Positions 1 to 64,000 of a stretch of DNA of 64,000 nt are shown here, piece by piece. How positions within the stretch are numbered: position 1 is the first letter of the stretch; each line of letters begins with the position of its first letter. The stretch covers positions 372,001-436,000 of the forward strand of contig DASZBM010000002.1 of the NCBI GenBank assembly GCA_035944135.1. The letters run 5' to 3'. The stretch is from Acidobacteriaceae bacterium. Lineage in GTDB: Bacteria; Acidobacteriota; Terriglobia; Terriglobales; Acidobacteriaceae. Both the position numbers and the translations under genes were made by a program. The notes below the pieces were generated by a model. The model was given only the letters and a program-made list of their open reading frames with translations, was not told the origin of the DNA and ran no database searches.

Positions 1-2018
1 ACCAGGACCACGGCGTCGGCATCGTGTGCCAGGACCACGCTGTCCGTGATGGAAAGCAGCGGAGGCGAATCGAGGACGATGTGCGTGTAGATGCCGCGGC
101 ACTCGGCCAGCAGACGGTTCATGGCATCCGATGCAAGCATCTCGGTGGGGAAGGGAGGTACCGGACCACTGACCAGGATATCGAGCTTTGCAACCTCGGG
201 AACCTGCTGGACGGCCTCGTGCAAAGACACGCTTCCTGTAAGGACGGAAGTGAGGCCGACCTTTCCATTGATGCTGAAGCGGTGGTGAACGGTAGGGCGG
301 CGCAGATCGGCATCGATCAAGAGGACGCGCACGTCGCGCTGGGCAAGGACGCAGGCGAGATTCATGGCGACAGTCGTCTTGCCCTCGCTGGGCGTGGCAC
401 TGGTCAGGAGAATGACCTGCGGCTCGCGGCCGGCAACGGAAAGCAGCAACGAAGTTCGTAGAGCGCGGAAGGCCTCTGAGAACTGGGACATGGGTGCCCC
501 GACCACGCCGAGATTTCGTTGCACAGATGTCTGGCCGGCAAGTTCGGCCGCACTTCGGCGGATGCGGGGAATGAGAGCGAGTGAGGGCAGCCCGGAGATC
601 GATTCGATCTGCGCTACGGTGCGGATTCCGGTGTCCAGGCTCTCGAGGACGAAGGCGATGACGATGCCAAGCGTAAGCATCAGGATGCCGTCGACAATCA
701 TCATGCTGGACCTCGATTGCAGCGTGGGTCCGGTCGGCGGCACGGCGTTGTCGATGATGTCTATCTCGGTGGACTCCAGGCCGGCTTCGATACCTGCGGT
801 GCGCAACCGCTGCGACAGGCCTTCGTAGAGAGTGCGGTTCGACTCGAAGTCGCGCTGCCGGAGCGTGTACTCGACGAGGTCGTCGCGGAGCTTGTAAGCC
901 TCTTCTTTTTCCGTTTCCAGGGCGGCGCGTGTCTGCTGCTCGTTGACGTTTGCGGCAACGTACGCCTCGTGAGCCTGATCCACGAGCCGCTTCTCCTCGT
1001 CGGCGGTCTGTTTGTCAATTTGCGAGATCTGGTCCTGTAGCGCCAAGACCTGGGGATGTTTCGGCCCCAGAGCTGCATTCAGCTCAGCGTAGCGAACCAT
1101 CAACTGTTGCTTGGTGGATCGCAGACCGGCGAGGTTGCTGGACAATGCACCTGCCACCCCTGCGCCGATCGTCCCGTCTAGCGCGTCGGGGTTCATCCCG
1201 GAGAGCGTCTTGTAGCGGGCCTGCTGCTGAATTCGGGCAATCTGCGCCGTGCTCACGGCGCGCGTCAGGTCGTCGAGGGTGGATTGAATCTGGTTGTGCT
1301 GCGGATCGAAGCCCAGGACACCGATTCGCTTCTGGAGATCGATGAGTTGCTCCTGCTGGGTCTCGACCTGCTGCTTCAAGTCGCGGAGCTGCAGGGAGAG
1401 GAAGTCCGAGACGCGCTGGGTTGCTTCGAAGCTGGACTGCAGATCGCGCTGGATGAATTCGCGAATAAGCCGGTTGACGATATCGGCTGAGAGCTTGGGA
1501 TCAAGAGTCCGGCAACTGATCACGACGAGATCAGTCTTTGGGACGACCTCCACGCCGATATCGCCGTTCAGCCCATTCAACGTGCCTTGGCGGACATTAA
1601 GGTCGTCCAGGCTGAGGTGAAGGTTCGGACCAGTGTAGCCGGTGAAGGCGGCGTTGTTGGGCAGATCCAGATCGCGCGCAACGGTCAGGAGAACGGTGTC
1701 GCTTTTGATGATGGCGACTTGTGTCGACAGCGAGGAACTTGCGGATCCGTAGCCCGGGCCGCCGCCGACGCGAAATTGCTGGGATGAGCCGGTGCGAATC
1801 TCAATGGTGCCCGCTGCTTGATACATCCGCGGCTGCGTGGTGCCCTTATAAAAGCCCCAGGCGAGCCCCAGCGCCGTGATGGCTGCGATGAGGTATTTGC
1901 GCTTCCTGACTGTGAGGAGCGCCTCCGACAAGGTCGTATCAGCTGGATTCTGCGCGGCCCCAGCAGGCGAGTTCGCATCTGCTGGCAGTGGAGACACTTC
2001 GGCCCTTTCGGAGATCAT
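1..2018 (-). CDS. Chain-length determinant / tyrosine autokinase (Wzc-type), C-terminus cut by window edge
   Basis: Inner-membrane BY-kinase thought to control exopolysaccharide polymer length and export. Reading the minus strand from ATG at 2018 gives an open frame to the window edge (about 672 residues). The start follows AAGGAG with good spacing. Visible parts, in order: a first membrane segment near residues 40-55, a Wzz-like region, a long coiled-coil region, then the kinase with Walker A SATPSEGKTT near residue 545, Walker A' LLIDADLRRP near 567 and a Walker B HIVLDSPP near 645. The C-terminal tyrosine tail lies outside the window. It diverges from the UDP-sugar genes and probably works with them in polysaccharide assembly. 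Confidence 0.9.
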   Translation of the reverse strand, partial: MISERAEVSPLPADANSPAGAAQNPADTTLSEALLTVRKRKYLIAAITALGLAWGFYKGTTQPRMYQAAGTIEIRTGSSQQFRVGGGPGYGSASSSLSTQVAIIKSDTVLLTVARDLDLPNNAAFTGYTGPNLHLSLDDLNVRQGTLNGLNGDIGVEVVPKTDLVVISCRTLDPKLSADIVNRLIREFIQRDLQSSFEATQRVSDFLSLQLRDLKQQVETQQEQLIDLQKRIGVLGFDPQHNQIQSTLDDLTRAVSTAQIARIQQQARYKTLSGMNPDALDGTIGAGVAGALSSNLAGLRSTKQQLMVRYAELNAALGPKHPQVLALQDQISQIDKQTADEEKRLVDQAHEAYVAANVNEQQTRAALETEKEEAYKLRDDLVEYTLRQRDFESNRTLYEGLSQRLRTAGIEAGLESTEIDIIDNAVPPTGPTLQSRSSMMIVDGILMLTLGIVIAFVLESLDTGIRTVAQIESISGLPSLALIPRIRRSAAELAGQTSVQRNLGVVGAPMSQFSEAFRALRTSLLLSVAGREPQVILLTSATPSEGKTTVAMNLACVLAQRDVRVLLIDADLRRPTVHHRFSINGKVGLTSVLTGSVSLHEAVQQVPEVAKLDILVSGPVPPFPTEMLASDAMNRLLAECRGIYTHIVLDSPPLLSITDSVVLAHDADAVVL

Positions 2019-2137
2019 CGCTCCTTAGTCTACTTGAAAACCAGCGGACACCGGGCATGGCAGCCGGTGAGCCCGGCAAGGCTCTACAATCAAAGGCAAA
2101 CCGGAAATTTTCGATGAGCGGAAGTCAAGGAGCATTG

Positions 2138-3556
2138 ATGGAGCATGGTTGCCAGATAGCAGTTGTCGGCTCGGGATACGTGGGGCTCGTCGCCGCGATC
2201 TGTTTTGCGGAGATCGGTCACCGGGTGATCTGCGTCGACAACGACGAGCGCAAGGTGGCGGCGCTCCAGGCGGGCGACAGCCTTATTCACGAAAAGCACC
2301 TTCCCGAGTTGCTGGGGCGGTACAGAAACACGCGCGTACGGTTTACGACTGATCTCGCCGAAGCGACCCGCGAGTGCGATGCGATTTTCATCGCAGTGGG
2401 CACACCCCAGGCCGAGAACGGCGACGCCGACCTCTCCTATGTGGAGGCAGTCGCAAGTGAGATTGCGCGGCACATCAGCGGATACAAGGTCATCGTGGAG
2501 AAGAGCACGGTGCCGGTTTACACGAACGAGTGGATCCGCCGGGTGATCGAGCGTAACGGCGTCAATCGCGACGCGTTCGATGTGGTCTCCAATCCGGAGT
2601 TCCTGCGCGAGGGCACCGCAGTAGAAGACTTTCTGCACCCGGACCGCATCGTGGTCGGGGCGGACAGCCAGCGCGCAGCTGCGCTTCTGAAGCAGGTTTA
2701 CTCTCCGCTGGTGACCGGCGCGTACTACGAGAAGGACGGAGCGATCGAGGGCGGATGCTCAATGCAGTCGCCGCCGCCGTTGCTGATGACTTCGACGAAG
2801 AGTGCAGAGATCATCAAGCACGCGTCGAATGCGTTCCTGGCGTTAAAGATCTCGTTCATCAATGCAGTTTCGAATTTGTGCGAGGCTGCAGACGCCAACG
2901 TGGAGCAGGTGGCGCGCGGCATCGGCCTGGATTCGCGCATCGGACCGCGCTTTCTGCGGCCGGGCATCGGTTACGGCGGTTCGTGCTTTCCGAAAGACGT
3001 CGCAGCGTTCCGTTCAGTCGCGCAGCAGATGGGCGTGGACTTCAGCCTGCTCAGCGAGGTCGAAAAGATCAACGTTCAACAGAAACGGCGGTTTCTGAGC
3101 AAGGTGCGCTCCGCGCTGTGGACACTGCGCGGAAAGCGGCTGGCGGTGCTCGGGCTGTCCTTCAAAGGGGAAACAGACGATATCCGCGAATCGCCGGCAA
3201 TCGATCTGGTTGAGATGCTGTTGGGCGAGGGATGCTGCATTGTGGCATACGACCCCGCGGCAACAGATCGCGCGCGTTTGGAACTGCCTGCTTCGCAGTA
3301 CATGAGCTACGCAGCCGACGCGTACGAGGCAGCCAGGGACGCCGATGCTCTTCTGATCCTCACGGACTGGAAGGAGTTCGCCGAGCTTGACCTGCGTAAG
3401 ATCCATGCGGCGCTGCGATATCCGATCGTGGTGGACGGCCGCAACCTCTTCGATCCGGCGTTGATGCAGGAACAGGGGTTCACCTACATGAGCGTCGGAA
3501 GGCCGACCGCGACTCCAGTGCGCGAAACGGTTTCCGATGCAATCGGAAGCAAATAG
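2138..3556 (+). CDS. ugd: UDP-glucose 6-dehydrogenase
   Basis: Oxidises UDP-glucose to UDP-glucuronate with two NAD+, in the cytoplasm, as a precursor step for exopolysaccharide. The 472-residue product has the N-terminal Rossmann motif GSGYVGL (residues 11-17), the central helix with the family lysine in LALKISFIN, and the catalytic cysteine in GGSCFPKD (about Cys283). The frame is open upstream to 1988, but the ATG at 2138 is preceded by AAGGAG at a 6-7 nt spacing and begins exactly at the dinucleotide fold, so it is chosen. An insertion rich in Tyr and Pro sits before the TSTKSAE helix. The next gene consumes its product. A GDP-mannose dehydrogenase is less likely, given the decarboxylase neighbour. 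Confidence 0.92.
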   Translation: MEHGCQIAVVGSGYVGLVAAICFAEIGHRVICVDNDERKVAALQAGDSLIHEKHLPELLGRYRNTRVRFTTDLAEATRECDAIFIAVGTPQAENGDADLSYVEAVASEIARHISGYKVIVEKSTVPVYTNEWIRRVIERNGVNRDAFDVVSNPEFLREGTAVEDFLHPDRIVVGADSQRAAALLKQVYSPLVTGAYYEKDGAIEGGCSMQSPPPLLMTSTKSAEIIKHASNAFLALKISFINAVSNLCEAADANVEQVARGIGLDSRIGPRFLRPGIGYGGSCFPKDVAAFRSVAQQMGVDFSLLSEVEKINVQQKRRFLSKVRSALWTLRGKRLAVLGLSFKGETDDIRESPAIDLVEMLLGEGCCIVAYDPAATDRARLELPASQYMSYAADAYEAARDADALLILTDWKEFAELDLRKIHAALRYPIVVDGRNLFDPALMQEQGFTYMSVGRPTATPVRETVSDAIGSK

Positions 3557-3637
3557 ACGCGAGCGGATGAAGGCGGATGCACGCGAAATAGGACGCGAGC
3601 GGTTGCGGAAAGATGCACGCTGCGCAAGGGAGCAGGA

Positions 3638-4654
3638 ATGGCTTCAAAGAAAGTTCTGGTGACGGGCGCGGCGGGTTTTCTGGGATCGCACCTTTGTGAT
3701 GGGCTGCTGGCTGAAGGAAATGAGGTTATCGGCGTCGACAATCTCGCGACTGGAAGTCTCGCCAATCTGCGGCACCTTCAGGGTGAACCGCGTTTCCGAT
3801 TCGAGCAGATCGATATCTGCGACCCGTTCGACGTCGGCCAGGTGGACTACGTCTTCAACTTTGCTTCGCCCGCGAGCCCGGTGGATTACATGCGGCTCGG
3901 AATCGAGACGCTGCGCGTGGGCTCGGCGGGCACGCTGAACACTCTTGAGATTGCGAAGCGATACGGCGCGGGCTATCTTCATGCGTCAACGTCGGAGTGC
4001 TACGGCGATCCAGAGGTGCATCCGCAGGTGGAGAGCTACTGGGGCAATGTGAACCCGATCGGGCCGCGTTCGGTGTATGACGAATCGAAGCGTTTCTCGG
4101 AGGCGGCTGTTTCGGCCTATCGGCGCTATTACGACGTGAACACGCACCTGGTGCGGATCTTCAACACGTATGGCCCGCGGCTGCAGGCGAACGACGGACG
4201 TGTGATTTCGAACCTGATGATGCAGGCACTACGTGGCGATCCGCTGACCGTTTACGGCGATGGATCGCAGACGCGCAGCTTCTGCTATGTCTCGGACCTC
4301 GTTGACGGCATACTGCGGCTGTCAAAGTCAGACGAGCACGACCCGGTGAACATCGGAAATCCTAACGAGTGGACGATCCTCGAGTGCGCGCGAGAGATTC
4401 AGTCGCTGATCGGCTCGCAGTGCGAGATCGTCTTCCGGCCGCTCCCGAAGGATGATCCAAAGCAGCGCCAGCCGGACATCACGCGCGCCAAAACGCTGCT
4501 CGGGTGGGAACCAAAGGTCCAGCTGCGCGAGGGACTGACTCGCTCACTCGATTACTTCCGCACTGCGGTTGAAGCTGAGAAGGCGCAGCCGCAGGCTCGC
4601 GCAGCAGCGGCCCAGCAGGACGAGGAGTACTTCCGCCTCGCCTCGGGCCGCTAA
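3638..4654 (+). CDS. UDP-glucuronate decarboxylase (UDP-xylose synthase)
   Basis: Extended short-chain dehydrogenase that decarboxylates UDP-glucuronate to UDP-xylose through a bound-NAD cycle. The 338-residue protein shows the nucleotide motif TGAAGFLG (residues 9-16), the [14 protein letters not shown] segment typical of the family, the [10 protein letters not shown] stretch, and the catalytic pair Tyr147/Lys151 in YDESK. The tail is Ala/Gln-rich and probably disordered. It lies 81 bases after ugd in the same direction, so the pair supplies UDP-xylose, presumably for the polymer handled by the divergent Wzc-like protein. Confidence 0.92.
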
Positions 4655-4674
4655 AGCGCGTCAGGGCCGGACAG

Positions 4675-6792
4675 CTATTTCGCTTTGGTCTGCAGTTCGG
4701 TGTGCAGCTTGGGGTAGAACTTGATCTCCGCTGCGACAACAACGTCGTTCTGCTGGCCGGTCTTGTAAACGGGAGCCTTCCAGCGCTCGTACTGCATCCA
4801 GGCGTTGAGCTGAATATCGCGGCGCAGGTTTTTCACGACATCGACCGTGAACTGGTTCTGCGTCGTCCCATCGGGAATGAAGTCCTTCGGGCCCTTCTTG
4901 TTCATGTATTCGAGCTGCACCCACTCGTCACCGGAGAGGTGATAGGTGAGCCAGGCGTTGCCGCCCTTCGCCTCGCGTCCAATCTCGTCGCCCATGATGA
5001 AACCCTTGTTGGTGTAGCCCTGGCGCTGAACGATCTCGTAGTAGTTGAACTGACCGCCCAGGCTGCGCAATGTTGAGGTGTCGGTGCTCGCCGCTTCAAC
5101 GCGCAGATCGAGTTTTTCCATGTGCGGGAAGTGCGAGAGATAGATGCCCGGGCGATAGGCAGCGCGGCGCGGTGCACTGATCGGCGTCACGTCGTCATGG
5201 CAGATTGAGTCTGTGTACAGGGTCACGTATTTACGCATGAACGGCAGCCTGTAGGAGAAGGTGAACGCGCTGTAGCGCGCTCCTGGATCATCGCGCGAGT
5301 ACTTTTCGCCTGCGGTCGTATCGCTGAAGGAGAAGAAGCTCTTCAGGAACGTATGAATCGTGATGGGCTCTGTGCACGGGTATATTGTCCCGTCAGGTGC
5401 GAAACAGCCGTGTCCCTTGCCGCCCCAGATGACACTGCGCTGGAAGCTGAAGTCGAAGTTCTTCGTGGGTTTGAAGGAGAATACTTCGGAGTGCATCCAC
5501 GGATCGTTCGGTGCGGAATGGCCCTTCAAAGAGCCGACCATGAAGTCATAACGCAGCGGACCGAGTACCCTGCTCAGCAGGGGAATGTACATCGGGTCTA
5601 CGCGATTGATGCGGAACGAGTACATGTTCTCGGCATTGTTGCTCAGTGCCATGCCGCCACCCATTCCGGGTCCAAGCCATGAGTCAGACTTCCCGAACGA
5701 GATCTCATGGCCCCACCAGTGGGCCGCGAGATTTGCTTCCTGCAGCCGGAAGGTGGTCACCGCGTTGTTGGTGCTTCCGTACGGAATCGTAGACTGCGGA
5801 TCGTTGGGCGGAGTGAACGGACAGATCTCGTCAATGCAGGAGACCTGGTTGGCCAGAGCCAGGGTGTAACCGTCATACGCGGGAGCGTGCTGGAACTCGC
5901 CGCGAACATAGAGCGAGAACCGGCCATACTCATTCACGCTGGAGAAGCCGGTTACATTGTTGAAGCCTGTTGAATATGGGCGGCCGTAGTCGTTATAGAC
6001 CGATTGCCCGAGGTGATAGCTGTCACGCAACACCGGCCCGCCGATTCCCATCAGCCGCGTGTACACAGACTGTAGACCGTACACCGCGCCGCGAGTCAGG
6101 TTGTTTCCGGGTGTCTCTTCAGCCAGATAGTCCTGCAGCTTGGCGAGGATGGCCGTCGCCTCCGGATCGCCGTCGGAGGTGATGTCGTCGGCGCTCCCCT
6201 GAAGCATGTGCAGCAGACTGCGCCGGGTCCACGGCCGCATCGAGATAAATGCAGTGTCGAGATAACCCATCGAATACAACCGGAGCGTCAGCGGATAGAC
6301 GATGCTGTCCACCGGAATGTAAGTCGAACCGAGCGCATCCCCGCGCGCCTCACCGGGGACGGGACCATAGGCCGGCATGCTTGGGACGGAGGCCACGGGA
6401 ACCGCGGGCGGTATCACGACCGGCGCCGGAGTGGGCGGGTTCTGCTGGTTCTGTACCTGGATCGGCTGCTCCAGTTGATCAGGCGCGGTTGTCGCCGGAG
6501 TTGTGGGTGCAGCAGGCGGGGCGGTCTGTGGCTGCGCCGGGACTGTCTGAGTCTGTGTCGGCTGAGTGCTCTGCGGTTGTGTCGTCTGCTGCTGTGCAGG
6601 GGCGGTCTGGTCGTTTGCCGCTGTAGGCGCGGCCACGGAAGGAATGCTGCTTGCGGGCGCCGGTGTGGCCGGCGGCACGGATCCTGGAGCTTGCGCCGAT
6701 GCGGTCTTTCCGCTGATGAAGGTGGCAGCGATCAGCAGCGCGAACAGCACTGCCGCAGGTGGCCAGGGGCGGGGGGACCGCGAAAGAAACAT
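4675..6792 (-). CDS. Capsule-assembly Wzi family outer-membrane protein
   Basis: Predicted outer-membrane beta-barrel that retains or anchors surface polysaccharide. The 705-residue product begins with a signal peptide (hydrophobic residues 12-30, cut likely after TASAQA). A Pro/Thr/Gln low-complexity stretch follows to about residue 135. The remaining 550 residues are rich in alternating aromatic strands, with features expected of Wzi-like barrels (for example SFGKSDSWLGPGMGGG). E. coli Wzi is shorter and lacks the Pro/Gln linker. It faces uxs, leaving only 20 bases between the stops. A TACACT box lies 6 nt before the ATG. Confidence 0.8.
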   Translation of the reverse strand: MFLSRSPRPWPPAAVLFALLIAATFISGKTASAQAPGSVPPATPAPASSIPSVAAPTAANDQTAPAQQQTTQPQSTQPTQTQTVPAQPQTAPPAAPTTPATTAPDQLEQPIQVQNQQNPPTPAPVVIPPAVPVASVPSMPAYGPVPGEARGDALGSTYIPVDSIVYPLTLRLYSMGYLDTAFISMRPWTRRSLLHMLQGSADDITSDGDPEATAILAKLQDYLAEETPGNNLTRGAVYGLQSVYTRLMGIGGPVLRDSYHLGQSVYNDYGRPYSTGFNNVTGFSSVNEYGRFSLYVRGEFQHAPAYDGYTLALANQVSCIDEICPFTPPNDPQSTIPYGSTNNAVTTFRLQEANLAAHWWGHEISFGKSDSWLGPGMGGGMALSNNAENMYSFRINRVDPMYIPLLSRVLGPLRYDFMVGSLKGHSAPNDPWMHSEVFSFKPTKNFDFSFQRSVIWGGKGHGCFAPDGTIYPCTEPITIHTFLKSFFSFSDTTAGEKYSRDDPGARYSAFTFSYRLPFMRKYVTLYTDSICHDDVTPISAPRRAAYRPGIYLSHFPHMEKLDLRVEAASTDTSTLRSLGGQFNYYEIVQRQGYTNKGFIMGDEIGREAKGGNAWLTYHLSGDEWVQLEYMNKKGPKDFIPDGTTQNQFTVDVVKNLRRDIQLNAWMQYERWKAPVYKTGQQNDVVVAAEIKFYPKLHTELQTKAK

Positions 6793-6798
6793 GTTGTC

Positions 6799-6804
6799 AG
6801 TGTA
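6799..6804 (-). promoter_or_regulatory. Candidate -10 box of the wzi-like gene
   Basis: TACACT on the minus strand, six bases before the ATG at 6792. Transcription would begin at or next to the start codon, so the mRNA may be leaderless. No clear -35 box was seen. Confidence 0.35.
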
Positions 6805-6854
6805 AAGGCTTAGAACGAGGTAGAGGATGTCGAGACATTCATATTGCTTTGTGA

Positions 6855-7550
6855 TTACAAACGGATTTTGCGGGCAACCATATACGCTTCGAGCCGCTTA
6901 ATCGGCTGCTGACGCGGCGCGAGACGCTCCGCGCTGAGCATCGCCCATATCACTGAAGGCCCACCGCCGGAGCGCGCGCGAGCTGATGTCTCCTGCATCA
7001 CGCGATAGACCGCAACTGCATCTTCGCCATCGACAGGGAAGTGCGGCAGGTGCAGGCTGCTGCCCAACTTCGTCAGTTCCGGCCACAGGAGCGGAGCGGC
7101 CATGCGCGAGGATTTCGACGCGCGTCTGCTAACAGGGTTCGAGCCATCATCGGCGACGATCAGGAGGAACGGCAGCCGGTCGCGATGTGCCCAGCGCAGA
7201 GCGTCCGCCCATCCGTTCTCCGGCGCGCCAGCCGCAACGAACGCAACTGCGAGCCGATCCGTGCCCGCCGTCTGCATACCGCGCGCCGCTCCTGCGCACA
7301 GCGGAATGCGAAGACTCTGCGGCACATCGTGCGCGTCTTCACCGGCGGACGATTTTGGTGCAAGCTCGCGAAGCGTGCGGTCGTCTGGATCGCCGGATAC
7401 GAGATCGCCCGCAGAAAGATGAATCAGTGTGGCGGCGAGCAGCGCCTCCCGCGCGGCGTTCGAGCGCCGGCGGTCGGACGTGCGGATGCGCTGCATGAGC
7501 GCGTGAAGTTTGCGGAGGCGGTCCTGAGGCAGCAGGGGATTGTCGGCCAA
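6855..7550 (-). CDS. Degenerate thiamine-diphosphate E1-alpha-like protein
   Basis: The 231-residue product resembles the second half of 2-oxoacid dehydrogenase E1-alpha subunits: an LRIPLCAGAARGMQ segment, then RLAVAFVAAGAPENGWADALRWA, LPFLLIVADDG, and VDGEDAVAVYRVMQE, each in family order. The thiamine-diphosphate motif GDG...NN is not intact: the GDG position reads AAG and the NN position reads DD. The protein is also far shorter than a real E1-alpha (about 330 residues or more), so catalysis is doubtful. The start is TTG with AGAGGA nine bases upstream. It follows aceE by 63 bases on the same strand, suggesting one operon and a structural or regulatory role, which is inference. Confidence 0.7.
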   Translation of the reverse strand: MADNPLLPQDRLRKLHALMQRIRTSDRRRSNAAREALLAATLIHLSAGDLVSGDPDDRTLRELAPKSSAGEDAHDVPQSLRIPLCAGAARGMQTAGTDRLAVAFVAAGAPENGWADALRWAHRDRLPFLLIVADDGSNPVSRRASKSSRMAAPLLWPELTKLGSSLHLPHFPVDGEDAVAVYRVMQETSARARSGGGPSVIWAMLSAERLAPRQQPIKRLEAYMVARKIRL

Positions 7551-7613
7551 AACGGCAATTCCTCTTCTTCGAGAGTTTCGTGATCGGGTCGAGCTTCCAA
7601 TTCGAAATGCAGA

Positions 7614-10313
7614 TCAGGCTGTGGCTGCGTCCGCGGCCTCAGGATTCAACCCAAGCTCCGCAAACGCCTGCGTGGCAACCTTCGGTTTGATGGTTCCTTC
7701 GCGGGCGAGCTTCGAAAGCGCCGCCGCGACGATGGATTCGGCGTCGACCTCGAAATGCCGGCGCAGATGCTCGCGATTGTCGGAGCGGCCGAAGCCATCC
7801 GTGCCAAGCGAGACCAGCCGCGAGCCGAGCCATGGCGAGAGCGCGTCCGGAAGCGACTTCATGTAGTCACTCGCAGCAACGATCGGTCCCTTCGCGCTGC
7901 CGAGCGCCGTGACAACGTATGGCACGCGCTCCTTCTCGGCGGGGTGCAGACGGTTCCACCGCTCGACTGCGATAGCGTCGCGGCGAAGCTCGGTGTAGCT
8001 GGTGACGGACCACACGTCAGCGGCAATGTTGTACTTCTCGGCGAGAATCTGCTGCGCGCGCAGGACTTCGTTCAGGATCGGACCTGCACCGAAGAGCTGC
8101 AGCTTTGCCTCGCCCTTGGCTTGCTCCGGAGAGGCACCCTTGAACTTGTAGATCCCGCGCAGAATGCCTTCGCGCACGGCGTCGAGGTTTTCCGGCGCCG
8201 CTGGCTGCGCGTAGTCCTCGTTGTACATCGTCAGGTAGTAGAAGATGTTCTCGCCTGCCTCGTACATGCGGTGCAGGCCGTCCTGGATGATCACGGCCAT
8301 TTCGTACACGTAAGCGGGATCGTAGGTCTTGCACGTGGGAATCGTCGACGCCAGGATGTGCGAGTGGCCGTCCTGGTGCTGCAGGCCCTCGCCGAGCATT
8401 GTCGTGCGGCCTGCGGTACCGCCCATCAGGAAGCCTTTGCCGCGCGAGTCGGCAAACGCCCAGGCCATGTCGCCGATGCGCTGGAAGCCGAACATCGAGT
8501 AGTACATGTAGAACGGCACCGCCGGGACGCGGTAGTTCGTGTACGCCGTTCCCGCCGCGGTGAAGCTCGCCATCGAGCCCGCCTCGGTGATGCCTTCCTC
8601 GAGAATCTGCCCGTTCTTCTTCTCGTTGTATGCGAGCAACATGTCGGCGTCGTGCGGGACGTACTTCTGGCCCTCCGGCGCGTAGATGCCGACCTGCTTC
8701 ATCACGGACTCAAAGCCGAACGTGCGGCCCTCGTCAGGAATGATCGGCACGATCAGCTTGCCGATGTCCGGGTTCTTCAGCAGTCCGTTCAGCATGTTCA
8801 CGAAGCCCATGGTCGTGGAGATCGCACGGCCGCCGGACCCTGCAAGCCAGGTCTTGAAGAACTCGATCGGCGGAGCTTTGAAGTCCAGCTTCGGCACCGT
8901 GCGCGCGGGCAGAAAGCCACCCAGCGTCTCGCGGCGCGCGAGCATGTACGCCATCGCTGGATCGGAGTTCTCGGGCCTGTAGAAGTCGGCTTTCTTTGCC
9001 GCCTCTGCCGGAAGGCCACAGTCAAAGCGCTTCGCAAACGCCGCCAGGCCCTCATCGGTCAGCTTCTTCTCCGAGTGCGTCGGATTACGCGACTGCGCTG
9101 CCGCAATGCCGTAGCCCTTCACCGTCATCGCGAGGATGACCGTCGGTCCGCCCTTGTGCTCCAGTGCGCGCTTGTAGGCGTTGTAGATCTTGATCGGATC
9201 ATGGCCGCCGCGGTGCAGGTGGATCAGTTCGTCGTCGGTTTTGTCCTCGACGATCTTGAGCAACTCCGGATACTTGCCGAAGAACTCCTTGCGCAGGTAG
9301 GCGCCGTCCTTGGCCTTGAAGCGCTGCAGGTCGCCGTCGACGCACTCCTCCATGCGCTTCAGCAGGAGACCCTGGTGGTCGCGCGCAAAGAGCTCATCCC
9401 AGTCCGAACCCCAGATGACCTTGATGACGTTCCATCCGGCGCCGCGGAAGACGGCCTCCAACTCGTCGATGATGCGTCCATTGCCGCGCACCGGGCCGTC
9501 CAGCCGCTGCAGGTTGCAGTTGACGACGAAGATGAGGTTATCGAGCTTCTCGCGTGTGCCCAGCGAGATCGCACCCAGCGTGTCGACCTCGTCCGTCTCG
9601 CCATCGCCGACGAATGCCCAGATCTTGCGCTCGGTGTGCGGGATCAGCCCGCGGTTCTCGAGATACTTCATGAAGCGCGCTTGGTAGATCGCGTTCAGCG
9701 GCCCGATGCCCATCGAGACCGTCGGGAACTGCCAGAAGTCCTTCATCAGCCAGGGGTGCGGATACGAGCTCAGGCCTGGTGTCTCGCGCAGCTCATGGCG
9801 GAAGTTCTTCAACTGGTCGGCGGTCAAGCGGCCTTCAAGGAAGGCGCGAGAGTAGACGCCCGGTGAGGCATGCCCCTGAAAGTAAACGAAGTCGCCCGGC
9901 TGCTCACCCTTGTCGCTCGGATAGGACGCGTGGAAGAAATGGTTGAAGCCCACCTCGAGCAGCGTGGCCTGCGACGCATACGTCGAGATATGGCCGCCGA
10001 TTCCCGCGTCGTACTTGTTCTGCTTGTGCACCATCGCCATCGCGTTCCAGCGAATCAGTGCCTCGACTCGGCGCTCCAGTGCACGATCGCCGGGATAGGA
10101 AACTTCGTCGTGCTTGGGAATCGTGTTCTGGAAAGGAGTCACGACGTCGCCGGGTGCAGGCACCCCGGCCTCACGGGCCCTCGTCCGCAGAGCAGACAGC
10201 AGCGCGGCGCCTTGCTCCCAGTCCTTTGCGACGACCTCGTCAAACGCCTCGATCCACTCGCTGACCTCCGCGGTCATATCCTGCCTGACGGCTTCGTCGA
10301 GATTTGTCGCCAT
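7614..10313 (-). CDS. aceE: Pyruvate dehydrogenase E1 component, homodimeric type
   Basis: Decarboxylates pyruvate and passes the acetyl group to E2 lipoate, feeding acetyl-CoA into the TCA cycle. The 899-residue length matches the AceE family. The thiamine-diphosphate motif starts at GDGETDEVDTLG and ends at VNCNLQRLDGPVRGNG; the transketolase-like middle domain contains GGTAGRTTMLGEGLQHQDGH. The frame begins at 10325, but GGAGGG lies just before the ATG at 10313, which is taken as the start. No E2 or E3 gene is in the window. A perfect 18-base palindrome lies 50 bases upstream and may be an operator. Confidence 0.95.
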   Translation of the reverse strand: MATNLDEAVRQDMTAEVSEWIEAFDEVVAKDWEQGAALLSALRTRAREAGVPAPGDVVTPFQNTIPKHDEVSYPGDRALERRVEALIRWNAMAMVHKQNKYDAGIGGHISTYASQATLLEVGFNHFFHASYPSDKGEQPGDFVYFQGHASPGVYSRAFLEGRLTADQLKNFRHELRETPGLSSYPHPWLMKDFWQFPTVSMGIGPLNAIYQARFMKYLENRGLIPHTERKIWAFVGDGETDEVDTLGAISLGTREKLDNLIFVVNCNLQRLDGPVRGNGRIIDELEAVFRGAGWNVIKVIWGSDWDELFARDHQGLLLKRMEECVDGDLQRFKAKDGAYLRKEFFGKYPELLKIVEDKTDDELIHLHRGGHDPIKIYNAYKRALEHKGGPTVILAMTVKGYGIAAAQSRNPTHSEKKLTDEGLAAFAKRFDCGLPAEAAKKADFYRPENSDPAMAYMLARRETLGGFLPARTVPKLDFKAPPIEFFKTWLAGSGGRAISTTMGFVNMLNGLLKNPDIGKLIVPIIPDEGRTFGFESVMKQVGIYAPEGQKYVPHDADMLLAYNEKKNGQILEEGITEAGSMASFTAAGTAYTNYRVPAVPFYMYYSMFGFQRIGDMAWAFADSRGKGFLMGGTAGRTTMLGEGLQHQDGHSHILASTIPTCKTYDPAYVYEMAVIIQDGLHRMYEAGENIFYYLTMYNEDYAQPAAPENLDAVREGILRGIYKFKGASPEQAKGEAKLQLFGAGPILNEVLRAQQILAEKYNIAADVWSVTSYTELRRDAIAVERWNRLHPAEKERVPYVVTALGSAKGPIVAASDYMKSLPDALSPWLGSRLVSLGTDGFGRSDNREHLRRHFEVDAESIVAAALSKLAREGTIKPKVATQAFAELGLNPEAADAATA

Positions 10314-10362
10314 CCCACCCTCCATTACGAACGCTTATAGCTCTATAGCCACTCTCTACGAT

Positions 10363-10380
10363 AATTCGGCCGGCCGAATT
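10363..10380. promoter_or_regulatory. Perfect 18-bp palindrome upstream of aceE
   Basis: AATTCGGCC followed directly by GGCCGAATT, with no loop. It lies between argJ (ends 10419, minus) and aceE (starts 10313, minus). The absence of a loop and of a T-run argues for a dimeric-repressor site rather than a terminator. AT-rich TATAGA/TATAAG boxes lie between it and the aceE start, as expected for an operator near a promoter. Confidence 0.45.
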
Positions 10381-10418
10381 CTGCACAGCCGTCCGGTTAC
10401 CGTTGGGTAATTCAGCGG

Positions 10419-11636
10419 TTAGCTGGAATAGTCGGCGTTTATCGAAACATATTCGTGGGTCAGGTCGCAGGTCACGAACCGCGCCCGGCCGTTCCCGCGG
10501 CCGAAGTCCATCGCAATCGTGTACTCCCGGGCCTGCATCGCCGCATGTGTGGCCGCCTCGTCATAGCGCGGGTCGCGCACGCCCTCGGCGAACACGGGCC
10601 GTCCGCCGATGGTAATCGTCACGTCTGACGGATCGAACCTGACCCCTGCCTTGCCGGCCGCTGCCAGCAGCCGTCCCCAGTTCGGGTCCGCCGACGACCA
10701 CGCCGTCTTGCACAGCGGCGAGTTCGCAATGGATCGCGCGATGTCCCGGGCATCGGGATCGCCCTCTGCGCCTGTGATCTCCAGCGTCACAACGTGGGTG
10801 ACACCCTCGCCATCGTCCACAATCTTGTGCGCCAGCGAGTCGCACACCTGCTGCAGCGCCGCTTCAAACATGCGCACCGCCTCGCCCTCCGCCGCAACCT
10901 CGCTCTTCCCACTAGCCAGCAGCAGTACGGTGTCGTTGGTGGACATATCGCCGTCCACCGAGATGCAGTTGAAGCTTGCATCGACTGCCTTCGTCAGCAT
11001 CGCCCGCAGGTGCTCGGGGTTCGCCGCGATATCCGTGAACAGGTAGACCAGCATCGTCGCGTGCGGTACCACCTGCGGCCCGATCATCCCCGCGCCTTTG
11101 CAGCAGCCAAAGAGCGAGACCGTCCGCCCGCCGATCTCGAAGCTCGCGCGGGCAATCTTCACCTTGGTATCCGTCGTCAGGATCGCATTCGCAAACGCCT
11201 CCGCATGCTGCTCCGTGTCGCCCAGCGCCGCCCCAGCCGCGGGAACGGCCGCGACGAGTTTCTCAACCGGAAGGGGAACGCCAATGATTCCTGTCGAAGA
11301 CGGGAACACCTCGTCGAACACGCAATGAAACTGCTCGGCCACTGCGACACAGCTCTGTTTGCATGCATCGATGCCCGGCTGCCCCGTCGCGCAGTTCGCA
11401 TTGCCCGCATTCACCAGTACGGCGGTCACGCGATTGGCCGAAGCAATGAGGTGACGCTGCCCGACGACCACCGGCGCGGCGACGACCTGATTGCTCGTAA
11501 ACATCGCAGCCGCATTCGCGCCGCCATCGCACACGGCGAGCGCAACGTCAGGCTTGCCCGAAGCCTTGATGCCGGCCGTCACAGCAGACCAGCGGAAACC
11601 AACAGGAAGAGATTGCTCAGGGGAACCGTTGCTCAC
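10419..11636 (-). CDS. argJ: Bifunctional glutamate N-acetyltransferase / ornithine acetyltransferase
   Basis: Transfers acetyl groups in the cyclic arginine pathway, releasing ornithine and regenerating N-acetylglutamate. The 405-residue protein matches ArgJ in length. It has the autocleavage region KGAGMIGP followed by PHATML, in which Thr194 is the expected self-processing nucleophile that splits the precursor into alpha and beta chains. The N-terminal NAGNANCATG segment and the C-terminal SVDGDMSTNDT segment are also family-typical. It starts at GTG without a visible ribosome site; a TACAAT box lies six bases upstream. No other arginine gene is adjacent. Confidence 0.94.
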   Translation of the reverse strand: MSNGSPEQSLPVGFRWSAVTAGIKASGKPDVALAVCDGGANAAAMFTSNQVVAAPVVVGQRHLIASANRVTAVLVNAGNANCATGQPGIDACKQSCVAVAEQFHCVFDEVFPSSTGIIGVPLPVEKLVAAVPAAGAALGDTEQHAEAFANAILTTDTKVKIARASFEIGGRTVSLFGCCKGAGMIGPQVVPHATMLVYLFTDIAANPEHLRAMLTKAVDASFNCISVDGDMSTNDTVLLLASGKSEVAAEGEAVRMFEAALQQVCDSLAHKIVDDGEGVTHVVTLEITGAEGDPDARDIARSIANSPLCKTAWSSADPNWGRLLAAAGKAGVRFDPSDVTITIGGRPVFAEGVRDPRYDEAATHAAMQAREYTIAMDFGRGNGRARFVTCDLTHEYVSINADYSS

Positions 11637-11642
11637 GAAAGA

Positions 11643-11648
11643 ATTGTA
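11643..11648 (-). promoter_or_regulatory. Candidate -10 box of argJ (leaderless type)
   Basis: TACAAT on the minus strand, six bases before the GTG at 11636. No Shine-Dalgarno sequence lies between them, so the transcript probably begins at the start codon. A divergent TATAGT (11672-11677) precedes the next gene by eight bases. Confidence 0.45.
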
Positions 11649-11685
11649 TCTAGCGGACGAGGGAAGGTCTGTATAGTTTCCGGCA

Positions 11686-13826
<2,141 letters not shown>

Positions 13827-14024
13827 CTGGGGCCTCCAGCAAACTCACGTCTAAGGACATGCTGGCAGTGCCTCTCTTGCCCCGCCATTCAACAGCGCGG
13901 GTACGGAAACACTTGTTTTTGCCAGGTCTGTTGCAGAACGCAACAAACAAGCTCACTTTCGGGATGGCGGAAGAGTATTCGACGGGTTACTTCTTGGCAA
14001 CAATAATTTGTGATATCAGGACAA

Positions 14025-16244
14025 TCACTGGTAACCATGCACGCGCTCGGAGGTAATCCACCGCGTGCTTTCCAAGGCAGCCGCCGACCGATTCAGCGCC
14101 TCGGTAAGTGCTGCAAGCTGAGCAGATGTTCTCGCCGTATCCTTTGCGTCGATTCCTTCATTCACTCCCGGAATGACCACCGCAGCGTATCCGGTGTATT
14201 CGCCGGGTGCGTAGATGGTGTGCCGGTACCACGGCCGGTGCGGAAGCCCCGCCTCGTTCAGCAGCGCTTCCTCCGCATTTCGCAGAGCCTCATCCAGCCG
14301 CGCCTTCGCTGCGGCATCCAGCGATCCTGGGGTAGATTGCACAGTCATGACGCGCGCGCCGGCTGCTGCAAACCGCGCCGCCGCTGCGTTCGCCGGTGCA
14401 AAGTCCACCTGCAGGTGCTCGTCAATCGCGCGCTTCTGCGCATCCTTCAAGTAGCCGACGACCTCGCTGCCGTAGGTCTTGTAGTCGTACGGCAGCACGT
14501 CGGCGTCGGCCATGTGCAGGATCTCCAACCCGAACACGCGGGCCTGCTGCTGCTCGTACACGAAGGTGGGGTCGGCGTTCTTGATGAACCAGTTGTAGTT
14601 GTCGAAGACCGAGTGATACACGCCGTACGGCCCATCCGATCCGATGTCCGTCGACGGCACGCCGAGGTGCTGGATGAACGGTGTGTAGTCCGAGCCCGAG
14701 CCGAGGTCACCCACGCGCACGCCCTCAGTATTCACGGTCGAGTTCGACGGCGCATTGAACGGATTCGCAGCCGTTCCCCTCCGCCGCGGATTCTCCGACT
14801 GAGACTTCAGCCACTGCTCATACACCGTGCCGCCCTTGGGGCTCTGCACCTGCCGCGTCACATCGCGCACAAACTCTTTCAGCGACGGCACCGCGGACGC
14901 ATTGAAGTTCGGCCCCGACACCCCGACATCCGTGTTGAAGTACGCCACCGCATGCGCCAGGTGCTCCGCATGATCCTCCGCCCACTCGGTCGAGCCGATC
15001 AGTCCTTCCTCTTCCGCGTCCCACGAGCACACCACAATGCGCCGTTTCGGCTTCCATCCCTGCTTCAGCAGTTCGCCGATCCCGTGCACCGTCTCCAGCA
15101 TCGCCGCCGTTCCGCTGTTCGGATCGACCGCGCCATACACCCAGGCGTCGCGATGATTGCCCGCAACCACCCAGTCGTCTTTCTCGCTCGGATCTGTGCC
15201 GTCGACGGTACCGATCACGTCCCAGATCGTCCGCAGCGCATAATCCTGCTCCAGATGCATGTGCACCTTCACTGCGCCCGTTCCGCCCAGGTGGTAGGTG
15301 AACGGCAGGCCGCCCTGCCACTCGCGCGGAGTCGCAGGCCCATCCAGCGCCTCCAGGATCGGCGCCGCGTCTTTATAGCTAAGGGGGTTGGCGGGAATCG
15401 ACGGCTGGTTCATCTTCGCCGGATCCATGGTGCGCTTCGACTCCGGCAGATCCGGCGTTGCGGCAATGCCTGGCGTGGTCGGATCACCCGCGTAGATTGG
15501 CAGAAACTGCACCGACCCACGCTGCACGCCGGAGTCCGGCCGGAACGCCCCGCGCGGATACTTGTCCCCGCGATCGTAGCCGTCGTCTTCCGGGTCCGAG
15601 TAGATCAGCACACCGGCCGCGCCCCGCTGCTGCGCGATGTACACCTTTACGCCGCGGAAGTTCTGCCCGTAGCGCACAAGCACGATCTTGCCCTTTACAT
15701 CGACGCCCAGCTCCTTCAGCCGGTCGAAGTCCGCCAGCGTTCCATAGTTCGCGTAAACCACATCCGCCGTGACGTCGCCCGACGGTGACGACCCATTGAA
15801 CGCCGGCAGAATGTCCGGATTGTCCTGGAACGGATCCCCCCCGTAAGCCTTCGGGTCGACATGCTCCGGTGTCGGCCCGCTCATCAACTGCTTTCCGCTG
15901 GCGTCGAACGCCGTGATCTCAATCTTCCTCGGCTTGTTCAGCCAGACGCGGTACTCCTGGATGGTTGTCTCGAGCCCCGCCGCCTTGAACTTCTCCGCAA
16001 CATAATCCGCCGTCTTCTTGTCCGCCGGCGAACTGGCCCAGTGCGGCTCGGCCGTCAAAATCTTCAGGTGCTCACCCGCGAGCTTTGCATCCGGCACGGC
16101 CATGAACGCCGAGTCCCATTTGGCTTGCTGCGAAAAGTCGGCGTAGCCGAACACGTTCGGCGTGGAGGCGCTCTGGGCGAAGGTCGGCAGAGAAAGGCAG
16201 GCCAGGCAAAGGCCGGCTAAGCAAGTAGAGCGAAGGTGTGTCAC
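14025..16244 (-). CDS. M28 family metallopeptidase (glutamate carboxypeptidase II-like)
   Basis: Exported dinuclear-zinc peptidase of the PSMA / transferrin-receptor family. The start is taken as GTG 16244, which has GAGGAG nine bases upstream and begins directly with a signal peptide (LAGLCLACLSLPTFA, cut near FAQS). That gives 739 residues. Order: M28 N-terminal part; a PA domain (about 120-290); the catalytic domain with zinc and active-site residues in AGNHRDAW, GAVDPNSGTA, WDAEEEGLIGSTEWAEDH, NTDVGVSG and YHSVFDN; then a C-terminal helical dimerisation domain. The role is probably peptide scavenging in the periplasm or outside the cell. Confidence 0.9.
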   Translation of the reverse strand: MTHLRSTCLAGLCLACLSLPTFAQSASTPNVFGYADFSQQAKWDSAFMAVPDAKLAGEHLKILTAEPHWASSPADKKTADYVAEKFKAAGLETTIQEYRVWLNKPRKIEITAFDASGKQLMSGPTPEHVDPKAYGGDPFQDNPDILPAFNGSSPSGDVTADVVYANYGTLADFDRLKELGVDVKGKIVLVRYGQNFRGVKVYIAQQRGAAGVLIYSDPEDDGYDRGDKYPRGAFRPDSGVQRGSVQFLPIYAGDPTTPGIAATPDLPESKRTMDPAKMNQPSIPANPLSYKDAAPILEALDGPATPREWQGGLPFTYHLGGTGAVKVHMHLEQDYALRTIWDVIGTVDGTDPSEKDDWVVAGNHRDAWVYGAVDPNSGTAAMLETVHGIGELLKQGWKPKRRIVVCSWDAEEEGLIGSTEWAEDHAEHLAHAVAYFNTDVGVSGPNFNASAVPSLKEFVRDVTRQVQSPKGGTVYEQWLKSQSENPRRRGTAANPFNAPSNSTVNTEGVRVGDLGSGSDYTPFIQHLGVPSTDIGSDGPYGVYHSVFDNYNWFIKNADPTFVYEQQQARVFGLEILHMADADVLPYDYKTYGSEVVGYLKDAQKRAIDEHLQVDFAPANAAAARFAAAGARVMTVQSTPGSLDAAAKARLDEALRNAEEALLNEAGLPHRPWYRHTIYAPGEYTGYAAVVIPGVNEGIDAKDTARTSAQLAALTEALNRSAAALESTRWITSERVHGYQ

Positions 16245-16299
16245 CTGGGCGGTCTCCTCGTCGGTGCGGTTCGTCGATCGAGCTTTTAAAGACGGTTTG

Positions 16300-16695
16300 C
16301 TAAACGGGTTGTGTGCAGTACTTGCAGCGTGTGGCGGCAATAGGAATATCGCTCTGGCACTGCGGGCATGGCTTCATGGTCGGTGGTTCGGCCTTCTCCG
16401 GGTTGAACTTCTTGAGCAGATACTGCGTGGGAAGAACAAGCAGGAAATAAACGACTGCCGCGAGAATCAGAAAATCAATAACAGCCGTGATGAAGTTGCC
16501 GTACATGATCTTGCCGCCGTTCACGTAGGCGACCAGATAGCCGAAGTCCGGTTTGCCGATGATCGCACCCAGTAACGGCTTGATGATGTTCTCCGTGAGG
16601 GCGGTGACGATAGCAGTGAAAGCGGCGCCGATGATGACGGCCACCGCCAGGTCCATAACATTGCCGCGCAGTATGAAGTCGCGAAAACCCTTCAT
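16300..16695 (-). CDS. mscL: Large-conductance mechanosensitive channel with C-terminal zinc ribbon
   Basis: Pentameric inner-membrane channel that opens on hypo-osmotic shock. The ATG at 16695 has GGAGG eight bases upstream; the longer upstream frame is rejected. Of 131 residues, 1-95 are a normal MscL: KGFRDFILRGNVMDLAVAVIIG, transmembrane helix 1 near 14-42 and helix 2 near 70-92. Instead of the usual helical bundle tail, it ends in a four-cysteine motif, Cys110-x2-Cys113 and Cys124-x2-Cys127, a probable zinc ribbon. The tail would face the cytoplasm; its role is unknown. Confidence 0.92.
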   Translation of the reverse strand: MKGFRDFILRGNVMDLAVAVIIGAAFTAIVTALTENIIKPLLGAIIGKPDFGYLVAYVNGGKIMYGNFITAVIDFLILAAVVYFLLVLPTQYLLKKFNPEKAEPPTMKPCPQCQSDIPIAATRCKYCTQPV

Positions 16696-16845
16696 CAGTT
16701 TGACCTCCGTCTTTTTCAGCTTTTTAGTGTCTGGCGAAGTTACCAGAGCCCACTCTCTGTCCCGACCTCTGATTTGCACGCGAGTATATCGCACGCGCGC
16801 TGACATGTTTCTGGTGCAGCCTGCAGCCTGACGTATCCTTGCTCC

Positions 16846-17544
16846 ATGCGCGTCCGGCTCCTATCCTTCGGCCCCCTGAAAACCGCTCTCCCGCCGGATG
16901 GCGCCTGGTTTGAGTTGACCGGAGAGCGGAACGTCACGGACCTCGTCCGCGCACTTGTCGCGCAGGGGACTTTCAGCGACGTCGCCATGCGCTCCGCCGC
17001 CGTCGCCGTCAATCAGGAGTACGCCGCGCCCGACCAGATTCTCAGCGATGGCGATGAGGTTGCTATCCTTCCGCCTGTAAGCGGCGGCGCCGACGATCTC
17101 GTCCAAATCGTCAGGGAGCCCATCGATACGGAGCGGATCGTGAACGCGGTGAAGAGCGGCGGCGACGGCGCGGTGTGCGTCTTCGACGGCATCGTGCGTG
17201 ACAACACGCGCGGCCGCGCGACCCTGCACCTCGACTACGAGGCCTATGAGGAAATGGCGCTGCGCCAGATGCGGATGCTTCGCGAAGAAGCGATCGCGCG
17301 ATTCGGCGTGCGCGAGGCCGCCATCGTGCATCGCCTCGGTAGGTTGTCCGTCGGCGAAACCAGCGTCCTGATTGCCGTCGCTTCCGCCCATCGCGGCGCC
17401 GCGTTCGACGCCTGCCGGCATCTCATCGACACCCTGAAGAAGACCGTGCCGATCTGGAAGCGCGAGCAGTTTGTGGACGGTGCGGTGTGGGCCGACGGCG
17501 AGCCATTCCCGGAAGATCTCACTCGGTCCGGAGTCGCTCGATGA
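16846..17544 (+). CDS. moaX: Fused molybdopterin synthase, MoaD-MoaE (MoaX type)
   Basis: Inserts the dithiolene sulfurs into precursor Z to make molybdopterin. Residues 1-81 are a ubiquitin-like MoaD domain ending in Gly80-Gly81 (PPVSGG). Residues from about 85 to 232 are MoaE, with FDGIVRDNTRG, LDYEAYEEMA, HRLGRLSVGE and the catalytic lysines in LKKTVPIWKREQF. In separate proteins the GlyGly is the free C-terminus that carries the thiocarboxylate. Here it is internal, so processing after Gly81 is needed, as reported for mycobacterial MoaX. No other moa gene is nearby. It overlaps the next gene by four bases. Confidence 0.9.
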   Translation: MRVRLLSFGPLKTALPPDGAWFELTGERNVTDLVRALVAQGTFSDVAMRSAAVAVNQEYAAPDQILSDGDEVAILPPVSGGADDLVQIVREPIDTERIVNAVKSGGDGAVCVFDGIVRDNTRGRATLHLDYEAYEEMALRQMRMLREEAIARFGVREAAIVHRLGRLSVGETSVLIAVASAHRGAAFDACRHLIDTLKKTVPIWKREQFVDGAVWADGEPFPEDLTRSGVAR

Positions 17545-18521
17545 GGCAAGGCTGGTTGCATTCGGTTTGCTGGGCCACGACGTTGGGAGCTCTGATGGGA
17601 ACTCCAGCCGCCCATGCCGTGCAGCCCCAGCAACAGCCGCCCGCGCCCATAGAACGCAAGGATGGCCAGACGCCGACGATTCACGTCGAGAGCCGCCTGG
17701 TCAACGTGGCGCTGAACGTGGTCGATGAGACCGGAGCTCCCGTCGGCGGCCTGACGCGGGACGACTTCGAGATCCTCGAGGACGGTAAGCCGCAGAAGAT
17801 TGCGATCTTCGATAAGGAGTCCACAACGCCGCTCGAGATTGTGCTGGCGATTGACACCAGCGGCAGTGTGATCATCGACGAGCGGCTGGAGATTCAGGCC
17901 GCGAAGAGCTTTGTGCGTTCGATCCTCCGCCCGCAGGACGCATTGGACGTGATGGAGTTCTCCGAAAACGTGACGGAGCTCGTCCCCTTCACAGACGACG
18001 TGCGCCGTATTGAGAGCGGTCTGGGGCACATCGGGCTGGGCGATGCCACGGCGCTCTATGACGCGATTTATCTGGCCAGCCAGCGGCTGAGCGAGACGCC
18101 TACCAAGGAGGGCCAGCGCCGCGTTATCGTTCTGATTACCGACGGCGAAAACACGACGCGTCATGGCGGCTATGACTCTGCACTCGAGCAGGCGGAACGC
18201 GCCGGCGCGATGGTCTACTCGCTGATCATCGTTCCGATTGAGGCAGACGCGGGCCGCAATACCGGCGGCGAGCATGTGCTGATCCAGATGGCGCACGACA
18301 CCGGCGGCAAGTATTACTACGTCGAGGACAAGCGCGATCTTGCGCCGGCCTTTGCGCACGTGTCGGACGATCTGCGCACGCAGTACACGCTGGGCTACTA
18401 TGCTCCGCAAAAGGGCGGCGATTTCTCGGGGCTGCGGCACATTGAGATTCGGATGAAAGATCCCACACTCCGCGAAAAATACAAGCTGCGCTACCGAACC
18501 GCGTATTACGGCAATCGTTAG
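17541..18521 (+). CDS. Exported VWA-domain protein (Acidobacteria VWFA-related type)
   Basis: A 326-residue protein whose ATG overlaps the moaX stop (ATGA). Residues 1-28 are a signal peptide ending AAHA. A short Gln/Pro region and a VRDENGAPV-like beta domain (VVDETGAPVGGLTRDDFEILEDGK) follow. From about residue 95 there is a von Willebrand A fold with the metal-site motif DTSGS and the LITDGENTT strand, and the product ends near TLGYYAPQ. This arrangement is typical of the VWFA-related family abundant in Acidobacteria. The function is probably protein binding in the periplasm; the overlap with moaX suggests co-translation, but a functional link is not evident. Confidence 0.88.
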   Translation: MRQGWLHSVCWATTLGALMGTPAAHAVQPQQQPPAPIERKDGQTPTIHVESRLVNVALNVVDETGAPVGGLTRDDFEILEDGKPQKIAIFDKESTTPLEIVLAIDTSGSVIIDERLEIQAAKSFVRSILRPQDALDVMEFSENVTELVPFTDDVRRIESGLGHIGLGDATALYDAIYLASQRLSETPTKEGQRRVIVLITDGENTTRHGGYDSALEQAERAGAMVYSLIIVPIEADAGRNTGGEHVLIQMAHDTGGKYYYVEDKRDLAPAFAHVSDDLRTQYTLGYYAPQKGGDFSGLRHIEIRMKDPTLREKYKLRYRTAYYGNR

Positions 18522-18536
18522 TCAGCGAGTCACGAC

Positions 18537-18562
18537 GTCATCCTGAGCGAAGCGAAGGATCC
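18537..18562. repeat. Dispersed intergenic repeat (CATCCTGAGCGAAG type)
   Basis: The segment resembles short intergenic repeats common in acidobacterial genomes, from general knowledge rather than a search. It is preceded by a GCGAGTCA octamer (18522-18532 region) like the array inside glyQ. Confidence 0.4.
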
Positions 18563-18602
18563 CCGTATTTGATTTGCCTTTGCCGTTGCCCTTGTCTTTG
18601 TA

Positions 18603-18640
18603 GTTGCTTTTCTTTCTGTCATCCCCGCAGGAGATCTGCT
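18603..18640 (+). repeat. Dispersed repeat, copy 1 (partner at 28348-28386)
   Basis: The 38 bases around GTTGCTTTTCTT...CCGCAG are closely similar to the reverse complement of 28348-28386, between glyQ and glyS. Both copies are intergenic. Confidence 0.6.
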
Positions 18641-18648
18641 TTTCGCTT

Positions 18649-20184
18649 TTATTCAGTTGCCGCCGGCCTCAACTCCGCCGCCATGTGCACGTCCTCGAAC
18701 ACCGTGGCCGCCTGCCCGGCATGCGCCGCCGCACCCGTCACGCCTGACATTTCAACGCCGCTACACTGATGCATCTCCACCGCGGCCCCGTAATAATCGG
18801 GCGCACTCATCCCCCAGCGAACATGGACGTCGCTCAGCGTCGGGCCGTTCACGTCGGCCGCAAAGAATCCGGCTGTTGAACGCTTGTCGAGGCCGGAGGC
18901 TCCGGGTGTGTCGTCCGGGCGAACATCGTAAAAACCGCCTGGAATTGCCGAATTCTTCTCGATCAGCAGATCGACACCGCGGAAGCTGATGTCGCGCAGC
19001 GGCACATCGCGCGTCCCGCGAAGATAGATGCCGCTCTCGCTGTGGCAGTCGAGATTCGCAAACTGAATTCCGCGGAACTGGCCGACGGCAGCTCCGGATG
19101 TGCGCGGGCCGGCAGAGACGAAGACAGGTTCGCCGGATCCCCACCACATCATCGTGCGCATGCGCGTGTCGATCGTCATATCCGTGAACAGCAGGTCTTC
19201 CACCAGCTCGCCGTCACGGTTCGTCAACGAAATACCGCGATTGGTGCGCATGATCGTGCAGTTCGAAACCGTCGCCGAACGCAGCGGATATGGTCCTTCA
19301 TTCCCGATCTTGATGCCCGCCGAGGACGACTCCAGCGTGCAATTCGTAATCGTGATGCCTTCACACGGACCATAGTGGCCGAAGTTGCGCGAGGCCTTCA
19401 GCACCAAACAGTCATCACCCGCGATGATGTTGCATCCTTCAATCCGCACATTGCGGCAATGGTCAATGTCGATGCCGTCGCAGTTGGGAATCTCCAGGCT
19501 ATTCAAGATCGAGATACCGCTGATGTGCAGGCCGTCGCAGCCGATCGGGTGAATGGTCCAGGTGGGGCTGTCGCGAATGGTGAAATCCGCGAGCTGCGTA
19601 TTGCGGCAGTTGACCAGCAGGATCATACGCGGCCTTCCGTCCTTAGGGTTGTGCGCGGCAGGCGGATACAGCGGATCGTACGGGCCGAGGAACGGCGCGG
19701 GAATCGCATACCCATCCGGTCCTTTGGGCGGAAAGAACGCGGCGAAGTTTCCGTCAATCGTTCCCGTGCCGCTGATCCGAACATTGCGCACGTCATCGGC
19801 GAACAGCAGCGAGCCGAACGTGCGAAAGTGGTCGCGGTTGGGGCTGGCGAGCAGCGTTGAGCCACCCGCCAGGTGCAGCTCCACATTGCTGCCGAGCGAA
19901 AGCGTTCCACTGAGGAAAGTGTGGTGCGACGGGAGCACTACGGTGCCGCCACCCGCATGCGCGCATGCGTCGAGGGTACGTTGCAGCGCAGCGGTATCGT
20001 TGGTCACGCCATTGCCGCGTGCGCCAAACGCAAGCGGGTTCCAGAGACCCAACTCGCCTCGGCCTTGCGTGCTGAGTTGGGTAAGAGCGTGCAGCGGAGC
20101 GCATGCGAGCAATGAGGTTGAAGCTGCGAGACGCGCGAGCAGATCGCGCCGAGTGAGTGCAACGCGGGCCTTGTCCAGAGACAT
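18649..20184 (-). CDS. Glycoside hydrolase family 28 (polygalacturonase-like), Tat-exported
   Basis: Right-handed parallel beta-helix enzyme predicted to cleave pectic or related uronic-acid polymers outside the cytoplasm. The 511-residue protein starts with a twin-arginine-like signal (LTRRDLLARLAAS followed by a hydrophobic stretch to about 33). Next comes the pectate-lyase-type N-terminal motif FGARGNGVTNDTAALQ. GH28 signature pieces are seen in NCDGIDIDHC, the Asp pair in AGDDCLVLK, and SAGIKIGNEG. The usual GHG motif reads GHYG here, so the exact substrate is uncertain. A TACAAT box seven bases before the ATG suggests a leaderless transcript, divergent from the Hfq-like gene. Confidence 0.87.
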   Translation of the reverse strand: MSLDKARVALTRRDLLARLAASTSLLACAPLHALTQLSTQGRGELGLWNPLAFGARGNGVTNDTAALQRTLDACAHAGGGTVVLPSHHTFLSGTLSLGSNVELHLAGGSTLLASPNRDHFRTFGSLLFADDVRNVRISGTGTIDGNFAAFFPPKGPDGYAIPAPFLGPYDPLYPPAAHNPKDGRPRMILLVNCRNTQLADFTIRDSPTWTIHPIGCDGLHISGISILNSLEIPNCDGIDIDHCRNVRIEGCNIIAGDDCLVLKASRNFGHYGPCEGITITNCTLESSSAGIKIGNEGPYPLRSATVSNCTIMRTNRGISLTNRDGELVEDLLFTDMTIDTRMRTMMWWGSGEPVFVSAGPRTSGAAVGQFRGIQFANLDCHSESGIYLRGTRDVPLRDISFRGVDLLIEKNSAIPGGFYDVRPDDTPGASGLDKRSTAGFFAADVNGPTLSDVHVRWGMSAPDYYGAAVEMHQCSGVEMSGVTGAAAHAGQAATVFEDVHMAAELRPAATE

Positions 20185-20191
20185 GGCCGAG

Positions 20192-20197
20192 ATTGTA
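20192..20197 (-). promoter_or_regulatory. Candidate -10 box of the GH28 gene
   Basis: TACAAT on the minus strand, seven bases before the ATG at 20184. It mirrors the TACAAT at 20220-20225 on the plus strand, with 22 bases between them, forming a compact divergent promoter. Confidence 0.5.
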
Positions 20198-20219
20198 CGT
20201 GGGATGGTGTCAGCCGCCG

Positions 20220-20225
20220 TACAAT
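20220..20225 (+). promoter_or_regulatory. Candidate -10 box of the Hfq-like gene
   Basis: TACAAT seven bases before the ATG at 20233. No ribosome-binding site is present, so the mRNA is probably leaderless. Confidence 0.5.
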
Positions 20226-20232
20226 CGTGTGC

Positions 20233-20508
20233 ATGGCGATGAAGCGACGCAAGGGACCGCCGTCAAATGAGACGGGACAGGAGGCGCTCTATCTGAAGTC
20301 TCTGAGCGACCGGCAGGTGAATGTGGCGATCAAGCTGCGCGATGGCGAGATCGTGAGTGGGTGGATCGAGTATTTCGACGACATGATGCTGCGGCTGACA
20401 CGCGACGGACGGCCGAATCTATTTATCTACAAATCGCAGATCCGGACGATCACCGAGAATGCGGCTGGCTCGCGTCGACCCACGCGTGAAGGCGCGGAAG
20501 AGCGATAG
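20233..20508 (+). CDS. Hfq-like Sm-fold RNA-binding protein
   Basis: A 91-residue protein (ATG 20233; an in-frame GTG lies two codons upstream). After a basic N-terminus (KRRKGPP), the core matches the Sm fold: LKSLSDRQVNVAIKLRDG (Sm1), IVSGWIEYFDDMMLRL, then IYKSQIRTI in place of the Hfq motif YKHAIST. Length and order fit Hfq, but the conserved His of the KH motif is replaced by Ser. It may be a small-RNA chaperone or a related single-domain Sm protein. It is followed 34 bases later by the inositol monophosphatase gene on the same strand. Confidence 0.8.
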   Translation: MAMKRRKGPPSNETGQEALYLKSLSDRQVNVAIKLRDGEIVSGWIEYFDDMMLRLTRDGRPNLFIYKSQIRTITENAAGSRRPTREGAEER

Positions 20509-20542
20509 AAAAAACAACAAAAGCTGACCTAAAGGACATCAA

Positions 20543-21415
20543 GTGGCAGAGTTTGTAGCGAAAGCTGAGGAGATTGCGCGCGAAGCAGGAGCGCTGTTGC
20601 GCGACTACTTCCATCGCGGTGTGCACACGGAGTACAAGGGCGAGGTCGACGTCGTGACCGAGGCCGACCGTGCGAGTGAGAAGCTGATCACGGAGCGGTT
20701 GCGCGCGGCCTTCCCGGAGCACGGGATCTACGGCGAAGAGGGAACTCGGCAGGGCCTGGACGGCGAGTATCGCTGGTACGTCGATCCTCTTGATGGAACG
20801 ACGAACTTCGCGCACGGGTTCCCGGTCTTCTGCGTGGTGCTGGGTTGCGAGCACCGGCCTAAAGGTCTGGCGGCAAGCGAAGACGGCGAGATGATCGCGG
20901 GCGTGATCTACGATCCGCTGCGCGATGAGATGTTCATGGCCGAGCGCGGTCACGGAGCAAAGCTGAACGGCAAGCCGATCCATGTTTCGCGCACGGCGAA
21001 GCTGCAGGAATCGCTCATCGCAACCGGCTTTCCGAGCCAGAAGCGCCATCGCAATCCGAACGTGCATTTTTATCAACAGTTCACGCTGCGCTCGCATGGG
21101 GTGCGGCGGGCGGGGTCGGCTGCTATTGACATGGCATACGTGGCTGCGGGCCGCTTGGAAGCCTTCTGGGAGTTCAACCTCAACCCATGGGACACGAGCG
21201 CAGGCTACCTGATCGTCGAGGAAGCCGGCGGCAAGGTCACGCACTTCGATGGATCGAAGTTCACGCTGGACTCACGTGAGGTCTTTGCCTCGAACGGGCT
21301 GATCCACGCGGAGATGCAGGCGCTGTTCGTAGACCTGTTTGCGGGCAGGAACCTCGATCCGATCCCCACACCGGCAGAGTATGCGGCTCGGAGAGCGGCC
21401 GGCGAGGCTGGGTAG
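20543..21415 (+). CDS. Inositol monophosphatase family protein (SuhB-like)
   Basis: Mg2+-dependent phosphatase acting on myo-inositol-1-phosphate or a related sugar phosphate. The 290-residue protein has the metal-binding motifs EADRASE, GEEG and DPLDGTTNF, and the C-terminal motif NPWDTSAGYLIVEEAGG. The start is GTG with AAAGGA at a 6-7 nt spacing. It lies just after an Hfq-like gene. SuhB homologues also take part in rRNA antitermination in enterobacteria, but nothing in the sequence shows that role here. Confidence 0.92.
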   Translation: MAEFVAKAEEIAREAGALLRDYFHRGVHTEYKGEVDVVTEADRASEKLITERLRAAFPEHGIYGEEGTRQGLDGEYRWYVDPLDGTTNFAHGFPVFCVVLGCEHRPKGLAASEDGEMIAGVIYDPLRDEMFMAERGHGAKLNGKPIHVSRTAKLQESLIATGFPSQKRHRNPNVHFYQQFTLRSHGVRRAGSAAIDMAYVAAGRLEAFWEFNLNPWDTSAGYLIVEEAGGKVTHFDGSKFTLDSREVFASNGLIHAEMQALFVDLFAGRNLDPIPTPAEYAARRAAGEAG

Positions 21416-21510
21416 AGAGACAGCGAAGCACGAGGAAATTTTCTTGTTAGAATTTAGCTGACCACCTGACAGGGATTGGGCAGCCGCTAGATAGATCGGA
21501 GATTTTAGTT

Positions 21511-21771
21511 ATGGCGTACGTAATTGCGGAACCGTGCATTGGAACCAAGGACCGGGCGTGTGTGGATGCCTGCCCGGTGGACTGCATTCATCCGAAGGCC
21601 GACGAGCCGAAATCCGAAGAGGTTGATCAGCTCTTCATCGATCCGGTCGAGTGTATCGACTGCGGAGCATGCGTTCCGGTATGCCCGGTGTCGGCGATCT
21701 ACGCGGGCGACGACCTGCCGGAAAAATGGGAGAGCTTCAAGGAAAAGAACGCGGCTCACTACGGCCGGTAA
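21511..21771 (+). CDS. Seven-iron ferredoxin
   Basis: An 86-residue electron carrier. The first cysteine set is C-x7-C-x3-CP, with the second position Thr (CIGTKDRACVDACPVDC), fitting a [3Fe-4S] site. The second set is complete, CIDCGACVPVCP, for [4Fe-4S]. The C-terminal tail, DLPEKWESFKEKNAAHY, resembles FdxA-type ferredoxins. No partner reductase is adjacent, so its electron donor is unknown. Confidence 0.93.
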   Translation: MAYVIAEPCIGTKDRACVDACPVDCIHPKADEPKSEEVDQLFIDPVECIDCGACVPVCPVSAIYAGDDLPEKWESFKEKNAAHYGR

Positions 21772-21794
21772 AATTCTTTCGGTCCTGAGACTGA

Positions 21795-21820
21795 AACGCG
21801 CGGCCTGCGGGCCGCGCGTT
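21795..21820 (+). terminator. Hairpin after the ferredoxin gene
   Basis: Perfect ten-base stem AACGCGCGGC/GCCGCGCGTT around a six-base loop, 24 bases after the stop codon. The following T-run is weak (TTTGCTT), so it may act in either direction. Confidence 0.65.
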
Positions 21821-21851
21821 TGCTTGGTACCCCCTCCCCCCTGTTTTATGT

Positions 21852-21911
21852 CAAAGTCTTCAAAACAAATAACTTAGGTCTGGACTTTAAATGCAAAGTA
21901 TTCAAAACAAA
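21852..21911. repeat. Imperfect direct repeat, AT-rich
   Basis: Two 18-base copies (21852-21869 and 21894-21911) of CAAAGTCTTCAAAACAAA, differing at one base, 42 bases apart start to start. The stretch is much more AT-rich than its surroundings. It lies between the ferredoxin gene and recO. Confidence 0.6.
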
Positions 21912-22015
21912 GCGGTTATTCTGATCAGGAGACGCGGTTAATTTCTGGATTGCCGAGGGCGAGTTTCCGTTGTGGAATGAGTTACTTAGCGCGGTGACGG
22001 GCGGCAGGAGGGTGA

Positions 22016-22831
22016 GTGGCCGAGGGAAGGCTGATTCCGCATCATGACGAGGCGATTGTGCTGCGGACCTGGCCGTTCCATGAGGCCGACCTGCTGGTGA
22101 GTCTGTTTACGCGCGAGCGCGGCAAGGTGAAGGGTGTGGCGCGGCATGCGATGCGGTCGCGGCGGAGGTTTGGCGGGGCGCTGGAGCCTGGCACGCAGGT
22201 GATGGCGCATTACACGGAGCGGCCGAAAGAGGAGCTGGTCCGGATGGACAGCTTCGAGATTGTCTGGTCGCCGCTGACGGCGCCGGTGGATGCGCTGCGG
22301 GCGGCGGGGCTGCAGCTGGTGGTGGAGGTGATCGAGGAGGCGATGCCGGAGCTGGCCGCGGAGGATAACGTGTTTCGGCTGGCGGTGGCGGTGTTGCGAG
22401 GGATGGGGTATTCGAACCCCACCCATGACGACGGAAAAGCTGTCGTCATGAATGGGGCACCCGGAGAATCTGGAGGTCAAGGTGTCTGGGTTGGGGCGAC
22501 GTACTTTTGCGTGTGGATGGCCAGGTTGATGGGGTGGTGGCCGGAGCTGGGGCACTGCGTCGTGTGTGGTGTGGACCTGCGCGGGCAGGAGGTGTGGTGG
22601 TCTCCGGTGGCGGATGGGGTGACGTGTGCGGATGATCGGCGACCGCAGAGCAGAAAGCTAGGTGTGGCCGCGGTTGAGGAAAGTTACAGGATGGCGAAGG
22701 CGTCGCTGGAGCAGTTTGCTATTGAGGTGGGGCAGGGACGGGAGCTGTATCTGGAGTTGGGTGTGTTTGCGGTGGCGGTGCTGGAGAGGAATCTGCAGCG
22801 GCGGTTGAGGAGTGCGGCGGCGCTGGGGTGA
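22016..22831 (+). CDS. recO: DNA repair protein RecO, with repeat-derived insertion
   Basis: RecO loads RecA with RecR in gap repair. The 271-residue product starts at GTG with AGGAGG upstream. The N-terminal OB fold is clear (EAIVLRTWPFHEADLLVSLFTRERG, then GVARHAMRSRRRFGG), and a zinc-finger-like CVVCG sits near residue 181. Between them, residues about 134-150 (NPTHDDGK...MNGAPG) are encoded by a palindromic element also found between genes at 33106-33130. It is in frame and adds no stop, so the protein is probably functional with an extra surface loop. Confidence 0.88.
   Translation: MAEGRLIPHHDEAIVLRTWPFHEADLLVSLFTRERGKVKGVARHAMRSRRRFGGALEPGTQVMAHYTERPKEELVRMDSFEIVWSPLTAPVDALRAAGLQLVVEVIEEAMPELAAEDNVFRLAVAVLRGMGYSNPTHDDGKAVVMNGAPGESGGQGVWVGATYFCVWMARLMGWWPELGHCVVCGVDLRGQEVWWSPVADGVTCADDRRPQSRKLGVAAVEESYRMAKASLEQFAIEVGQGRELYLELGVFAVAVLERNLQRRLRSAAALG
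22417..22464. repeat. Palindromic repeat element inside recO
   Basis: Left arm 22417-22432 and right arm 22442-22457 pair at 14 of 16 positions around a nine-base loop. Bases 22440-22464 (25 nt, starting CTGTCGTCATG) are identical to 33106-33130, an intergenic copy. Confidence 0.8.
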
Positions 22832-22870
22832 GGGGGCTTTGGCGGCAGGCTGCGGTGTGGCATAGGAAAG

Positions 22871-22934
22871 TCGTTTGCTACCGCAAACGATAACCCACCC
22901 TTTCACGATGAAGTGTGAAGGGTAGGCCACCCGG
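22871..22934. repeat. Intergenic palindromes after recO
   Basis: A perfect eight-base stem, TCGTTTGC/GCAAACGA with loop TACC (22871-22890), is followed by an imperfect palindrome CCACCCTTTCAC...GTGTGAAGGGT that ends GCCACCCGG. This shares the ending of the recO element, so it may be a diverged member of the same family. Confidence 0.5.
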
Positions 22935-22999
22935 TTGATGCGGCACTCGACTAATTCGTTTGCGAGGCCGACGTCCTGCGAAGGGTTTGCGCTATCAGC

Positions 23000-23027
23000 T
23001 TCGAGCTGCGAGTTTCGAGCTGCGAGT
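23000..23027. repeat. Tandem 14-bp repeat
   Basis: Two exact copies of TTCGAGCTGCGAGT (23000-23013 and 23014-23027), just upstream of the carboxylesterase gene. Related AGCTGCGAG words occur near 30580. Confidence 0.65.
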
Positions 23028-23075
23028 TAAGGCACGGGGCGGGCGGTGATAGAGTTCCGCGGAGGAGATTCGGGA

Positions 23076-24704
23076 TTGGCGAGCGTCTGGTGTTTCTTTC
23101 TGCGGCGATCAAGGGGTGTCGCCGCGTGTTTGCTCGGTTTTGTGTTGTTGGGTGGCCGCGCTGAGGCTGAGGTACAGGCGCGGGTACAGATCGATCAGGG
23201 TGTCTTGTCCGGGGCGTGGCTTGGTTCGGGTGGGGCGGTGTTTCTGGGGATTCCGTATGCGGCTCCGCCGGTGGGGAGGTTGCGGTGGGTCGCGCCGCAG
23301 GAGCCGGCGAAGTGGGCTGGTGTGCGCGATGCGGGTCATTATGGGGCTGCCTGTCCGCAGCTGCCGAGTTCGTGGCTGCCGGAGATGCTCGGGCGGAAGG
23401 AGATGGAGACCAGCGAGGACTGCCTGTATCTGAATGTGTGGACGCCGCGGATGAAGGCCGGTGCGCGGCTGCCGGTGATGGTTTGGGTGCATGGCGGCGG
23501 GAATGTGGAGGGATCGCAGGAGTGGCCGCCGCTGGGGCCTCCGCTGGCGGCGCATGGCGTGGTGGTGGTGACGATCAACTATCGGCTGGGCGTGCTGGGG
23601 TATCTTGCGCATCCGGAGCTCAGCGCGGAGTCGGCGGAGCATGTGTCCGGGAATTATGGGCTGCTGGACCAGATGGCGGCGCTGCGCTGGGTGAAGCGGA
23701 ATATTACGAGGTTTGGCGGGGATCGAGAGCGGGTGACGGTGTTCGGCGCGTCGTCGGGGTCGCTGGATGTGTGCGATCTGATGGCGTCGCCGCTGGCGAA
23801 GGGATTGTTTCAGCGGGCGATTATGCAGAGCGGCGAGTGCGTGGATGGGACGTCGCCGACGCTGAGTGAACAGGAAAAGAGCGGGGCGGGCTTTGCTGCG
23901 AAGGTTGCGGTTGCGGACGGAGGGGATTCTCCGAAGGTGGATGTTATAGCTCGGCTGCGTGCGATGCCGGCGGATGAACTGGTGCGCGTGGCGGACAAGG
24001 TTGGAGGGATGGATTGGAATCCGATTGTGGATGGGCGGGTGCTGGAGGCGCAGCCGGAGGAGGTGTTTCGGCGAGGCGAGCAGGTGAAGGTTCCGGTGAT
24101 GGTGGGGAGCAATCTGGATGAGGTGTCGATTTTTGCGAGTCCAATCGTGGGCGGCAAATCCTATCGACCGCAAACGGTGAGTGCGTACCGCGAATGGCTG
24201 CAGCGCAAGTTTGGGGATCAGGCTGAGGCGGTGTTTGAGGCGTATCCGGCGAAAAAGGATGATGACGTTCCTGCGGCGTTCCGGGCGATGGATACGGACT
24301 GGTCGTTTGGGTTTGGGTCGCAGTTGCTGGCGCGAGAGGTTTCGGCGTCGGGCGAGAGGGCTTACTTATACAGCTTCACGATGACGGGACGCGGGCCGTT
24401 TGCGCCGCTGGGTGCGTTTCACAGCCTGGAGAGTATGTATCTGAGCAAACACTTTTGGACCGATTGGGTGAGTGGAGCGGAGGATGAGCGGTTGTCGGAG
24501 GCGATGATCCAGTACTGGACGAGCTTTGCAGCGAATGGGCGGCCGTCGGGCGCGGGGCTGCCGGTGTGGCCTGAGTACCGGCCGGAGAAGCCGGAGGCGC
24601 AGGAGCTGGGAAGGCATGTTGGTCCGGTGGACGTGCCGCGGGCGGATGCCATGACGGCGTTTGAGAAGGTGCTGGAGGAGAAGGTGAAAGGCCAGGCGAA
24701 GTAG
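23076..24704 (+). CDS. Exported type-B carboxylesterase
   Basis: Alpha/beta hydrolase that should cleave carboxylic esters in the periplasm or outside. The frame opens at GTG 23046; TTG 23076 is preferred because GGAGGAG lies eight bases before it and the protein then begins with a signal peptide (hydrophobic stretch ending GGRAEA). This gives about 542 residues. Family landmarks: the oxyanion segment WVHGGGNVEG, the nucleophile elbow GASSGSLD (usually GESAGG) and a C-terminal His in GAFHSLESMYL. SEDCLYLNVW is a type-B signature. The Ala and Ser replacements around the elbow are unusual but keep the serine. Confidence 0.85.
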   Translation: MASVWCFFLRRSRGVAACLLGFVLLGGRAEAEVQARVQIDQGVLSGAWLGSGGAVFLGIPYAAPPVGRLRWVAPQEPAKWAGVRDAGHYGAACPQLPSSWLPEMLGRKEMETSEDCLYLNVWTPRMKAGARLPVMVWVHGGGNVEGSQEWPPLGPPLAAHGVVVVTINYRLGVLGYLAHPELSAESAEHVSGNYGLLDQMAALRWVKRNITRFGGDRERVTVFGASSGSLDVCDLMASPLAKGLFQRAIMQSGECVDGTSPTLSEQEKSGAGFAAKVAVADGGDSPKVDVIARLRAMPADELVRVADKVGGMDWNPIVDGRVLEAQPEEVFRRGEQVKVPVMVGSNLDEVSIFASPIVGGKSYRPQTVSAYREWLQRKFGDQAEAVFEAYPAKKDDDVPAAFRAMDTDWSFGFGSQLLAREVSASGERAYLYSFTMTGRGPFAPLGAFHSLESMYLSKHFWTDWVSGAEDERLSEAMIQYWTSFAANGRPSGAGLPVWPEYRPEKPEAQELGRHVGPVDVPRADAMTAFEKVLEEKVKGQAK

Positions 24705-24769
24705 GGTCAGGCGGTGGTGTGCTCGGATGTGGGCGCGCGGTGTGGGGAGGGATCGGGTGGGAGCGTGGA

Positions 24770-25954
24770 CTAGTCACAGGGGCAGAGGGCGAGCGCGAGG
24801 ATGGGAAGTGCGAGCAGGAAGATGAGGTTGTTGACGATGATCTCAATGAGCGCTGGGCCGATGAGGAAGGTGCCGAGCGCGCAAAAGAGGATGTCGCGGC
24901 GGTGTTTCTGGAGCCACGAGAGGTGTGGTGGCGGCGCGGTGGCGGGGAGTGCGTCGTCTTCGGCGAAGAGCTGGTTGCAGAGAAGGCTGAGGGGCAGAAG
25001 GAGCAGGGCGAGGTCGCAGGGGAAGAGATAGAGCCCTGTGCCGACGGAGATAAGCAGAGCGAGCGGAAGCGATGGGCGTTGGAATGCGGCCCATGCGAGG
25101 AGCGCGAGGCATGCGGCGAGCGTGAGGACGAGGGAAAGATGGTTGTGTCCTGTGACCGTTGCAAGCAGGCCGTAGAGATTGGGCATGCGATGGACGGACA
25201 CGTTGTTGGTTCCGGTGGAGGCGGCGGCGAGGGGGCCCGTGCCCGAGAGCAGGGTGTGGAGATAGAGGCGGGACTCGCGAGCGCCGATGAGGAAGACGGA
25301 CAAGGCAGCCAGCAGGGATGAGCCGGTGAGGAAGCCGGCGATGAATCGCCATTGACGCCAGAGGAGGAAGAGGAGAGCGACCGGGAGCGCGATCTGGAAC
25401 TTGATGAGAGCGAGTGAAAGCACCAGGCCGGCGAGGAATGGTCGCGAGCGGTGGAGCGAGGCGAAGCTCATGCAGAAGAAGAGCAGCATGAAGATGGAGA
25501 CCTGGCCCATCACGAGAGTGAGCCCGGCGGGGATGAAGGTGATGAAGAGAAGGTAGGGGAGCGGCGGCCAGCGCTCGGCGAGCGCGGTGAGATGCGGGCG
25601 CATGATGTGGGCTGCGAGGAGAAGCAGCGCGAGATTAATGGCCAGCAGGAACCAGAAGGCCTGCCGGTAGGTGACGAGCGAGAGTGGAGCGAAGGGCAGC
25701 GCGGCGAAGGGAGGAGCGAAGAAGGCGAGCGCGGCGGGCATCGGGGCGACGAGCTGGTTCTGGAGGAGTTTTTCGGCGGGGAGATTGTAGAGGAGCGCGG
25801 TCTGGCCGGTGCGCAGCATGTAGCCGGCGGTGTAGTAGACGCGGAGATCGATGGCGCCAGATTGAACGGAGGAGCGGAAGCCGAGGCACGTGGCCAGCTG
25901 CACGATGACGAGACCGGCGAGGTAGAGCTTGAGGCGTTTTCGGGTGAAAAACAC
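24770..25954 (-). CDS. GT87 / DUF2029-like polytopic membrane protein, copy 1
   Basis: Predicted GT-C type mannosyl/arabinosyl-transferase-like membrane protein using lipid-linked sugars. The frame is open upstream to 26659, but that part is antisense to the next gene. The true start is GTG 25954 (VFFTRKRLKLYLAGL), matching the start of its paralogue. The 394-residue protein has about ten hydrophobic helices and the early acidic site IDLRVYYTAGYMLRTG, where a catalytic Asp is expected in this family. It is a tandem paralogue of 26017-27261, with similar upstream DNA including TATACT 35 bases before the start. Substrate unknown. Confidence 0.78.
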   Translation of the reverse strand: MFFTRKRLKLYLAGLVIVQLATCLGFRSSVQSGAIDLRVYYTAGYMLRTGQTALLYNLPAEKLLQNQLVAPMPAALAFFAPPFAALPFAPLSLVTYRQAFWFLLAINLALLLLAAHIMRPHLTALAERWPPLPYLLFITFIPAGLTLVMGQVSIFMLLFFCMSFASLHRSRPFLAGLVLSLALIKFQIALPVALLFLLWRQWRFIAGFLTGSSLLAALSVFLIGARESRLYLHTLLSGTGPLAAASTGTNNVSVHRMPNLYGLLATVTGHNHLSLVLTLAACLALLAWAAFQRPSLPLALLISVGTGLYLFPCDLALLLLPLSLLCNQLFAEDDALPATAPPPHLSWLQKHRRDILFCALGTFLIGPALIEIIVNNLIFLLALPILALALCPCD

Positions 25955-26016
25955 CGGGTTGGCTCCGCTGTGGTGATGAAGTTGTGGGGAGTATAGCGCT
26001 CGGTCGGTGCTTGCGG

Positions 26017-27261
26017 TCACGTGGCGGGCGCGAGGTGGAGTGCGGGGTGGAGCGCGGGGGCGGCGAGGGGGGCGGGTTGCGGCGGACCGTCGAGCCGGGG
26101 CCACCAGGTGGAGGCGAGGGTGAGGCCGATGATGGGGAGCGCGAGCCAGCAGGTGGCCTCGCCGGCGATGAGGAAGCGCAGCAAGGGCGAGACGAGGAGC
26201 GCGCCGAGGGAGATCTGCGTTATTAGCAGGCGGTAGTTGGGGGTGGGGTTGCGGAGGAGGTGGTCGGCGAGGAGCGGAAGCGGGAGGAGGAGGAGCGTGA
26301 GGTCGTAGAAGAAGAGGTGGTAGCTGACGAGCATGGCGGTGCAGAGCGCGAGGGGAAGTGAGGGGCGCTGGAGGGCGGTCCAGACGAAGAGTGCGAGCGA
26401 GGCGGCGAGGATGAGGATGTGGGGCAGGATGTGGGGCCAGGCTGCGGCCCGCGTGAGTGTGAAGAGGAGCCCGTAGAGGTTGGGCATCTGCTCGGGGAGG
26501 ATGGCGAAGTGGAGCTGGAGGGCGCGGTCGGCGGTAACGCTGGTGGTCATGGAGAAGAGCGAGTGGAGGTAAGCGACGAATGCTGTGGGGCCGATGAGGT
26601 AGATCGAGAGCGCGGTGAGGAGAGCGGAACCGCTGAGGAAGCCTGCGATGAATCGCCACTGACGCCAGAGGAGGAAGAGAAGCGCGACAGGGAGGGCGAC
26701 TTGAAACTTAATGAGCGCGAGCGAGAGGATGAGGCCCGCGGCGAGGTTGTGGTTGCGGCGGAGGCAGACGAAGGCGGCGCAGAAGAGCAAAAGAAGGAGG
26801 ATGGAGAGCTGGCCCATGAGGAGCGCGATCGCCGCGGGAAGGAACGAAAGGATGAGTAGCGCAGGCGCGGGTTTCCAGCGGGCGGAGAGGGCGGTGAGGA
26901 AGGGTCGCAGGAGTGAATACGCCGCGAAGAGCAGAGCGCAATTGATCGCGGCAAAGACGAAGTAGGCGGTCCAGAAGGAGAGCAGCGAGAGAGGCGCAAA
27001 CGGCAGCGCGGTGAAGGGCGGCGGCATGAAGGGGAGTGCGCGGGGCTCGGGGCTGACGAGGGCGGATTGGAAGTGCTGCTCGGCGGCGTAGTCGTAGAGC
27101 TGGGCGGCGTGCCCGGTGCGAAGCATGGAACCGGCGGTGTAGAAGGCGCGAAAATCGATGTACCGGCGGGCGACGATGGGGATGCCGGTGAGCAGCGTGC
27201 ACACCTGGAGCGCGAGCAGGGCTCCGAGATAGAGCTTGAGGCGTTTTTGGGTGAAAAACAC
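26017..27261 (-). CDS. GT87 / DUF2029-like polytopic membrane protein, copy 2
   Basis: A 414-residue integral membrane protein, closely similar to its downstream neighbour: same first residues (FFTQKRLKLYLG), same IDFRAFYTAGSMLRTG acidic loop, same PPPFTALPFAPLSLL and LALIKFQVALPVALLFLLWRQWRF helices. It starts at GTG with GGAG eight bases upstream and TATACT 34 bases upstream. The duplication therefore includes the leader region. The C-terminal 30 residues are Ala/Pro-rich. It probably transfers a sugar from a polyprenyl donor on the periplasmic face; this is inferred from the fold only. Confidence 0.78.
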   Translation of the reverse strand: MFFTQKRLKLYLGALLALQVCTLLTGIPIVARRYIDFRAFYTAGSMLRTGHAAQLYDYAAEQHFQSALVSPEPRALPFMPPPFTALPFAPLSLLSFWTAYFVFAAINCALLFAAYSLLRPFLTALSARWKPAPALLILSFLPAAIALLMGQLSILLLLLFCAAFVCLRRNHNLAAGLILSLALIKFQVALPVALLFLLWRQWRFIAGFLSGSALLTALSIYLIGPTAFVAYLHSLFSMTTSVTADRALQLHFAILPEQMPNLYGLLFTLTRAAAWPHILPHILILAASLALFVWTALQRPSLPLALCTAMLVSYHLFFYDLTLLLLPLPLLADHLLRNPTPNYRLLITQISLGALLVSPLLRFLIAGEATCWLALPIIGLTLASTWWPRLDGPPQPAPLAAPALHPALHLAPAT

Positions 27262-27327
27262 CGGAGTGGCTCCGCTGAATCGGTGAGGTGCGGGAAGTAT
27301 AGCGCGGGTGTAGCGAGTCCGATTGGC

Positions 27328-27333
27328 TACACT
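27328..27333 (+). promoter_or_regulatory. Candidate -10 box of glyQ
   Basis: TACACT seven bases before the ATG at 27341. The bases between read GGAAGGA, which is too close to act as a normal ribosome site for that ATG but well placed for the in-frame GTG at 27350. Confidence 0.35.
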
Positions 27334-27340
27334 GGAAGGA

Positions 27341-28336
27341 ATGAGTTTAGTGAATGAGAAGAAGGCTCTGACGTTTCAGGAGCTGTTGTTTGTGCTGCAG
27401 GACTTCTGGGCGAAGCGCGGGTGCGTGTTGACGCAGCCGTATGACCTGGAGGTCGGCGCGGGGACGATGTCTCCGGATACGTTTCTGCGCGTGCTGGGGC
27501 CGCGGCCGATCTGGATTGCGTATGCGCAGCCTTCGCGCAGGCCGGCGGATGGTCGGTATGGCGAGAATCCGAACCGACTGTTTCGGCACACGCAGCTGCA
27601 GGTGATTCTGAAGCCGCCACCGGAGGATGTGCAGGCGGTCTATCTGGAGTCGCTGAAGGCGATCGGGATTGATCTGCGCGAGCACGACATCAAGTTTGAA
27701 GAGGACAACTGGGAGTGGCCGGTGGGCGGCGCGTGGGGTGTCGGCTGGCAGGTAATGCTGGATGGGCAGGAGATTACGCAGTTCACGTACTTCCAGCAGT
27801 GCGGCGGAATGGATCTGGATCCGATCTCGGGCGAGATTACGTACGGGATGGAGCGGATCGCGCAGTTTTTGCAAGACAAGGATTCGATCTACGACATCGT
27901 GTGGTCGCGCGATCCGGTGACAGGTGAAGAGCGGACGTATGGAGAGGTGAGGCTGCATGAAGAGCAGCAGTTCTCGGCGTACAGCTTTGACTACGCGGAT
28001 GTGGATTCGCTGTGGAAGCACCTGGAGCTGTATGAGGCGGAGTGTTTGAAGCTGCTGGAGCGGGCGAAGGCGGTGTTTGCGAGCGAGTCAGCAAGTCAGC
28101 GAGTCAGCGAGTCAGCGGGAGATCTGGCGGTGCTGCGGTTTCCGACCTTGGGAGCGTATGAGTTGGCGCTGAAGTGCTCGCATACGTTCAATCTGCTGGA
28201 TGCGCGTGGCGCGATCAGCGTGACGGAGCGCGTGGGCGTGATGGCGCGGATCAGGAATCTGATTGTGGGTGTGGCCAAGGTTTATGCGGAGCAGGAGAGG
28301 TTGAAGTTTCCGACGGGCTCTGCGGTTGTGGTGTAG
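27341..28336 (+). CDS. glyQ: Glycyl-tRNA synthetase alpha subunit
   Basis: Catalytic subunit of the alpha2beta2 bacterial glycyl-tRNA synthetase. The 331-residue product shows [43 protein letters not shown]-type ([11 protein letters not shown]), and SFNLLDAR-type C-terminal helices. It is longer than E. coli GlyQ because residues about 248-258 ([11 protein letters not shown]) come from four tandem copies of the octamer GCGAGTCA. The insert lies in the linker before the C-terminal helical domain. GTG 27350 is an alternative start. glyS follows after 71 bases. Confidence 0.94.
28083..28114 (+). repeat. Octamer tandem repeat inside glyQ
   Basis: Four units of GCGAGTCA (the second reads GCAAGTCA) in a row inside the coding sequence. 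Because the unit is eight bases, gain or loss of one unit would shift the frame of an essential gene. Confidence 0.8.
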
Positions 28337-28347
28337 CGGGTTTAGAG

Positions 28348-28386
28348 ACGCAGATTCCCTGCGGGAATGACAACAAGAAAAGCAAC
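28348..28386 (-). repeat. Dispersed repeat, copy 2 (partner at 18603-18640)
   Basis: Inverted relative to the first copy; it fills most of the gap between glyQ and glyS and contains CCTGCGGGAATGACA. Confidence 0.6.
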
Positions 28387-28407
28387 AGTAAAGGCGAGAG
28401 CGAACGC

Positions 28408-30555
28408 GTGGCGGATTTTCTTTTTGAGATTGGGTTGGAAGAGGTGCCTGCGCGGATGGTGGCGGGCGCCGAGGCGGAGTTGTTGCGCAGGACGGTGGCG
28501 CTGCTCGGCAAGGAAGGTTTGCTCGAAGAAGGAGTGAATCTCGACAGCGAAGGCGTGAAGAGCTACTCGACGCCGCGGAGGCTGGCGGTGCTGGTGCGCG
28601 GTGTGAAGGCGCAGCAGGCGGATGTTACCGAGGACCTGGTGGGGCCGGCGGTGAAGATCGCGTTCAAGGATGGAAAGCCGGGGCCGGCCGCGGAGGCGTT
28701 TGCGAAGAAGTGCGGCGTGGGTGTGGCCGCGCTGAAGACGGTGGAGACCTCGAAGGGCGAGTACGTTGCGGCGAGCGTGACGAAAAAAGGACGCAGCGCG
28801 GCGGAAGTCATTCGCGCGGAGCTGCCCAAGGAAGTTGGCGCGATCTACTGGGCGAAGAATATGTACTGGCGCGCTGGCAAGCCGGAGCGGTTTGTGAGGC
28901 CGGTGCTGTGGATGGTGTGTTTGCTCGATGGAGAGGTTGTGCCCGTGGAGTTTGCGGGACGCACGGCTGGACGCGAGACGTTTGGGCATCGTGTGTTGAG
29001 CGATGGAAGGCCGGTGGTGATTGCAAAACCGGGTGAGTACGCGGAGAAGCTTGAGTCTGCGTTTGTCGTTGCCGATGTTGAGGTGCGGCGGCAGCGGATT
29101 CGGAAGGAGCTGGATAAGGCGACTCGTACGGTTGAGGGTGCGCGCTGGCGTGAGGATGAGCCGCTGGTGGATCAGGTGACGCACCTGACCGAGTGGCCCA
29201 CTGTTCTGATGGGAGGATTTGAGAGCGCGTATTTGAAGTTGCCGGAGGAGGTTCTGGTGACGGTGATGCGCGATCACCAGAAGTACTTTGCGGTGGACGA
29301 TGCTGGCGGGAAATTAGCACCTCACTTTCTGGCGGTGCTGAATGTTGAGTTGACGGCGGAGAACGAGGCGATCATCCGCCAGGGGAATGAGCGCGTGCTG
29401 CGAGCGCGGTTCAATGATGCTCGGTTCTTCTGGGAGTTCGATCAGCGCGTGCCGCTGATGGACAGATTGCCGCTGCTCGAGAAAGTGACGTTCCAGAAGG
29501 AGCTGGGGAGTTACGCGGAGAAGACGGAGCGCGTGCATGCGCTGGTGGTGCGGCTCACGCAGTTGTTGGGAGTGCGTGGGACGATGCTGGATGCCGAGGG
29601 CGTGCAGGGCGCGGCTCTGCTGGCGAAGACGGACCTCACCACGGAACTGGTGAAGGAGTTTACGGAGCTGCAGGGCGTGGTTGGCGGGCTGTATGCGCGG
29701 GCGCAGGGGTTGAAGGCAGTTGTAGCGAATGCGATCTATGACCAGTACAAGCCGGCGAGCGCGACGGATAGCCTGCCGCGGTCGCTGGAGGGTGCGCTGC
29801 TGGGGTTGGCAGATCGCGTGGATACGCTGACGGGAATGTTTGGGTTGGGCATGGAACCCACGGGATCGAAGGACCCGTTTGCGCTGCGGCGCGCGGCGAA
29901 TGCTGTGGTGCGGCTGTTGGCCGAGACGGATTTGCCGCTGGGATTGGAAGAGGTGCTCGGCGCGGCCGGGCCGGTGCCGGATGCGGTGATGGCGCGGCTG
30001 AGGTTGTTCTTTGCCGAGCGTATGGATTTCTATCTGCGCGAGGTGCGCGGCCAGGCGTATGACGTTGCAAAGGCCGTGATGATTACGGGGCAGGATGATC
30101 TGCGGGATCTGGTCGCGCGCGCTGAGGCAGTAACGGCGGTGCGTAGTGGAGAGAACGCGGCGACGTTCCTGGCGGTGGCGGCGGCTTTCAAGCGTATGCG
30201 CAACATCCTGGAGCAGGCGCAGGAACGCAATGAGGAGTTTGCAGACGAGGTGGATGCGGCCCTGCTGAAGGATGATGCGGAGCGCGCGCTGAATGAGACG
30301 GGAGCAAAGGTCGCCGCGGAGGTCGAGCGGCTGGCTGCGCGGCGCGAGTACGGGCCGGCGCTGACGGCGATTGCAGGAATGCGGCCGGTGGTGGATGCGT
30401 TCTTCGATCGCGTGATGGTGATGGCTCCGGAGCCTGAGATCAGGGCGAACCGACTGACGCTAGTGGGTAGGACGGTGAAGGATTTTTCGCGGATTGCGGA
30501 CTTTTCGGAGATTGTGGTGCCTGTTACTGGTTTCAGCATCCAGCAAACTCGGTGA
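28408..30555 (+). CDS. glyS: Glycyl-tRNA synthetase beta subunit
   Basis: Beta subunit responsible for tRNA recognition in the alpha2beta2 enzyme. The frame is open from 28174, but the protein begins with the family start DFLFEIGLEEVPARM right after GTG 28408, giving 715 residues (E. coli has 689). Further landmarks: STPRRLAVLV, the DHQKYF segment and the LEGALLGLADRVDTL region. The C-terminal part resembles the anticodon-binding DALR-type helices (AAAFKRMRNI). It is co-directional with glyQ and probably cotranscribed with it. Confidence 0.94.
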   Translation: MADFLFEIGLEEVPARMVAGAEAELLRRTVALLGKEGLLEEGVNLDSEGVKSYSTPRRLAVLVRGVKAQQADVTEDLVGPAVKIAFKDGKPGPAAEAFAKKCGVGVAALKTVETSKGEYVAASVTKKGRSAAEVIRAELPKEVGAIYWAKNMYWRAGKPERFVRPVLWMVCLLDGEVVPVEFAGRTAGRETFGHRVLSDGRPVVIAKPGEYAEKLESAFVVADVEVRRQRIRKELDKATRTVEGARWREDEPLVDQVTHLTEWPTVLMGGFESAYLKLPEEVLVTVMRDHQKYFAVDDAGGKLAPHFLAVLNVELTAENEAIIRQGNERVLRARFNDARFFWEFDQRVPLMDRLPLLEKVTFQKELGSYAEKTERVHALVVRLTQLLGVRGTMLDAEGVQGAALLAKTDLTTELVKEFTELQGVVGGLYARAQGLKAVVANAIYDQYKPASATDSLPRSLEGALLGLADRVDTLTGMFGLGMEPTGSKDPFALRRAANAVVRLLAETDLPLGLEEVLGAAGPVPDAVMARLRLFFAERMDFYLREVRGQAYDVAKAVMITGQDDLRDLVARAEAVTAVRSGENAATFLAVAAAFKRMRNILEQAQERNEEFADEVDAALLKDDAERALNETGAKVAAEVERLAARREYGPALTAIAGMRPVVDAFFDRVMVMAPEPEIRANRLTLVGRTVKDFSRIADFSEIVVPVTGFSIQQTR

Positions 30556-30606
30556 TGTGCGATCAGCTTCCAGCTTTCAGCTGCGAGCTGCCAGCTTCTC
30601 ACGAAG

Positions 30607-30634
30607 GGTTGCGCAACGAGTTTTCAGATGCGAG
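30607..30634. repeat. 28-bp direct repeat, left copy
   Basis: Exactly repeated at 31893-31920. The two copies flank the Old Yellow Enzyme gene. Starts GGTTGCGCAACGAG, which contains the palindrome GTTGCGCAAC. Confidence 0.8.
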
Positions 30635-30753
30635 ATGCGAGTCATTGTTGTGCGCGAAACTTTAATTGCGCAGTGAACGTTCGACGGCGGTCGAATCGTT
30701 GGTGGTAGGACAGTCATCTAATCCGTGAGCGATATTGCTCTGGAGGATTGTCT

Positions 30754-31830
30754 GTGCCCACTCTGTTTGATCCGCTGAAACTTGGAGATATCGTTCTTCC
30801 GAACCGCATCATCATGGCTCCGTTGACGAGGTTGCGGGGAACTGCGGAGCATCTGCCGACAGAGTTGATGCCGAGCTATTACGCGCAACGGGCGAGCGCG
30901 GGGTTGATCGTCTCCGAGGGCATTCCGATTGATCCGATGGGTGTGGGGTATCCGCATGTGCCAGGGCTGTGGAGCGAGGAGCAGGCGGAGCTTTGGAAGC
31001 CTGTGACCAAAGCCGTGCATGCGGCTGGCGGGCGAATATTTGCGCAGATCTGGCATGTGGGCAGGATTTCGGACCCGGTGTATCTGAACGGGAAAGAGCC
31101 AGTGGCTCCGAGTGCGATTGCGGCGACGGGGCATGTGAGCCTGCTGCGGCCGATGAAGCAGTTTGAGACGCCGCGGGCGCTGGATGTGGATGAGATTCCG
31201 GGGATCATCGCTGCCTACAAGCGAGGCGCGGAGCTGGCGAAGGCGGCTGGGTTTGACGGCGTGGAGCTGCACGGAGCGAATGGATATCTGCTGGACCAGT
31301 TTTTGCAGAGCGGGTCGAATCACAGGACGGACAAGTACGGCGGAAGCGTGGAGAACCGCGCGCGGTTGATGCTGGAGGTCACGGATGCTGTGGCCGGGGT
31401 GTGGGGACCGGGGCGTGTGGGCATGCATCTGGCGCCGCGCGGCGATTCACACGGCATCAGCGACGCGAACCCGGCGGAGACGTTTGGGTATGTGGCGCGT
31501 GAGTTGGGCAAGCGGAAGATCGCGTTCCTGATGGCGCGCGAGTATGAGGCGCCGGGATGGCTGGGGCCGCAGTTGAAACAACAATTCGGCGGGGCGTACA
31601 TCGCGAACGAGAAGTTTACGTTTGAAAGCGCGCGGGACGTTGTGGAGCGCGGCGATGCGGATGCGGTGGCGTTTGGGAAACTGTGGATCGCGAATCCCGA
31701 TTTAGTGGAGCGTTTCCGGCGCAAGGCGGAGCTGAATCAGCCGCAGGCGGAGACGTTTTATGCGCATGGCGCAACGGGGTACCTGGATTATCCTGCGCTG
31801 GGGGTGGAAGGATTGCGCGATCAGCTCTGA
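30754..31830 (+). CDS. Old Yellow Enzyme family alkene reductase
   Basis: FMN-dependent NAD(P)H oxidoreductase that reduces activated C=C bonds. The GTG at 30754 has GGAGG seven bases before it; the TTG at 30748 is too close. The 358-residue TIM barrel shows PLTRLRG, QIWHVGR, the substrate-binding pair in ELHGANGYLLDQFLQ, and RTDKYGGS. The C-terminal phosphate-binding part ends in AFGKLWIANPDL. Its closest relatives are probably NemA/OYE-type reductases, by motif. The gene is bracketed by identical 28-base repeats; no regulator is adjacent. Confidence 0.93.
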   Translation: MPTLFDPLKLGDIVLPNRIIMAPLTRLRGTAEHLPTELMPSYYAQRASAGLIVSEGIPIDPMGVGYPHVPGLWSEEQAELWKPVTKAVHAAGGRIFAQIWHVGRISDPVYLNGKEPVAPSAIAATGHVSLLRPMKQFETPRALDVDEIPGIIAAYKRGAELAKAAGFDGVELHGANGYLLDQFLQSGSNHRTDKYGGSVENRARLMLEVTDAVAGVWGPGRVGMHLAPRGDSHGISDANPAETFGYVARELGKRKIAFLMAREYEAPGWLGPQLKQQFGGAYIANEKFTFESARDVVERGDADAVAFGKLWIANPDLVERFRRKAELNQPQAETFYAHGATGYLDYPALGVEGLRDQL

Positions 31831-31892
31831 ACTGCGAGCTTTCCGTCTGGGTCAAGCGTAAGGGGTCGTGCACTTCAGGCACCCTGCGACAA

Positions 31893-31920
31893 GGTTGCGC
31901 AACGAGTTTTCAGATGCGAG
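31893..31920. repeat. 28-bp direct repeat, right copy
   Basis: Identical to 30607-30634 over 28 bases; the preceding bases also resemble each other (GCGACAAGG here, ACGAAGG there). Confidence 0.8.
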
Positions 31921-32005
31921 CGGTGAGTTGCGAGTTCATGAACAGCGGCACTGGAAACGCACGCTCTGATGGCGTTGAATGGATGCAGGTAGTTCAGGAG
32001 GTGTG

Positions 32006-33055
32006 ATGACCCCGAAGGATCGGCCGGCGGTGGTGCCGGATGCGGCGCGCGAGAAGAGTGGTGATGGGCGGGGAGTGCAGCCGCCGATTCTGTTTGAGCG
32101 GACGCAGGAGGTCATTGGCCGGCTGGAGCACGAGCTCGGCGAGCCGATGCTGACTTACTGGAACTCGAACAAGGGATCGATATGCCAGAACGATGTGGCG
32201 GGGCTTTATGGGCTGCTGCAGCGGCTGGGCAAGCTGGATCGGCTGTCGATGTTCATCAAGTCGGATGGCGGATCGGGACAGGCGTCGCTGCGCATGGTGA
32301 ACCTGCTGCGGCAGTACACGAAACATCTGACGGTGCTGGTGCCGTTTGAGTGCCAGAGTGCGGCGACGATGCTGGCGCTGGGTGCGGACAGAATTCTGAT
32401 GGGGCCGATCGCGCATTTGTCGGCGGTAGATACGTCGCTGACACACGATTTGTCGCCGATCGATCGCGATAACGATCGCGTGAGTGTGAGCCAGGATGAA
32501 CTGCAGCGCGTGGTGGGGCTGTGGCAGAAGCAGGCGACGACGGAGACGGCGAATCCGTATGAGTCGCTGTTCCGGTATGTGCATCCGCTGGTGATTGGAG
32601 CTGTGGACCGGTCGAGTGCGCTGTCGACGAAGCTGTGCCTGGAAATTCTTTCGTATCACATGAGCGATTTAGAGAAGGCGACGGCGATCAGCGAGGTGCT
32701 GAACTCGGGGTATCCGTCGCACAGCTATCCGATCACGCTGCGTGAGGCGCAGAGGATTGGCCTGCACACGGAGCCGATGCCGGATTCGATCAGTCATCTG
32801 CTGTTTGAGTTGAATGAGATCTATGCGGAGATGGGGCAAAACGCGTATGTGGATTTTGACGAGCGGAACTCGCACGACAACAGCATTTCGAATGTGATGG
32901 AAGCGAGCGGGTTCCAGGTGTTCTTCCAGTTGAATAAGGACTGGCACTATAGGACGGAGGAGCGGCGGTGGGTCGCGCTGAATGATCGGAGCGGGTGGAA
33001 GCGCGCGCAGGTGGTGGATGGAGCGGTGTCGGTGACGGCGTTCCACGTGCGGTGA
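32006..33055 (+). CDS. ClpP/crotonase-fold serine peptidase-like protein
   Basis: The 349-residue protein resembles the serine dehydrogenase proteinase (SDH/SppA-like) family. The ATG 32006 follows AGGAGG at a five-base spacing. The core reads IKSDGGSGQASLRMVNLL, then FECQSAATMLALGADRILMG; the Ser of QSAATM sits where the ClpP/SppA nucleophile is expected, and GPIAHLSAVD follows as in that fold. There is no signal peptide or membrane helix, so it is cytoplasmic. Physiological substrate unknown; it could also be an inactive member. Confidence 0.78.
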   Translation: MTPKDRPAVVPDAAREKSGDGRGVQPPILFERTQEVIGRLEHELGEPMLTYWNSNKGSICQNDVAGLYGLLQRLGKLDRLSMFIKSDGGSGQASLRMVNLLRQYTKHLTVLVPFECQSAATMLALGADRILMGPIAHLSAVDTSLTHDLSPIDRDNDRVSVSQDELQRVVGLWQKQATTETANPYESLFRYVHPLVIGAVDRSSALSTKLCLEILSYHMSDLEKATAISEVLNSGYPSHSYPITLREAQRIGLHTEPMPDSISHLLFELNEIYAEMGQNAYVDFDERNSHDNSISNVMEASGFQVFFQLNKDWHYRTEERRWVALNDRSGWKRAQVVDGAVSVTAFHVR

Positions 33056-33065
33056 TGCGGGCATC

Positions 33066-33130
33066 GTTCAACCCAACCCACGACGGTGTCGCGAGGGACC
33101 CCGGCCTGTCGTCATGAATGGGGCACCCGG
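33066..33130. repeat. Intergenic copy of the recO palindromic element
   Basis: The 25 bases 33106-33130 are identical to 22440-22464 in recO. The left half (CCCACGAC) is separated from the right arm by a longer spacer than in recO. Confidence 0.75.
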
Positions 33131-33149
33131 CGGTTGGCTGTCGCGAGTC

Positions 33150-34238
33150 TTATTGTGTGCGGTGGTGGGTTGTGAGTCTGGCGAGGAACTCCTGGGCGAG
33201 AGTGTTGGCTGCTCTGCCGGCTGAAAGGACGGCCCAGTTGGCGAGGAAGAGGTGAGCGCCGCGATCCGCGGTGGGATAGTAGGTGTTCGACAGGGCTGCG
33301 GAGGCCATATCTCCGCCGAGGCCGGAGTAGTTGAATTCGATTTTGCCGTTGTCTCCGTGAGTGAGGAAGATGGAGCGCAGGGCGTGGCCGACGCGCTGTC
33401 GCGGCGTGCCTTCTCCGTCGTAGAAGTAGCGAGGGTCCTGATGCAGGAGGGTGGGAAGAATCGCTCCGCCGATGAGGATGTCGGAGACGCCGCCGGCGTA
33501 GGCAGCGCCATAACGCTGGCCGTATCCCTTGAGGCCCTGTTGATAGGCCGGTGTGTCTGAGGCCTGATGGATTGCAGCGAGGGTGGCGGCTCCCATGAAG
33601 GTAACGACGTCCGTCTCGGCCCTGATGGCGAGGTTGAATTTCATAGACGGAGACATTGGGACGACGTTCCTGTCATAGACGACGAAGAAACTTGGAACGA
33701 CACCGAGGACGCGCTGCGTCTCCTCACCTTTGACTTGTTGGGCAGCCATCTGCTCTGGAGATACAGCGGTGACGCTGGTCTCGACTGCCGAGATCTTCAA
33801 TTTGATTTCGCGGAGGTCGAGATCCTGCCCGGGCTGCAAGGCGATTAGCTGGGAGTCCCACTCGCTGAAGCCAGGCGCTGTGATCGACAGGCGGTAGGTG
33901 TCGGTGGTATCGAGGTCGGCGAAGGCGAAGTGGCCGTTGGCGTCGGCGGTCAGGGAAGACATGTAGTTGCTCTTCTGGCCGGTGATGGAAACCGCTGCGC
34001 CTGAAATGGAATCGCCATCGCTGTCGAGGACGTTGCCGTTGATAGTGGCAACTGCCGAAGCCGGCGGCTGCAGCGTTTGGCTGAGCGCGAACTGCGGCGC
34101 GCAGCAAAGCGCTGCGAACAAGGCGACGGTTGCAAGGAGACCCATCAGGACAGCTTCTTTCCAGAGTTTACGCCGATGATCGTGGGCGATGACGGTCTGG
34201 CTCAGCGAGTAGATATGCGGGGGCTCGGGGAAGGGCAT
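33150..34238 (-). CDS. Exported protein with carboxypeptidase-regulatory domain
   Basis: A 362-residue protein of a type common in Acidobacteria. A hydrophobic segment (about residues 32-50) acts as signal or anchor. Next is a carboxypeptidase-regulatory-like beta domain, GNVLDSDGDSISGAAVSI to LRLSITAPGF-type (about 65-135). The C-terminal 200 residues are uncharacterised, with a Gly-rich stretch (YGAAYAGGVSDILIGGAILP) and HQDPRYFYDGEG. An alternative start at the Met just before the hydrophobic segment is possible, because no ribosome site precedes 34238. It probably resides in the cell envelope; role unknown. Confidence 0.75.
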   Translation of the reverse strand: MPFPEPPHIYSLSQTVIAHDHRRKLWKEAVLMGLLATVALFAALCCAPQFALSQTLQPPASAVATINGNVLDSDGDSISGAAVSITGQKSNYMSSLTADANGHFAFADLDTTDTYRLSITAPGFSEWDSQLIALQPGQDLDLREIKLKISAVETSVTAVSPEQMAAQQVKGEETQRVLGVVPSFFVVYDRNVVPMSPSMKFNLAIRAETDVVTFMGAATLAAIHQASDTPAYQQGLKGYGQRYGAAYAGGVSDILIGGAILPTLLHQDPRYFYDGEGTPRQRVGHALRSIFLTHGDNGKIEFNYSGLGGDMASAALSNTYYPTADRGAHLFLANWAVLSAGRAANTLAQEFLARLTTHHRTQ

Positions 34239-34269
34239 TGCATGTTGGGGTTAGGGGGAGTGCGACCCG

Positions 34270-34318
34270 CTTATGACGATGATGAGACTGTCCTCATGGA
34301 TGTGGCGCCGGCACCCGG
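34270..34318. repeat. Diverged copy of the palindromic element
   Basis: TGTCCTCATGGATG... ends in GGCACCCGG, as the recO and 33-kb copies do, but with several changes. The rest of the gap (34319-34382) holds a GCTAAGGTCGCGAAGG-type repeat-like stretch and no gene. Confidence 0.4.
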
Positions 34319-34382
34319 CAAAGGCTTTGACGCTAAGGTCGCGAAGGTGCGCGAAGGTTCGCCATGGCGGTCGTGGCCGGTC

Positions 34383-35048
34383 TTAGTTGAGGCGTTGGAG
34401 GCGGGCGATGAGTTTTTCGGCGAGGGGTTCGCCGGATTCGGTCCAGAGGAGGCGGCTGGAGATGCCGCAGTGTTTTTCGACGGAGAGAGTGAAGGCAAGG
34501 AGCTTTTCGATGTTCTGCTGGACGCGTTTGGCGGTGTCGGCGTCGAGGGCTTCGTCGTCTGTGCCTTCAAAGGTCCAGGGCGTGTCGAGGCCGAAGTCGA
34601 CGCGGATGTGGCCGTTCTGTTCGTAGGAGCCGAGGTCGAAGTCGGGGCCGAAGCCGACGATGCGGACGCGGGAGGGCTCGAGTCGCCAGGCGGTGTCGAG
34701 GCCGGCGGGAGAGGGTTCGGGGACCCAGAGGCGCCAGCGCATTTCGAACTCGTAGGCGGTGTCGTCGTGGAGCTGCTCGGTGGCTTCGGCGACGGCGGTT
34801 TCGGGGAGGGAGGTTTCGGCATCGGAGGCTTCGGAGCGCTCATCGTTGACGTAGATGCGCTGGTAGATGGGGGACTCGGCCCAGTCGATGGGATAGGCGG
34901 AGGCGGCGGCGACGCGGGCGAGCTCGGGGTGGGAGCCGGCTTCGCGCGAAACGGTGATGAACTGGCGCATGACGCACACGAGTGCGTCGGGCAGGGACTG
35001 GAGCCTGAAGTTGGGGAACCAGAGGCTCAGGTAAAGCTGGTCGGCCAT
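34383..35048 (-). CDS. Conserved-looking hypothetical protein
   Basis: A 221-residue, acidic, soluble protein without signal peptide or membrane segment. I do not recognise a family. It begins MADQLYLSLWFPNFR and is rich in Trp, Phe and Glu, with a central EFEMRWRLWVPEP stretch. Codon use fits its surroundings and no other long frame competes, so it is probably real. A TACAAT box six bases before the ATG supports the start. It diverges from the LptC-like gene. Confidence 0.75.
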   Translation of the reverse strand: MADQLYLSLWFPNFRLQSLPDALVCVMRQFITVSREAGSHPELARVAAASAYPIDWAESPIYQRIYVNDERSEASDAETSLPETAVAEATEQLHDDTAYEFEMRWRLWVPEPSPAGLDTAWRLEPSRVRIVGFGPDFDLGSYEQNGHIRVDFGLDTPWTFEGTDDEALDADTAKRVQQNIEKLLAFTLSVEKHCGISSRLLWTESGEPLAEKLIARLQRLN

Positions 35049-35054
35049 GAGGGA

Positions 35055-35060
35055 ATTGTA
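35055..35060 (-). promoter_or_regulatory. Candidate -10 box of the 34.4-35.0 kb gene
   Basis: TACAAT on the minus strand, six bases before the ATG at 35048; leaderless arrangement. Confidence 0.45.
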
Positions 35061-35122
35061 TTGTGAGCGACGGAAGGAGGGACGAGAGGGATGTGGATGA
35101 GAAGATGATGTGAGGCAAGAGA

Positions 35123-37534
35123 ATGCGTCTGTCAGTGGAAAGGTTGCGGTGGGGACTGCTGGCGGGGGCGCTGCTGCTGATCGCAGTGCTGGTGGTTCTG
35201 CTGAGTTATGGGCGGTATCGCGCGGTGCAGGCGTGGAAGCAGATTCTGGCGCGGTCGGGCGCGACGATTACGCATGAGACGGACGGCTTTACGTATTCGC
35301 AGGCGCTGGGCAAGAAGCAGATTTTTACGCTGCATGCAAAGCATGCGATTCCTCATGGCCAGGGGAAATACACGCTGCAAGACGGCATGTTGGAGTTGTA
35401 CGGGCCGAATGGACAGATAACGGACCGGATCTCAGGCGCACAGTTTGAGTACGACGAGAAGCAGGGTGTGGCACGCGCGGTGGGCGAGGTCGATATGGAG
35501 ATTGAGCCGCCAGCGGCGCTTAAACCGGGTGCGAATAGCAAAGGCAAGGCAGCGGCTTCGCAGCCGATTCATGTGCGTACGAGTGGGCTGACGTATGTGA
35601 AGAAGCTGGATGTGGCGGCGACGGACCAGGATGTGGAGATCGACTACGCGGGGATGCATGGGCACGCGCGTGGAGCGGAGTTTGATTCGGGGCAGGATGT
35701 GGTGCATCTGCTGGCGGATGTGCGGGTGGATGGGACGCTGCGCGGAAGGCCGGCGACGCTGACGGCAGCGAAGGCGGATCTGGACCGGGATGCGTTTCAG
35801 GTTTCGCTGACGGCGCCGGTGCTGCGATCGGATGGGCGGACAGGAAGCGCGGGCGCGGCGGTGCTGCATATACGGAAGGATGGGTCGCTGGAGAGGATCG
35901 AGGCGAGCGGCCGCGTGAAGATTCAGCAGGAGACCCGCACGATTACAGCGGCGAGTCTGAGGGCTGCGATGAATGAGCGCTCGCAGATGAAGAGCGCGGA
36001 GCTGGCAGGCGGTGTTGCGCTGGTGGACACAAACGCCGAGCGGCCGATGAATGGGACGGCGAAGGCGGCGAGGGTGGCGTTCGACGATGCGGGGTTTGCG
36101 ACGAGCGCAGTGCTGGATGGGGCTGTGGGGATGTCGATGGAGGACAGGATGCCGGGGCATCCTACGCTGGAACGGAAAATGGGCGCTACGGACAAGGTGA
36201 CGCTGACGATGGAGAGGGTCGCGCGGCCGGGAGGAAGGACCGGCGGGACGAGCGTTTCGGCGGTACATGCCGAGGGTGGAGCGTGGGCTAACGGAGATGC
36301 CGTTGTGCAAGGGGCGGCTGGGAAGGCTTCGGGGCTCAAGAAGACGTCGGTGGCGGCGGATGATCTGCGGCTGACGCTGGCGGATGTGGCGGGGAAATCG
36401 GAGCCGCAGATGCTGAGCGGGACGGGACATACGCGGATCGAAGAGCAGACGCCGGATGGGACGGTAGAGACGAGCACGGGTGATTCGCTGGAGGCGCGAT
36501 TTGCGCAGCAGGCGGGGCAGGGAGTCGAAAGACGCGGGCTGGAGATTGCGTCGGCGGAGCAGACGGGCAATGTGCGAATAAGGAGCTTGCCGGGGAAGGC
36601 GGGTGAGCTGCCGAGCGAGGGTGTGGCGGAAAAGGCGTCGCTGGATGGAGCGAGCAATGTGCTGACACTGACGGGCAGGCCGCGGTTGACGCAGGGTGAT
36701 ACGAGCGTGACGGCGGATACGATCCGCATGATGCAACAGACGGGCGATGCGGTGGCGGATGGGAGTGTAGCGGGGACGTTTGTGAGTGCGAATGCGAAGC
36801 CGGGAGAGCCGGTGACGCATGCGCTGGCGGCGGAGGCGGTGCTGCACAAGGCGGCGCAGACGATGGAGCTGAAGGGAACGGATGCGACACCGGCGAGGAT
36901 GTGGCAGGGGGCGTCGCAGGTGGAGGCGGCGAATCTGTTGCTGGATCGTGGGAAAGATGAGATGCAGGCGTGGCCGGCGTCGGCGACGGGTGTTGTTCGG
37001 TCGGTGTTTGCGAGCGCAGGAAAGCCGGGGGCGAAGGATAAGAACGCGTCGAAGGTGGTGAGGGTGACGAGTGCGCGGCTGAACTATTCGGGCGCGGCTC
37101 ATCAGGCGGTGTTCACAGGTGGTGTTACAGCACAGGCCGAGGACGGGACGGCGCAGGCGCAACTGGGTGTGGCGTTTCTGACTCCGGCAGAACCGCCAAC
37201 GGCGGCACGGCGGGGGAACACATCGGCAGCGAAGGGACAGCCGGACGCGTTGGCGTCATCGCTGGAGAGGATTGTGATGTCGCACGGGGTGAAGGTGGAG
37301 CAGCCGGGCAGGGTCGGAACCGGAGACGAGCTGCTCTATACGGCTGCCACTGGTGACTTTGTTCTGACGGGAACGCCAGGGCATCCGCCGCACATTGCTG
37401 ATGACAAGCAAGGCAGCATCACGGGGCATACGCTACTGTTTCATTCGCCGGATAGTACGATTGTGGTCGAGGGTGCGCTACCGGGCGCGCCGGGATCGCA
37501 ACGCGTGCACACCGAGACGACGATAAAGAAGTGA
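35123..37534 (+). CDS. Large LptC/LptA-like lipopolysaccharide-export protein
   Basis: Periplasmic bridge component for LPS transport. Residues 9-27 form one membrane anchor, then an LptC-like jelly-roll begins ([27 protein letters not shown]). From about residue 150 to the end there are repeated OstA/LptA-like beta segments ([57 protein letters not shown]). At 803 residues it is several times longer than LptC (about 190) or LptA (about 185), so it looks like a fusion or an extended bridge. Its stop overlaps the start of lptB, showing an operon. Confidence 0.82.
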
Positions 37535-38313
37535 TACAGGTCAAAGAAATTCGAGCTGACAGCCGCACCGATGCGAGTCCGGTGATGAGAACGCTGACAA
37601 CGGAACACATCACCAAGGCTTACGGCGGGCGTGAGGTGGTGCGCGGCGTGACCCTGGAGATCCACCAGGGCGAGGTGGTGGGGCTGCTGGGACCCAATGG
37701 CGCGGGGAAGACCACGAGTTTTTACATGATCGTGGGGCTGGTGCGGCCGGACGATGGGAAGATCCTGACGGATGGGGTCGACATTACGCGCACGCCGATG
37801 TACCTGCGGGCGAGAGAGTATGGAATCAGCTACTTGCCACAGGAACCTTCCGTGTTTCGGAAGCTGACGGTTGAGGAGAACATCCTGGCGGTGCTGGAGA
37901 CGCTGCACATCACCTGGGAGGCACGCAGGAACCGCACGGAGAACCTGCTGAACCAGCTGAACCTGGGGCATGTGCGGAAGACGCGGGGGTATGCGCTCTC
38001 GGGCGGCGAGCGGCGCAGGGTGGAGATCGCCCGGTGCCTGGCGATCGAGCCGGCGTTCATTCTGCTGGATGAACCATTTTCAGGCATTGACCCGATTGCG
38101 GTGCTGGATTTACAGCAGATCATCTTTGATCTGAAGGCGGCGGGGATCGGGGTGCTGATCACGGATCACAACGTCCGGGAAACGCTGAACGTGACGGATC
38201 GGGCCTACATCATCAACCAGGGCTTGATCTTCCGGGCGGGAACGCCGGGGGAGCTGGGAAGGGATCCTGAGGTAAAGCGCATTTATTTAGGCGAAAACTT
38301 CTCGTTGGGGTAG
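37531..38313 (+). CDS. lptB: LPS export ABC transporter ATP-binding protein
   Basis: ATPase driving LPS extraction from the inner membrane together with LptFG (not in the window). The 260-residue protein has Walker [10 protein letters not shown], signature [13 protein letters not shown], Walker [13 protein letters not shown] and the switch His in TDHNV; the Q-loop is [10 protein letters not shown], as in LptB. The GTG start overlaps the stop of the LptC/A gene (GTGA). Met19 is an alternative start, since the family N-terminus begins near [14 protein letters not shown]. Next is rpoN. Confidence 0.94.
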
Positions 38314-38497
38314 GGGTTTTCGAGGATGGCGCATTGAGGTAAAGGTCGTGTCCGGACAGTTACGGAAGTCTGACACGTTCAGGTGAGAACAGGTTTTTGA
38401 TTGGGCGCGATAAACTGGCCCTGAACTTGCTTACGGGTGTATTTCTCCCATGGGCAGGCCTGGGTAGAGCGCCGGGTGCGCAGCTGAGAGGTTCCTG

Positions 38498-40027
38498 TTG
38501 TTACAGCCCCGTCTGAATTTGAAGCTGTCGCAGCGCCAGGTTCTGACCCCTGGGCTGGTGCAGATGGTTAGTGTTCTTGCGCTCAACAAGCTTGAGCTCA
38601 AGAGCATGATCGATGGGGAGCTTGTTGAGAATCCAGTCTTAGAAGAGGTGGACGAGTCCACCGAAACTCTGGATGAGCGTGCGGCCCGGGAGGGCGAACG
38701 GGAGCGCAGCGCGGAGGAAGTGGCAGCCGAGCGGGGAGAAAAGGATCCGTTCGACGAGGTGGACTTCGGGAGCTACTTCCAGGACTACCTGGATCCCGGG
38801 TACAAGACGGGCGGAAGCCTGGATGAGGGCGATCCGGACCGGCCGTCGTTTGAGAACTTTTTGTCGCAGCCGAGTACGCTGACGGACCATCTGCTGTGGC
38901 AGGTGGGGGCGGTGGCGTTGTCGCCGAAGCTGCGTGCGTGCGTCGAGCTGATCATCGGCAACCTGAACGAGGATGGCTACCTGACGGCGAGCGACGAAGA
39001 GCTGGTGCAGGGGCTGGCGGGGCATCCGACGAAGAACGAGGACGTGCTGGCGCTGGTTAAGCAAGGCCGAAACCTGATGCGGCAGCTCGACCCGGCCGGT
39101 GTGGGGGCGCGGGACTTGCGCGAATGCCTGCTGTGGCAGATAGAGGCGCAGCGGCGCGAGGCTGAGATGCTGGCGCAGCGACCGGTGAACGGACATGGAC
39201 TCAACGGCAATGGGGAAGTGCTGAAGGTGCTGGAGGTGGCGACGGCGATTGTCGAGGGTCATCTGCCGCTGTTGCAGCGCAAGGACCTGCGGGAGATTGC
39301 GCGGGTGACGCACCGCCCGGCAGAGCAGGTGCAGGAAGCCGTGGAGTATATCCGCAGGCTGGACCCGCGACCGGGTCAGAGATATAACCAGGCGGCAACG
39401 CGACTTATTGAGCCGGATGTGGCGTTTGTGAAGCGCGGCGATGAGTACGTGGTGGTGATGAATGACGAGAATATGCCGTCGCTGCGATTGAACAACGGAT
39501 ATCGCCGGATGCTGCGCGAGAAGGGAACGGAGCGCGAGGTACGCGAGTACGTGAAGGAGCGCTATCGATCGGCGATTCAGCTGCTGCGGAATATTGAGCA
39601 GCGCAAGAATACGATTGTGCGGACGTGCGATGCGATTGTGCGCCGGCAGCAGGAGTTTCTGGAGAAGGGTGTCGAGGGGCTGCGGCCGATGATGATCAAG
39701 GAAGTCGCTGAGGAGATTGGCGTACATCCTTCGACGGTGAGCCGCGCGGTGGCAAATAAGTATGTCCATACGCCGCAGGGCGTTTATGAGCTGCGGTTCT
39801 TCTTCTCAGAGGGCGTGAACGGGCCGGAGGGCGGGGATTTGCCGCTGGTGCTGCTGAAGCGTCGTGTGAAGAAGCTGATTGAAGAAGAAGATTCGCGGAA
39901 GCCGTTCACGGATGAGCAGTTGGCGGCGGAGCTGCAGCGACAGGGCATCCAGGTGACCCGACGGACGGTGGCGAAGTATCGCGAAGATATGCAGATTCCC
40001 TCCACACACCAACGGCGAGTACGATAG
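38498..40027 (+). CDS. rpoN: RNA polymerase sigma-54 factor
   Basis: Directs polymerase to -24/-12 promoters and needs AAA+ activators. The 509-residue protein has region I (LNLKLSQRQVLTPGLVQMVSVLALNK), an acidic region II, the core-binding region (residues about 110-330), the helix-turn-helix near EIGVHPSTVSRAV, and an RpoN box written as TRRTVAKYRE. The start is TTG with GAGAGG upstream. A Gly/Asn insertion (NGHGLNGNGE) sits in the core-binding domain. The order lptB-rpoN-hpf-rapZ matches the enterobacterial locus. Confidence 0.95.
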   Translation: MLQPRLNLKLSQRQVLTPGLVQMVSVLALNKLELKSMIDGELVENPVLEEVDESTETLDERAAREGERERSAEEVAAERGEKDPFDEVDFGSYFQDYLDPGYKTGGSLDEGDPDRPSFENFLSQPSTLTDHLLWQVGAVALSPKLRACVELIIGNLNEDGYLTASDEELVQGLAGHPTKNEDVLALVKQGRNLMRQLDPAGVGARDLRECLLWQIEAQRREAEMLAQRPVNGHGLNGNGEVLKVLEVATAIVEGHLPLLQRKDLREIARVTHRPAEQVQEAVEYIRRLDPRPGQRYNQAATRLIEPDVAFVKRGDEYVVVMNDENMPSLRLNNGYRRMLREKGTEREVREYVKERYRSAIQLLRNIEQRKNTIVRTCDAIVRRQQEFLEKGVEGLRPMMIKEVAEEIGVHPSTVSRAVANKYVHTPQGVYELRFFFSEGVNGPEGGDLPLVLLKRRVKKLIEEEDSRKPFTDEQLAAELQRQGIQVTRRTVAKYREDMQIPSTHQRRVR

Positions 40028-40054
40028 CGACATCCAACTCCGGAAGGAGAGGAG

Positions 40055-40387
40055 ATGTCGATGATTGTTGAGTACACGGGCCGCAGAACCGAAATCACGT
40101 CAAAGTTGAAGCAGCTAACAGAGGAAGGTCTCGCGAGAATAGAACTCGTAGCCAACCGCTGTACAAGCGCCCACATTGTCCTCACGGAAGACAAATACCG
40201 ACATATCGCAGAGATTACGGTGCACTGTCGTAACGAAGATCTCGTGACAAGTTGCGAGGCTTCAGACATGGAGCAGGCACTGCGTGAGGCTCTGGCGACA
40301 ATCGAGCAGCAGGCGATCAAGTCAAAGGAGCGATTCACAACGGTGCGGAGCAGGCCGAAGCCGCCGGTGCAGGAACTTTCCGCGTAG
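40055..40387 (+). CDS. hpf: Ribosome hibernation promoting factor (short form)
   Basis: Binds the 30S decoding region and supports ribosome dimerisation in stationary phase. The 110-residue protein starts IVEYTGRRTEITSKLKQLTEEG and has the family core HIVLTEDKYRHIAEITVHCRNEDL. It is the short form, without the C-terminal dimerisation domain of long HPF. The ATG is preceded by GGAAGGAGAGGAG. It lies 27 bases after rpoN, as in many proteobacteria. Confidence 0.92.
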   Translation: MSMIVEYTGRRTEITSKLKQLTEEGLARIELVANRCTSAHIVLTEDKYRHIAEITVHCRNEDLVTSCEASDMEQALREALATIEQQAIKSKERFTTVRSRPKPPVQELSA

Positions 40388-40430
40388 CGATCTGCGTGGC
40401 TCAAGGCTGAAAAAGATGCAGTAGACGAGC

Positions 40431-40466
40431 GAATCTCCTCGCGGGTTTACGCGTGCGAGGAGATTC
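40431..40466. terminator. Inverted repeat between hpf and rapZ
   Basis: Twelve-base stem GAATCTCCTCGC/GCGAGGAGATTC with a 12-base loop. No T-run follows, so termination is uncertain; a structured 3' end or a repeat is equally possible. Confidence 0.4.
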
Positions 40467-40577
40467 TGCGTCTTAAGCGGCTGCCTGTTTGAGGCAGAGT
40501 GAATGTATTGCGCGCAGTGCTACCACCCCAGCGAGTAAAGAACACTCGCCGGGGACCGCGGTGCTAGGATGGCGCGT

Positions 40578-41522
40578 ATGGCGAAGCAGCGCGCGGGCAA
40601 AAAGCACGCGAAAGTGAAGAACACGAAGTCAAAGAAAACAGGGGCGAAGGCTCCTGCGAGTGGGGCGAGCCGTGAACTGGTGGTGCTTACGGGGATGTCG
40701 GGGTCGGGGAAGTTGTCGGCCCTGAAGGCATTCGAGGACCTCGGATATTACTCGGTGGACAACCTGCCTTTGGAGTTGATTCCAAGGTTTGCGGAACTTG
40801 TCGAGAAGTCTGCGGAGATCACGCACGCTGCACTGGTGGTCGACGTGCGTGAGGGCAGCAGGCTCGATCGCTTTCCAGAGATTTTGAAGCAGGTGCGCAA
40901 GGTGCTGCCGACGCGCGTGGTGTTTTTAGAGGCCAGCGAGGACGCGATTGTGCGGAGGTTTTCGGAGACGCGCAGGCCGCATCCGCTGGGGCGGGGCGAG
41001 ACGGTGATCTCGCAGATCCGTGCGGAGCGCAAGCGGCTGGATCCGGTGCGGAACGTGGCGGACATTCTTATCGATACGACGAAGTTCACGGTGCATGATC
41101 TGCGCGCGCACATCGTTGCGCAGTTTGAGCGCGGCGGAAGCGATGAGAAGAACCTGACGATTTCCGTGACGAGCTTCGGGTTCAAGAACGGTGTGCCGAC
41201 GGATGCGGATGTGGTTTTCGATGTGCGATTCCTGCCGAACCCGCACTTTGTGCCCGAGTTCAGGAAGCTGACGGGCAAGCATCCCAAAGTGGCGAAGTAT
41301 GTGCGAAAGTTCCCGCAGACGCGGGAGTTTCTGGATAAGGCGGCGGATATGCTGACGTTTCTGCTGCCGCACTACATCAAGGAAGGCAAGAGCTATCTGA
41401 CGGTGGCGATCGGATGCACGGGCGGGCAGCATCGGTCGGTGATGATTGCGGAGGAGTTGAAGAAGCGGCTGAGTGAGGCGGGGTATCGGGTGAAGTCGTC
41501 GCACCGGGACATGCCGCGGTGA
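40578..41522 (+). CDS. rapZ: RNase adapter protein RapZ (YvcJ family)
   Basis: Nucleotide-binding protein that in E. coli presents GlmZ small RNA to RNase E. Start chosen at ATG 40578, seven bases after TAGGAT; ATG 40569 is an alternative. The first 30 residues are Lys-rich. The P-loop reads GMSGSGKLS, with Leu where Ser or Thr normally follows the Lys. The rest is canonical: YYSVDNLPLELIP, TRRPHPLG, and the C-terminal IGCTGGQHRSV. It is 314 residues long. Its place after rpoN-hpf supports the call. Confidence 0.93.
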   Translation: MAKQRAGKKHAKVKNTKSKKTGAKAPASGASRELVVLTGMSGSGKLSALKAFEDLGYYSVDNLPLELIPRFAELVEKSAEITHAALVVDVREGSRLDRFPEILKQVRKVLPTRVVFLEASEDAIVRRFSETRRPHPLGRGETVISQIRAERKRLDPVRNVADILIDTTKFTVHDLRAHIVAQFERGGSDEKNLTISVTSFGFKNGVPTDADVVFDVRFLPNPHFVPEFRKLTGKHPKVAKYVRKFPQTREFLDKAADMLTFLLPHYIKEGKSYLTVAIGCTGGQHRSVMIAEELKKRLSEAGYRVKSSHRDMPR

Positions 41523-41589
41523 ACGCGGCTGCGGAAGTACACTAGGGATCGATGAGAGCAGAGCGAAACCGGCAGCAGCGGGGCGTGCG

Positions 41590-43458
41590 ATGAAGCGCAT
41601 CTGGCGGCTGTTGAACTACATGCGGCCGTATTCGGTGCATGTGACGGTGTCCGTGGTGCTAATGGCGGTGGTGGGCGCCATGGCCGCGTTCCGGGTGATG
41701 CTGATCAAGCCGATCCTGGATAACGTGCTGAACGCCAAGTCATCGCCGGCGCAAGTGCTGGTTTTTCCGATTGCGGGGACCAAACACACGATTAATTTGC
41801 AGGGGTGGCTGCCGCATTACTTCCACAATGCATGGACCGTCGTGGCGATGGCGCTGGTCGGATCCGCGATTGTGAAGTCGATCTGCGATTACCTGGGCAC
41901 GCTGCTGACGAACAAGGCGGGGTTCGGGATGATTACGGACCTGCGGAATGATCTGTACGACACGTTGCTGCGGAGGTCGACGGCATTCTTTCAGCGGCAC
42001 TCGACGGGGATGCTGGTGTCGACGCTGATCAATGATATTGAGCGCGTGCAGTCGGCGATGTCGACGGTGTTGAGCGATTTTCTGCAGCAGGTGTTCACGC
42101 TGCTGTTCATGGTTGTGGCGGTGATCATTGTGGGCGGCAGGATGGCGTGGGTGCTGCTGCTGTTTGTGCCGGTGATTATCAGCTCGGCGAGGCGGATTGG
42201 GCGCAGCGTGCGAAGGACGACGCGGAGGGGCCAGGACAAGCTGGCGGAGATTCAGACGATTGTTCACGAGACGGTGACGGGCAACAGCATCGTGAAGGCG
42301 TTCGGCATGGAGTTGTGGGAGATGGGGCGGTTCCGGCGCGCGGCAGACCGGCTGCTGCATGCGAACATGCGGTCGGTTGCGGTGCAGTCGATCTCGTCGC
42401 CGCTGATGGATGCGCTGGGCGCGGTGGCGATTGCGCTGCTGCTGTTTGTGGGCCGCGACCGCATCGTGCATGGGTCGTGGACGAGCGGTATGTTTATTGC
42501 ATTTCTGGCGGCGGTGATTATGCTGTATGACCCGGTGCGGAAGATGCCGCTGTACTACAACAGCTTTCAGCAGGCGGTGGGAGCGAGCGAGGAGATTTTC
42601 AAGTTTCTCGATGCGCAGGACGAGGTGCGCGAGCGCAAGGGCGCGGCGAAGCTGAAGTCGTTTACGGATGCGATTGAATTTCGGGATGTGTGGTTCAGCT
42701 ACGAGCACCAGGGAGAGAAGCACGAGGCGCTGCGCGGCGTATCGCTGAAGGTGAAGCGCGGCGAGGTAGTGGCGCTGGTGGGGCCGAGCGGAGCGGGGAA
42801 GTCGACGCTGATGAATCTGCTGCCGCGGTTCTATGACGTGAGCGAGGGCGCGATTCTGGTTGATGGACATGATGTGCGTGACCTGACCACTGCGTCGCTG
42901 CGGAAGCAGATTGGCAAGGTGACGCAGGAGACGGTGCTGTTCAATGACACGGTTCGGAACAACATCGCATACGGGCAACCGGATGTGCCGATGGAGAAGA
43001 TTGAGTCAGCGGCGAAGGCGGCGCGAGCGCACGAGTTCATCATGCGGTTGCCGGAGGGGTATGACACACAGATTGGCGAGCGGGGGGCGAGGCTTTCCGG
43101 CGGTGAGCGGCAGCGGCTGGCGATTGCGCGGGCGCTGCTGAAGGATGCGCCAATTCTGGTGCTGGATGAGGCGACGTCGTCGCTGGACACGGAGAGCGAA
43201 GCGCATGTGCAGGCGGCGCTGGCAACGCTGATGAGCGACAGAACGGTGCTGGTGATTGCGCACAGGCTCTCGACCGTACGGAGCGCGGACCGCATTGCCG
43301 TGCTGGAGCGCGGGCAGATTACGGAGCTGGGCAGCCATGAGGAGTTGCTGGCGCGGGGAGGGACGTACAGCAGGCTGTATCAGCTTCAGTTTGGAGAGGA
43401 TGAGGTGCTGGTGACGGCCGGTGAGCCGGCGGCGCACGGCGTGGAGGGCACGGCGTAG
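41590..43458 (+). CDS. MsbA-like ABC exporter (fused permease and ATPase)
   Basis: Inner-membrane flippase, probably for lipid A/LPS core, given the nearby Lpt genes. The 622-residue protein has six transmembrane helices in residues 1-320, then an ATPase with Walker A GPSGAGKSTL, signature LSGGERQRLAIAR, Walker B ILVLDEATSSLD and the H-loop IAHRLST. The N-terminal part contains the FGMITDLRNDLYDTLLRRSTAFFQRHSTG-type coupling region of MsbA. A general multidrug exporter of the same family cannot be excluded. It starts 67 bases after rapZ. Confidence 0.9.
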   Translation: MKRIWRLLNYMRPYSVHVTVSVVLMAVVGAMAAFRVMLIKPILDNVLNAKSSPAQVLVFPIAGTKHTINLQGWLPHYFHNAWTVVAMALVGSAIVKSICDYLGTLLTNKAGFGMITDLRNDLYDTLLRRSTAFFQRHSTGMLVSTLINDIERVQSAMSTVLSDFLQQVFTLLFMVVAVIIVGGRMAWVLLLFVPVIISSARRIGRSVRRTTRRGQDKLAEIQTIVHETVTGNSIVKAFGMELWEMGRFRRAADRLLHANMRSVAVQSISSPLMDALGAVAIALLLFVGRDRIVHGSWTSGMFIAFLAAVIMLYDPVRKMPLYYNSFQQAVGASEEIFKFLDAQDEVRERKGAAKLKSFTDAIEFRDVWFSYEHQGEKHEALRGVSLKVKRGEVVALVGPSGAGKSTLMNLLPRFYDVSEGAILVDGHDVRDLTTASLRKQIGKVTQETVLFNDTVRNNIAYGQPDVPMEKIESAAKAARAHEFIMRLPEGYDTQIGERGARLSGGERQRLAIARALLKDAPILVLDEATSSLDTESEAHVQAALATLMSDRTVLVIAHRLSTVRSADRIAVLERGQITELGSHEELLARGGTYSRLYQLQFGEDEVLVTAGEPAAHGVEGTA

Positions 43459-43550
43459 GCGATTTTTCTGAGGGAAACGCGGCTGTAATTGAGATTGTCG
43501 CTCGTGCGGGGGATGGACGGCGGGATAGACTAGCGGAAATACTTTTAGAA

Positions 43551-44228
43551 ATGGCCGGAATTCTTTTCATCATCTCGGCACCCAGCGGCTCAGGCAAATC
43601 CACCCTTGTGGCGGAGGTGAGGCGGCTGGTGGAGGGCCTGGAGTTTTCGATCTCCTATACGACGCGAAAGCCGCGTGGTTCGGAGGAGCCTGGGCGGGAG
43701 TACCACTTCACGGATGTCGGAAATTTTCTCGACATGGTGGAGCGCGACGATTTTCTGGAGTGGGCCGAGGTCTTTGGGAATTACTACGGGACAGCGCGAG
43801 GCGGCCTGGAACACGCGAAGGCTGCGGGCAAGGACCTGCTGCTGGACATCGATGTGCAGGGTGCGCTCCAGGTGATCCATAAGGTGCCGGAGGCTGTCTC
43901 GATTTTTGTTGTGCCGCCGAGCCCGGAGGTGCTGGAGCGACGGCTGCGCAATCGCAGCCAGGCCGAGGGCATGACGGATGAAGCCGTGATTCAGCGCCGG
44001 CTGGCGCAGGCGAAGCAGGAGCTGCTCACGCTGAACAAATACAAGTATGTGCTGATCAATGATGTGCTCGACGAAGCGGTAACGGAGCTGAGGGCGATTG
44101 TGCAGTTTGAACGCGGAGAAGGCGGAGAAGCGGCCGCTGCTGTAGCGCAGCAGTGCAGAACGACGGTGCACTCGGCGCGGTTGGAAGCGGTACTCAGCAG
44201 CTTCGAGGTATCGGTCGCGGGAGTATAA
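43551..44228 (+). CDS. gmk: Guanylate kinase
   Basis: Phosphorylates GMP to GDP. The 225-residue protein has the P-loop SAPSGSGKSTL (residues 8-18), the GMP-binding segment SYTTRKPRGSEEPGREYHF, and DIDVQGALQV. It precedes rpoZ as in many bacteria. The last 25 residues go past the usual end of the family. Confidence 0.95.
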   Translation: MAGILFIISAPSGSGKSTLVAEVRRLVEGLEFSISYTTRKPRGSEEPGREYHFTDVGNFLDMVERDDFLEWAEVFGNYYGTARGGLEHAKAAGKDLLLDIDVQGALQVIHKVPEAVSIFVVPPSPEVLERRLRNRSQAEGMTDEAVIQRRLAQAKQELLTLNKYKYVLINDVLDEAVTELRAIVQFERGEGGEAAAAVAQQCRTTVHSARLEAVLSSFEVSVAGV

Positions 44229-44307
44229 GGTTTTGCGCAGGTGCAGTTTGGCTTGCGCAGAGTGATGGAAGAGCAGGATGATGTATCAGCTTGGGGAGGC
44301 TAGAGGT

Positions 44308-44523
44308 ATGTCAGAGGATCTTTCGCTGTTCAACAACAAGTACAGCCTGGTGAAGGGCGCGGCTCGGCGCGCGCGGCAATTGCAGTCGGGCGCACCGTCG
44401 CTGGGAGTGTCGAACTCGATGAAGGCCTGCAAGGTGGCGCAGGATGAGATCAAGCGCGGAAAGGTGACGTACAGCGTTGTGGAGAAGAAGCCCACACCGC
44501 CGCCTCCTGTATCGTTTGATTGA
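44308..44523 (+). CDS. rpoZ: RNA polymerase omega subunit
   Basis: Small subunit that helps beta-prime fold. The 71-residue form starts at ATG 44308; an upstream frame to 44278 is open but not family-like. The core matches omega: NNKYSLVKGAARRARQL, then VAQDEIKRGKV. Its tail ends in PTPPPPV. Its stop overlaps the next start by one base. Confidence 0.9.
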   Translation: MSEDLSLFNNKYSLVKGAARRARQLQSGAPSLGVSNSMKACKVAQDEIKRGKVTYSVVEKKPTPPPPVSFD

Positions 44524-45530
44524 TGAGCCTTTCACCGGAGCAACAGCTACGCGCCTACGTGGAGTACTTCCGCGACCTGGGCGTGTATGAGCTGTACCGG
44601 CAGGCCGCTCCTGAGGTAGCCATCCCGGAGCGGTGGCGCGAGCTGATGGCGCGGCCGAAGCCGCCGGCGACGCCGCAGGCGGGCGCTGCCGTGAGACCGG
44701 CGACCGCTGCCCCGGCAGGTCAGCGGCCGACAGCAGCGGCGCAATCTGCGCCAGGCCCGATGCGTCCCACAGGACCTCAGGTTCCGGCACCGAGGCCGGC
44801 CGCGCAGGCGCATATTCCGCAGGCGCGCATTGAGCCGGAGCCGCAGCGGAGTTATTTTGAGACCGCGCTTCCCGAGGAGCTGCAGGCACCGATGCCAAAA
44901 CCAGTTTCGTTTGATGCGCTGGCGCCGCTGCCCGCGGAGATTGTGTCGGCTGGCCAGCGTGTGGCGGCACTGGAGGCGGTGCGCGCAGAGATCGGCGACT
45001 GCACGCGGTGTCCGCTGGCGTATGCGGGACGACACAAGATTGTGTTTGCGGATGGTGACCCAAACGCCACGCTGATGTTTGTGGGTGAGGGGCCGGGAGC
45101 CGATGAGGACACGCAGGGGCTGCCGTTTGTAGGCAAGGCCGGGCAGTTGCTGAACAACATGATCGGCGCGATGGGGCTGAAGCGCGAAGAGGTGTACATC
45201 GCGAACATCGTGAAGTGCAGGCCGCCGGGGAATCGCACACCGGAGTTTGCCGAGGCGAGCACGTGCTCGCAATTTCTGCTGAAGCAGATTGATATCGTCC
45301 GGCCGAAGGTAATTGTGGCGCTGGGAGCGACGGCTGCGACGTATCTGCTCGGCGTGCGGCAGTCGCTGACTTCGCTGCGCGGACGGTGGCACTCGACGCG
45401 CGGAGCAAAGCTGGTGGTAACGTATCACCCGGCGTTTCTGCTGCGCGATCCGCGGCAGAAGGGCGAGGCGTGGAAGGACCTGCAGATGGTGATGGCCGAG
45501 CTTGGGCTGAAGGCACCGGCGAAGAAGTAA
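44523..45530 (+). CDS. Uracil-DNA glycosylase, type 4 (iron-sulfur)
   Basis: Removes uracil from DNA. The ATG shares one base with the rpoZ stop. Residues 1-45 are a helical start, followed by a long Ala/Pro/Arg-rich linker to about 115. The catalytic part follows: the cysteine pair CTRCPL, the active-site motif GEGPGADEDTQGLPFVGKAG, the second cysteine pair in CRPPGNR...STC for the [4Fe-4S] cluster, and the C-terminal YHPAFLLR. At 335 residues it is well over 100 longer than the core enzyme because of the linker. Confidence 0.92.
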   Translation: MSLSPEQQLRAYVEYFRDLGVYELYRQAAPEVAIPERWRELMARPKPPATPQAGAAVRPATAAPAGQRPTAAAQSAPGPMRPTGPQVPAPRPAAQAHIPQARIEPEPQRSYFETALPEELQAPMPKPVSFDALAPLPAEIVSAGQRVAALEAVRAEIGDCTRCPLAYAGRHKIVFADGDPNATLMFVGEGPGADEDTQGLPFVGKAGQLLNNMIGAMGLKREEVYIANIVKCRPPGNRTPEFAEASTCSQFLLKQIDIVRPKVIVALGATAATYLLGVRQSLTSLRGRWHSTRGAKLVVTYHPAFLLRDPRQKGEAWKDLQMVMAELGLKAPAKK

Positions 45531-45568
45531 TCTGCGATTCAGCAAGCTAGCGCGTCAGTGATGGGCGA

Positions 45569-46372
45569 TTAGATGGAGTTGTCGCCGCCGCCGTCGTCGA
45601 AGTCAGAGCCGGAGTCGTCGAATCCGGAATCGTCGAAGCCACTGTTGTCGACGAAGTCTGTGGAATCGTTTCCGAAGCCGCCGATGTCATTGCCTGAGTT
45701 GTCAGCGACATCGGCGGAACTTTGCGATGAGCTCTGGTCGCCGAGGTCCTGACGGCTTGCATCGTTCTCAGGGTTGTAGAAATTGCTGTCGTCCGCGTGG
45801 TGCTCGTGCTGGCCGGCATCGTCGTAGTAATTGTTCACGACGCTTTCGTTGGGGTGTCCGTAGCCATATGGGCCGCCGCCGAAGCCGTGGAAGAGTGACT
45901 CCATGCTCTCGAAGGCCATCTCTCCCATAGCGACTCCGGCTGCGGTCTGCAGCGCGCCGCGCAGGAAGCCGCCGCCGGATCCGGGGTAGACGGGCTGGGT
46001 GTATGCGGGGGCGTAGGCCGGCGCATACGGCGGCGGATAGCCGGGGTTGTTCACGGGTTGATACTGCGGCTGCTGTTGCTGTGAACCGGATGGGCCGCCG
46101 AAGATCTTGCTGAGGAAGCTGCCGCCTCCGCTCTGCTGCGGGTGCTGGCGAGCTTCGTCGAGTGCAGACTGCAACTGCTGAATCTGCTGCTGCGCCTGCT
46201 GAAGACCGTACTGCTGGACGAGGACCGTTTGCGCAAGGATGTAAAGCGCGTCAGGAATCGTGGCGAGATTCTGCTGAAGGTAACGCTCGGTATCGAGGTC
46301 CTTGTCGGGGACCTGCGCGTTGCGGATGCGTTCGATGAGGCCGTCGATCATCTGCTGCTCTTGCGGTGTCAT
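45569..46372 (-). CDS. DUF2076 domain protein
   Basis: A 267-residue protein. Residues 1-70 match the DUF2076 family start (TPQEQQMIDGLIERIRNAQ, then LYILAQTVLVQQYGLQQAQ), which is a helical coiled-coil-like region. Next is a Gln/Pro/Tyr-rich segment and a Gly-rich hydrophobic piece (GGGFLRGALQTAAGVAMGEM). The last 80 residues are an acidic Asp/Ser/Gly low-complexity tail. Function is unknown; the family is often found in envelope contexts. It is convergent with the glycosylase gene. Confidence 0.85.
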   Translation of the reverse strand: MTPQEQQMIDGLIERIRNAQVPDKDLDTERYLQQNLATIPDALYILAQTVLVQQYGLQQAQQQIQQLQSALDEARQHPQQSGGGSFLSKIFGGPSGSQQQQPQYQPVNNPGYPPPYAPAYAPAYTQPVYPGSGGGFLRGALQTAAGVAMGEMAFESMESLFHGFGGGPYGYGHPNESVVNNYYDDAGQHEHHADDSNFYNPENDASRQDLGDQSSSQSSADVADNSGNDIGGFGNDSTDFVDNSGFDDSGFDDSGSDFDDGGGDNSI

Positions 46373-46440
46373 GGTGTCTCCGTTGATGTGCCTGCCGATG
46401 TATACGATACGACGGATGGTTAAGTTCTGAGGTGAGCCGG

Positions 46441-46470
46441 TTTGGAGCAGGGAAGAACTTTTGCTAGACT
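46441..46470 (+). promoter_or_regulatory. Candidate promoter of tRNA-Ala
   Basis: TTTGGA, 18 bases, TAGACT. The -10 box ends 45 bases before the mature tRNA, leaving a short 5' leader. Confidence 0.4.
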
Positions 46471-46514
46471 GAGAGGGTTGCAGATCGCGCCTTTGGCGCT
46501 GGATGTGTAGGTGT

Positions 46515-46590
46515 GGGGCTGTAGCTCAGCTGGGAGAGCGCCTCGTTCGCAACGAGGAGGTCAGCGGTTCGATCCCGCTCAGCTCCACCA
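46515..46590 (+). tRNA. tRNA-Ala (anticodon CGC)
   Basis: Full cloverleaf of 76 bases: acceptor stem GGGGCTG/CAGCTCC (one G-U), D arm GCTCAGCTGGGAGAGC, anticodon stem CCTCG/CGAGG with loop TTCGCAA, T loop TTCGATC, and CCA encoded. The anticodon CGC reads GCG. Confidence 0.96.
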
Positions 46591-46622
46591 AAAGCAAATC
46601 TAAAGTAGTCCGATGAGGATCG

Positions 46623-46648
46623 AAAGCCAGCGCTCATGCTGGCTTTTT
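46623..46648 (+). terminator. Terminator after tRNA-Ala
   Basis: Nine-base stem AAAGCCAGC/GCTGGCTTT, six-base loop, then T5, 32 bases after the tRNA. Confidence 0.85.
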
Positions 46649-46725
46649 GCGTTCGTGCACGGGATTCCGTGTGAGAGTGATTGTTCTTAGTTACTCGTCA
46701 CTCGCTGCAGCTTCTCTTTTGGAGG

Positions 46726-48180
46726 CTAGGAGGTGTGATCGCTGTTTTGTGCAACACTTGGGACGATCACGGTGAAGACGGAACCCTGGCCGACCTGACT
46801 TGTTACCTGGATAGTGCCGCCGTGCGCCTCGACGATAGCACGACTAATGGCAAGACCCATGCCGGTGCCGGAACTGGATTCTGCCTGTGATCTGGCGCGG
46901 TAAAACCGTTCGAAGATCAGAGGCTGCTCGGAAGGTTCAATTCCGATTCCGCGATCCGCGACGCTAATGACCACGTTCCGACCGTTTGTCTGCGCGGTGA
47001 TGGTGATCGGGGTGTTCGGTTTTGAGTATTTGTCAGCATTCTCCAAAAGATTGCAGATGACTTTCTGGAACATTACCGGATCTGCGCGCATCTCCAGTCG
47101 TTCATCGATATTTATGACCAGGGTGTGCCGCTCCTCGACACCGGAGCATATCTGGAGGGCATTTGCGACAACATCCGCCACGCGAATCGGGGCGAAGTGC
47201 ATTTGAACCTGTTGCGCATCGAGCTGGGCCATCTCCACTGCCTCGGAGACAAGCTTGTTAAGGCGATCGCACTCTTCATCAATGATGCTGAGTAACTCGT
47301 ATTGCTGCCCGTTTTCGACACTGTTTGCCAAGAGCGCGGTGGCCGCTCCTTTTATCGACGTCAGCGGCGTTCGCAGCTCATGCGTGATGGAGTCGATCAT
47401 CAAGGTCCTCAGCCGCTCGCTTTCTTTTGCTGCTTCGTTGTGCGCGATACTCTCCAGAGCCTGAGCGCGTTCCATCGAAATAGAGATGAGGCTTCCTATT
47501 GCCTGTGCAGTTGCTTTCGATAGCGAGGCTCCGCGTAGCACCAATACGCCCTTCGGGCGGACTCCAGTCCTAATAGGGATAACCAGTTCGGAGACGTCGT
47601 CGCGAACATCCGATAACGTAGAAGCTAAGTTGTGGAGGTGCGGCAGCTCGATCTCCGAAGCTGTATCGCCGGCCTGATAGAGACGATCTCCATCGAGAAG
47701 ATAAAGCATGGCTGTTCTGGCGGACGTGACATCAAGAGCAGCATGAGGCACGTTTGCCCACAGGCTTCCGGCATGTTCTGGCTGAAGAAACTCCCGGCTT
47801 AAACGAAACAGCACTTCCAATTCGCGTTGCCGAAGCTTTGCGTCTCTGGCCTCGTCGCGCGCGCGTTGCGACAATCGGCTGGCTATGATCGCGGTTGTCA
47901 GAAAGGCAAGCAGTGCGAGCCAATTTTGAGGGTCCGAGATCGTGAAGGTATCGATCGGGGGGAGGAAATAGTAGTTGTAGAGTATTGTCGCTGCTACGGA
48001 GATGAGTACTGCATATCTGAGGCCCCATTCCGCTGCGAGAACGAGGATGAGCAGGAGCAACGTGAGCGCAACGGTAGTGGTGTTGACATGAAACCAACGC
48101 CGGTACACGGCTACAATTCCGGCCAGAGCGCCGAAGGCAAGCAGCCAGCGTATAACGGAAATCGAACGGCGAGAGTGCAC
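46726..48180 (-). CDS. kdpD: Sensor histidine kinase, C-terminal half of split KdpD
   Basis: Membrane kinase part of the potassium sensor. Start taken at GTG 48180, seven bases after a TACAAT box; an open frame extends to 48273 over the divergent gene. The 484-residue protein has four closely spaced helices (DUF4118, about residues 8-100, with YNYYFLPPIDTF typical of KdpD), a GAF-like region (about 130-255), a HisKA domain with phospho-His in SITHELRTPL, and an HATPase with NLLENADKYS, DRGIGIE and GTGMGL. The cytoplasmic N-terminal KdpD and USP domains are missing and are encoded divergently. Confidence 0.9.
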   Translation of the reverse strand: MHSRRSISVIRWLLAFGALAGIVAVYRRWFHVNTTTVALTLLLLILVLAAEWGLRYAVLISVAATILYNYYFLPPIDTFTISDPQNWLALLAFLTTAIIASRLSQRARDEARDAKLRQRELEVLFRLSREFLQPEHAGSLWANVPHAALDVTSARTAMLYLLDGDRLYQAGDTASEIELPHLHNLASTLSDVRDDVSELVIPIRTGVRPKGVLVLRGASLSKATAQAIGSLISISMERAQALESIAHNEAAKESERLRTLMIDSITHELRTPLTSIKGAATALLANSVENGQQYELLSIIDEECDRLNKLVSEAVEMAQLDAQQVQMHFAPIRVADVVANALQICSGVEERHTLVINIDERLEMRADPVMFQKVICNLLENADKYSKPNTPITITAQTNGRNVVISVADRGIGIEPSEQPLIFERFYRARSQAESSSGTGMGLAISRAIVEAHGGTIQVTSQVGQGSVFTVIVPSVAQNSDHTS

Positions 48181-48187
48181 GTAGGAG

Positions 48188-48193
48188 ATTGTA
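48188..48193 (-). promoter_or_regulatory. Candidate -10 box of the split KdpD kinase gene
   Basis: TACAAT on the minus strand, seven bases before GTG 48180, inside the 16-base space between two divergent genes. The same bases lie beside the AGGAG ribosome site of the plus-strand gene. Confidence 0.5.
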
Positions 48194-48196
48194 CGG

Positions 48197-49330
48197 GTGG
48201 AGGCGAATAGAAAGTCGGCCGAGGACTGGCTTCTCAGTAGTGCGGAGGCTGAAAAGAAGCGTGGACGCTTCAAGGTCTTCCTTGGCTACGCGCCGGGCGT
48301 CGGTAAAACGTTCAGCATGTTGAGCGAGGGAGTTCGCCGCCGGAGCCGCGGAGAAGATGTCGTGATTGGGATCGTGGAGACACACGGTCGAGCAGTGACG
48401 GCCGAGCTTGCCGCAAAGCTGGAGCAGGTTCCGCGCAAGGAGATCAATTACAAGGGAACGCTGTTCAGCGAGATGGATGTAGACGCGATCCTTGCGCGCA
48501 TGCCGCAGGTTGCGCTCATCGACGAACTTGCACACACCAACATCGAAGGCAGCCGCAATGCGAAACGCTATGAAGATGTTCTGCTGTTGCTGGAGAAGGA
48601 TATAGACGTTCTCAGTACGGTGAACATCCAGCACGTGGAAAGCCTCGCACCACAGGTGCAATCGTTGACCGGCATCGCGGTCCGTGAGACTGTCCCCGAT
48701 TGGGTTCTTGACCGCGCCGACGAGATTGTCATGAGTGACCTGACGCCGGAAGCGCTCGTGACGAGGATGCGACGGGGTGATATTTATCCCATGGAGCGCG
48801 TCGAACGGTCACTTACGAACTTTTTCCGGCGCGGCAATCTCATCGCCCTGCGCGAAATGGCGCTGCACCGCGTAGCGCGTGCAGTAGACCGCAATCTGGA
48901 CGACTACGTGCGAAGGAAGAATCTCGGCCCACATTGGGCGGTGGCCGAGAAGGTTGCAGTCTGCATCAGCGCAAGCCGGCAGGCGAGAGACTTGATCGCT
49001 CGCGGCGCCAAGCTCGCACAGGCGCTCGATGCGGAACTGTATGTCCTGCACGTTCAGGATGGCCGAGATGAAGACGAAGAACGCAAGCGAACGCTGGAGT
49101 CCAGCCTGCAGTTCGCGAGGAATCTCGGCGCAGCCATTGTTCCGCTGACCGGCACAGACACGGCCCGTGTTACTGCGGCTTTCGTGCGGGAGAACCGCAT
49201 TACGCAGACTATCGTTGGACGTTCCGCAGTGCGTGGGCTTCGAAGCTATCTGTATTATCTGGCTATCCAGAAGTTCATGTCCGAAGCCCCGCATGTGGAC
49301 TTGCATATTGTTACGCAGGAGAAGCATTAA
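48197..49330 (+). CDS. kdpD: KdpD N-terminal sensor half (KdpD domain plus USP domain)
   Basis: Cytoplasmic half of the potassium sensor. The GTG has AGGAG nine bases upstream. The 377-residue protein contains the KdpD domain (residues about 22-230) with Walker A GYAPGVGKTFSML, GIVETHGR, ALIDELAHTNIEGS and VNIQHVESL. A universal-stress-protein domain follows (about 250-375: VAVCISASRQARDLIARGAKLA...). It stops before the membrane segment; the rest is the divergent gene. Together the two halves (377 + 484) equal a normal KdpD of about 890. It is followed two bases later by kdpE. Confidence 0.92.
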   Translation: MEANRKSAEDWLLSSAEAEKKRGRFKVFLGYAPGVGKTFSMLSEGVRRRSRGEDVVIGIVETHGRAVTAELAAKLEQVPRKEINYKGTLFSEMDVDAILARMPQVALIDELAHTNIEGSRNAKRYEDVLLLLEKDIDVLSTVNIQHVESLAPQVQSLTGIAVRETVPDWVLDRADEIVMSDLTPEALVTRMRRGDIYPMERVERSLTNFFRRGNLIALREMALHRVARAVDRNLDDYVRRKNLGPHWAVAEKVAVCISASRQARDLIARGAKLAQALDAELYVLHVQDGRDEDEERKRTLESSLQFARNLGAAIVPLTGTDTARVTAAFVRENRITQTIVGRSAVRGLRSYLYYLAIQKFMSEAPHVDLHIVTQEKH

Positions 49331-49332
49331 CC

Positions 49333-50067
49333 GTGCAACCATCTCACGGAGCGAAGATTCTTGTTGTTGATGATGAGCGGCAGATTGTGCGCATGCTCCG
49401 CGCGTCTTTGCAGAGCAGTGGATATGAGGTTGCGGTGGCGACCAATGGCATCGAGGCGCTGGACCGCCTCGCAGCGGATCACCCGGACCTCGTGATTACT
49501 GACCTTGCCATGCCGGAGATGAATGGACTTGAACTGACGCGGGCGATTCGACGAGGCGCGCAGACGCCGATCATCGTTTTGAGCGTGCGCGACAGCGACG
49601 GGATGAAGGTACAGGCGCTGGATGAAGGAGCGGATGACTACCTGACAAAGCCGTTCAGCATGCCTGAGCTGCTTGCTCGTGTTCGGGCGCAACTGCGCCG
49701 GCTGCCATCCGCGGCGGAACAGCAGAGCCGCATCGAGGCCGGTGACTTTGTCATCGATCGCGATGCGCATTCGGTGCTGTTGCGCGGTGATTCGGTTCGC
49801 CTGACGCCCAAGGAGTTCGATCTTCTCTGGTTCTTATCCCGATCTCCGGGACGCGTGCTTACGCACAAGGTGCTGCTTCGAGCGATCTGGGGGCCCGCAG
49901 GTGATGAGCAACCCGACTACCTGCGCGTGCTCATCGCGAATCTGCGCAAGAAGATCGAGCGCGATCCAGGCAAGCCCAGCTACATCCAAAGCGAGCCTTG
50001 GGTGGGATACCGATTTCTTCCATCGGGTCAAGACGCAACGGATGACGACACTCCTATAGCTTCTTAA
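49333..50067 (+). CDS. kdpE: Response regulator KdpE
   Basis: OmpR-type regulator expected to activate kdpFABC when phosphorylated. The 244-residue protein has a receiver domain with acidic pocket VVDDE, phospho-acceptor Asp57 (LVITDLAMPEMNG) and Lys in LTKPFSM, then a winged-helix DNA-binding domain (LTPKEFDLLWFL, and WGPAGDEQPDYLRVLIANLRKK). The start is GTG two bases after the KdpD-N stop, so translation is probably coupled. Confidence 0.94.
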   Translation: MQPSHGAKILVVDDERQIVRMLRASLQSSGYEVAVATNGIEALDRLAADHPDLVITDLAMPEMNGLELTRAIRRGAQTPIIVLSVRDSDGMKVQALDEGADDYLTKPFSMPELLARVRAQLRRLPSAAEQQSRIEAGDFVIDRDAHSVLLRGDSVRLTPKEFDLLWFLSRSPGRVLTHKVLLRAIWGPAGDEQPDYLRVLIANLRKKIERDPGKPSYIQSEPWVGYRFLPSGQDATDDDTPIAS

Positions 50068-50118
50068 CGGCTTTTCAATGGAATTCATACGATCGCTGGC
50101 CGCACTCTGGACAGCGGT

Positions 50119-51702
50119 ATGAAACACGCGGTAAGACTTTTCGTCTCCTCTGTTCTCATCTTCGCCGCATGTGTTGCGTCGGCCCAGAGCGCGCCGGAAG
50201 TGCAGCAAACGCCGGTCAGTATCGAGCAGCTACAGCGGGAGATTGACTCTCTTCAGCGCCAACTCAATGCGCTAAAGAGTCAAAGTGCGGCGACAGGAAC
50301 GCAGGCGTCCGCGCCACCGCCGTCTCTTCCCATCGGTACTGATGCGTCGGTTGCACGGCCCGCAGGCGCGCCTGAAGAGGGAACTGTTCAGACGGCGCAC
50401 ACGGAGGCGCCGGCGACACATCCTGCTCCTGATCGTCGTCACAGTGAGCCGTTCGCGTTCGCAGACTTCACGTGGTTGAACGGCAATCCGCGCACCAAGG
50501 ACACGCCATATGCGACGGAGTTCTTCACGCCGGAGATCCGCGCTGACGTGAGCTATACGTACGATTTCCGGCACCCTGCAGATGACACGATCGGCGGCTC
50601 CAGCGAGGTATTTCGCGCGCAGGAAGTAGTGCTCGACGATCTGGGCATCGGTGGCGATTTCCACCTCGATAACGTGCACGCGCGGGTACTCAGTCAGATT
50701 GGGCTTTACTCAACCGCCACGCCTCGTAACGACGCGAGTCCGACGCGCGGACAGTGGGACCTGGCTGATGCCTACCGTTATGTCTCTGAGGCAAACGCCG
50801 GATACCACTTCAACGTGCAGCACGGCCTCAACGTTGATGGCGGCATCTTTCTTTCCTATGTGGGTCTGTTCTCGTTCTACCAGTTTGATAACTGGGCGTA
50901 TCAGCCATCGTATGTGTCGTCTAATACGCCATGGTTTTTCACCGGCGCGCGCGTCCAGTATTTTCCGACAGAGAAGCTGAAGATTGAGCCGTGGTTCATC
51001 AATGGCTGGCAGTCGTACGGCCGCTTCAACAATCGCCCCGGGTTGGGCGGTCAATTGCTCTGGAGACCGAACGACAAGTTTCAGTTCATCGGCAATCAGT
51101 ATGGCTACGGCGAGGACGCTCTTGGCGTATCCAGTCGCACTCGCTATCACACCGATGACAGCATTGAGTACAAGTATCTCGACCGGCCGTACGGGCTCTT
51201 GAGTAAGGCTGCGTTAAGTCTCACGGGCGATGCCGGATGCGAAAGCGGCGGCGGCGTGAGTTGTCATGGCAACACCGTGCAAGGACCCAAGCAGAGTTTT
51301 CTGGGATTCATGGAGTACAACCGATTCTGGTTCAAACACGATCAGTACGGGCTGACACTCGGCGGTGGTCGCATCAACAATCCTGGCCGGTATCTTGTGC
51401 TGCTGCCGCCGATCAACGGCGCGACCGCGGCATCGGGTACGCAATACTTCACGGAGAATCCTGGCGATCCGTTCAAGGCCTGGGACGCTTCCGTCACGGC
51501 CGACTACATGCCGAGCCAATACATCACCTGGCGGTTGGAGTACAACCACCGCGCGGCAAACGTGCCGTACTTTGCGGGCCCAGGTGGAATTACTCCACCA
51601 AATGGAAACCAGGGTGCTCCCGGGTCGCAGGTTGAAGGCTGGAGTCCGGATCTTCGCAAATCGGAGAACCGTATGACTGCGGCGATTCTAGTGAAGTTTT
51701 GA
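50119..51702 (+). CDS. Outer-membrane beta-barrel porin in the kdp operon
   Basis: A 527-residue porin-like protein resembling the BBP2/OmpL-like barrel family. Residues 1-22 are a signal peptide ending ASAQ. Next is a short coiled coil (IEQLQREIDSLQRQLNALKSQ), a Pro/Ala linker, then about 400 residues of alternating strands (FAFADFTWLNGNP; ADVSYTYDF; RLEYNHRAANVPYF) ending in Phe, as barrel proteins do. It lies between kdpE and kdpFABC. It likely admits K+ across the outer membrane under limitation; this is inference from context. Confidence 0.82.
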   Translation: MKHAVRLFVSSVLIFAACVASAQSAPEVQQTPVSIEQLQREIDSLQRQLNALKSQSAATGTQASAPPPSLPIGTDASVARPAGAPEEGTVQTAHTEAPATHPAPDRRHSEPFAFADFTWLNGNPRTKDTPYATEFFTPEIRADVSYTYDFRHPADDTIGGSSEVFRAQEVVLDDLGIGGDFHLDNVHARVLSQIGLYSTATPRNDASPTRGQWDLADAYRYVSEANAGYHFNVQHGLNVDGGIFLSYVGLFSFYQFDNWAYQPSYVSSNTPWFFTGARVQYFPTEKLKIEPWFINGWQSYGRFNNRPGLGGQLLWRPNDKFQFIGNQYGYGEDALGVSSRTRYHTDDSIEYKYLDRPYGLLSKAALSLTGDAGCESGGGVSCHGNTVQGPKQSFLGFMEYNRFWFKHDQYGLTLGGGRINNPGRYLVLLPPINGATAASGTQYFTENPGDPFKAWDASVTADYMPSQYITWRLEYNHRAANVPYFAGPGGITPPNGNQGAPGSQVEGWSPDLRKSENRMTAAILVKF

Positions 51703-51733
51703 AGCGCATGTTCTTCGTCGGGAGATGGTAACC

Positions 51734-51838
51734 ATGTTTGACCTCATTTCGATGTTTGCTATATCGGCGATGTTTGTGCTGTCCGCAGCTTACGTGAACG
51801 GTTGCGAACGATTGAAGGGAAAGCGATCCCCATGCTGA
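51734..51838 (+). CDS. Small hydrophobic kdp-operon peptide
   Basis: A 34-residue peptide, MFDLISMFAISAMFVLSA then YVNGCERLKGK. One membrane helix followed by a Tyr-Val-x-Gly-Cys-Glu-Arg-Leu end. From memory, peptides of this shape precede kdpF in several bacteria. GGAGATGG lies upstream at a proper spacing, and its 3' end overlaps kdpF by seven bases. It may be a small accessory subunit. Confidence 0.65.
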   Translation: MFDLISMFAISAMFVLSAAYVNGCERLKGKRSPC

Positions 51839-51915
51839 ACGCGTTGCTCCTCACAATTTCGGTGGCTCTACTGGCTTATCTCGTATATGCGCTGTTGCGT
51901 CCGGAGAAATTCTGA
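51832..51915 (+). CDS. kdpF: K+-transporting ATPase subunit KdpF
   Basis: A 27-residue single-helix peptide, LLLTISVALLAYLVYALL then RPEKF, typical of KdpF, which stabilises the KdpABC complex. Its TGA shares one base with the kdpA ATG. Confidence 0.9.
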   Translation: MLNALLLTISVALLAYLVYALLRPEKF

Positions 51916-53678
51916 TGTCCCTGAATGGCTGGCTGCAAATCTTTGTGTTTATTGCCGCCGTGTTGCTGCTGGCCAAGCCCATGGGCGGCTACATGACACG
52001 TGTGTTCGAGCGGCGCAAGACGTTTCTCGATCCGATCATGGCACCTTGCGAGCGCCTTCTGTATCGCTTGACGGGGGTACATCCGGACCACGAGATGCGG
52101 TGGACCGAGTACACGATCGCCATGCTCGTTTTCAGCGCCGCCACAATGGTGCTTACCTATGCGGTCGAACGTTTGCAGCATCTGCTGCCGCTGAACCCGC
52201 AGCACCAGCTGGCGGTTGAGCCTGCGCTCGCGCTCAATACTGCGATCTCCTTCACGACGAATACCAACTGGCAGGCCTATACGCCTGAGTCAACTATGAG
52301 CTATCTGACGCAGATGCTCGGGCTGACTACACACAACTTCTGGTCGGCCGCGGTCGGGATGGCGCTCGCGGTTGCGTTCATTCGCGGTATCGCACGCCGG
52401 GAGATGAAGACGCTCGGCAACTTCTGGGTGGACCTTACACGCGGAACGCTGTGGGTACTGCTGCCCATCTCCATCGTCTTTTCGCTTGCGCTTGTATCGC
52501 AGGGCGTGGTGCAGAACTTCCGGCCCTACGATACTGCGAAGCTGGTCGAGCCCCAGAAGGTGACCGGGACAGACGGCAAGACGCAACTTGTCACGACGCA
52601 AACCATCGCGCAAGGACCAGTGGCGTCGCAGGAAGCCATTAAGATGCTTGGCACGAACGGTGGTGGATTCTTCAATGCCAATAGCGCGCATCCGTTTGAA
52701 AATCCCACCCCGCTCTCCAACCTGCTGCAGATGATCTCGATCTTCCTATTGCCTGCCGGCCTGGCAATCGCACTGGGGCAAATGGTGGGCTCGCCAAAGC
52801 ATGGCTGGGCCGTGCTCGCGGCGATGGTGGTGCTGTGGTTCGCGGGGACGACGACATGCTACTGGGCGGAGTCACAACCCAATCCGCTGCTGCACGGCGT
52901 GGACCAACACGTGTCCGTGATGCAGGCCGGCGGCAATATGGAGGGTAAAGAGGTTCGCTTCGGTATTGCAAACTCTGCGCTGTTCGCGACGGTTACGACA
53001 GATGCAAGTTGCGGAGCCGTGAACGGCATGCATGACAGTTTCATGCCTCTTGGTGGCATGGTGCCCATGGTCAACATCCTGCTCGGGGAGATCGTTTTCG
53101 GCGGCGTCGGCGCGGGTTTGTACGGCATGCTGATGTTTGTCGTGGTTTCCGTGTTCATCGCCGGCCTCATGGTGGGACGAACGCCGGAATATCTGGGCAA
53201 GAAGATCGAAGCCTATGACGTGCAAATGAGCATGCTATACCTGCTCATTTTCCCTCTGATCATCCTGAGCTTCGCCGCGGTAACGGTGTCGATGCCGAAT
53301 CTCGGCTTGAGCAGTCTCGCGAATCATGGGCCGCACGGGTTGAGCGAAATCCTGTACGCATACAGTTCCGCTACAGGGAACAACGGCTCGGCGTTCGCCG
53401 GCCTGAACGCCAACACTCATTGGTATAACTACTCGCTTGCCGTGGCGATGTTCTTCGGCAGGTTCATGATGGCGATTCCGATGCTCGCCCTGGCTGGAAG
53501 CCTGGTGCAAAAGAAAATTGCGCCTGCCTCTGTGGGCACATTCCCGGTGACGACACCGCTGTTCACCGTGTTGCTCATCGGAGTCATCCTGATTGTTGGG
53601 GCCCTAACCTTTTTCTGCGCGCTCTCGCTTGGTCCCGTGCTGGAGCACCTGTTGCTGCGTGCGGGCAACGTCTTCTGA
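51915..53678 (+). CDS. kdpA: K+-transporting ATPase subunit KdpA
   Basis: Potassium-selective channel-like subunit of the high-affinity Kdp pump. The 587-residue length and about ten helices fit. The selectivity-filter repeats are visible, for example [11 protein letters not shown] and [19 protein letters not shown]. The C-terminus ends in a long helix ([15 protein letters not shown]). It overlaps kdpF by one base and precedes kdpB by 14. Confidence 0.97.
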
Positions 53679-53692
53679 CTGAAAGGAAGCTG

Positions 53693-55732
53693 ATGGCCAC
53701 ACAAGCCAAACGTTGGTCACTTTTCGATGCCGCTATTGTTCGTCGCGCGTTCATCGACGCTCTTGCCAAGCTCAACCCACGCACGATGATGCGAAACCCC
53801 GTAATGTTCGTGGTGGAGGTTGGCAGTGTCCTGACATCGGTGCTGTTGATAAGCGATGCTCTTGCGCGTCGCGGACACTTTGGCTTCAACCTCCAGATCA
53901 CGCTTTGGCTCTGGTTCACTGTGCTCTTCGCAAACTTCGCCGAAGCCATGGCCGAAGGCCGCGGCAAAGCACAGGCTGACGCTTTGCGCCAAGCGAAGTC
54001 GGAGACCACGGCCTACCGTGTCGTTCGAGATGCCATTGAAGAGATTCCGAGTTCGATGCTGCGTTCAGGGGACGTCGTTCGGGTCAGAGCAGGCCAGATG
54101 ATTCCTGGCGACGGCGAGGTGATTGAAGGTGTCGCCTCGGTAGACGAATCCGCGATCACCGGAGAGTCCGCGCCCGTCATTCGTGAAGCCGGCGGTGACC
54201 GCTCGGCTGTCACCGGCGGAACGCGCGTGCTTTCAGATGTGATCGTCATCCGCATTACTTCGAACCCGGGCGAGACCTTTCTGGATCGGATGATCGCGCT
54301 GGTCGAAGGTGCTGAACGCCAGAAGACACCGAACGAGATCGCACTCAACATTCTGCTTGCAGGGTTAACAATCATCTTCCTGCTGGCAGTTGTCACGCTG
54401 CAGCCATTCGCCGTCTACTCCGGTGCTCCCCAAACAATCTTTGTGTTGATCTCGCTTCTCGTCTGCCTGATCCCAACAACGATTGGAGGCTTGCTTTCGG
54501 CCATTGGAATCGCGGGGATGGACCGCCTGGTACAACACAACGTGCTGGCCACGTCGGGCCGGGCAGTTGAGGCGGCCGGCGATGTGAACACGCTTCTGCT
54601 CGATAAGACAGGCACCATCACCCTCGGAAATCGCCAGGCTTCGGATTTTTTGGCAGCGGCTGGGGTTGCAAAAGAGGAGCTGGCCGACGCCGCACAATTC
54701 TCCTCGTTGGCGGATGAGACGCCGGAGGGACGATCCATCGTGATCCTTGCAAAGGAGCAGTACAACCTGCGCGGCAGGGAACTCGCCCAACTCGATGCGA
54801 AGTTCATTCCGTTCTCCGCGACGACGCGTATGAGCGGGATCGAAGTGGACGGCCGCAGTATTCGTAAAGGCTCAGTCGACGCGATCAGAGCTTATCTGGA
54901 AGAGCACGGTTCACAGATGCCGGAGGAAGTTCACCGTACAGTCGAAGAGATCGCACGCAGCGGTGGAACACCCCTGGTGGTGGCCGAGAACGGTCGAGCT
55001 CTCGGTGTCATTCATTTGAAAGACATCGTGAAGGGTGGTATGCGCGAGCGTTTTGACCAACTCCGCGCCATGGGCATTCGCACCGTGATGATCACGGGCG
55101 ATAACCCACTTACGGCCGCGGCGATTGCCTACGAAGCCGGTGTCGACGACTTTCTTGCGGAAGCGAAACCTAAAGACAAGATGGATCTCATCAAGCGAGA
55201 GCAGGCGGACGGCAAGCTGGTAGCGATGACGGGTGACGGCACGAATGACGCGCCCGCGCTCGCTCAGGCAGATGTCGGTGTGGCCATGAATTCCGGTACG
55301 CAGGCGGCCAAAGAAGCCGGCAACATGGTCGACCTCGACTCCAATCCGACCAAGCTCATCGAGATCGTGGCAATCGGGAAGCAATTGCTTATGACACGCG
55401 GGGCGCTCACGACGTTCTCCATCTCGAACGACGTCGCGAAATACTTTGCCATCATTCCGGCAATGTTCGCTGGAGTTTTTCCGGTGCTCAACGCGTTGAA
55501 CGTGATGCATCTTCACAACGCTCAATCCGCGGTTCTATCCGCTGTGATCTTCAATGCGCTAATCATTGTCGCGCTCATTCCGCTCGCTCTGAGAGGCGTC
55601 GCTTATCGACCCATGTCCGCCGCTGCCATGCTTCGTCGCAACTTGCTCGTGTATGGTTTCGGCGGCATCATCGTGCCGTTCATCGGAATCAAGGCCATCG
55701 ACATGCTGATTACGGCGCTGCATCTTGCCTGA
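53693..55732 (+). CDS. kdpB: K+-transporting ATPase subunit KdpB
   Basis: P-type ATPase subunit that powers uptake. The 679-residue protein has the actuator motif TGES ([10 protein letters not shown]), the phosphorylation motif DKTGTIT, the nucleotide domain ([11 protein letters not shown]) and the hinge [16 protein letters not shown] precedes the ATG. Confidence 0.97.
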
Positions 55733-55741
55733 GGGGAACTC

Positions 55742-56296
55742 ATGAAGACCTACATCAAGACCGCTTGTCTCTACACGCTTGTCACCGCGGTTGTTCTCGG
55801 CCTGGTTTATCCGTTTTTGATCACAGGCCTTGCGCAGGTCATTTTCCACGCGAACGCGAATGGACAGCTCATCGTTCAGAATGGAGACGTGGTCGGCTCC
55901 GATCTGATTGGACAGCCCTTCACAGGGCCGCGGTATTTCCATAGCCGTCCATCGGCGGCTGGCACAGGCTACGACGCGTCCTCATCGTCTGGATCAAACC
56001 TGGCGCCGACAAATAAAGCGCTCATCGACCGCGTCCAGGCGAGCGTTAAACAGGAGGACAACGGAGCCCCCGTGCCCATCGATCTGGTTACCGCATCCGC
56101 ATCTGGTCTTGATCCTGATATCACGCCCGCCGCGGCGCTTTACCAGGTCCAGCGCGTCGCACGCGAGCGCGGGAAATCCGAGGAAGCGATCCGCCAACTA
56201 GTAATGGAGCATGTAGTCCCAAGACAGTTCGGCCTCCTGGGAGAACCTGTGGTGAATGTGCTGGATCTCAATCGCGCTCTCGACTCCATGCGCTAG
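55742..56296 (+). CDS. kdpC: K+-transporting ATPase subunit KdpC
   Basis: Subunit that increases nucleotide affinity and stabilises the pump. The 184-residue protein has one N-terminal membrane helix (CLYTLVTAVVLGLVYPFLI) and the periplasmic core GPRYFHSRPSA, then GSNLAPTN and DLVTASASGLDPDI. A GAGGGGA ribosome site precedes the ATG. Confidence 0.96.
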   Translation: MKTYIKTACLYTLVTAVVLGLVYPFLITGLAQVIFHANANGQLIVQNGDVVGSDLIGQPFTGPRYFHSRPSAAGTGYDASSSSGSNLAPTNKALIDRVQASVKQEDNGAPVPIDLVTASASGLDPDITPAAALYQVQRVARERGKSEEAIRQLVMEHVVPRQFGLLGEPVVNVLDLNRALDSMR

Positions 56297-56362
56297 CGCA
56301 GCAGCACCCCTTCGATTCCGACAACCTGAAACTTCGACAATGAGGCGACAACGCCGGTAGCT

Positions 56363-56368
56363 TATAAT
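56363..56368 (+). promoter_or_regulatory. -10 box of tRNA-Gly
   Basis: TATAAT, 11 bases before the mature 5' end of the tRNA. No clear -35 box. Confidence 0.5.
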
Positions 56369-56379
56369 CAGTGCACTGA

Positions 56380-56454
56380 GCGGGAGTAGTTCAGTGGCAG
56401 AACGTCAGCTTCCCAAGCTGAATGTCGCCGGTTCGATCCCGGTCTCCCGCTCCA
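56380..56454 (+). tRNA. tRNA-Gly (anticodon CCC)
   Basis: Cloverleaf of 75 bases with acceptor GCGGGAG/CTCCCGC, anticodon stem TCAGC/GCTGA with loop TTCCCAA, T arm GCCGG-TTCGATC-CCGGT, and encoded CCA. It reads GGG. Confidence 0.96.
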
Positions 56455-56602
56455 ATGCTTCCGCCCGGCGATTCATCGAAATCCTCAAGCTATCTAGTTG
56501 ATTTGGTTGCCTCTGCGGGTATGCATCTAACGCGCGCCCGATCCCCCATTCATCGTATTGTCGTCAGCCCAGTGATCACTAGAGTGGAACTGGGAATACC
56601 TT

Positions 56603-57307
56603 ATGAGATCGATAAATGCGGCCGTTTTGCTGGCTGGCATCGCGATAGCGGCCGGCGCACACGGGGATGAGATCGTTTCCGGAAGCGTCAGTAATCAGAA
56701 CCTGAATAGCAGTGTCTGCTCATCGAGCTCGTCGAGCTCAACGTCTATCTCGCTCGCCTGCGTCTCGCCAAGCGTAACGGGTGGCCAGGCTCAGCTGAAT
56801 GCATCGGTGACTCCGCTGACTGCGTCGATGCAGGTGAATCTCTCCTCGTACCAGAACCCCGCGCAACCCGGTATGTCGACGATAGCCGAGGCGAACCTCT
56901 CGTTCACGATTGACGGAACTTATGTGCTGACTGGCGGTACGGGGAACGGCACGGTGATCTGGACCGCTGATTCCTATAGATACGGCGAGGGCGGCGGGGG
57001 AGTGTTCGGGCCTTGCAGTATCACCATCGCCGGTGTGACCGAGACCTGTGATCTGAATGCTGGTGTCCCGCTGACCGGGACATTTATCGTGCCCTACAAC
57101 ACGCCGGTGTCACTGCTGTTCAACGCCTCATACTCTGCGGGATCGATTGATTTCGACGATGTTTACAGCGGGATGAACTTCAATATCGATCCGATGACCC
57201 CCACGGACATTCCGAAGACCTCCGAGCCCGCGACGTGGATGTTATTCAGCCTCGCAGCAGCGATGATCTTGTTCCTCTATCGAAGACAGGTGCGGGCCTC
57301 GCGCTAA
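56603..57307 (+). CDS. Exported protein with PEP-CTERM-like sorting tail
   Basis: A 234-residue secreted protein. The N-terminal signal (AAVLLAGIAIAAGAHG) is followed by a Ser-rich patch, SSSSSSSTS, and a beta-rich domain with Gly-rich turns. The end reads SEPATWMLFSLAAAMILFLYRRQVRASR-like: an S-E-P-A-T motif, one hydrophobic helix and a basic tail, as in PEP-CTERM proteins processed by exosortase. The first residue of the motif is Ser, not Pro. No exosortase is in the window. It converges with the next gene by four bases. Confidence 0.82.
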   Translation: MRSINAAVLLAGIAIAAGAHGDEIVSGSVSNQNLNSSVCSSSSSSSTSISLACVSPSVTGGQAQLNASVTPLTASMQVNLSSYQNPAQPGMSTIAEANLSFTIDGTYVLTGGTGNGTVIWTADSYRYGEGGGGVFGPCSITIAGVTETCDLNAGVPLTGTFIVPYNTPVSLLFNASYSAGSIDFDDVYSGMNFNIDPMTPTDIPKTSEPATWMLFSLAAAMILFLYRRQVRASR

Positions 57308-58221
57308 CTGGTCGAATTGCCGATCGAAAGCGGCAGCTTCAGGACCATCGTTGAACCTTTGCCTGGACCTTCACTCAGAGCGCGCACATCGCCTCCGTGT
57401 TGGCGCACGATCGTTCGAACGAGGAAGAGCCCGAGTCCTGTGCCTTTAATCTTCACGCGATCATTCGATGCCGCTCGATAGAAGCGTTTGAAGATGCGGC
57501 GCAAATCATGCGCCGGGATGCCGAGGCCGCTGTCGGTGATCGTGAGCACCGCCCAAGTATAGTGCTCGATCATAAGCCGGCATCGGACGTGCACGCCCTG
57601 CGGTGAGTACTTCACGGCATTATCCAGAAGATTCAGAACCGCTGTACGCAGGTCCTCCGGATTGGCTTGAACGAACAGCTTCACATTGCCGGGGACATCG
57701 TCCATCTGAATTGCCTCAGCGGGAAGATGATGCCGCGTGAGCGTAATCCCGATGCATTCCGCAACCAGCGTCTTCAGCTCGATTCGACTGCGTTGTTGCA
57801 CGCGCTCGCGCTGGCCAAGTTCGCCGGCTTTCAGCACCTGCTCCACAGTGGCGAGAAGACGGTCGGTATCTGAGCGCATGGTGGTGTAGAAGCGCTGGCG
57901 CTGCGAGTCATCGCCGGGATGACGTTGTAACGTGTCCAGATATAGACGGATGCTCGCGATGGGAGTTTTCAGCTCGTGAGTCACGGCATTGAGGAACGAA
58001 TCCTGGCGCTCGTTGCGGCGGATCTCGCGAACCAGAAAGACTGTGTTGAGAACCACTCCGGCGATAAGGATCGCGAAGAGAAACACGCCAAGTACGTCAA
58101 GGGCAATGCGGCGCCCGTTGATGTGCACCCACGTAACGTTCAACGCTATGGCCAGAGCCGTGAGGCAAACACCCAGCGTGATGAAGAAAGCGATGGCTCC
58201 GCGGCGGCGTGTGAGGTTCAT
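57304..58221 (-). CDS. Sensor histidine kinase (orphan)
   Basis: A 305-residue two-helix membrane kinase. Helices at about 10-28 and 41-63, then HisKA with SFLNAVTHELKTP, and HATPase with LLDNAVKYS, DSGLGIP and GTGLGL. No HAMP domain and very little periplasmic loop (about 12 residues), so it likely senses membrane or internal signals. No response regulator is adjacent. A TATACT box lies 11 bases before the ATG. Confidence 0.88.
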   Translation of the reverse strand: MNLTRRRGAIAFFITLGVCLTALAIALNVTWVHINGRRIALDVLGVFLFAILIAGVVLNTVFLVREIRRNERQDSFLNAVTHELKTPIASIRLYLDTLQRHPGDDSQRQRFYTTMRSDTDRLLATVEQVLKAGELGQRERVQQRSRIELKTLVAECIGITLTRHHLPAEAIQMDDVPGNVKLFVQANPEDLRTAVLNLLDNAVKYSPQGVHVRCRLMIEHYTWAVLTITDSGLGIPAHDLRRIFKRFYRAASNDRVKIKGTGLGLFLVRTIVRQHGGDVRALSEGPGKGSTMVLKLPLSIGNSTS

Positions 58222-58270
58222 CCTTGCTCAGGAGTATACGGGCAGGCGCTTCCACGGGGGACTGAAGATG

Positions 58271-58298
58271 AAGAAGGCCGCCCGGGGGCGGCCTTCTT
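58271..58298 (-). terminator. Terminator of the desaturase gene
   Basis: Perfect 12-base stem AAGAAGGCCGCC/GGCGGCCTTCTT with a four-base loop, just after the desaturase stop on the minus strand. Confidence 0.75.
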
Positions 58299-58311
58299 GA
58301 AACTGATCGGT

Positions 58312-59331
58312 CTATGCACCAGCCGGTCGCGGATTGTTCGGATCGAACTTCGCGATCTGCACTCTCTTTGCGAGACCGAGCTTCTCCATGACCCAGATGC
58401 CGTAGTAGTTCACGTCGAACTCGTACCACGCGAGTCCGTGCCGTGCGCTGACGGGGTGGGCGTGATGATTGTTGTGCCAGCCTTCGCCGCCGGTGAGAAG
58501 CGCGACCCACCAGCTATTGCGCGAGTCATCGCGCGTTTCGAAGCGGCGCGATCCGAACATGTGCGTGGCGGAGTTGACGAGCCACGTGGCATGCAGGCCG
58601 AGGGTTGTGCGAAGGAACGTGCCCCATAGCAACATGCTGAAGGCGCCGATAAGGCGGTGGCCGGGGGAGAGTGCGGCGCCGAGCGCAACTTGCAGAATGC
58701 CCGCGATCGTCAGGGGAAGCCAGTGATACTTCGACAGCCATACCTGGACGCGGTCACGCGTGAGGTCGGGAGCATATCGGCCGAGCAATGCGGTCTCGGA
58801 ATGCAGTGCGCGCCCGGAAAGAATCCAGCCCGCGTGTGCCCACCACGTGCCCTCGTTCGGGGTATGAGGATCGCCTTCGTGATCAGAGTTCTGGTGGTGG
58901 ACGCGGTGCGTCGCGACCCAGAAGATTGGTCCACCCTCGAGCGCCATGGTGCCGCAAGCGGTGAGGAAGTACTCGAGCCAGCGCGGAACCTTGTATCCGC
59001 GATGCGTCAGCAGGCGATGATAGGCCATGCCGATGCCAACGTTAATGGCGAAGAAGTACATGACCGCGGCGACGATGAGGTTCTTCCAGGAGAAAAAGAA
59101 CAGCGCGGCGATCGCGCCAACGTGGAACGCCCCCATGAAGAGGCTGGTGATCCAGTTGATGCGGCCTTGCTGATAGGTGCGCCCCATCCGCAAATCCTGC
59201 TTCAGGCGCTGGCTGGTCTCACGTACCGATGCGAACCGGTCGGCTTCGCTGGAAAGGGGAGGAAATTCGAGGACGGAAGCCGAGGTAGGGGAGATCGTTT
59301 GCTCGCGCTCTTGTGTTGCCGTTGTAATCAA
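58312..59331 (-). CDS. Acyl-CoA / fatty-acid desaturase (delta-9 type)
   Basis: Membrane di-iron enzyme that adds a cis double bond to acyl chains. The 339-residue protein has the three histidine boxes, HRLLTH, HRVHHQ and HNNHH, and four helices in the usual positions. The start is TTG with a weak AAGG upstream. The family adjusts membrane fluidity. No regulator is adjacent. Confidence 0.92.
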   Translation of the reverse strand: MITTATQEREQTISPTSASVLEFPPLSSEADRFASVRETSQRLKQDLRMGRTYQQGRINWITSLFMGAFHVGAIAALFFFSWKNLIVAAVMYFFAINVGIGMAYHRLLTHRGYKVPRWLEYFLTACGTMALEGGPIFWVATHRVHHQNSDHEGDPHTPNEGTWWAHAGWILSGRALHSETALLGRYAPDLTRDRVQVWLSKYHWLPLTIAGILQVALGAALSPGHRLIGAFSMLLWGTFLRTTLGLHATWLVNSATHMFGSRRFETRDDSRNSWWVALLTGGEGWHNNHHAHPVSARHGLAWYEFDVNYYGIWVMEKLGLAKRVQIAKFDPNNPRPAGA

Positions 59332-59403
59332 TGCCGTAGCCCTTCTTGAACTTCTTTATTGACCATACATGTCGGGTGAAGAAGCTTGTGTAAGACTTTT
59401 GTA

Positions 59404-62310
59404 ATGCCGATCTTCCGACGTAACACACTCGTTGCAGAAGTGCCTCAACTGGTCATTCTGGGCTGCTTTGCGGTTATGGCTGCCCCGAGCCTGTGCCACG
59501 CACAGCAGACTTCGGCCGATCGGATTGATCTGCCGACGAGCAAGCAATTGTTTGTACCAGCGCCCGGCGATCCGCGCCGCGTCAACAGCCTGCCAATCTC
59601 GCTTGCGGTGTCGCCCGATGGCAAGTGGGTGGTGTCGCTCAATGCCGGCTACGGGACTGTGGAGTCCGATTACATGCAATCACTCTCCGTGCTGAACACC
59701 AGTACCGGCGACGTGCAGGATGTGCCCGACGAGCGTGTGTCACTGCATGCCTTGCAGACATTCTTCTCCGGACTCGCGTTCAGCGGCGACGGAACGCATG
59801 TCTATGCGAGCCTTGCATCCTCAACCAATCCGGAACCAGGCGCTCTGCACGCCACCGGCAATGGTGTGGCCGTATTCAGCTTCGCAGCGGGTGTTCTCAA
59901 GCCGGAGCGCCTGTTGAAGTTGCCCCTTGTGCCACTTGCCGCCGGCAAGACGACCGCGTTGCTTGCGGCCGGTGGCGGCCGAAAAGGCATTCCATTCCCG
60001 GCCGCAATCGCGGTAATTCCCGGCGCGCACGAGCGGCTGCTCGTTGCCGAGAACCTTTCCGATAGCGTGGTCGTGCTTGATGCACGCACCGGAGCGATAG
60101 AGCACACCTTCGATCTCAGCTCCGGTTCCTACGTTCCGTCCACTTATCCGATCGCTGTTGCGGTAAGCAGTGATGGCAAGCGTGCCTTCGTCGCGCTGTG
60201 GAACGCCAGCGAGGTCGACGAGCTTGATCTGGAACGCGGAACGGTCGTTCGTCGAATCGACTTGATGAAGGCGCACTCGCCCACAGCTCCGGGATCGCAT
60301 CCGTGCGCTCTTCTGCTCGATGAGCGAGCCGGCATGTTGTACGTTGCGCTAGCGAACCGTGACGCGGTGGCAGCCGTTCGCGTCAGTGATCGGCATCATC
60401 ATCCCGAGCTGTCGATTGCCGGCTACTTCGATACCCGCCTGCCGGGGCAGAGTTACTTCGGCGCTGAGCCGGATGCTCTTGCAGAAAACGCCGACGGAAC
60501 GCGGCTGTATGCCGCAAACCTGGGCTCTGACGCCGTTGCGGTCATCGACCCCCGTCACCCGAAGCCGATCGACAACCAACGCGGCATGGCTCAGCCGCTC
60601 GGATTTGTTCCGACAGAGTTGATGCCGACTGCACTTGTATTTTCCGGCGGCACGCTCTACGTTGCGACCGACAAAGGCAAGGGAACAGGCCCAAACAACA
60701 TGGCTCAAGCGGCCGCCGCGCATCCGGGGACTGCGAGATCACCGCAAGGCAGCTTCACGTATGCACCCACACTGATCCATGGCTCGCTCGCATCGTTGTC
60801 GGATCAGGCAATCGAATCCAATCTGAAGGCGTCCACCGAAACGGTGCTCGACAGCAATCGCATGCGAGCGGCGCAAGAGACCATCACATTCGCAGGCGGC
60901 GGCAGTCCGATCAAGCACGTGATCTACATCATCAAGGAGAACCGCACCTACGATCAGATCCTCGGCGATCTCCAGAAGGACGGCCGCCCTGTCGGTAACG
61001 GCGATCCGAAGCTGACGATGTATGGACAGACAATTACGCCAAATCAGCACAAGCTGGCCTTGCAATTCGGTGTGCTCGATAACTTCTTCGACTCCGGCGA
61101 AGTCTCCGGCGAAGGTCACGTGTGGTCGACTGCCGCGATCGGCACCGATTACCTCGAGAAGACATGGCAGATCAACTATCGCGGAAGAGAGCGCACCTAC
61201 GACTACGAAGGCATGGTCGCGGATGGATATCCGCTGCTGCAGCACATTCCTGACGTGAATGAGCCGGCCACCAGCTACATCTGGAGCAACTTCGCCTCCC
61301 ACGGCAAGTCCGTCTATCACTTCGCGGAATATGTTTCGTCGATATTCTGCGGAGACCGCAAAGCAGTGGAGCGGGCTCGCGAGATTCGTTCGCAGGACCC
61401 CAAGCAGGGCGCTGCATCAGGCGGAGAGACGCTCTGTCCCTCGCCCAGCATTAAGCCAGGCGAACCGTTGCCCGCAGAATGGGGCGGCGGAAAAAATCTA
61501 TGGCCGTGGGCAATACCGCGCCTTGCCGCGGACATTGCCACGAAGCCGGAGCTCGTGGGTCATTACGCGCCGGAATCGCCTGACTTCAACCTGCGCATTC
61601 CGGATCAGATCCGCGTCGCAGTCTTCCTTCGCCATCTTGAGCAATGGAAAAAGGACCGTGCAGCAGGGCATGACACGATGCCGGATTATATTCTGCTGCG
61701 GTTGCCCGACGATCACACTGGCGGCACAACTCCCGGCGGACCTACACCGCGCTCTTCTGTTGCGGATAACGATCTCGCGGTCGGCATCGCAGTCGATGCG
61801 ATCTCGCACTCAGCTTATTGGGACGACACGGCGTTTTTCATCCTCGAAGATGACGCCCAGAACGGTGCCGACCACGTGGACGCCCACCGTTCCACGGCAT
61901 TGGTCATCAGCAAATACGCTCCGCATCCGAAGCCCGGCGACCCCGCCGTCGTTGACAGCCGCTTTTATTCGACGGTGAGCATCATTCGCACCATGGAGAC
62001 TCTTCTGGGTGTCCCCCCGATGAATAACAACGACGCCTTTGCGTCTCTCATCTCAACGCTCTTCATGGGGCCAGGCGATCAGCCGCCATTCGACGCTGAC
62101 TACTCAAACCGTGACAACGGCCTTATCTACACGGCCAACAAGTCGAACGCCGTTGGCGCAGCTGCGTCCATGAAGATGGACTTCACGCATGCGGACCGCG
62201 CACCGGCGGACAAGCTGAATCTGATTCTCTGGCAGGATGCAAAAGGCGCGCAGCCGCCGCCCGCGATGCTGCTCGAGAAGCATCCGAAGCACAAGGATGA
62301 TGATGATTAG
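59404..62310 (+). CDS. Secreted beta-propeller / phosphoesterase fusion protein
   Basis: Start taken at ATG 59404; an upstream TTG frame exists. The 968-residue protein has a signal peptide ending LCHAQ, then a YVTN/YncE-type beta-propeller (residues about 45-450: SLAVSPDGKWVVSLNAGYG; AVSSDGKRAFVALWNASEVDEL). The C-terminal part is a phosphoesterase (acid phosphatase / phospholipase C-like) with HVIYIIKENRTYDQI, GEGHVWSTAAIGTDY and FILEDDAQNGADHVDAHR. The last 30 residues are basic and acidic. Likely periplasmic; substrate unknown. Convergent with the IclR gene, overlapping by four bases. Confidence 0.88.
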   Translation: MPIFRRNTLVAEVPQLVILGCFAVMAAPSLCHAQQTSADRIDLPTSKQLFVPAPGDPRRVNSLPISLAVSPDGKWVVSLNAGYGTVESDYMQSLSVLNTSTGDVQDVPDERVSLHALQTFFSGLAFSGDGTHVYASLASSTNPEPGALHATGNGVAVFSFAAGVLKPERLLKLPLVPLAAGKTTALLAAGGGRKGIPFPAAIAVIPGAHERLLVAENLSDSVVVLDARTGAIEHTFDLSSGSYVPSTYPIAVAVSSDGKRAFVALWNASEVDELDLERGTVVRRIDLMKAHSPTAPGSHPCALLLDERAGMLYVALANRDAVAAVRVSDRHHHPELSIAGYFDTRLPGQSYFGAEPDALAENADGTRLYAANLGSDAVAVIDPRHPKPIDNQRGMAQPLGFVPTELMPTALVFSGGTLYVATDKGKGTGPNNMAQAAAAHPGTARSPQGSFTYAPTLIHGSLASLSDQAIESNLKASTETVLDSNRMRAAQETITFAGGGSPIKHVIYIIKENRTYDQILGDLQKDGRPVGNGDPKLTMYGQTITPNQHKLALQFGVLDNFFDSGEVSGEGHVWSTAAIGTDYLEKTWQINYRGRERTYDYEGMVADGYPLLQHIPDVNEPATSYIWSNFASHGKSVYHFAEYVSSIFCGDRKAVERAREIRSQDPKQGAASGGETLCPSPSIKPGEPLPAEWGGGKNLWPWAIPRLAADIATKPELVGHYAPESPDFNLRIPDQIRVAVFLRHLEQWKKDRAAGHDTMPDYILLRLPDDHTGGTTPGGPTPRSSVADNDLAVGIAVDAISHSAYWDDTAFFILEDDAQNGADHVDAHRSTALVISKYAPHPKPGDPAVVDSRFYSTVSIIRTMETLLGVPPMNNNDAFASLISTLFMGPGDQPPFDADYSNRDNGLIYTANKSNAVGAAASMKMDFTHADRAPADKLNLILWQDAKGAQPPPAMLLEKHPKHKDDDD

Positions 62311-63161
62311 CGTAGAAAGACGCTGAGTTCGGCTGCCGCTGCGCGTAGATGCGGAAGAAACCGCGTCTGCATCTCGAGCATCGGCATGCGCGGCGCATGT
62401 CCGCTCAGGTTCACGCACGCCACGACGCGGCCGTTTGGCGCCTGCACCGGAACGGCCAGCGAGCGCAGTCCGACCTCGTACTCCTGATCGCACAGGCCAT
62501 AGCCATTTCGGCGAACATTGCGCAGGGCCAGTCGCAGCTTATCCACGGATGTAATCGTCTTGGGCGTGTACTGCACCATCTGCACGCGCGCCAGATACTG
62601 CTCCAGCTGATCCTGCGGCAGATATGCGAGCAACACGCGCCCCATGCTTGTGCAGAAGGCCGGCAGCCTCGAGCCAATATGCAGATCTACCGACATAACG
62701 CGGGTAACCGTAGTCCGCGCAATATAGACAATGTCATCGCCGTCCAGCGTCGCCACCGAGAAGCTCTCGCCGAGCTGTGCGGACATCCGCTCCAGGATTG
62801 GCTGTGCAGCATTCGCCAGTGTGCTTGTGGCGGTGTAGGTGTTTGCGAGCGTCAGCATCTTAGGCCGCAGCGAATAGCGCTGCGCCTCGTCCGCGCCAGC
62901 GAAGCCCAACTTGCACAGTGTGTAAAGACAACGGCGGACGGCTGCGCGTGACAGGCCCGTGCGCAGACTCAACTGCGAGATCGTCATCTGCGGCATCTGC
63001 GGCGTGAACGCCTGGATTACTACGAGGCCGCGCGCGAGCGAAGCCATGAAATTCGGATCACCCGCATAGACCTCAAGCGCAGCGGCGGGCGTAACCTTCG
63101 GCTTCGGCGTGAGAGTCGCTGCAGTGGAAGGAGCAGGGGCGGAGAGCGTAGCAGTATTCAT
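62307..63161 (-). CDS. IclR-family transcriptional regulator
   Basis: A 284-residue regulator. The first 40 residues are Ala/Thr/Pro-rich. The winged helix-turn-helix follows (about 50-105: MTISQLSLRTGLSRAAVRRCLYTL), then the IclR effector domain (about 115-284, with PAFCTSMGRVLLAYL and VCDQEYEVGL-like DQEYEVGLRSLAVPV). PcaR/PobR-type members control aromatic-acid catabolism, but no such genes are present here. No operator was identified. Confidence 0.92.
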   Translation of the reverse strand: MNTATLSAPAPSTAATLTPKPKVTPAAALEVYAGDPNFMASLARGLVVIQAFTPQMPQMTISQLSLRTGLSRAAVRRCLYTLCKLGFAGADEAQRYSLRPKMLTLANTYTATSTLANAAQPILERMSAQLGESFSVATLDGDDIVYIARTTVTRVMSVDLHIGSRLPAFCTSMGRVLLAYLPQDQLEQYLARVQMVQYTPKTITSVDKLRLALRNVRRNGYGLCDQEYEVGLRSLAVPVQAPNGRVVACVNLSGHAPRMPMLEMQTRFLPHLRAAAAELSVFLR

Positions 63162-63231
63162 AGGCTTTCAATCGGGGCGGAACGATAGCCGTCCTATCTC
63201 AACGATAAACGCACACCGCCATGACTGCAAG

Positions 63232-63265
63232 AGAATGGGGCAGATCGCGGGATCTGCCCCATTCT
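63232..63265 (-). terminator. Strong hairpin at the end of pgi
   Basis: Perfect 15-base stem AGAATGGGGCAGATC/GATCTGCCCCATTCT around GCGG, 19 bases after the pgi stop on the minus strand. No clear T-run follows on that strand, so it may instead be a repeat. Confidence 0.55.
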
Positions 63266-63284
63266 GCCTGCCTGTTTTTCGCGT

Positions 63285-64000
63285 CTACTTGCGTGCGCGG
63301 TATCGGTTGATCAGATTGTTCGTCGAGGTGTCGTGCGTCAGCTTCGGCTGGTCCTCTGATTCCAGTTCGCCGATGATCCGCTGCGCCAGCACCTTGCCGA
63401 GTTCAACGCCCCACTGGTCGAACGAATCGATGTTCCAGATCACGCCCTGCGTGAAGACCGAGTGCTCGTACAGCGCGACCAGCCGGCCCAGCACCTCCGG
63501 TGTCAGCACATCGGCCAGAATCGTGTTCGACGGTCGGTTGCCTTCAAATACCTTGTGCGGCACGAGCCAGTCCGGCGCGCCCTCGGCCTTCACCTGCTCG
63601 GCCGTCTTGCCGAAGGCCAGCGCTTCGCCCTGCGCGAACACATTCGCCATCAGCAGATCGTGATGTTTCCCCAGCGGATTGAGCGTGCGCGCGAAGCCGA
63701 TGAAGTCGCAGGGAATCAGCCGCGTGCCCTGGTGAATCAGTTGATAGAAGCTGTGCTGCCCGTTCGTGCCCGGCTCGCCCCAATAGATGGGGCCGGTTTC
63801 GTACGTCACCTTTTTGCCGTCGAGCGTCACATGCTTGCCGTTCGACTCCATTGTGAGCTGCTGCAGGTAAGCAGGGAAGCGCTTCAGATACTGTTCATAC
63901 GGCAGCACTGCAACCGTCTCAGCGCCAAAGAACTCCGTGTACCAGACCGTGAGCAGGCCCAGCAGCGCGGGAAGATTCTTCTCAAATGGAGTCGTGCGAA
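63285..64000 (-). CDS. pgi: Glucose-6-phosphate isomerase, 5' end cut by window edge
   Basis: Interconverts glucose-6-phosphate and fructose-6-phosphate. Only the C-terminal 238 residues are in the window; the frame runs open to base 64000 ([18 protein letters not shown], before [16 protein letters not shown]). Family landmarks: [22 protein letters not shown] (PGI signature) and DQWGVELGK. The stop is at 63285. The protein ends RYRARK. Confidence 0.96.

What the first reader, a model, noticed from the sequence alone, without database searches (positions are those of the whole stretch)
46726..49330. KdpD split into two divergently transcribed genes
The KdpD plus USP half (377 aa, plus strand) and the membrane/GAF/kinase half (484 aa, minus strand) together make one KdpD, but the second half is inverted and the genes are 16 bp apart. 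This separates signal input (nucleotide, K+ binding) from the kinase, which must then associate in trans. The tiny divergent space holds a TACAAT box for one gene and the ribosome site of the other.
Basis: partly seen in the sequence, partly recalled or inferred. Interest (0 to 1): 0.75.

Follow-up and report, generated by a model that had tools for sequence, protein, structure and literature searches.

The report
Two-chain KdpD beside kdp pump
In this soil bacterium (a Granulicella-like acidobacterium) the potassium sensor KdpD is made as two separate proteins from back-to-back genes; this is an old, family-wide arrangement of a kind already published for the phylum, but here it occurs in bacteria that seem unable to make the second messenger thought to control the free half.

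Summary
Window 48197-49330 (+) encodes a complete KdpD N-half (PF02702 + Usp, 377 aa); 46726-48180 (-) encodes a DUF4118/HisKA/HATPase kinase (484 aa). Their starts lie 16 bp apart, upstream of kdpE, a porin gene and kdpFABC. No full-length KdpD exists in the 99.85%-complete genome. It is not a one-off: the same divergent order was seen in 48 other genomes of the family, and its kinase forms an old clade separate from the C-halves of fused KdpDs. Split KdpD was published in 2024 as common in Acidobacteriota, with a different meaning: the N-half is a serine kinase that switches off the pump (KdpB-S162), the other half a histidine kinase for KdpE. So the halves need not bind each other. Comparative evidence favours separate jobs: kdp loci that lost the N-half keep kinase-KdpE-kdpABC, while a KdpD-N is retained in 131 of 132 pump-bearing genomes. 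New wrinkle: 108 of 135 genomes with KdpD-N in the order, including this one, have no detectable diadenylate cyclase, so the published c-di-AMP control of short KdpD cannot apply here. How K+ reaches the serine-kinase chain is open; docking on the histidine kinase remains a live rival.

The parts
46726..48180 (-). Histidine kinase chain (484 aa): DUF4118 membrane domain, GAF-like region, HisKA, HATPase_c
   Evidence: invariant H267 and kinase boxes in 24 homologs
48181..48196 (.). 16-bp divergent spacer: TACAAT (- strand, 48193-48188) for the kinase and GGAG ribosome site (+, 48184-48187) for KdpD-N
48197..49330 (+). KdpD-N chain (377 aa): KdpD (PF02702) + Usp domain; atypical serine kinase motifs intact
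49333..50067 (+). KdpE-like OmpR-family response regulator (244 aa), 2 bp downstream of KdpD-N
50119..51702 (+). BBP2-family beta-barrel porin inside the kdp gene cluster
51832..51915 (+). kdpF (27 aa, MLNALLLTISVALLAYLVYALLRPEKF), overlaps the kdpA start
51915..53678 (+). kdpA
53693..55732 (+). kdpB, with the TGES motif that holds the serine phosphorylated in E. coli
55742..56296 (+). kdpC
   Evidence: homology

Best explanation
This is a two-chain Kdp control system. The minus-strand membrane histidine kinase senses K+ and passes phosphate to the KdpE encoded just past KdpD-N, which switches on kdpFABC at low K+. The separate KdpD-N/Usp chain is a soluble atypical serine kinase that shuts the assembled pump off by phosphorylating KdpB in its TGES motif when K+ is plentiful. 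Shown here: gene content, intact catalytic motifs, absence of a full-length KdpD, family-wide conservation, separability of the two chains, linkage of KdpD-N to presence of the pump, absence of a detectable c-di-AMP synthase. Inferred from published work on other species: both enzymatic activities and their targets. Unknown: the signal that controls the serine-kinase chain here.
For: (1) Serine-kinase residues (Walker A GxxPGVGKT, Walker B DE, R190) are kept in all 47 fetched type-A relatives and the window; W39 is mostly another aromatic, F or Y. KdpB has TGES in the window and in 78 of 79 KdpB genes scored. E. coli KdpD 1-230 alone phosphorylates KdpB in vitro (PMC11018627). (2) KdpD-N tracks the pump: 131 of 132 KdpA-positive genomes of the order have PF02702 (exception G027, 54% complete), 14 of 18 KdpA-negative ones lack it; Fisher p = 2.5e-15, not corrected for relatedness. 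(3) In genomes that lost the local KdpD-N, the kdp locus stays kinase // KdpE-kdpABC (L230-L239, L242, L244-L248), with several apparently independent losses on the kinase tree (G084, G072, G102 and a 14-row clade); a KdpD-N persists elsewhere. (4) Of the pairs tested among proteins of 30 type-A loci, kinase and KdpE distances correlate best after controlling for KdpA and KdpC (partial r 0.57; kinase-KdpD-N 0.36, KdpD-N-KdpB 0.36).
Against: No biochemistry exists for these proteins. In E. [quoted passage not shown] One genome (G056) keeps a KdpD-N next to a kinase with no KdpA or KdpC, so KdpB cannot be the target there.
Confidence: 0.62

Rival explanations
1. The two chains re-form a KdpD in trans: KdpD-N docks on the membrane kinase, tunes its kinase/phosphatase ratio and in turn receives K+ control of its serine-kinase activity.
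For: A paper titled as showing that E. coli N- and C-halves complement each other (Heermann 2000, known here only through reference lists); the E. [quoted passage not shown] The divergent neighbour arrangement is conserved across the family. Without a c-di-AMP synthase, some other K+ input to KdpD-N is needed.
Against: Kinase-KdpE-kdpABC persists where the local KdpD-N is gone, and the remaining KdpD-N is usually a distant one from another lineage paired with a different kinase. Distance correlation of KdpD-N with the kinase is no higher than with KdpB or KdpE.
Confidence: 0.3
2. KdpD-N acts mainly on KdpE, for example by stabilising the phosphorylated KdpE-DNA complex, as reported for E. coli KdpD 1-395.
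For: KdpE follows KdpD-N directly in most type-A loci; E. coli precedent (PMC2714519).
Against: Some type-A loci have no KdpE next to KdpD-N (L081, L084, L086, L125, L128), and type-C genomes keep KdpD-N far from KdpE. Strict conservation of the serine-kinase site is unexplained.
Confidence: 0.05
3. A KdpD gene was recently broken and half-inverted in this strain (decay or assembly artefact).
For: None beyond the divergent layout.
Against: Same layout in 48 other genomes, catalytic motifs intact, separate old kinase clade.
Confidence: 0.01

Closest known systems
Two-chain KdpD (serine-kinase chain + histidine-kinase chain), described for Acidobacteriota and Chloroflexota in PMC11018627 (2024)
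   Same: KdpD/Usp on one chain, TM/GAF/DHpCA on the other, KdpE and the Kdp pump present
   Different: The passages read do not discuss gene order or absence of c-di-AMP in this group; here the chains are divergent neighbours and the genome has no detectable diadenylate cyclase
Deinococcus radiodurans kdp region (PMC5716572)
   Same: Truncated kdpD-N with the pump genes, separate kinase (C-half) on the opposite strand next to them
   Different: There the response regulator sits with the kinase and kdpD-N follows kdpBAC; here KdpE sits with KdpD-N, ahead of kdpFABC
Short KdpD of Deinococcus geothermalis (DgKdpD)
   Same: KdpD + Usp only, no kinase core; phosphorylates KdpB
   Different: DgKdpD is stimulated by c-di-AMP; no synthase was found here, and the Firmicutes Usp motif (A/G/C)XSXSX2N(Y/F) is not met (window CISASRQAR)
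E. coli KdpD (fused)
   Same: Same domains in the same order when the two chains are read together
   Different: One 894-aa chain; the fused C-halves form a separate clade on the kinase tree

Membership tests
Two-chain KdpD system (PMC11018627) | PF02702 + Usp chain without a kinase core | tested here: met
Two-chain KdpD system (PMC11018627) | Separate TM/GAF/DHpCA histidine kinase | tested here: met
   DUF4118, HisKA, HATPase_c; GAF-like region only from the model
Two-chain KdpD system (PMC11018627) | No full-length KdpD in the genome | tested here: met
   one PF02702 in the genome
Two-chain KdpD system (PMC11018627) | KdpE and Kdp pump present | tested here: met
Atypical serine kinase KdpD domain | Walker A, Walker B DE, adenine-binding W39/R190 | tested here: met
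   all kept except W39, replaced by F, another aromatic, as in many relatives
Atypical serine kinase KdpD domain | Phosphorylates KdpB serine in TGES | not testable with these tools
   TGES present in KdpB; activity not measured
c-di-AMP-controlled short KdpD (DgKdpD type) | Diadenylate cyclase in the genome | tested here: not met
   no PF02457 in the genome; the same search finds it in 37 of 150 genomes of the order and in 11 of 14 control genomes
c-di-AMP-controlled short KdpD (DgKdpD type) | Usp c-di-AMP motif | tested here: not met
   CISASRQAR lacks N(Y/F); the motif is defined for Firmicutes
NCBIfam NF038185 KdpD-like non-kinase potassium sensor | Score above curated cut-off (550 bits) | tested here: not met
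   371.7 bits over model positions 3-372 of 373
KdpD/KdpE two-component pair | Kinase phosphorylates KdpE | not testable with these tools
   gene neighbourhood and distance correlation only

The most novel reading that the evidence does not exclude
In the acidobacteria that lack a detectable c-di-AMP synthase, the free KdpD-N serine kinase has lost its known input and takes its K+ signal another way: by reversible docking on a histidine kinase (the DUF4118 kinase in type A, a HAMP-PAS kinase in type C) or through a new Usp ligand. KdpD-N would then be a portable module that works with unrelated kinases, in one genome even without a Kdp pump.
Probability: 0.3. Interest if true: 0.6.

Novelty: new member of a known kind. 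Interest (0 to 1): 0.38.

Why it matters
It shows that two-chain KdpD is the normal, stable state in a whole soil family, and offers a natural test of two questions the 2024 work leaves open: what controls the serine-kinase half when it is not tied to the K+-sensing domains, and whether the halves of fused KdpD ever needed each other. Lineages with and without a c-di-AMP synthase, and with the N-half local, moved or replaced, give ready comparisons.

Tried and rejected
Assembly or decay artefact: rejected, conserved in many genomes. Recent break and inversion of a fused kdpD: rejected on the kinase tree. c-di-AMP control of this KdpD-N: rejected for lack of a synthase; no c-di-AMP riboswitch in this genome either. 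Caveat: G117 has the riboswitch but no synthase was found, so the synthase search may miss some. Link between loss of the synthase and decay of the Usp ligand loop: type-A genomes with a synthase keep SS(N/S)P(A/V)(A/G)QY there, those without it vary, but the former lie in one clade and other lineages with a synthase lack QY, so this is one event at most and is not claimed. Distance correlations show no special tie of KdpD-N to the kinase; weak evidence. No complex of the two chains was modelled: the tool folds one protein, and a joined chain would be a changed sequence.

Full report
OBSERVATION. KdpD-N (48197-49330, +) is a full-length KdpD/Usp module; the minus-strand gene (46726-48180) is a DUF4118 histidine kinase with a GAF-like region in the model. 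Downstream on the + strand come a KdpE-like regulator, a BBP2 porin, a small membrane ORF, kdpF, kdpA, kdpB and kdpC. The genome (4.43 Mb, 99.85% complete) has one PF02702 domain, so no fused KdpD hides elsewhere. Close named relatives are Granulicella, Edaphobacter, Terriglobus and Bryocella; a genome of the same genus code (G136) has a contig of the same length as that of Granulicella mallensis X5P3.

HOW WIDESPREAD. Of 150 genomes sampled in the order, 135 carry PF02702. Gene order in fetched loci falls into types. Type A, as in the window: kinase divergent from KdpD-N, usually KdpE, then kdpABC; 47 loci, plus G080 from coordinates. Type B: kinase-KdpE-kdpABC-KdpD-N mostly on one strand, in the sister family, elsewhere in the class and in other Acidobacteriota. 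Type C: KdpD-N behind a HAMP-PAS histidine kinase, away from kdp (21 loci), while the genome's kdp locus reads kinase // KdpE-kdpABC in nearly all cases fetched. Type D: one fused chain of about 900 aa in other families of the phylum. Three Rhizobacter loci found by the named-genome scan are also fused.

ORIGIN. On the kinase tree (quick method) divergent kinases, including those of type-C genomes, form one clade, apart from the clade of canonical fused C-halves that holds E. coli KdpD. On the tree of the KdpD domain alone type A is one clade and type C another, nested among type-B and two fused sequences. So the window's pair did not arise by a local break of a fused gene. The direction, ancestral fission or ancestral separate genes, is not settled here; PMC11018627 argues for separate chains that later fused.

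FUNCTION. PMC11018627 showed that the E. [quoted passage not shown] The residues needed are intact in the window and all type-A relatives, and KdpB keeps TGES. KdpD-N is present in 131 of 132 genomes with KdpA and absent from 14 of 18 without it; the four exceptions without KdpA are a locus at a contig edge (G047), a locus with a kdpB remnant (G103), a 73%-complete genome (G023) and G056. Loss of KdpD-N from the kdp locus happened several times while kinase, KdpE and pump stayed together, and each time another or a relocated KdpD-N is present. This fits two separable enzymes serving one pump better than an obligate complex.

THE OPEN POINT. The published input for short KdpD chains is c-di-AMP. 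The window genome has no diadenylate cyclase; in the order 37 of 150 genomes have one, and 108 of the 135 KdpD-N genomes do not, although most other Acidobacteriota do (269 of 347). The c-di-AMP riboswitch is also nearly absent (3 of 150); one of those three, G117, has no detected synthase, so some false negatives are possible. The Usp loop does not match the Firmicutes c-di-AMP motif. Which signal reaches the serine kinase is therefore unknown. Docking on the membrane kinase is attractive because E. coli halves are known to interact, but distance correlations do not single it out.

EXPRESSION. The divergent spacer has a TACAAT box 7 nt before the kinase start, and a ribosome site for KdpD-N on the other strand; both recur in near relatives. 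A leaderless kinase transcript is the likely reading, unproven; the consensus scan by itself is at chance level.

VERDICT. The absence of c-di-AMP synthase is the part worth following.

Noticed in passing
window 51734-51838 (+): Unannotated 34-aa membrane ORF (MFDLISMFAISAMFVLSAAYVNGCERLKGKRSPC) between the porin gene and kdpF; ORFs with the same Y..(G/A)C pattern gave 29 matches ahead of kdpF-like sequence in the fetched loci.
   Followed up: partly
L095, L116, L122, L135, L150-L153, L156, L159, L170, L173: Tandem KdpD-N genes; the weaker copy forms its own clade and nearly always has Walker B DE changed to DG, a likely inactive serine kinase.
   Followed up: partly
L089-L094, L096-L098, L110-L112, L127, L129-L131, L136, L137, L139, L140, L146: KdpD-N directly behind a HAMP-PAS histidine kinase away from kdp; the same kinase family lies next to KdpD-N in kdp clusters of L164, L167, L172 and L177.
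   Followed up: partly
L127 (genome G056): KdpD-N with intact catalytic motifs and a HAMP-PAS kinase in a genome with no KdpA or KdpC.
   Followed up: partly
L196:7940-9622 (-): KdpD-N/Usp fused to a PTS EIIA domain.
   Followed up: no
L144 (genome G103): Type-A regulators intact beside a kdpB remnant; no KdpA or KdpC found: apparent recent pump loss.
   Followed up: no
window 57304-58221 (-): Second histidine kinase (305 aa, HisKA + HATPase_c) about 1 kb past kdpC on the opposite strand, no response regulator found beside it.
   Followed up: no
genome G117: c-di-AMP riboswitch present but no diadenylate cyclase detected.
   Followed up: no
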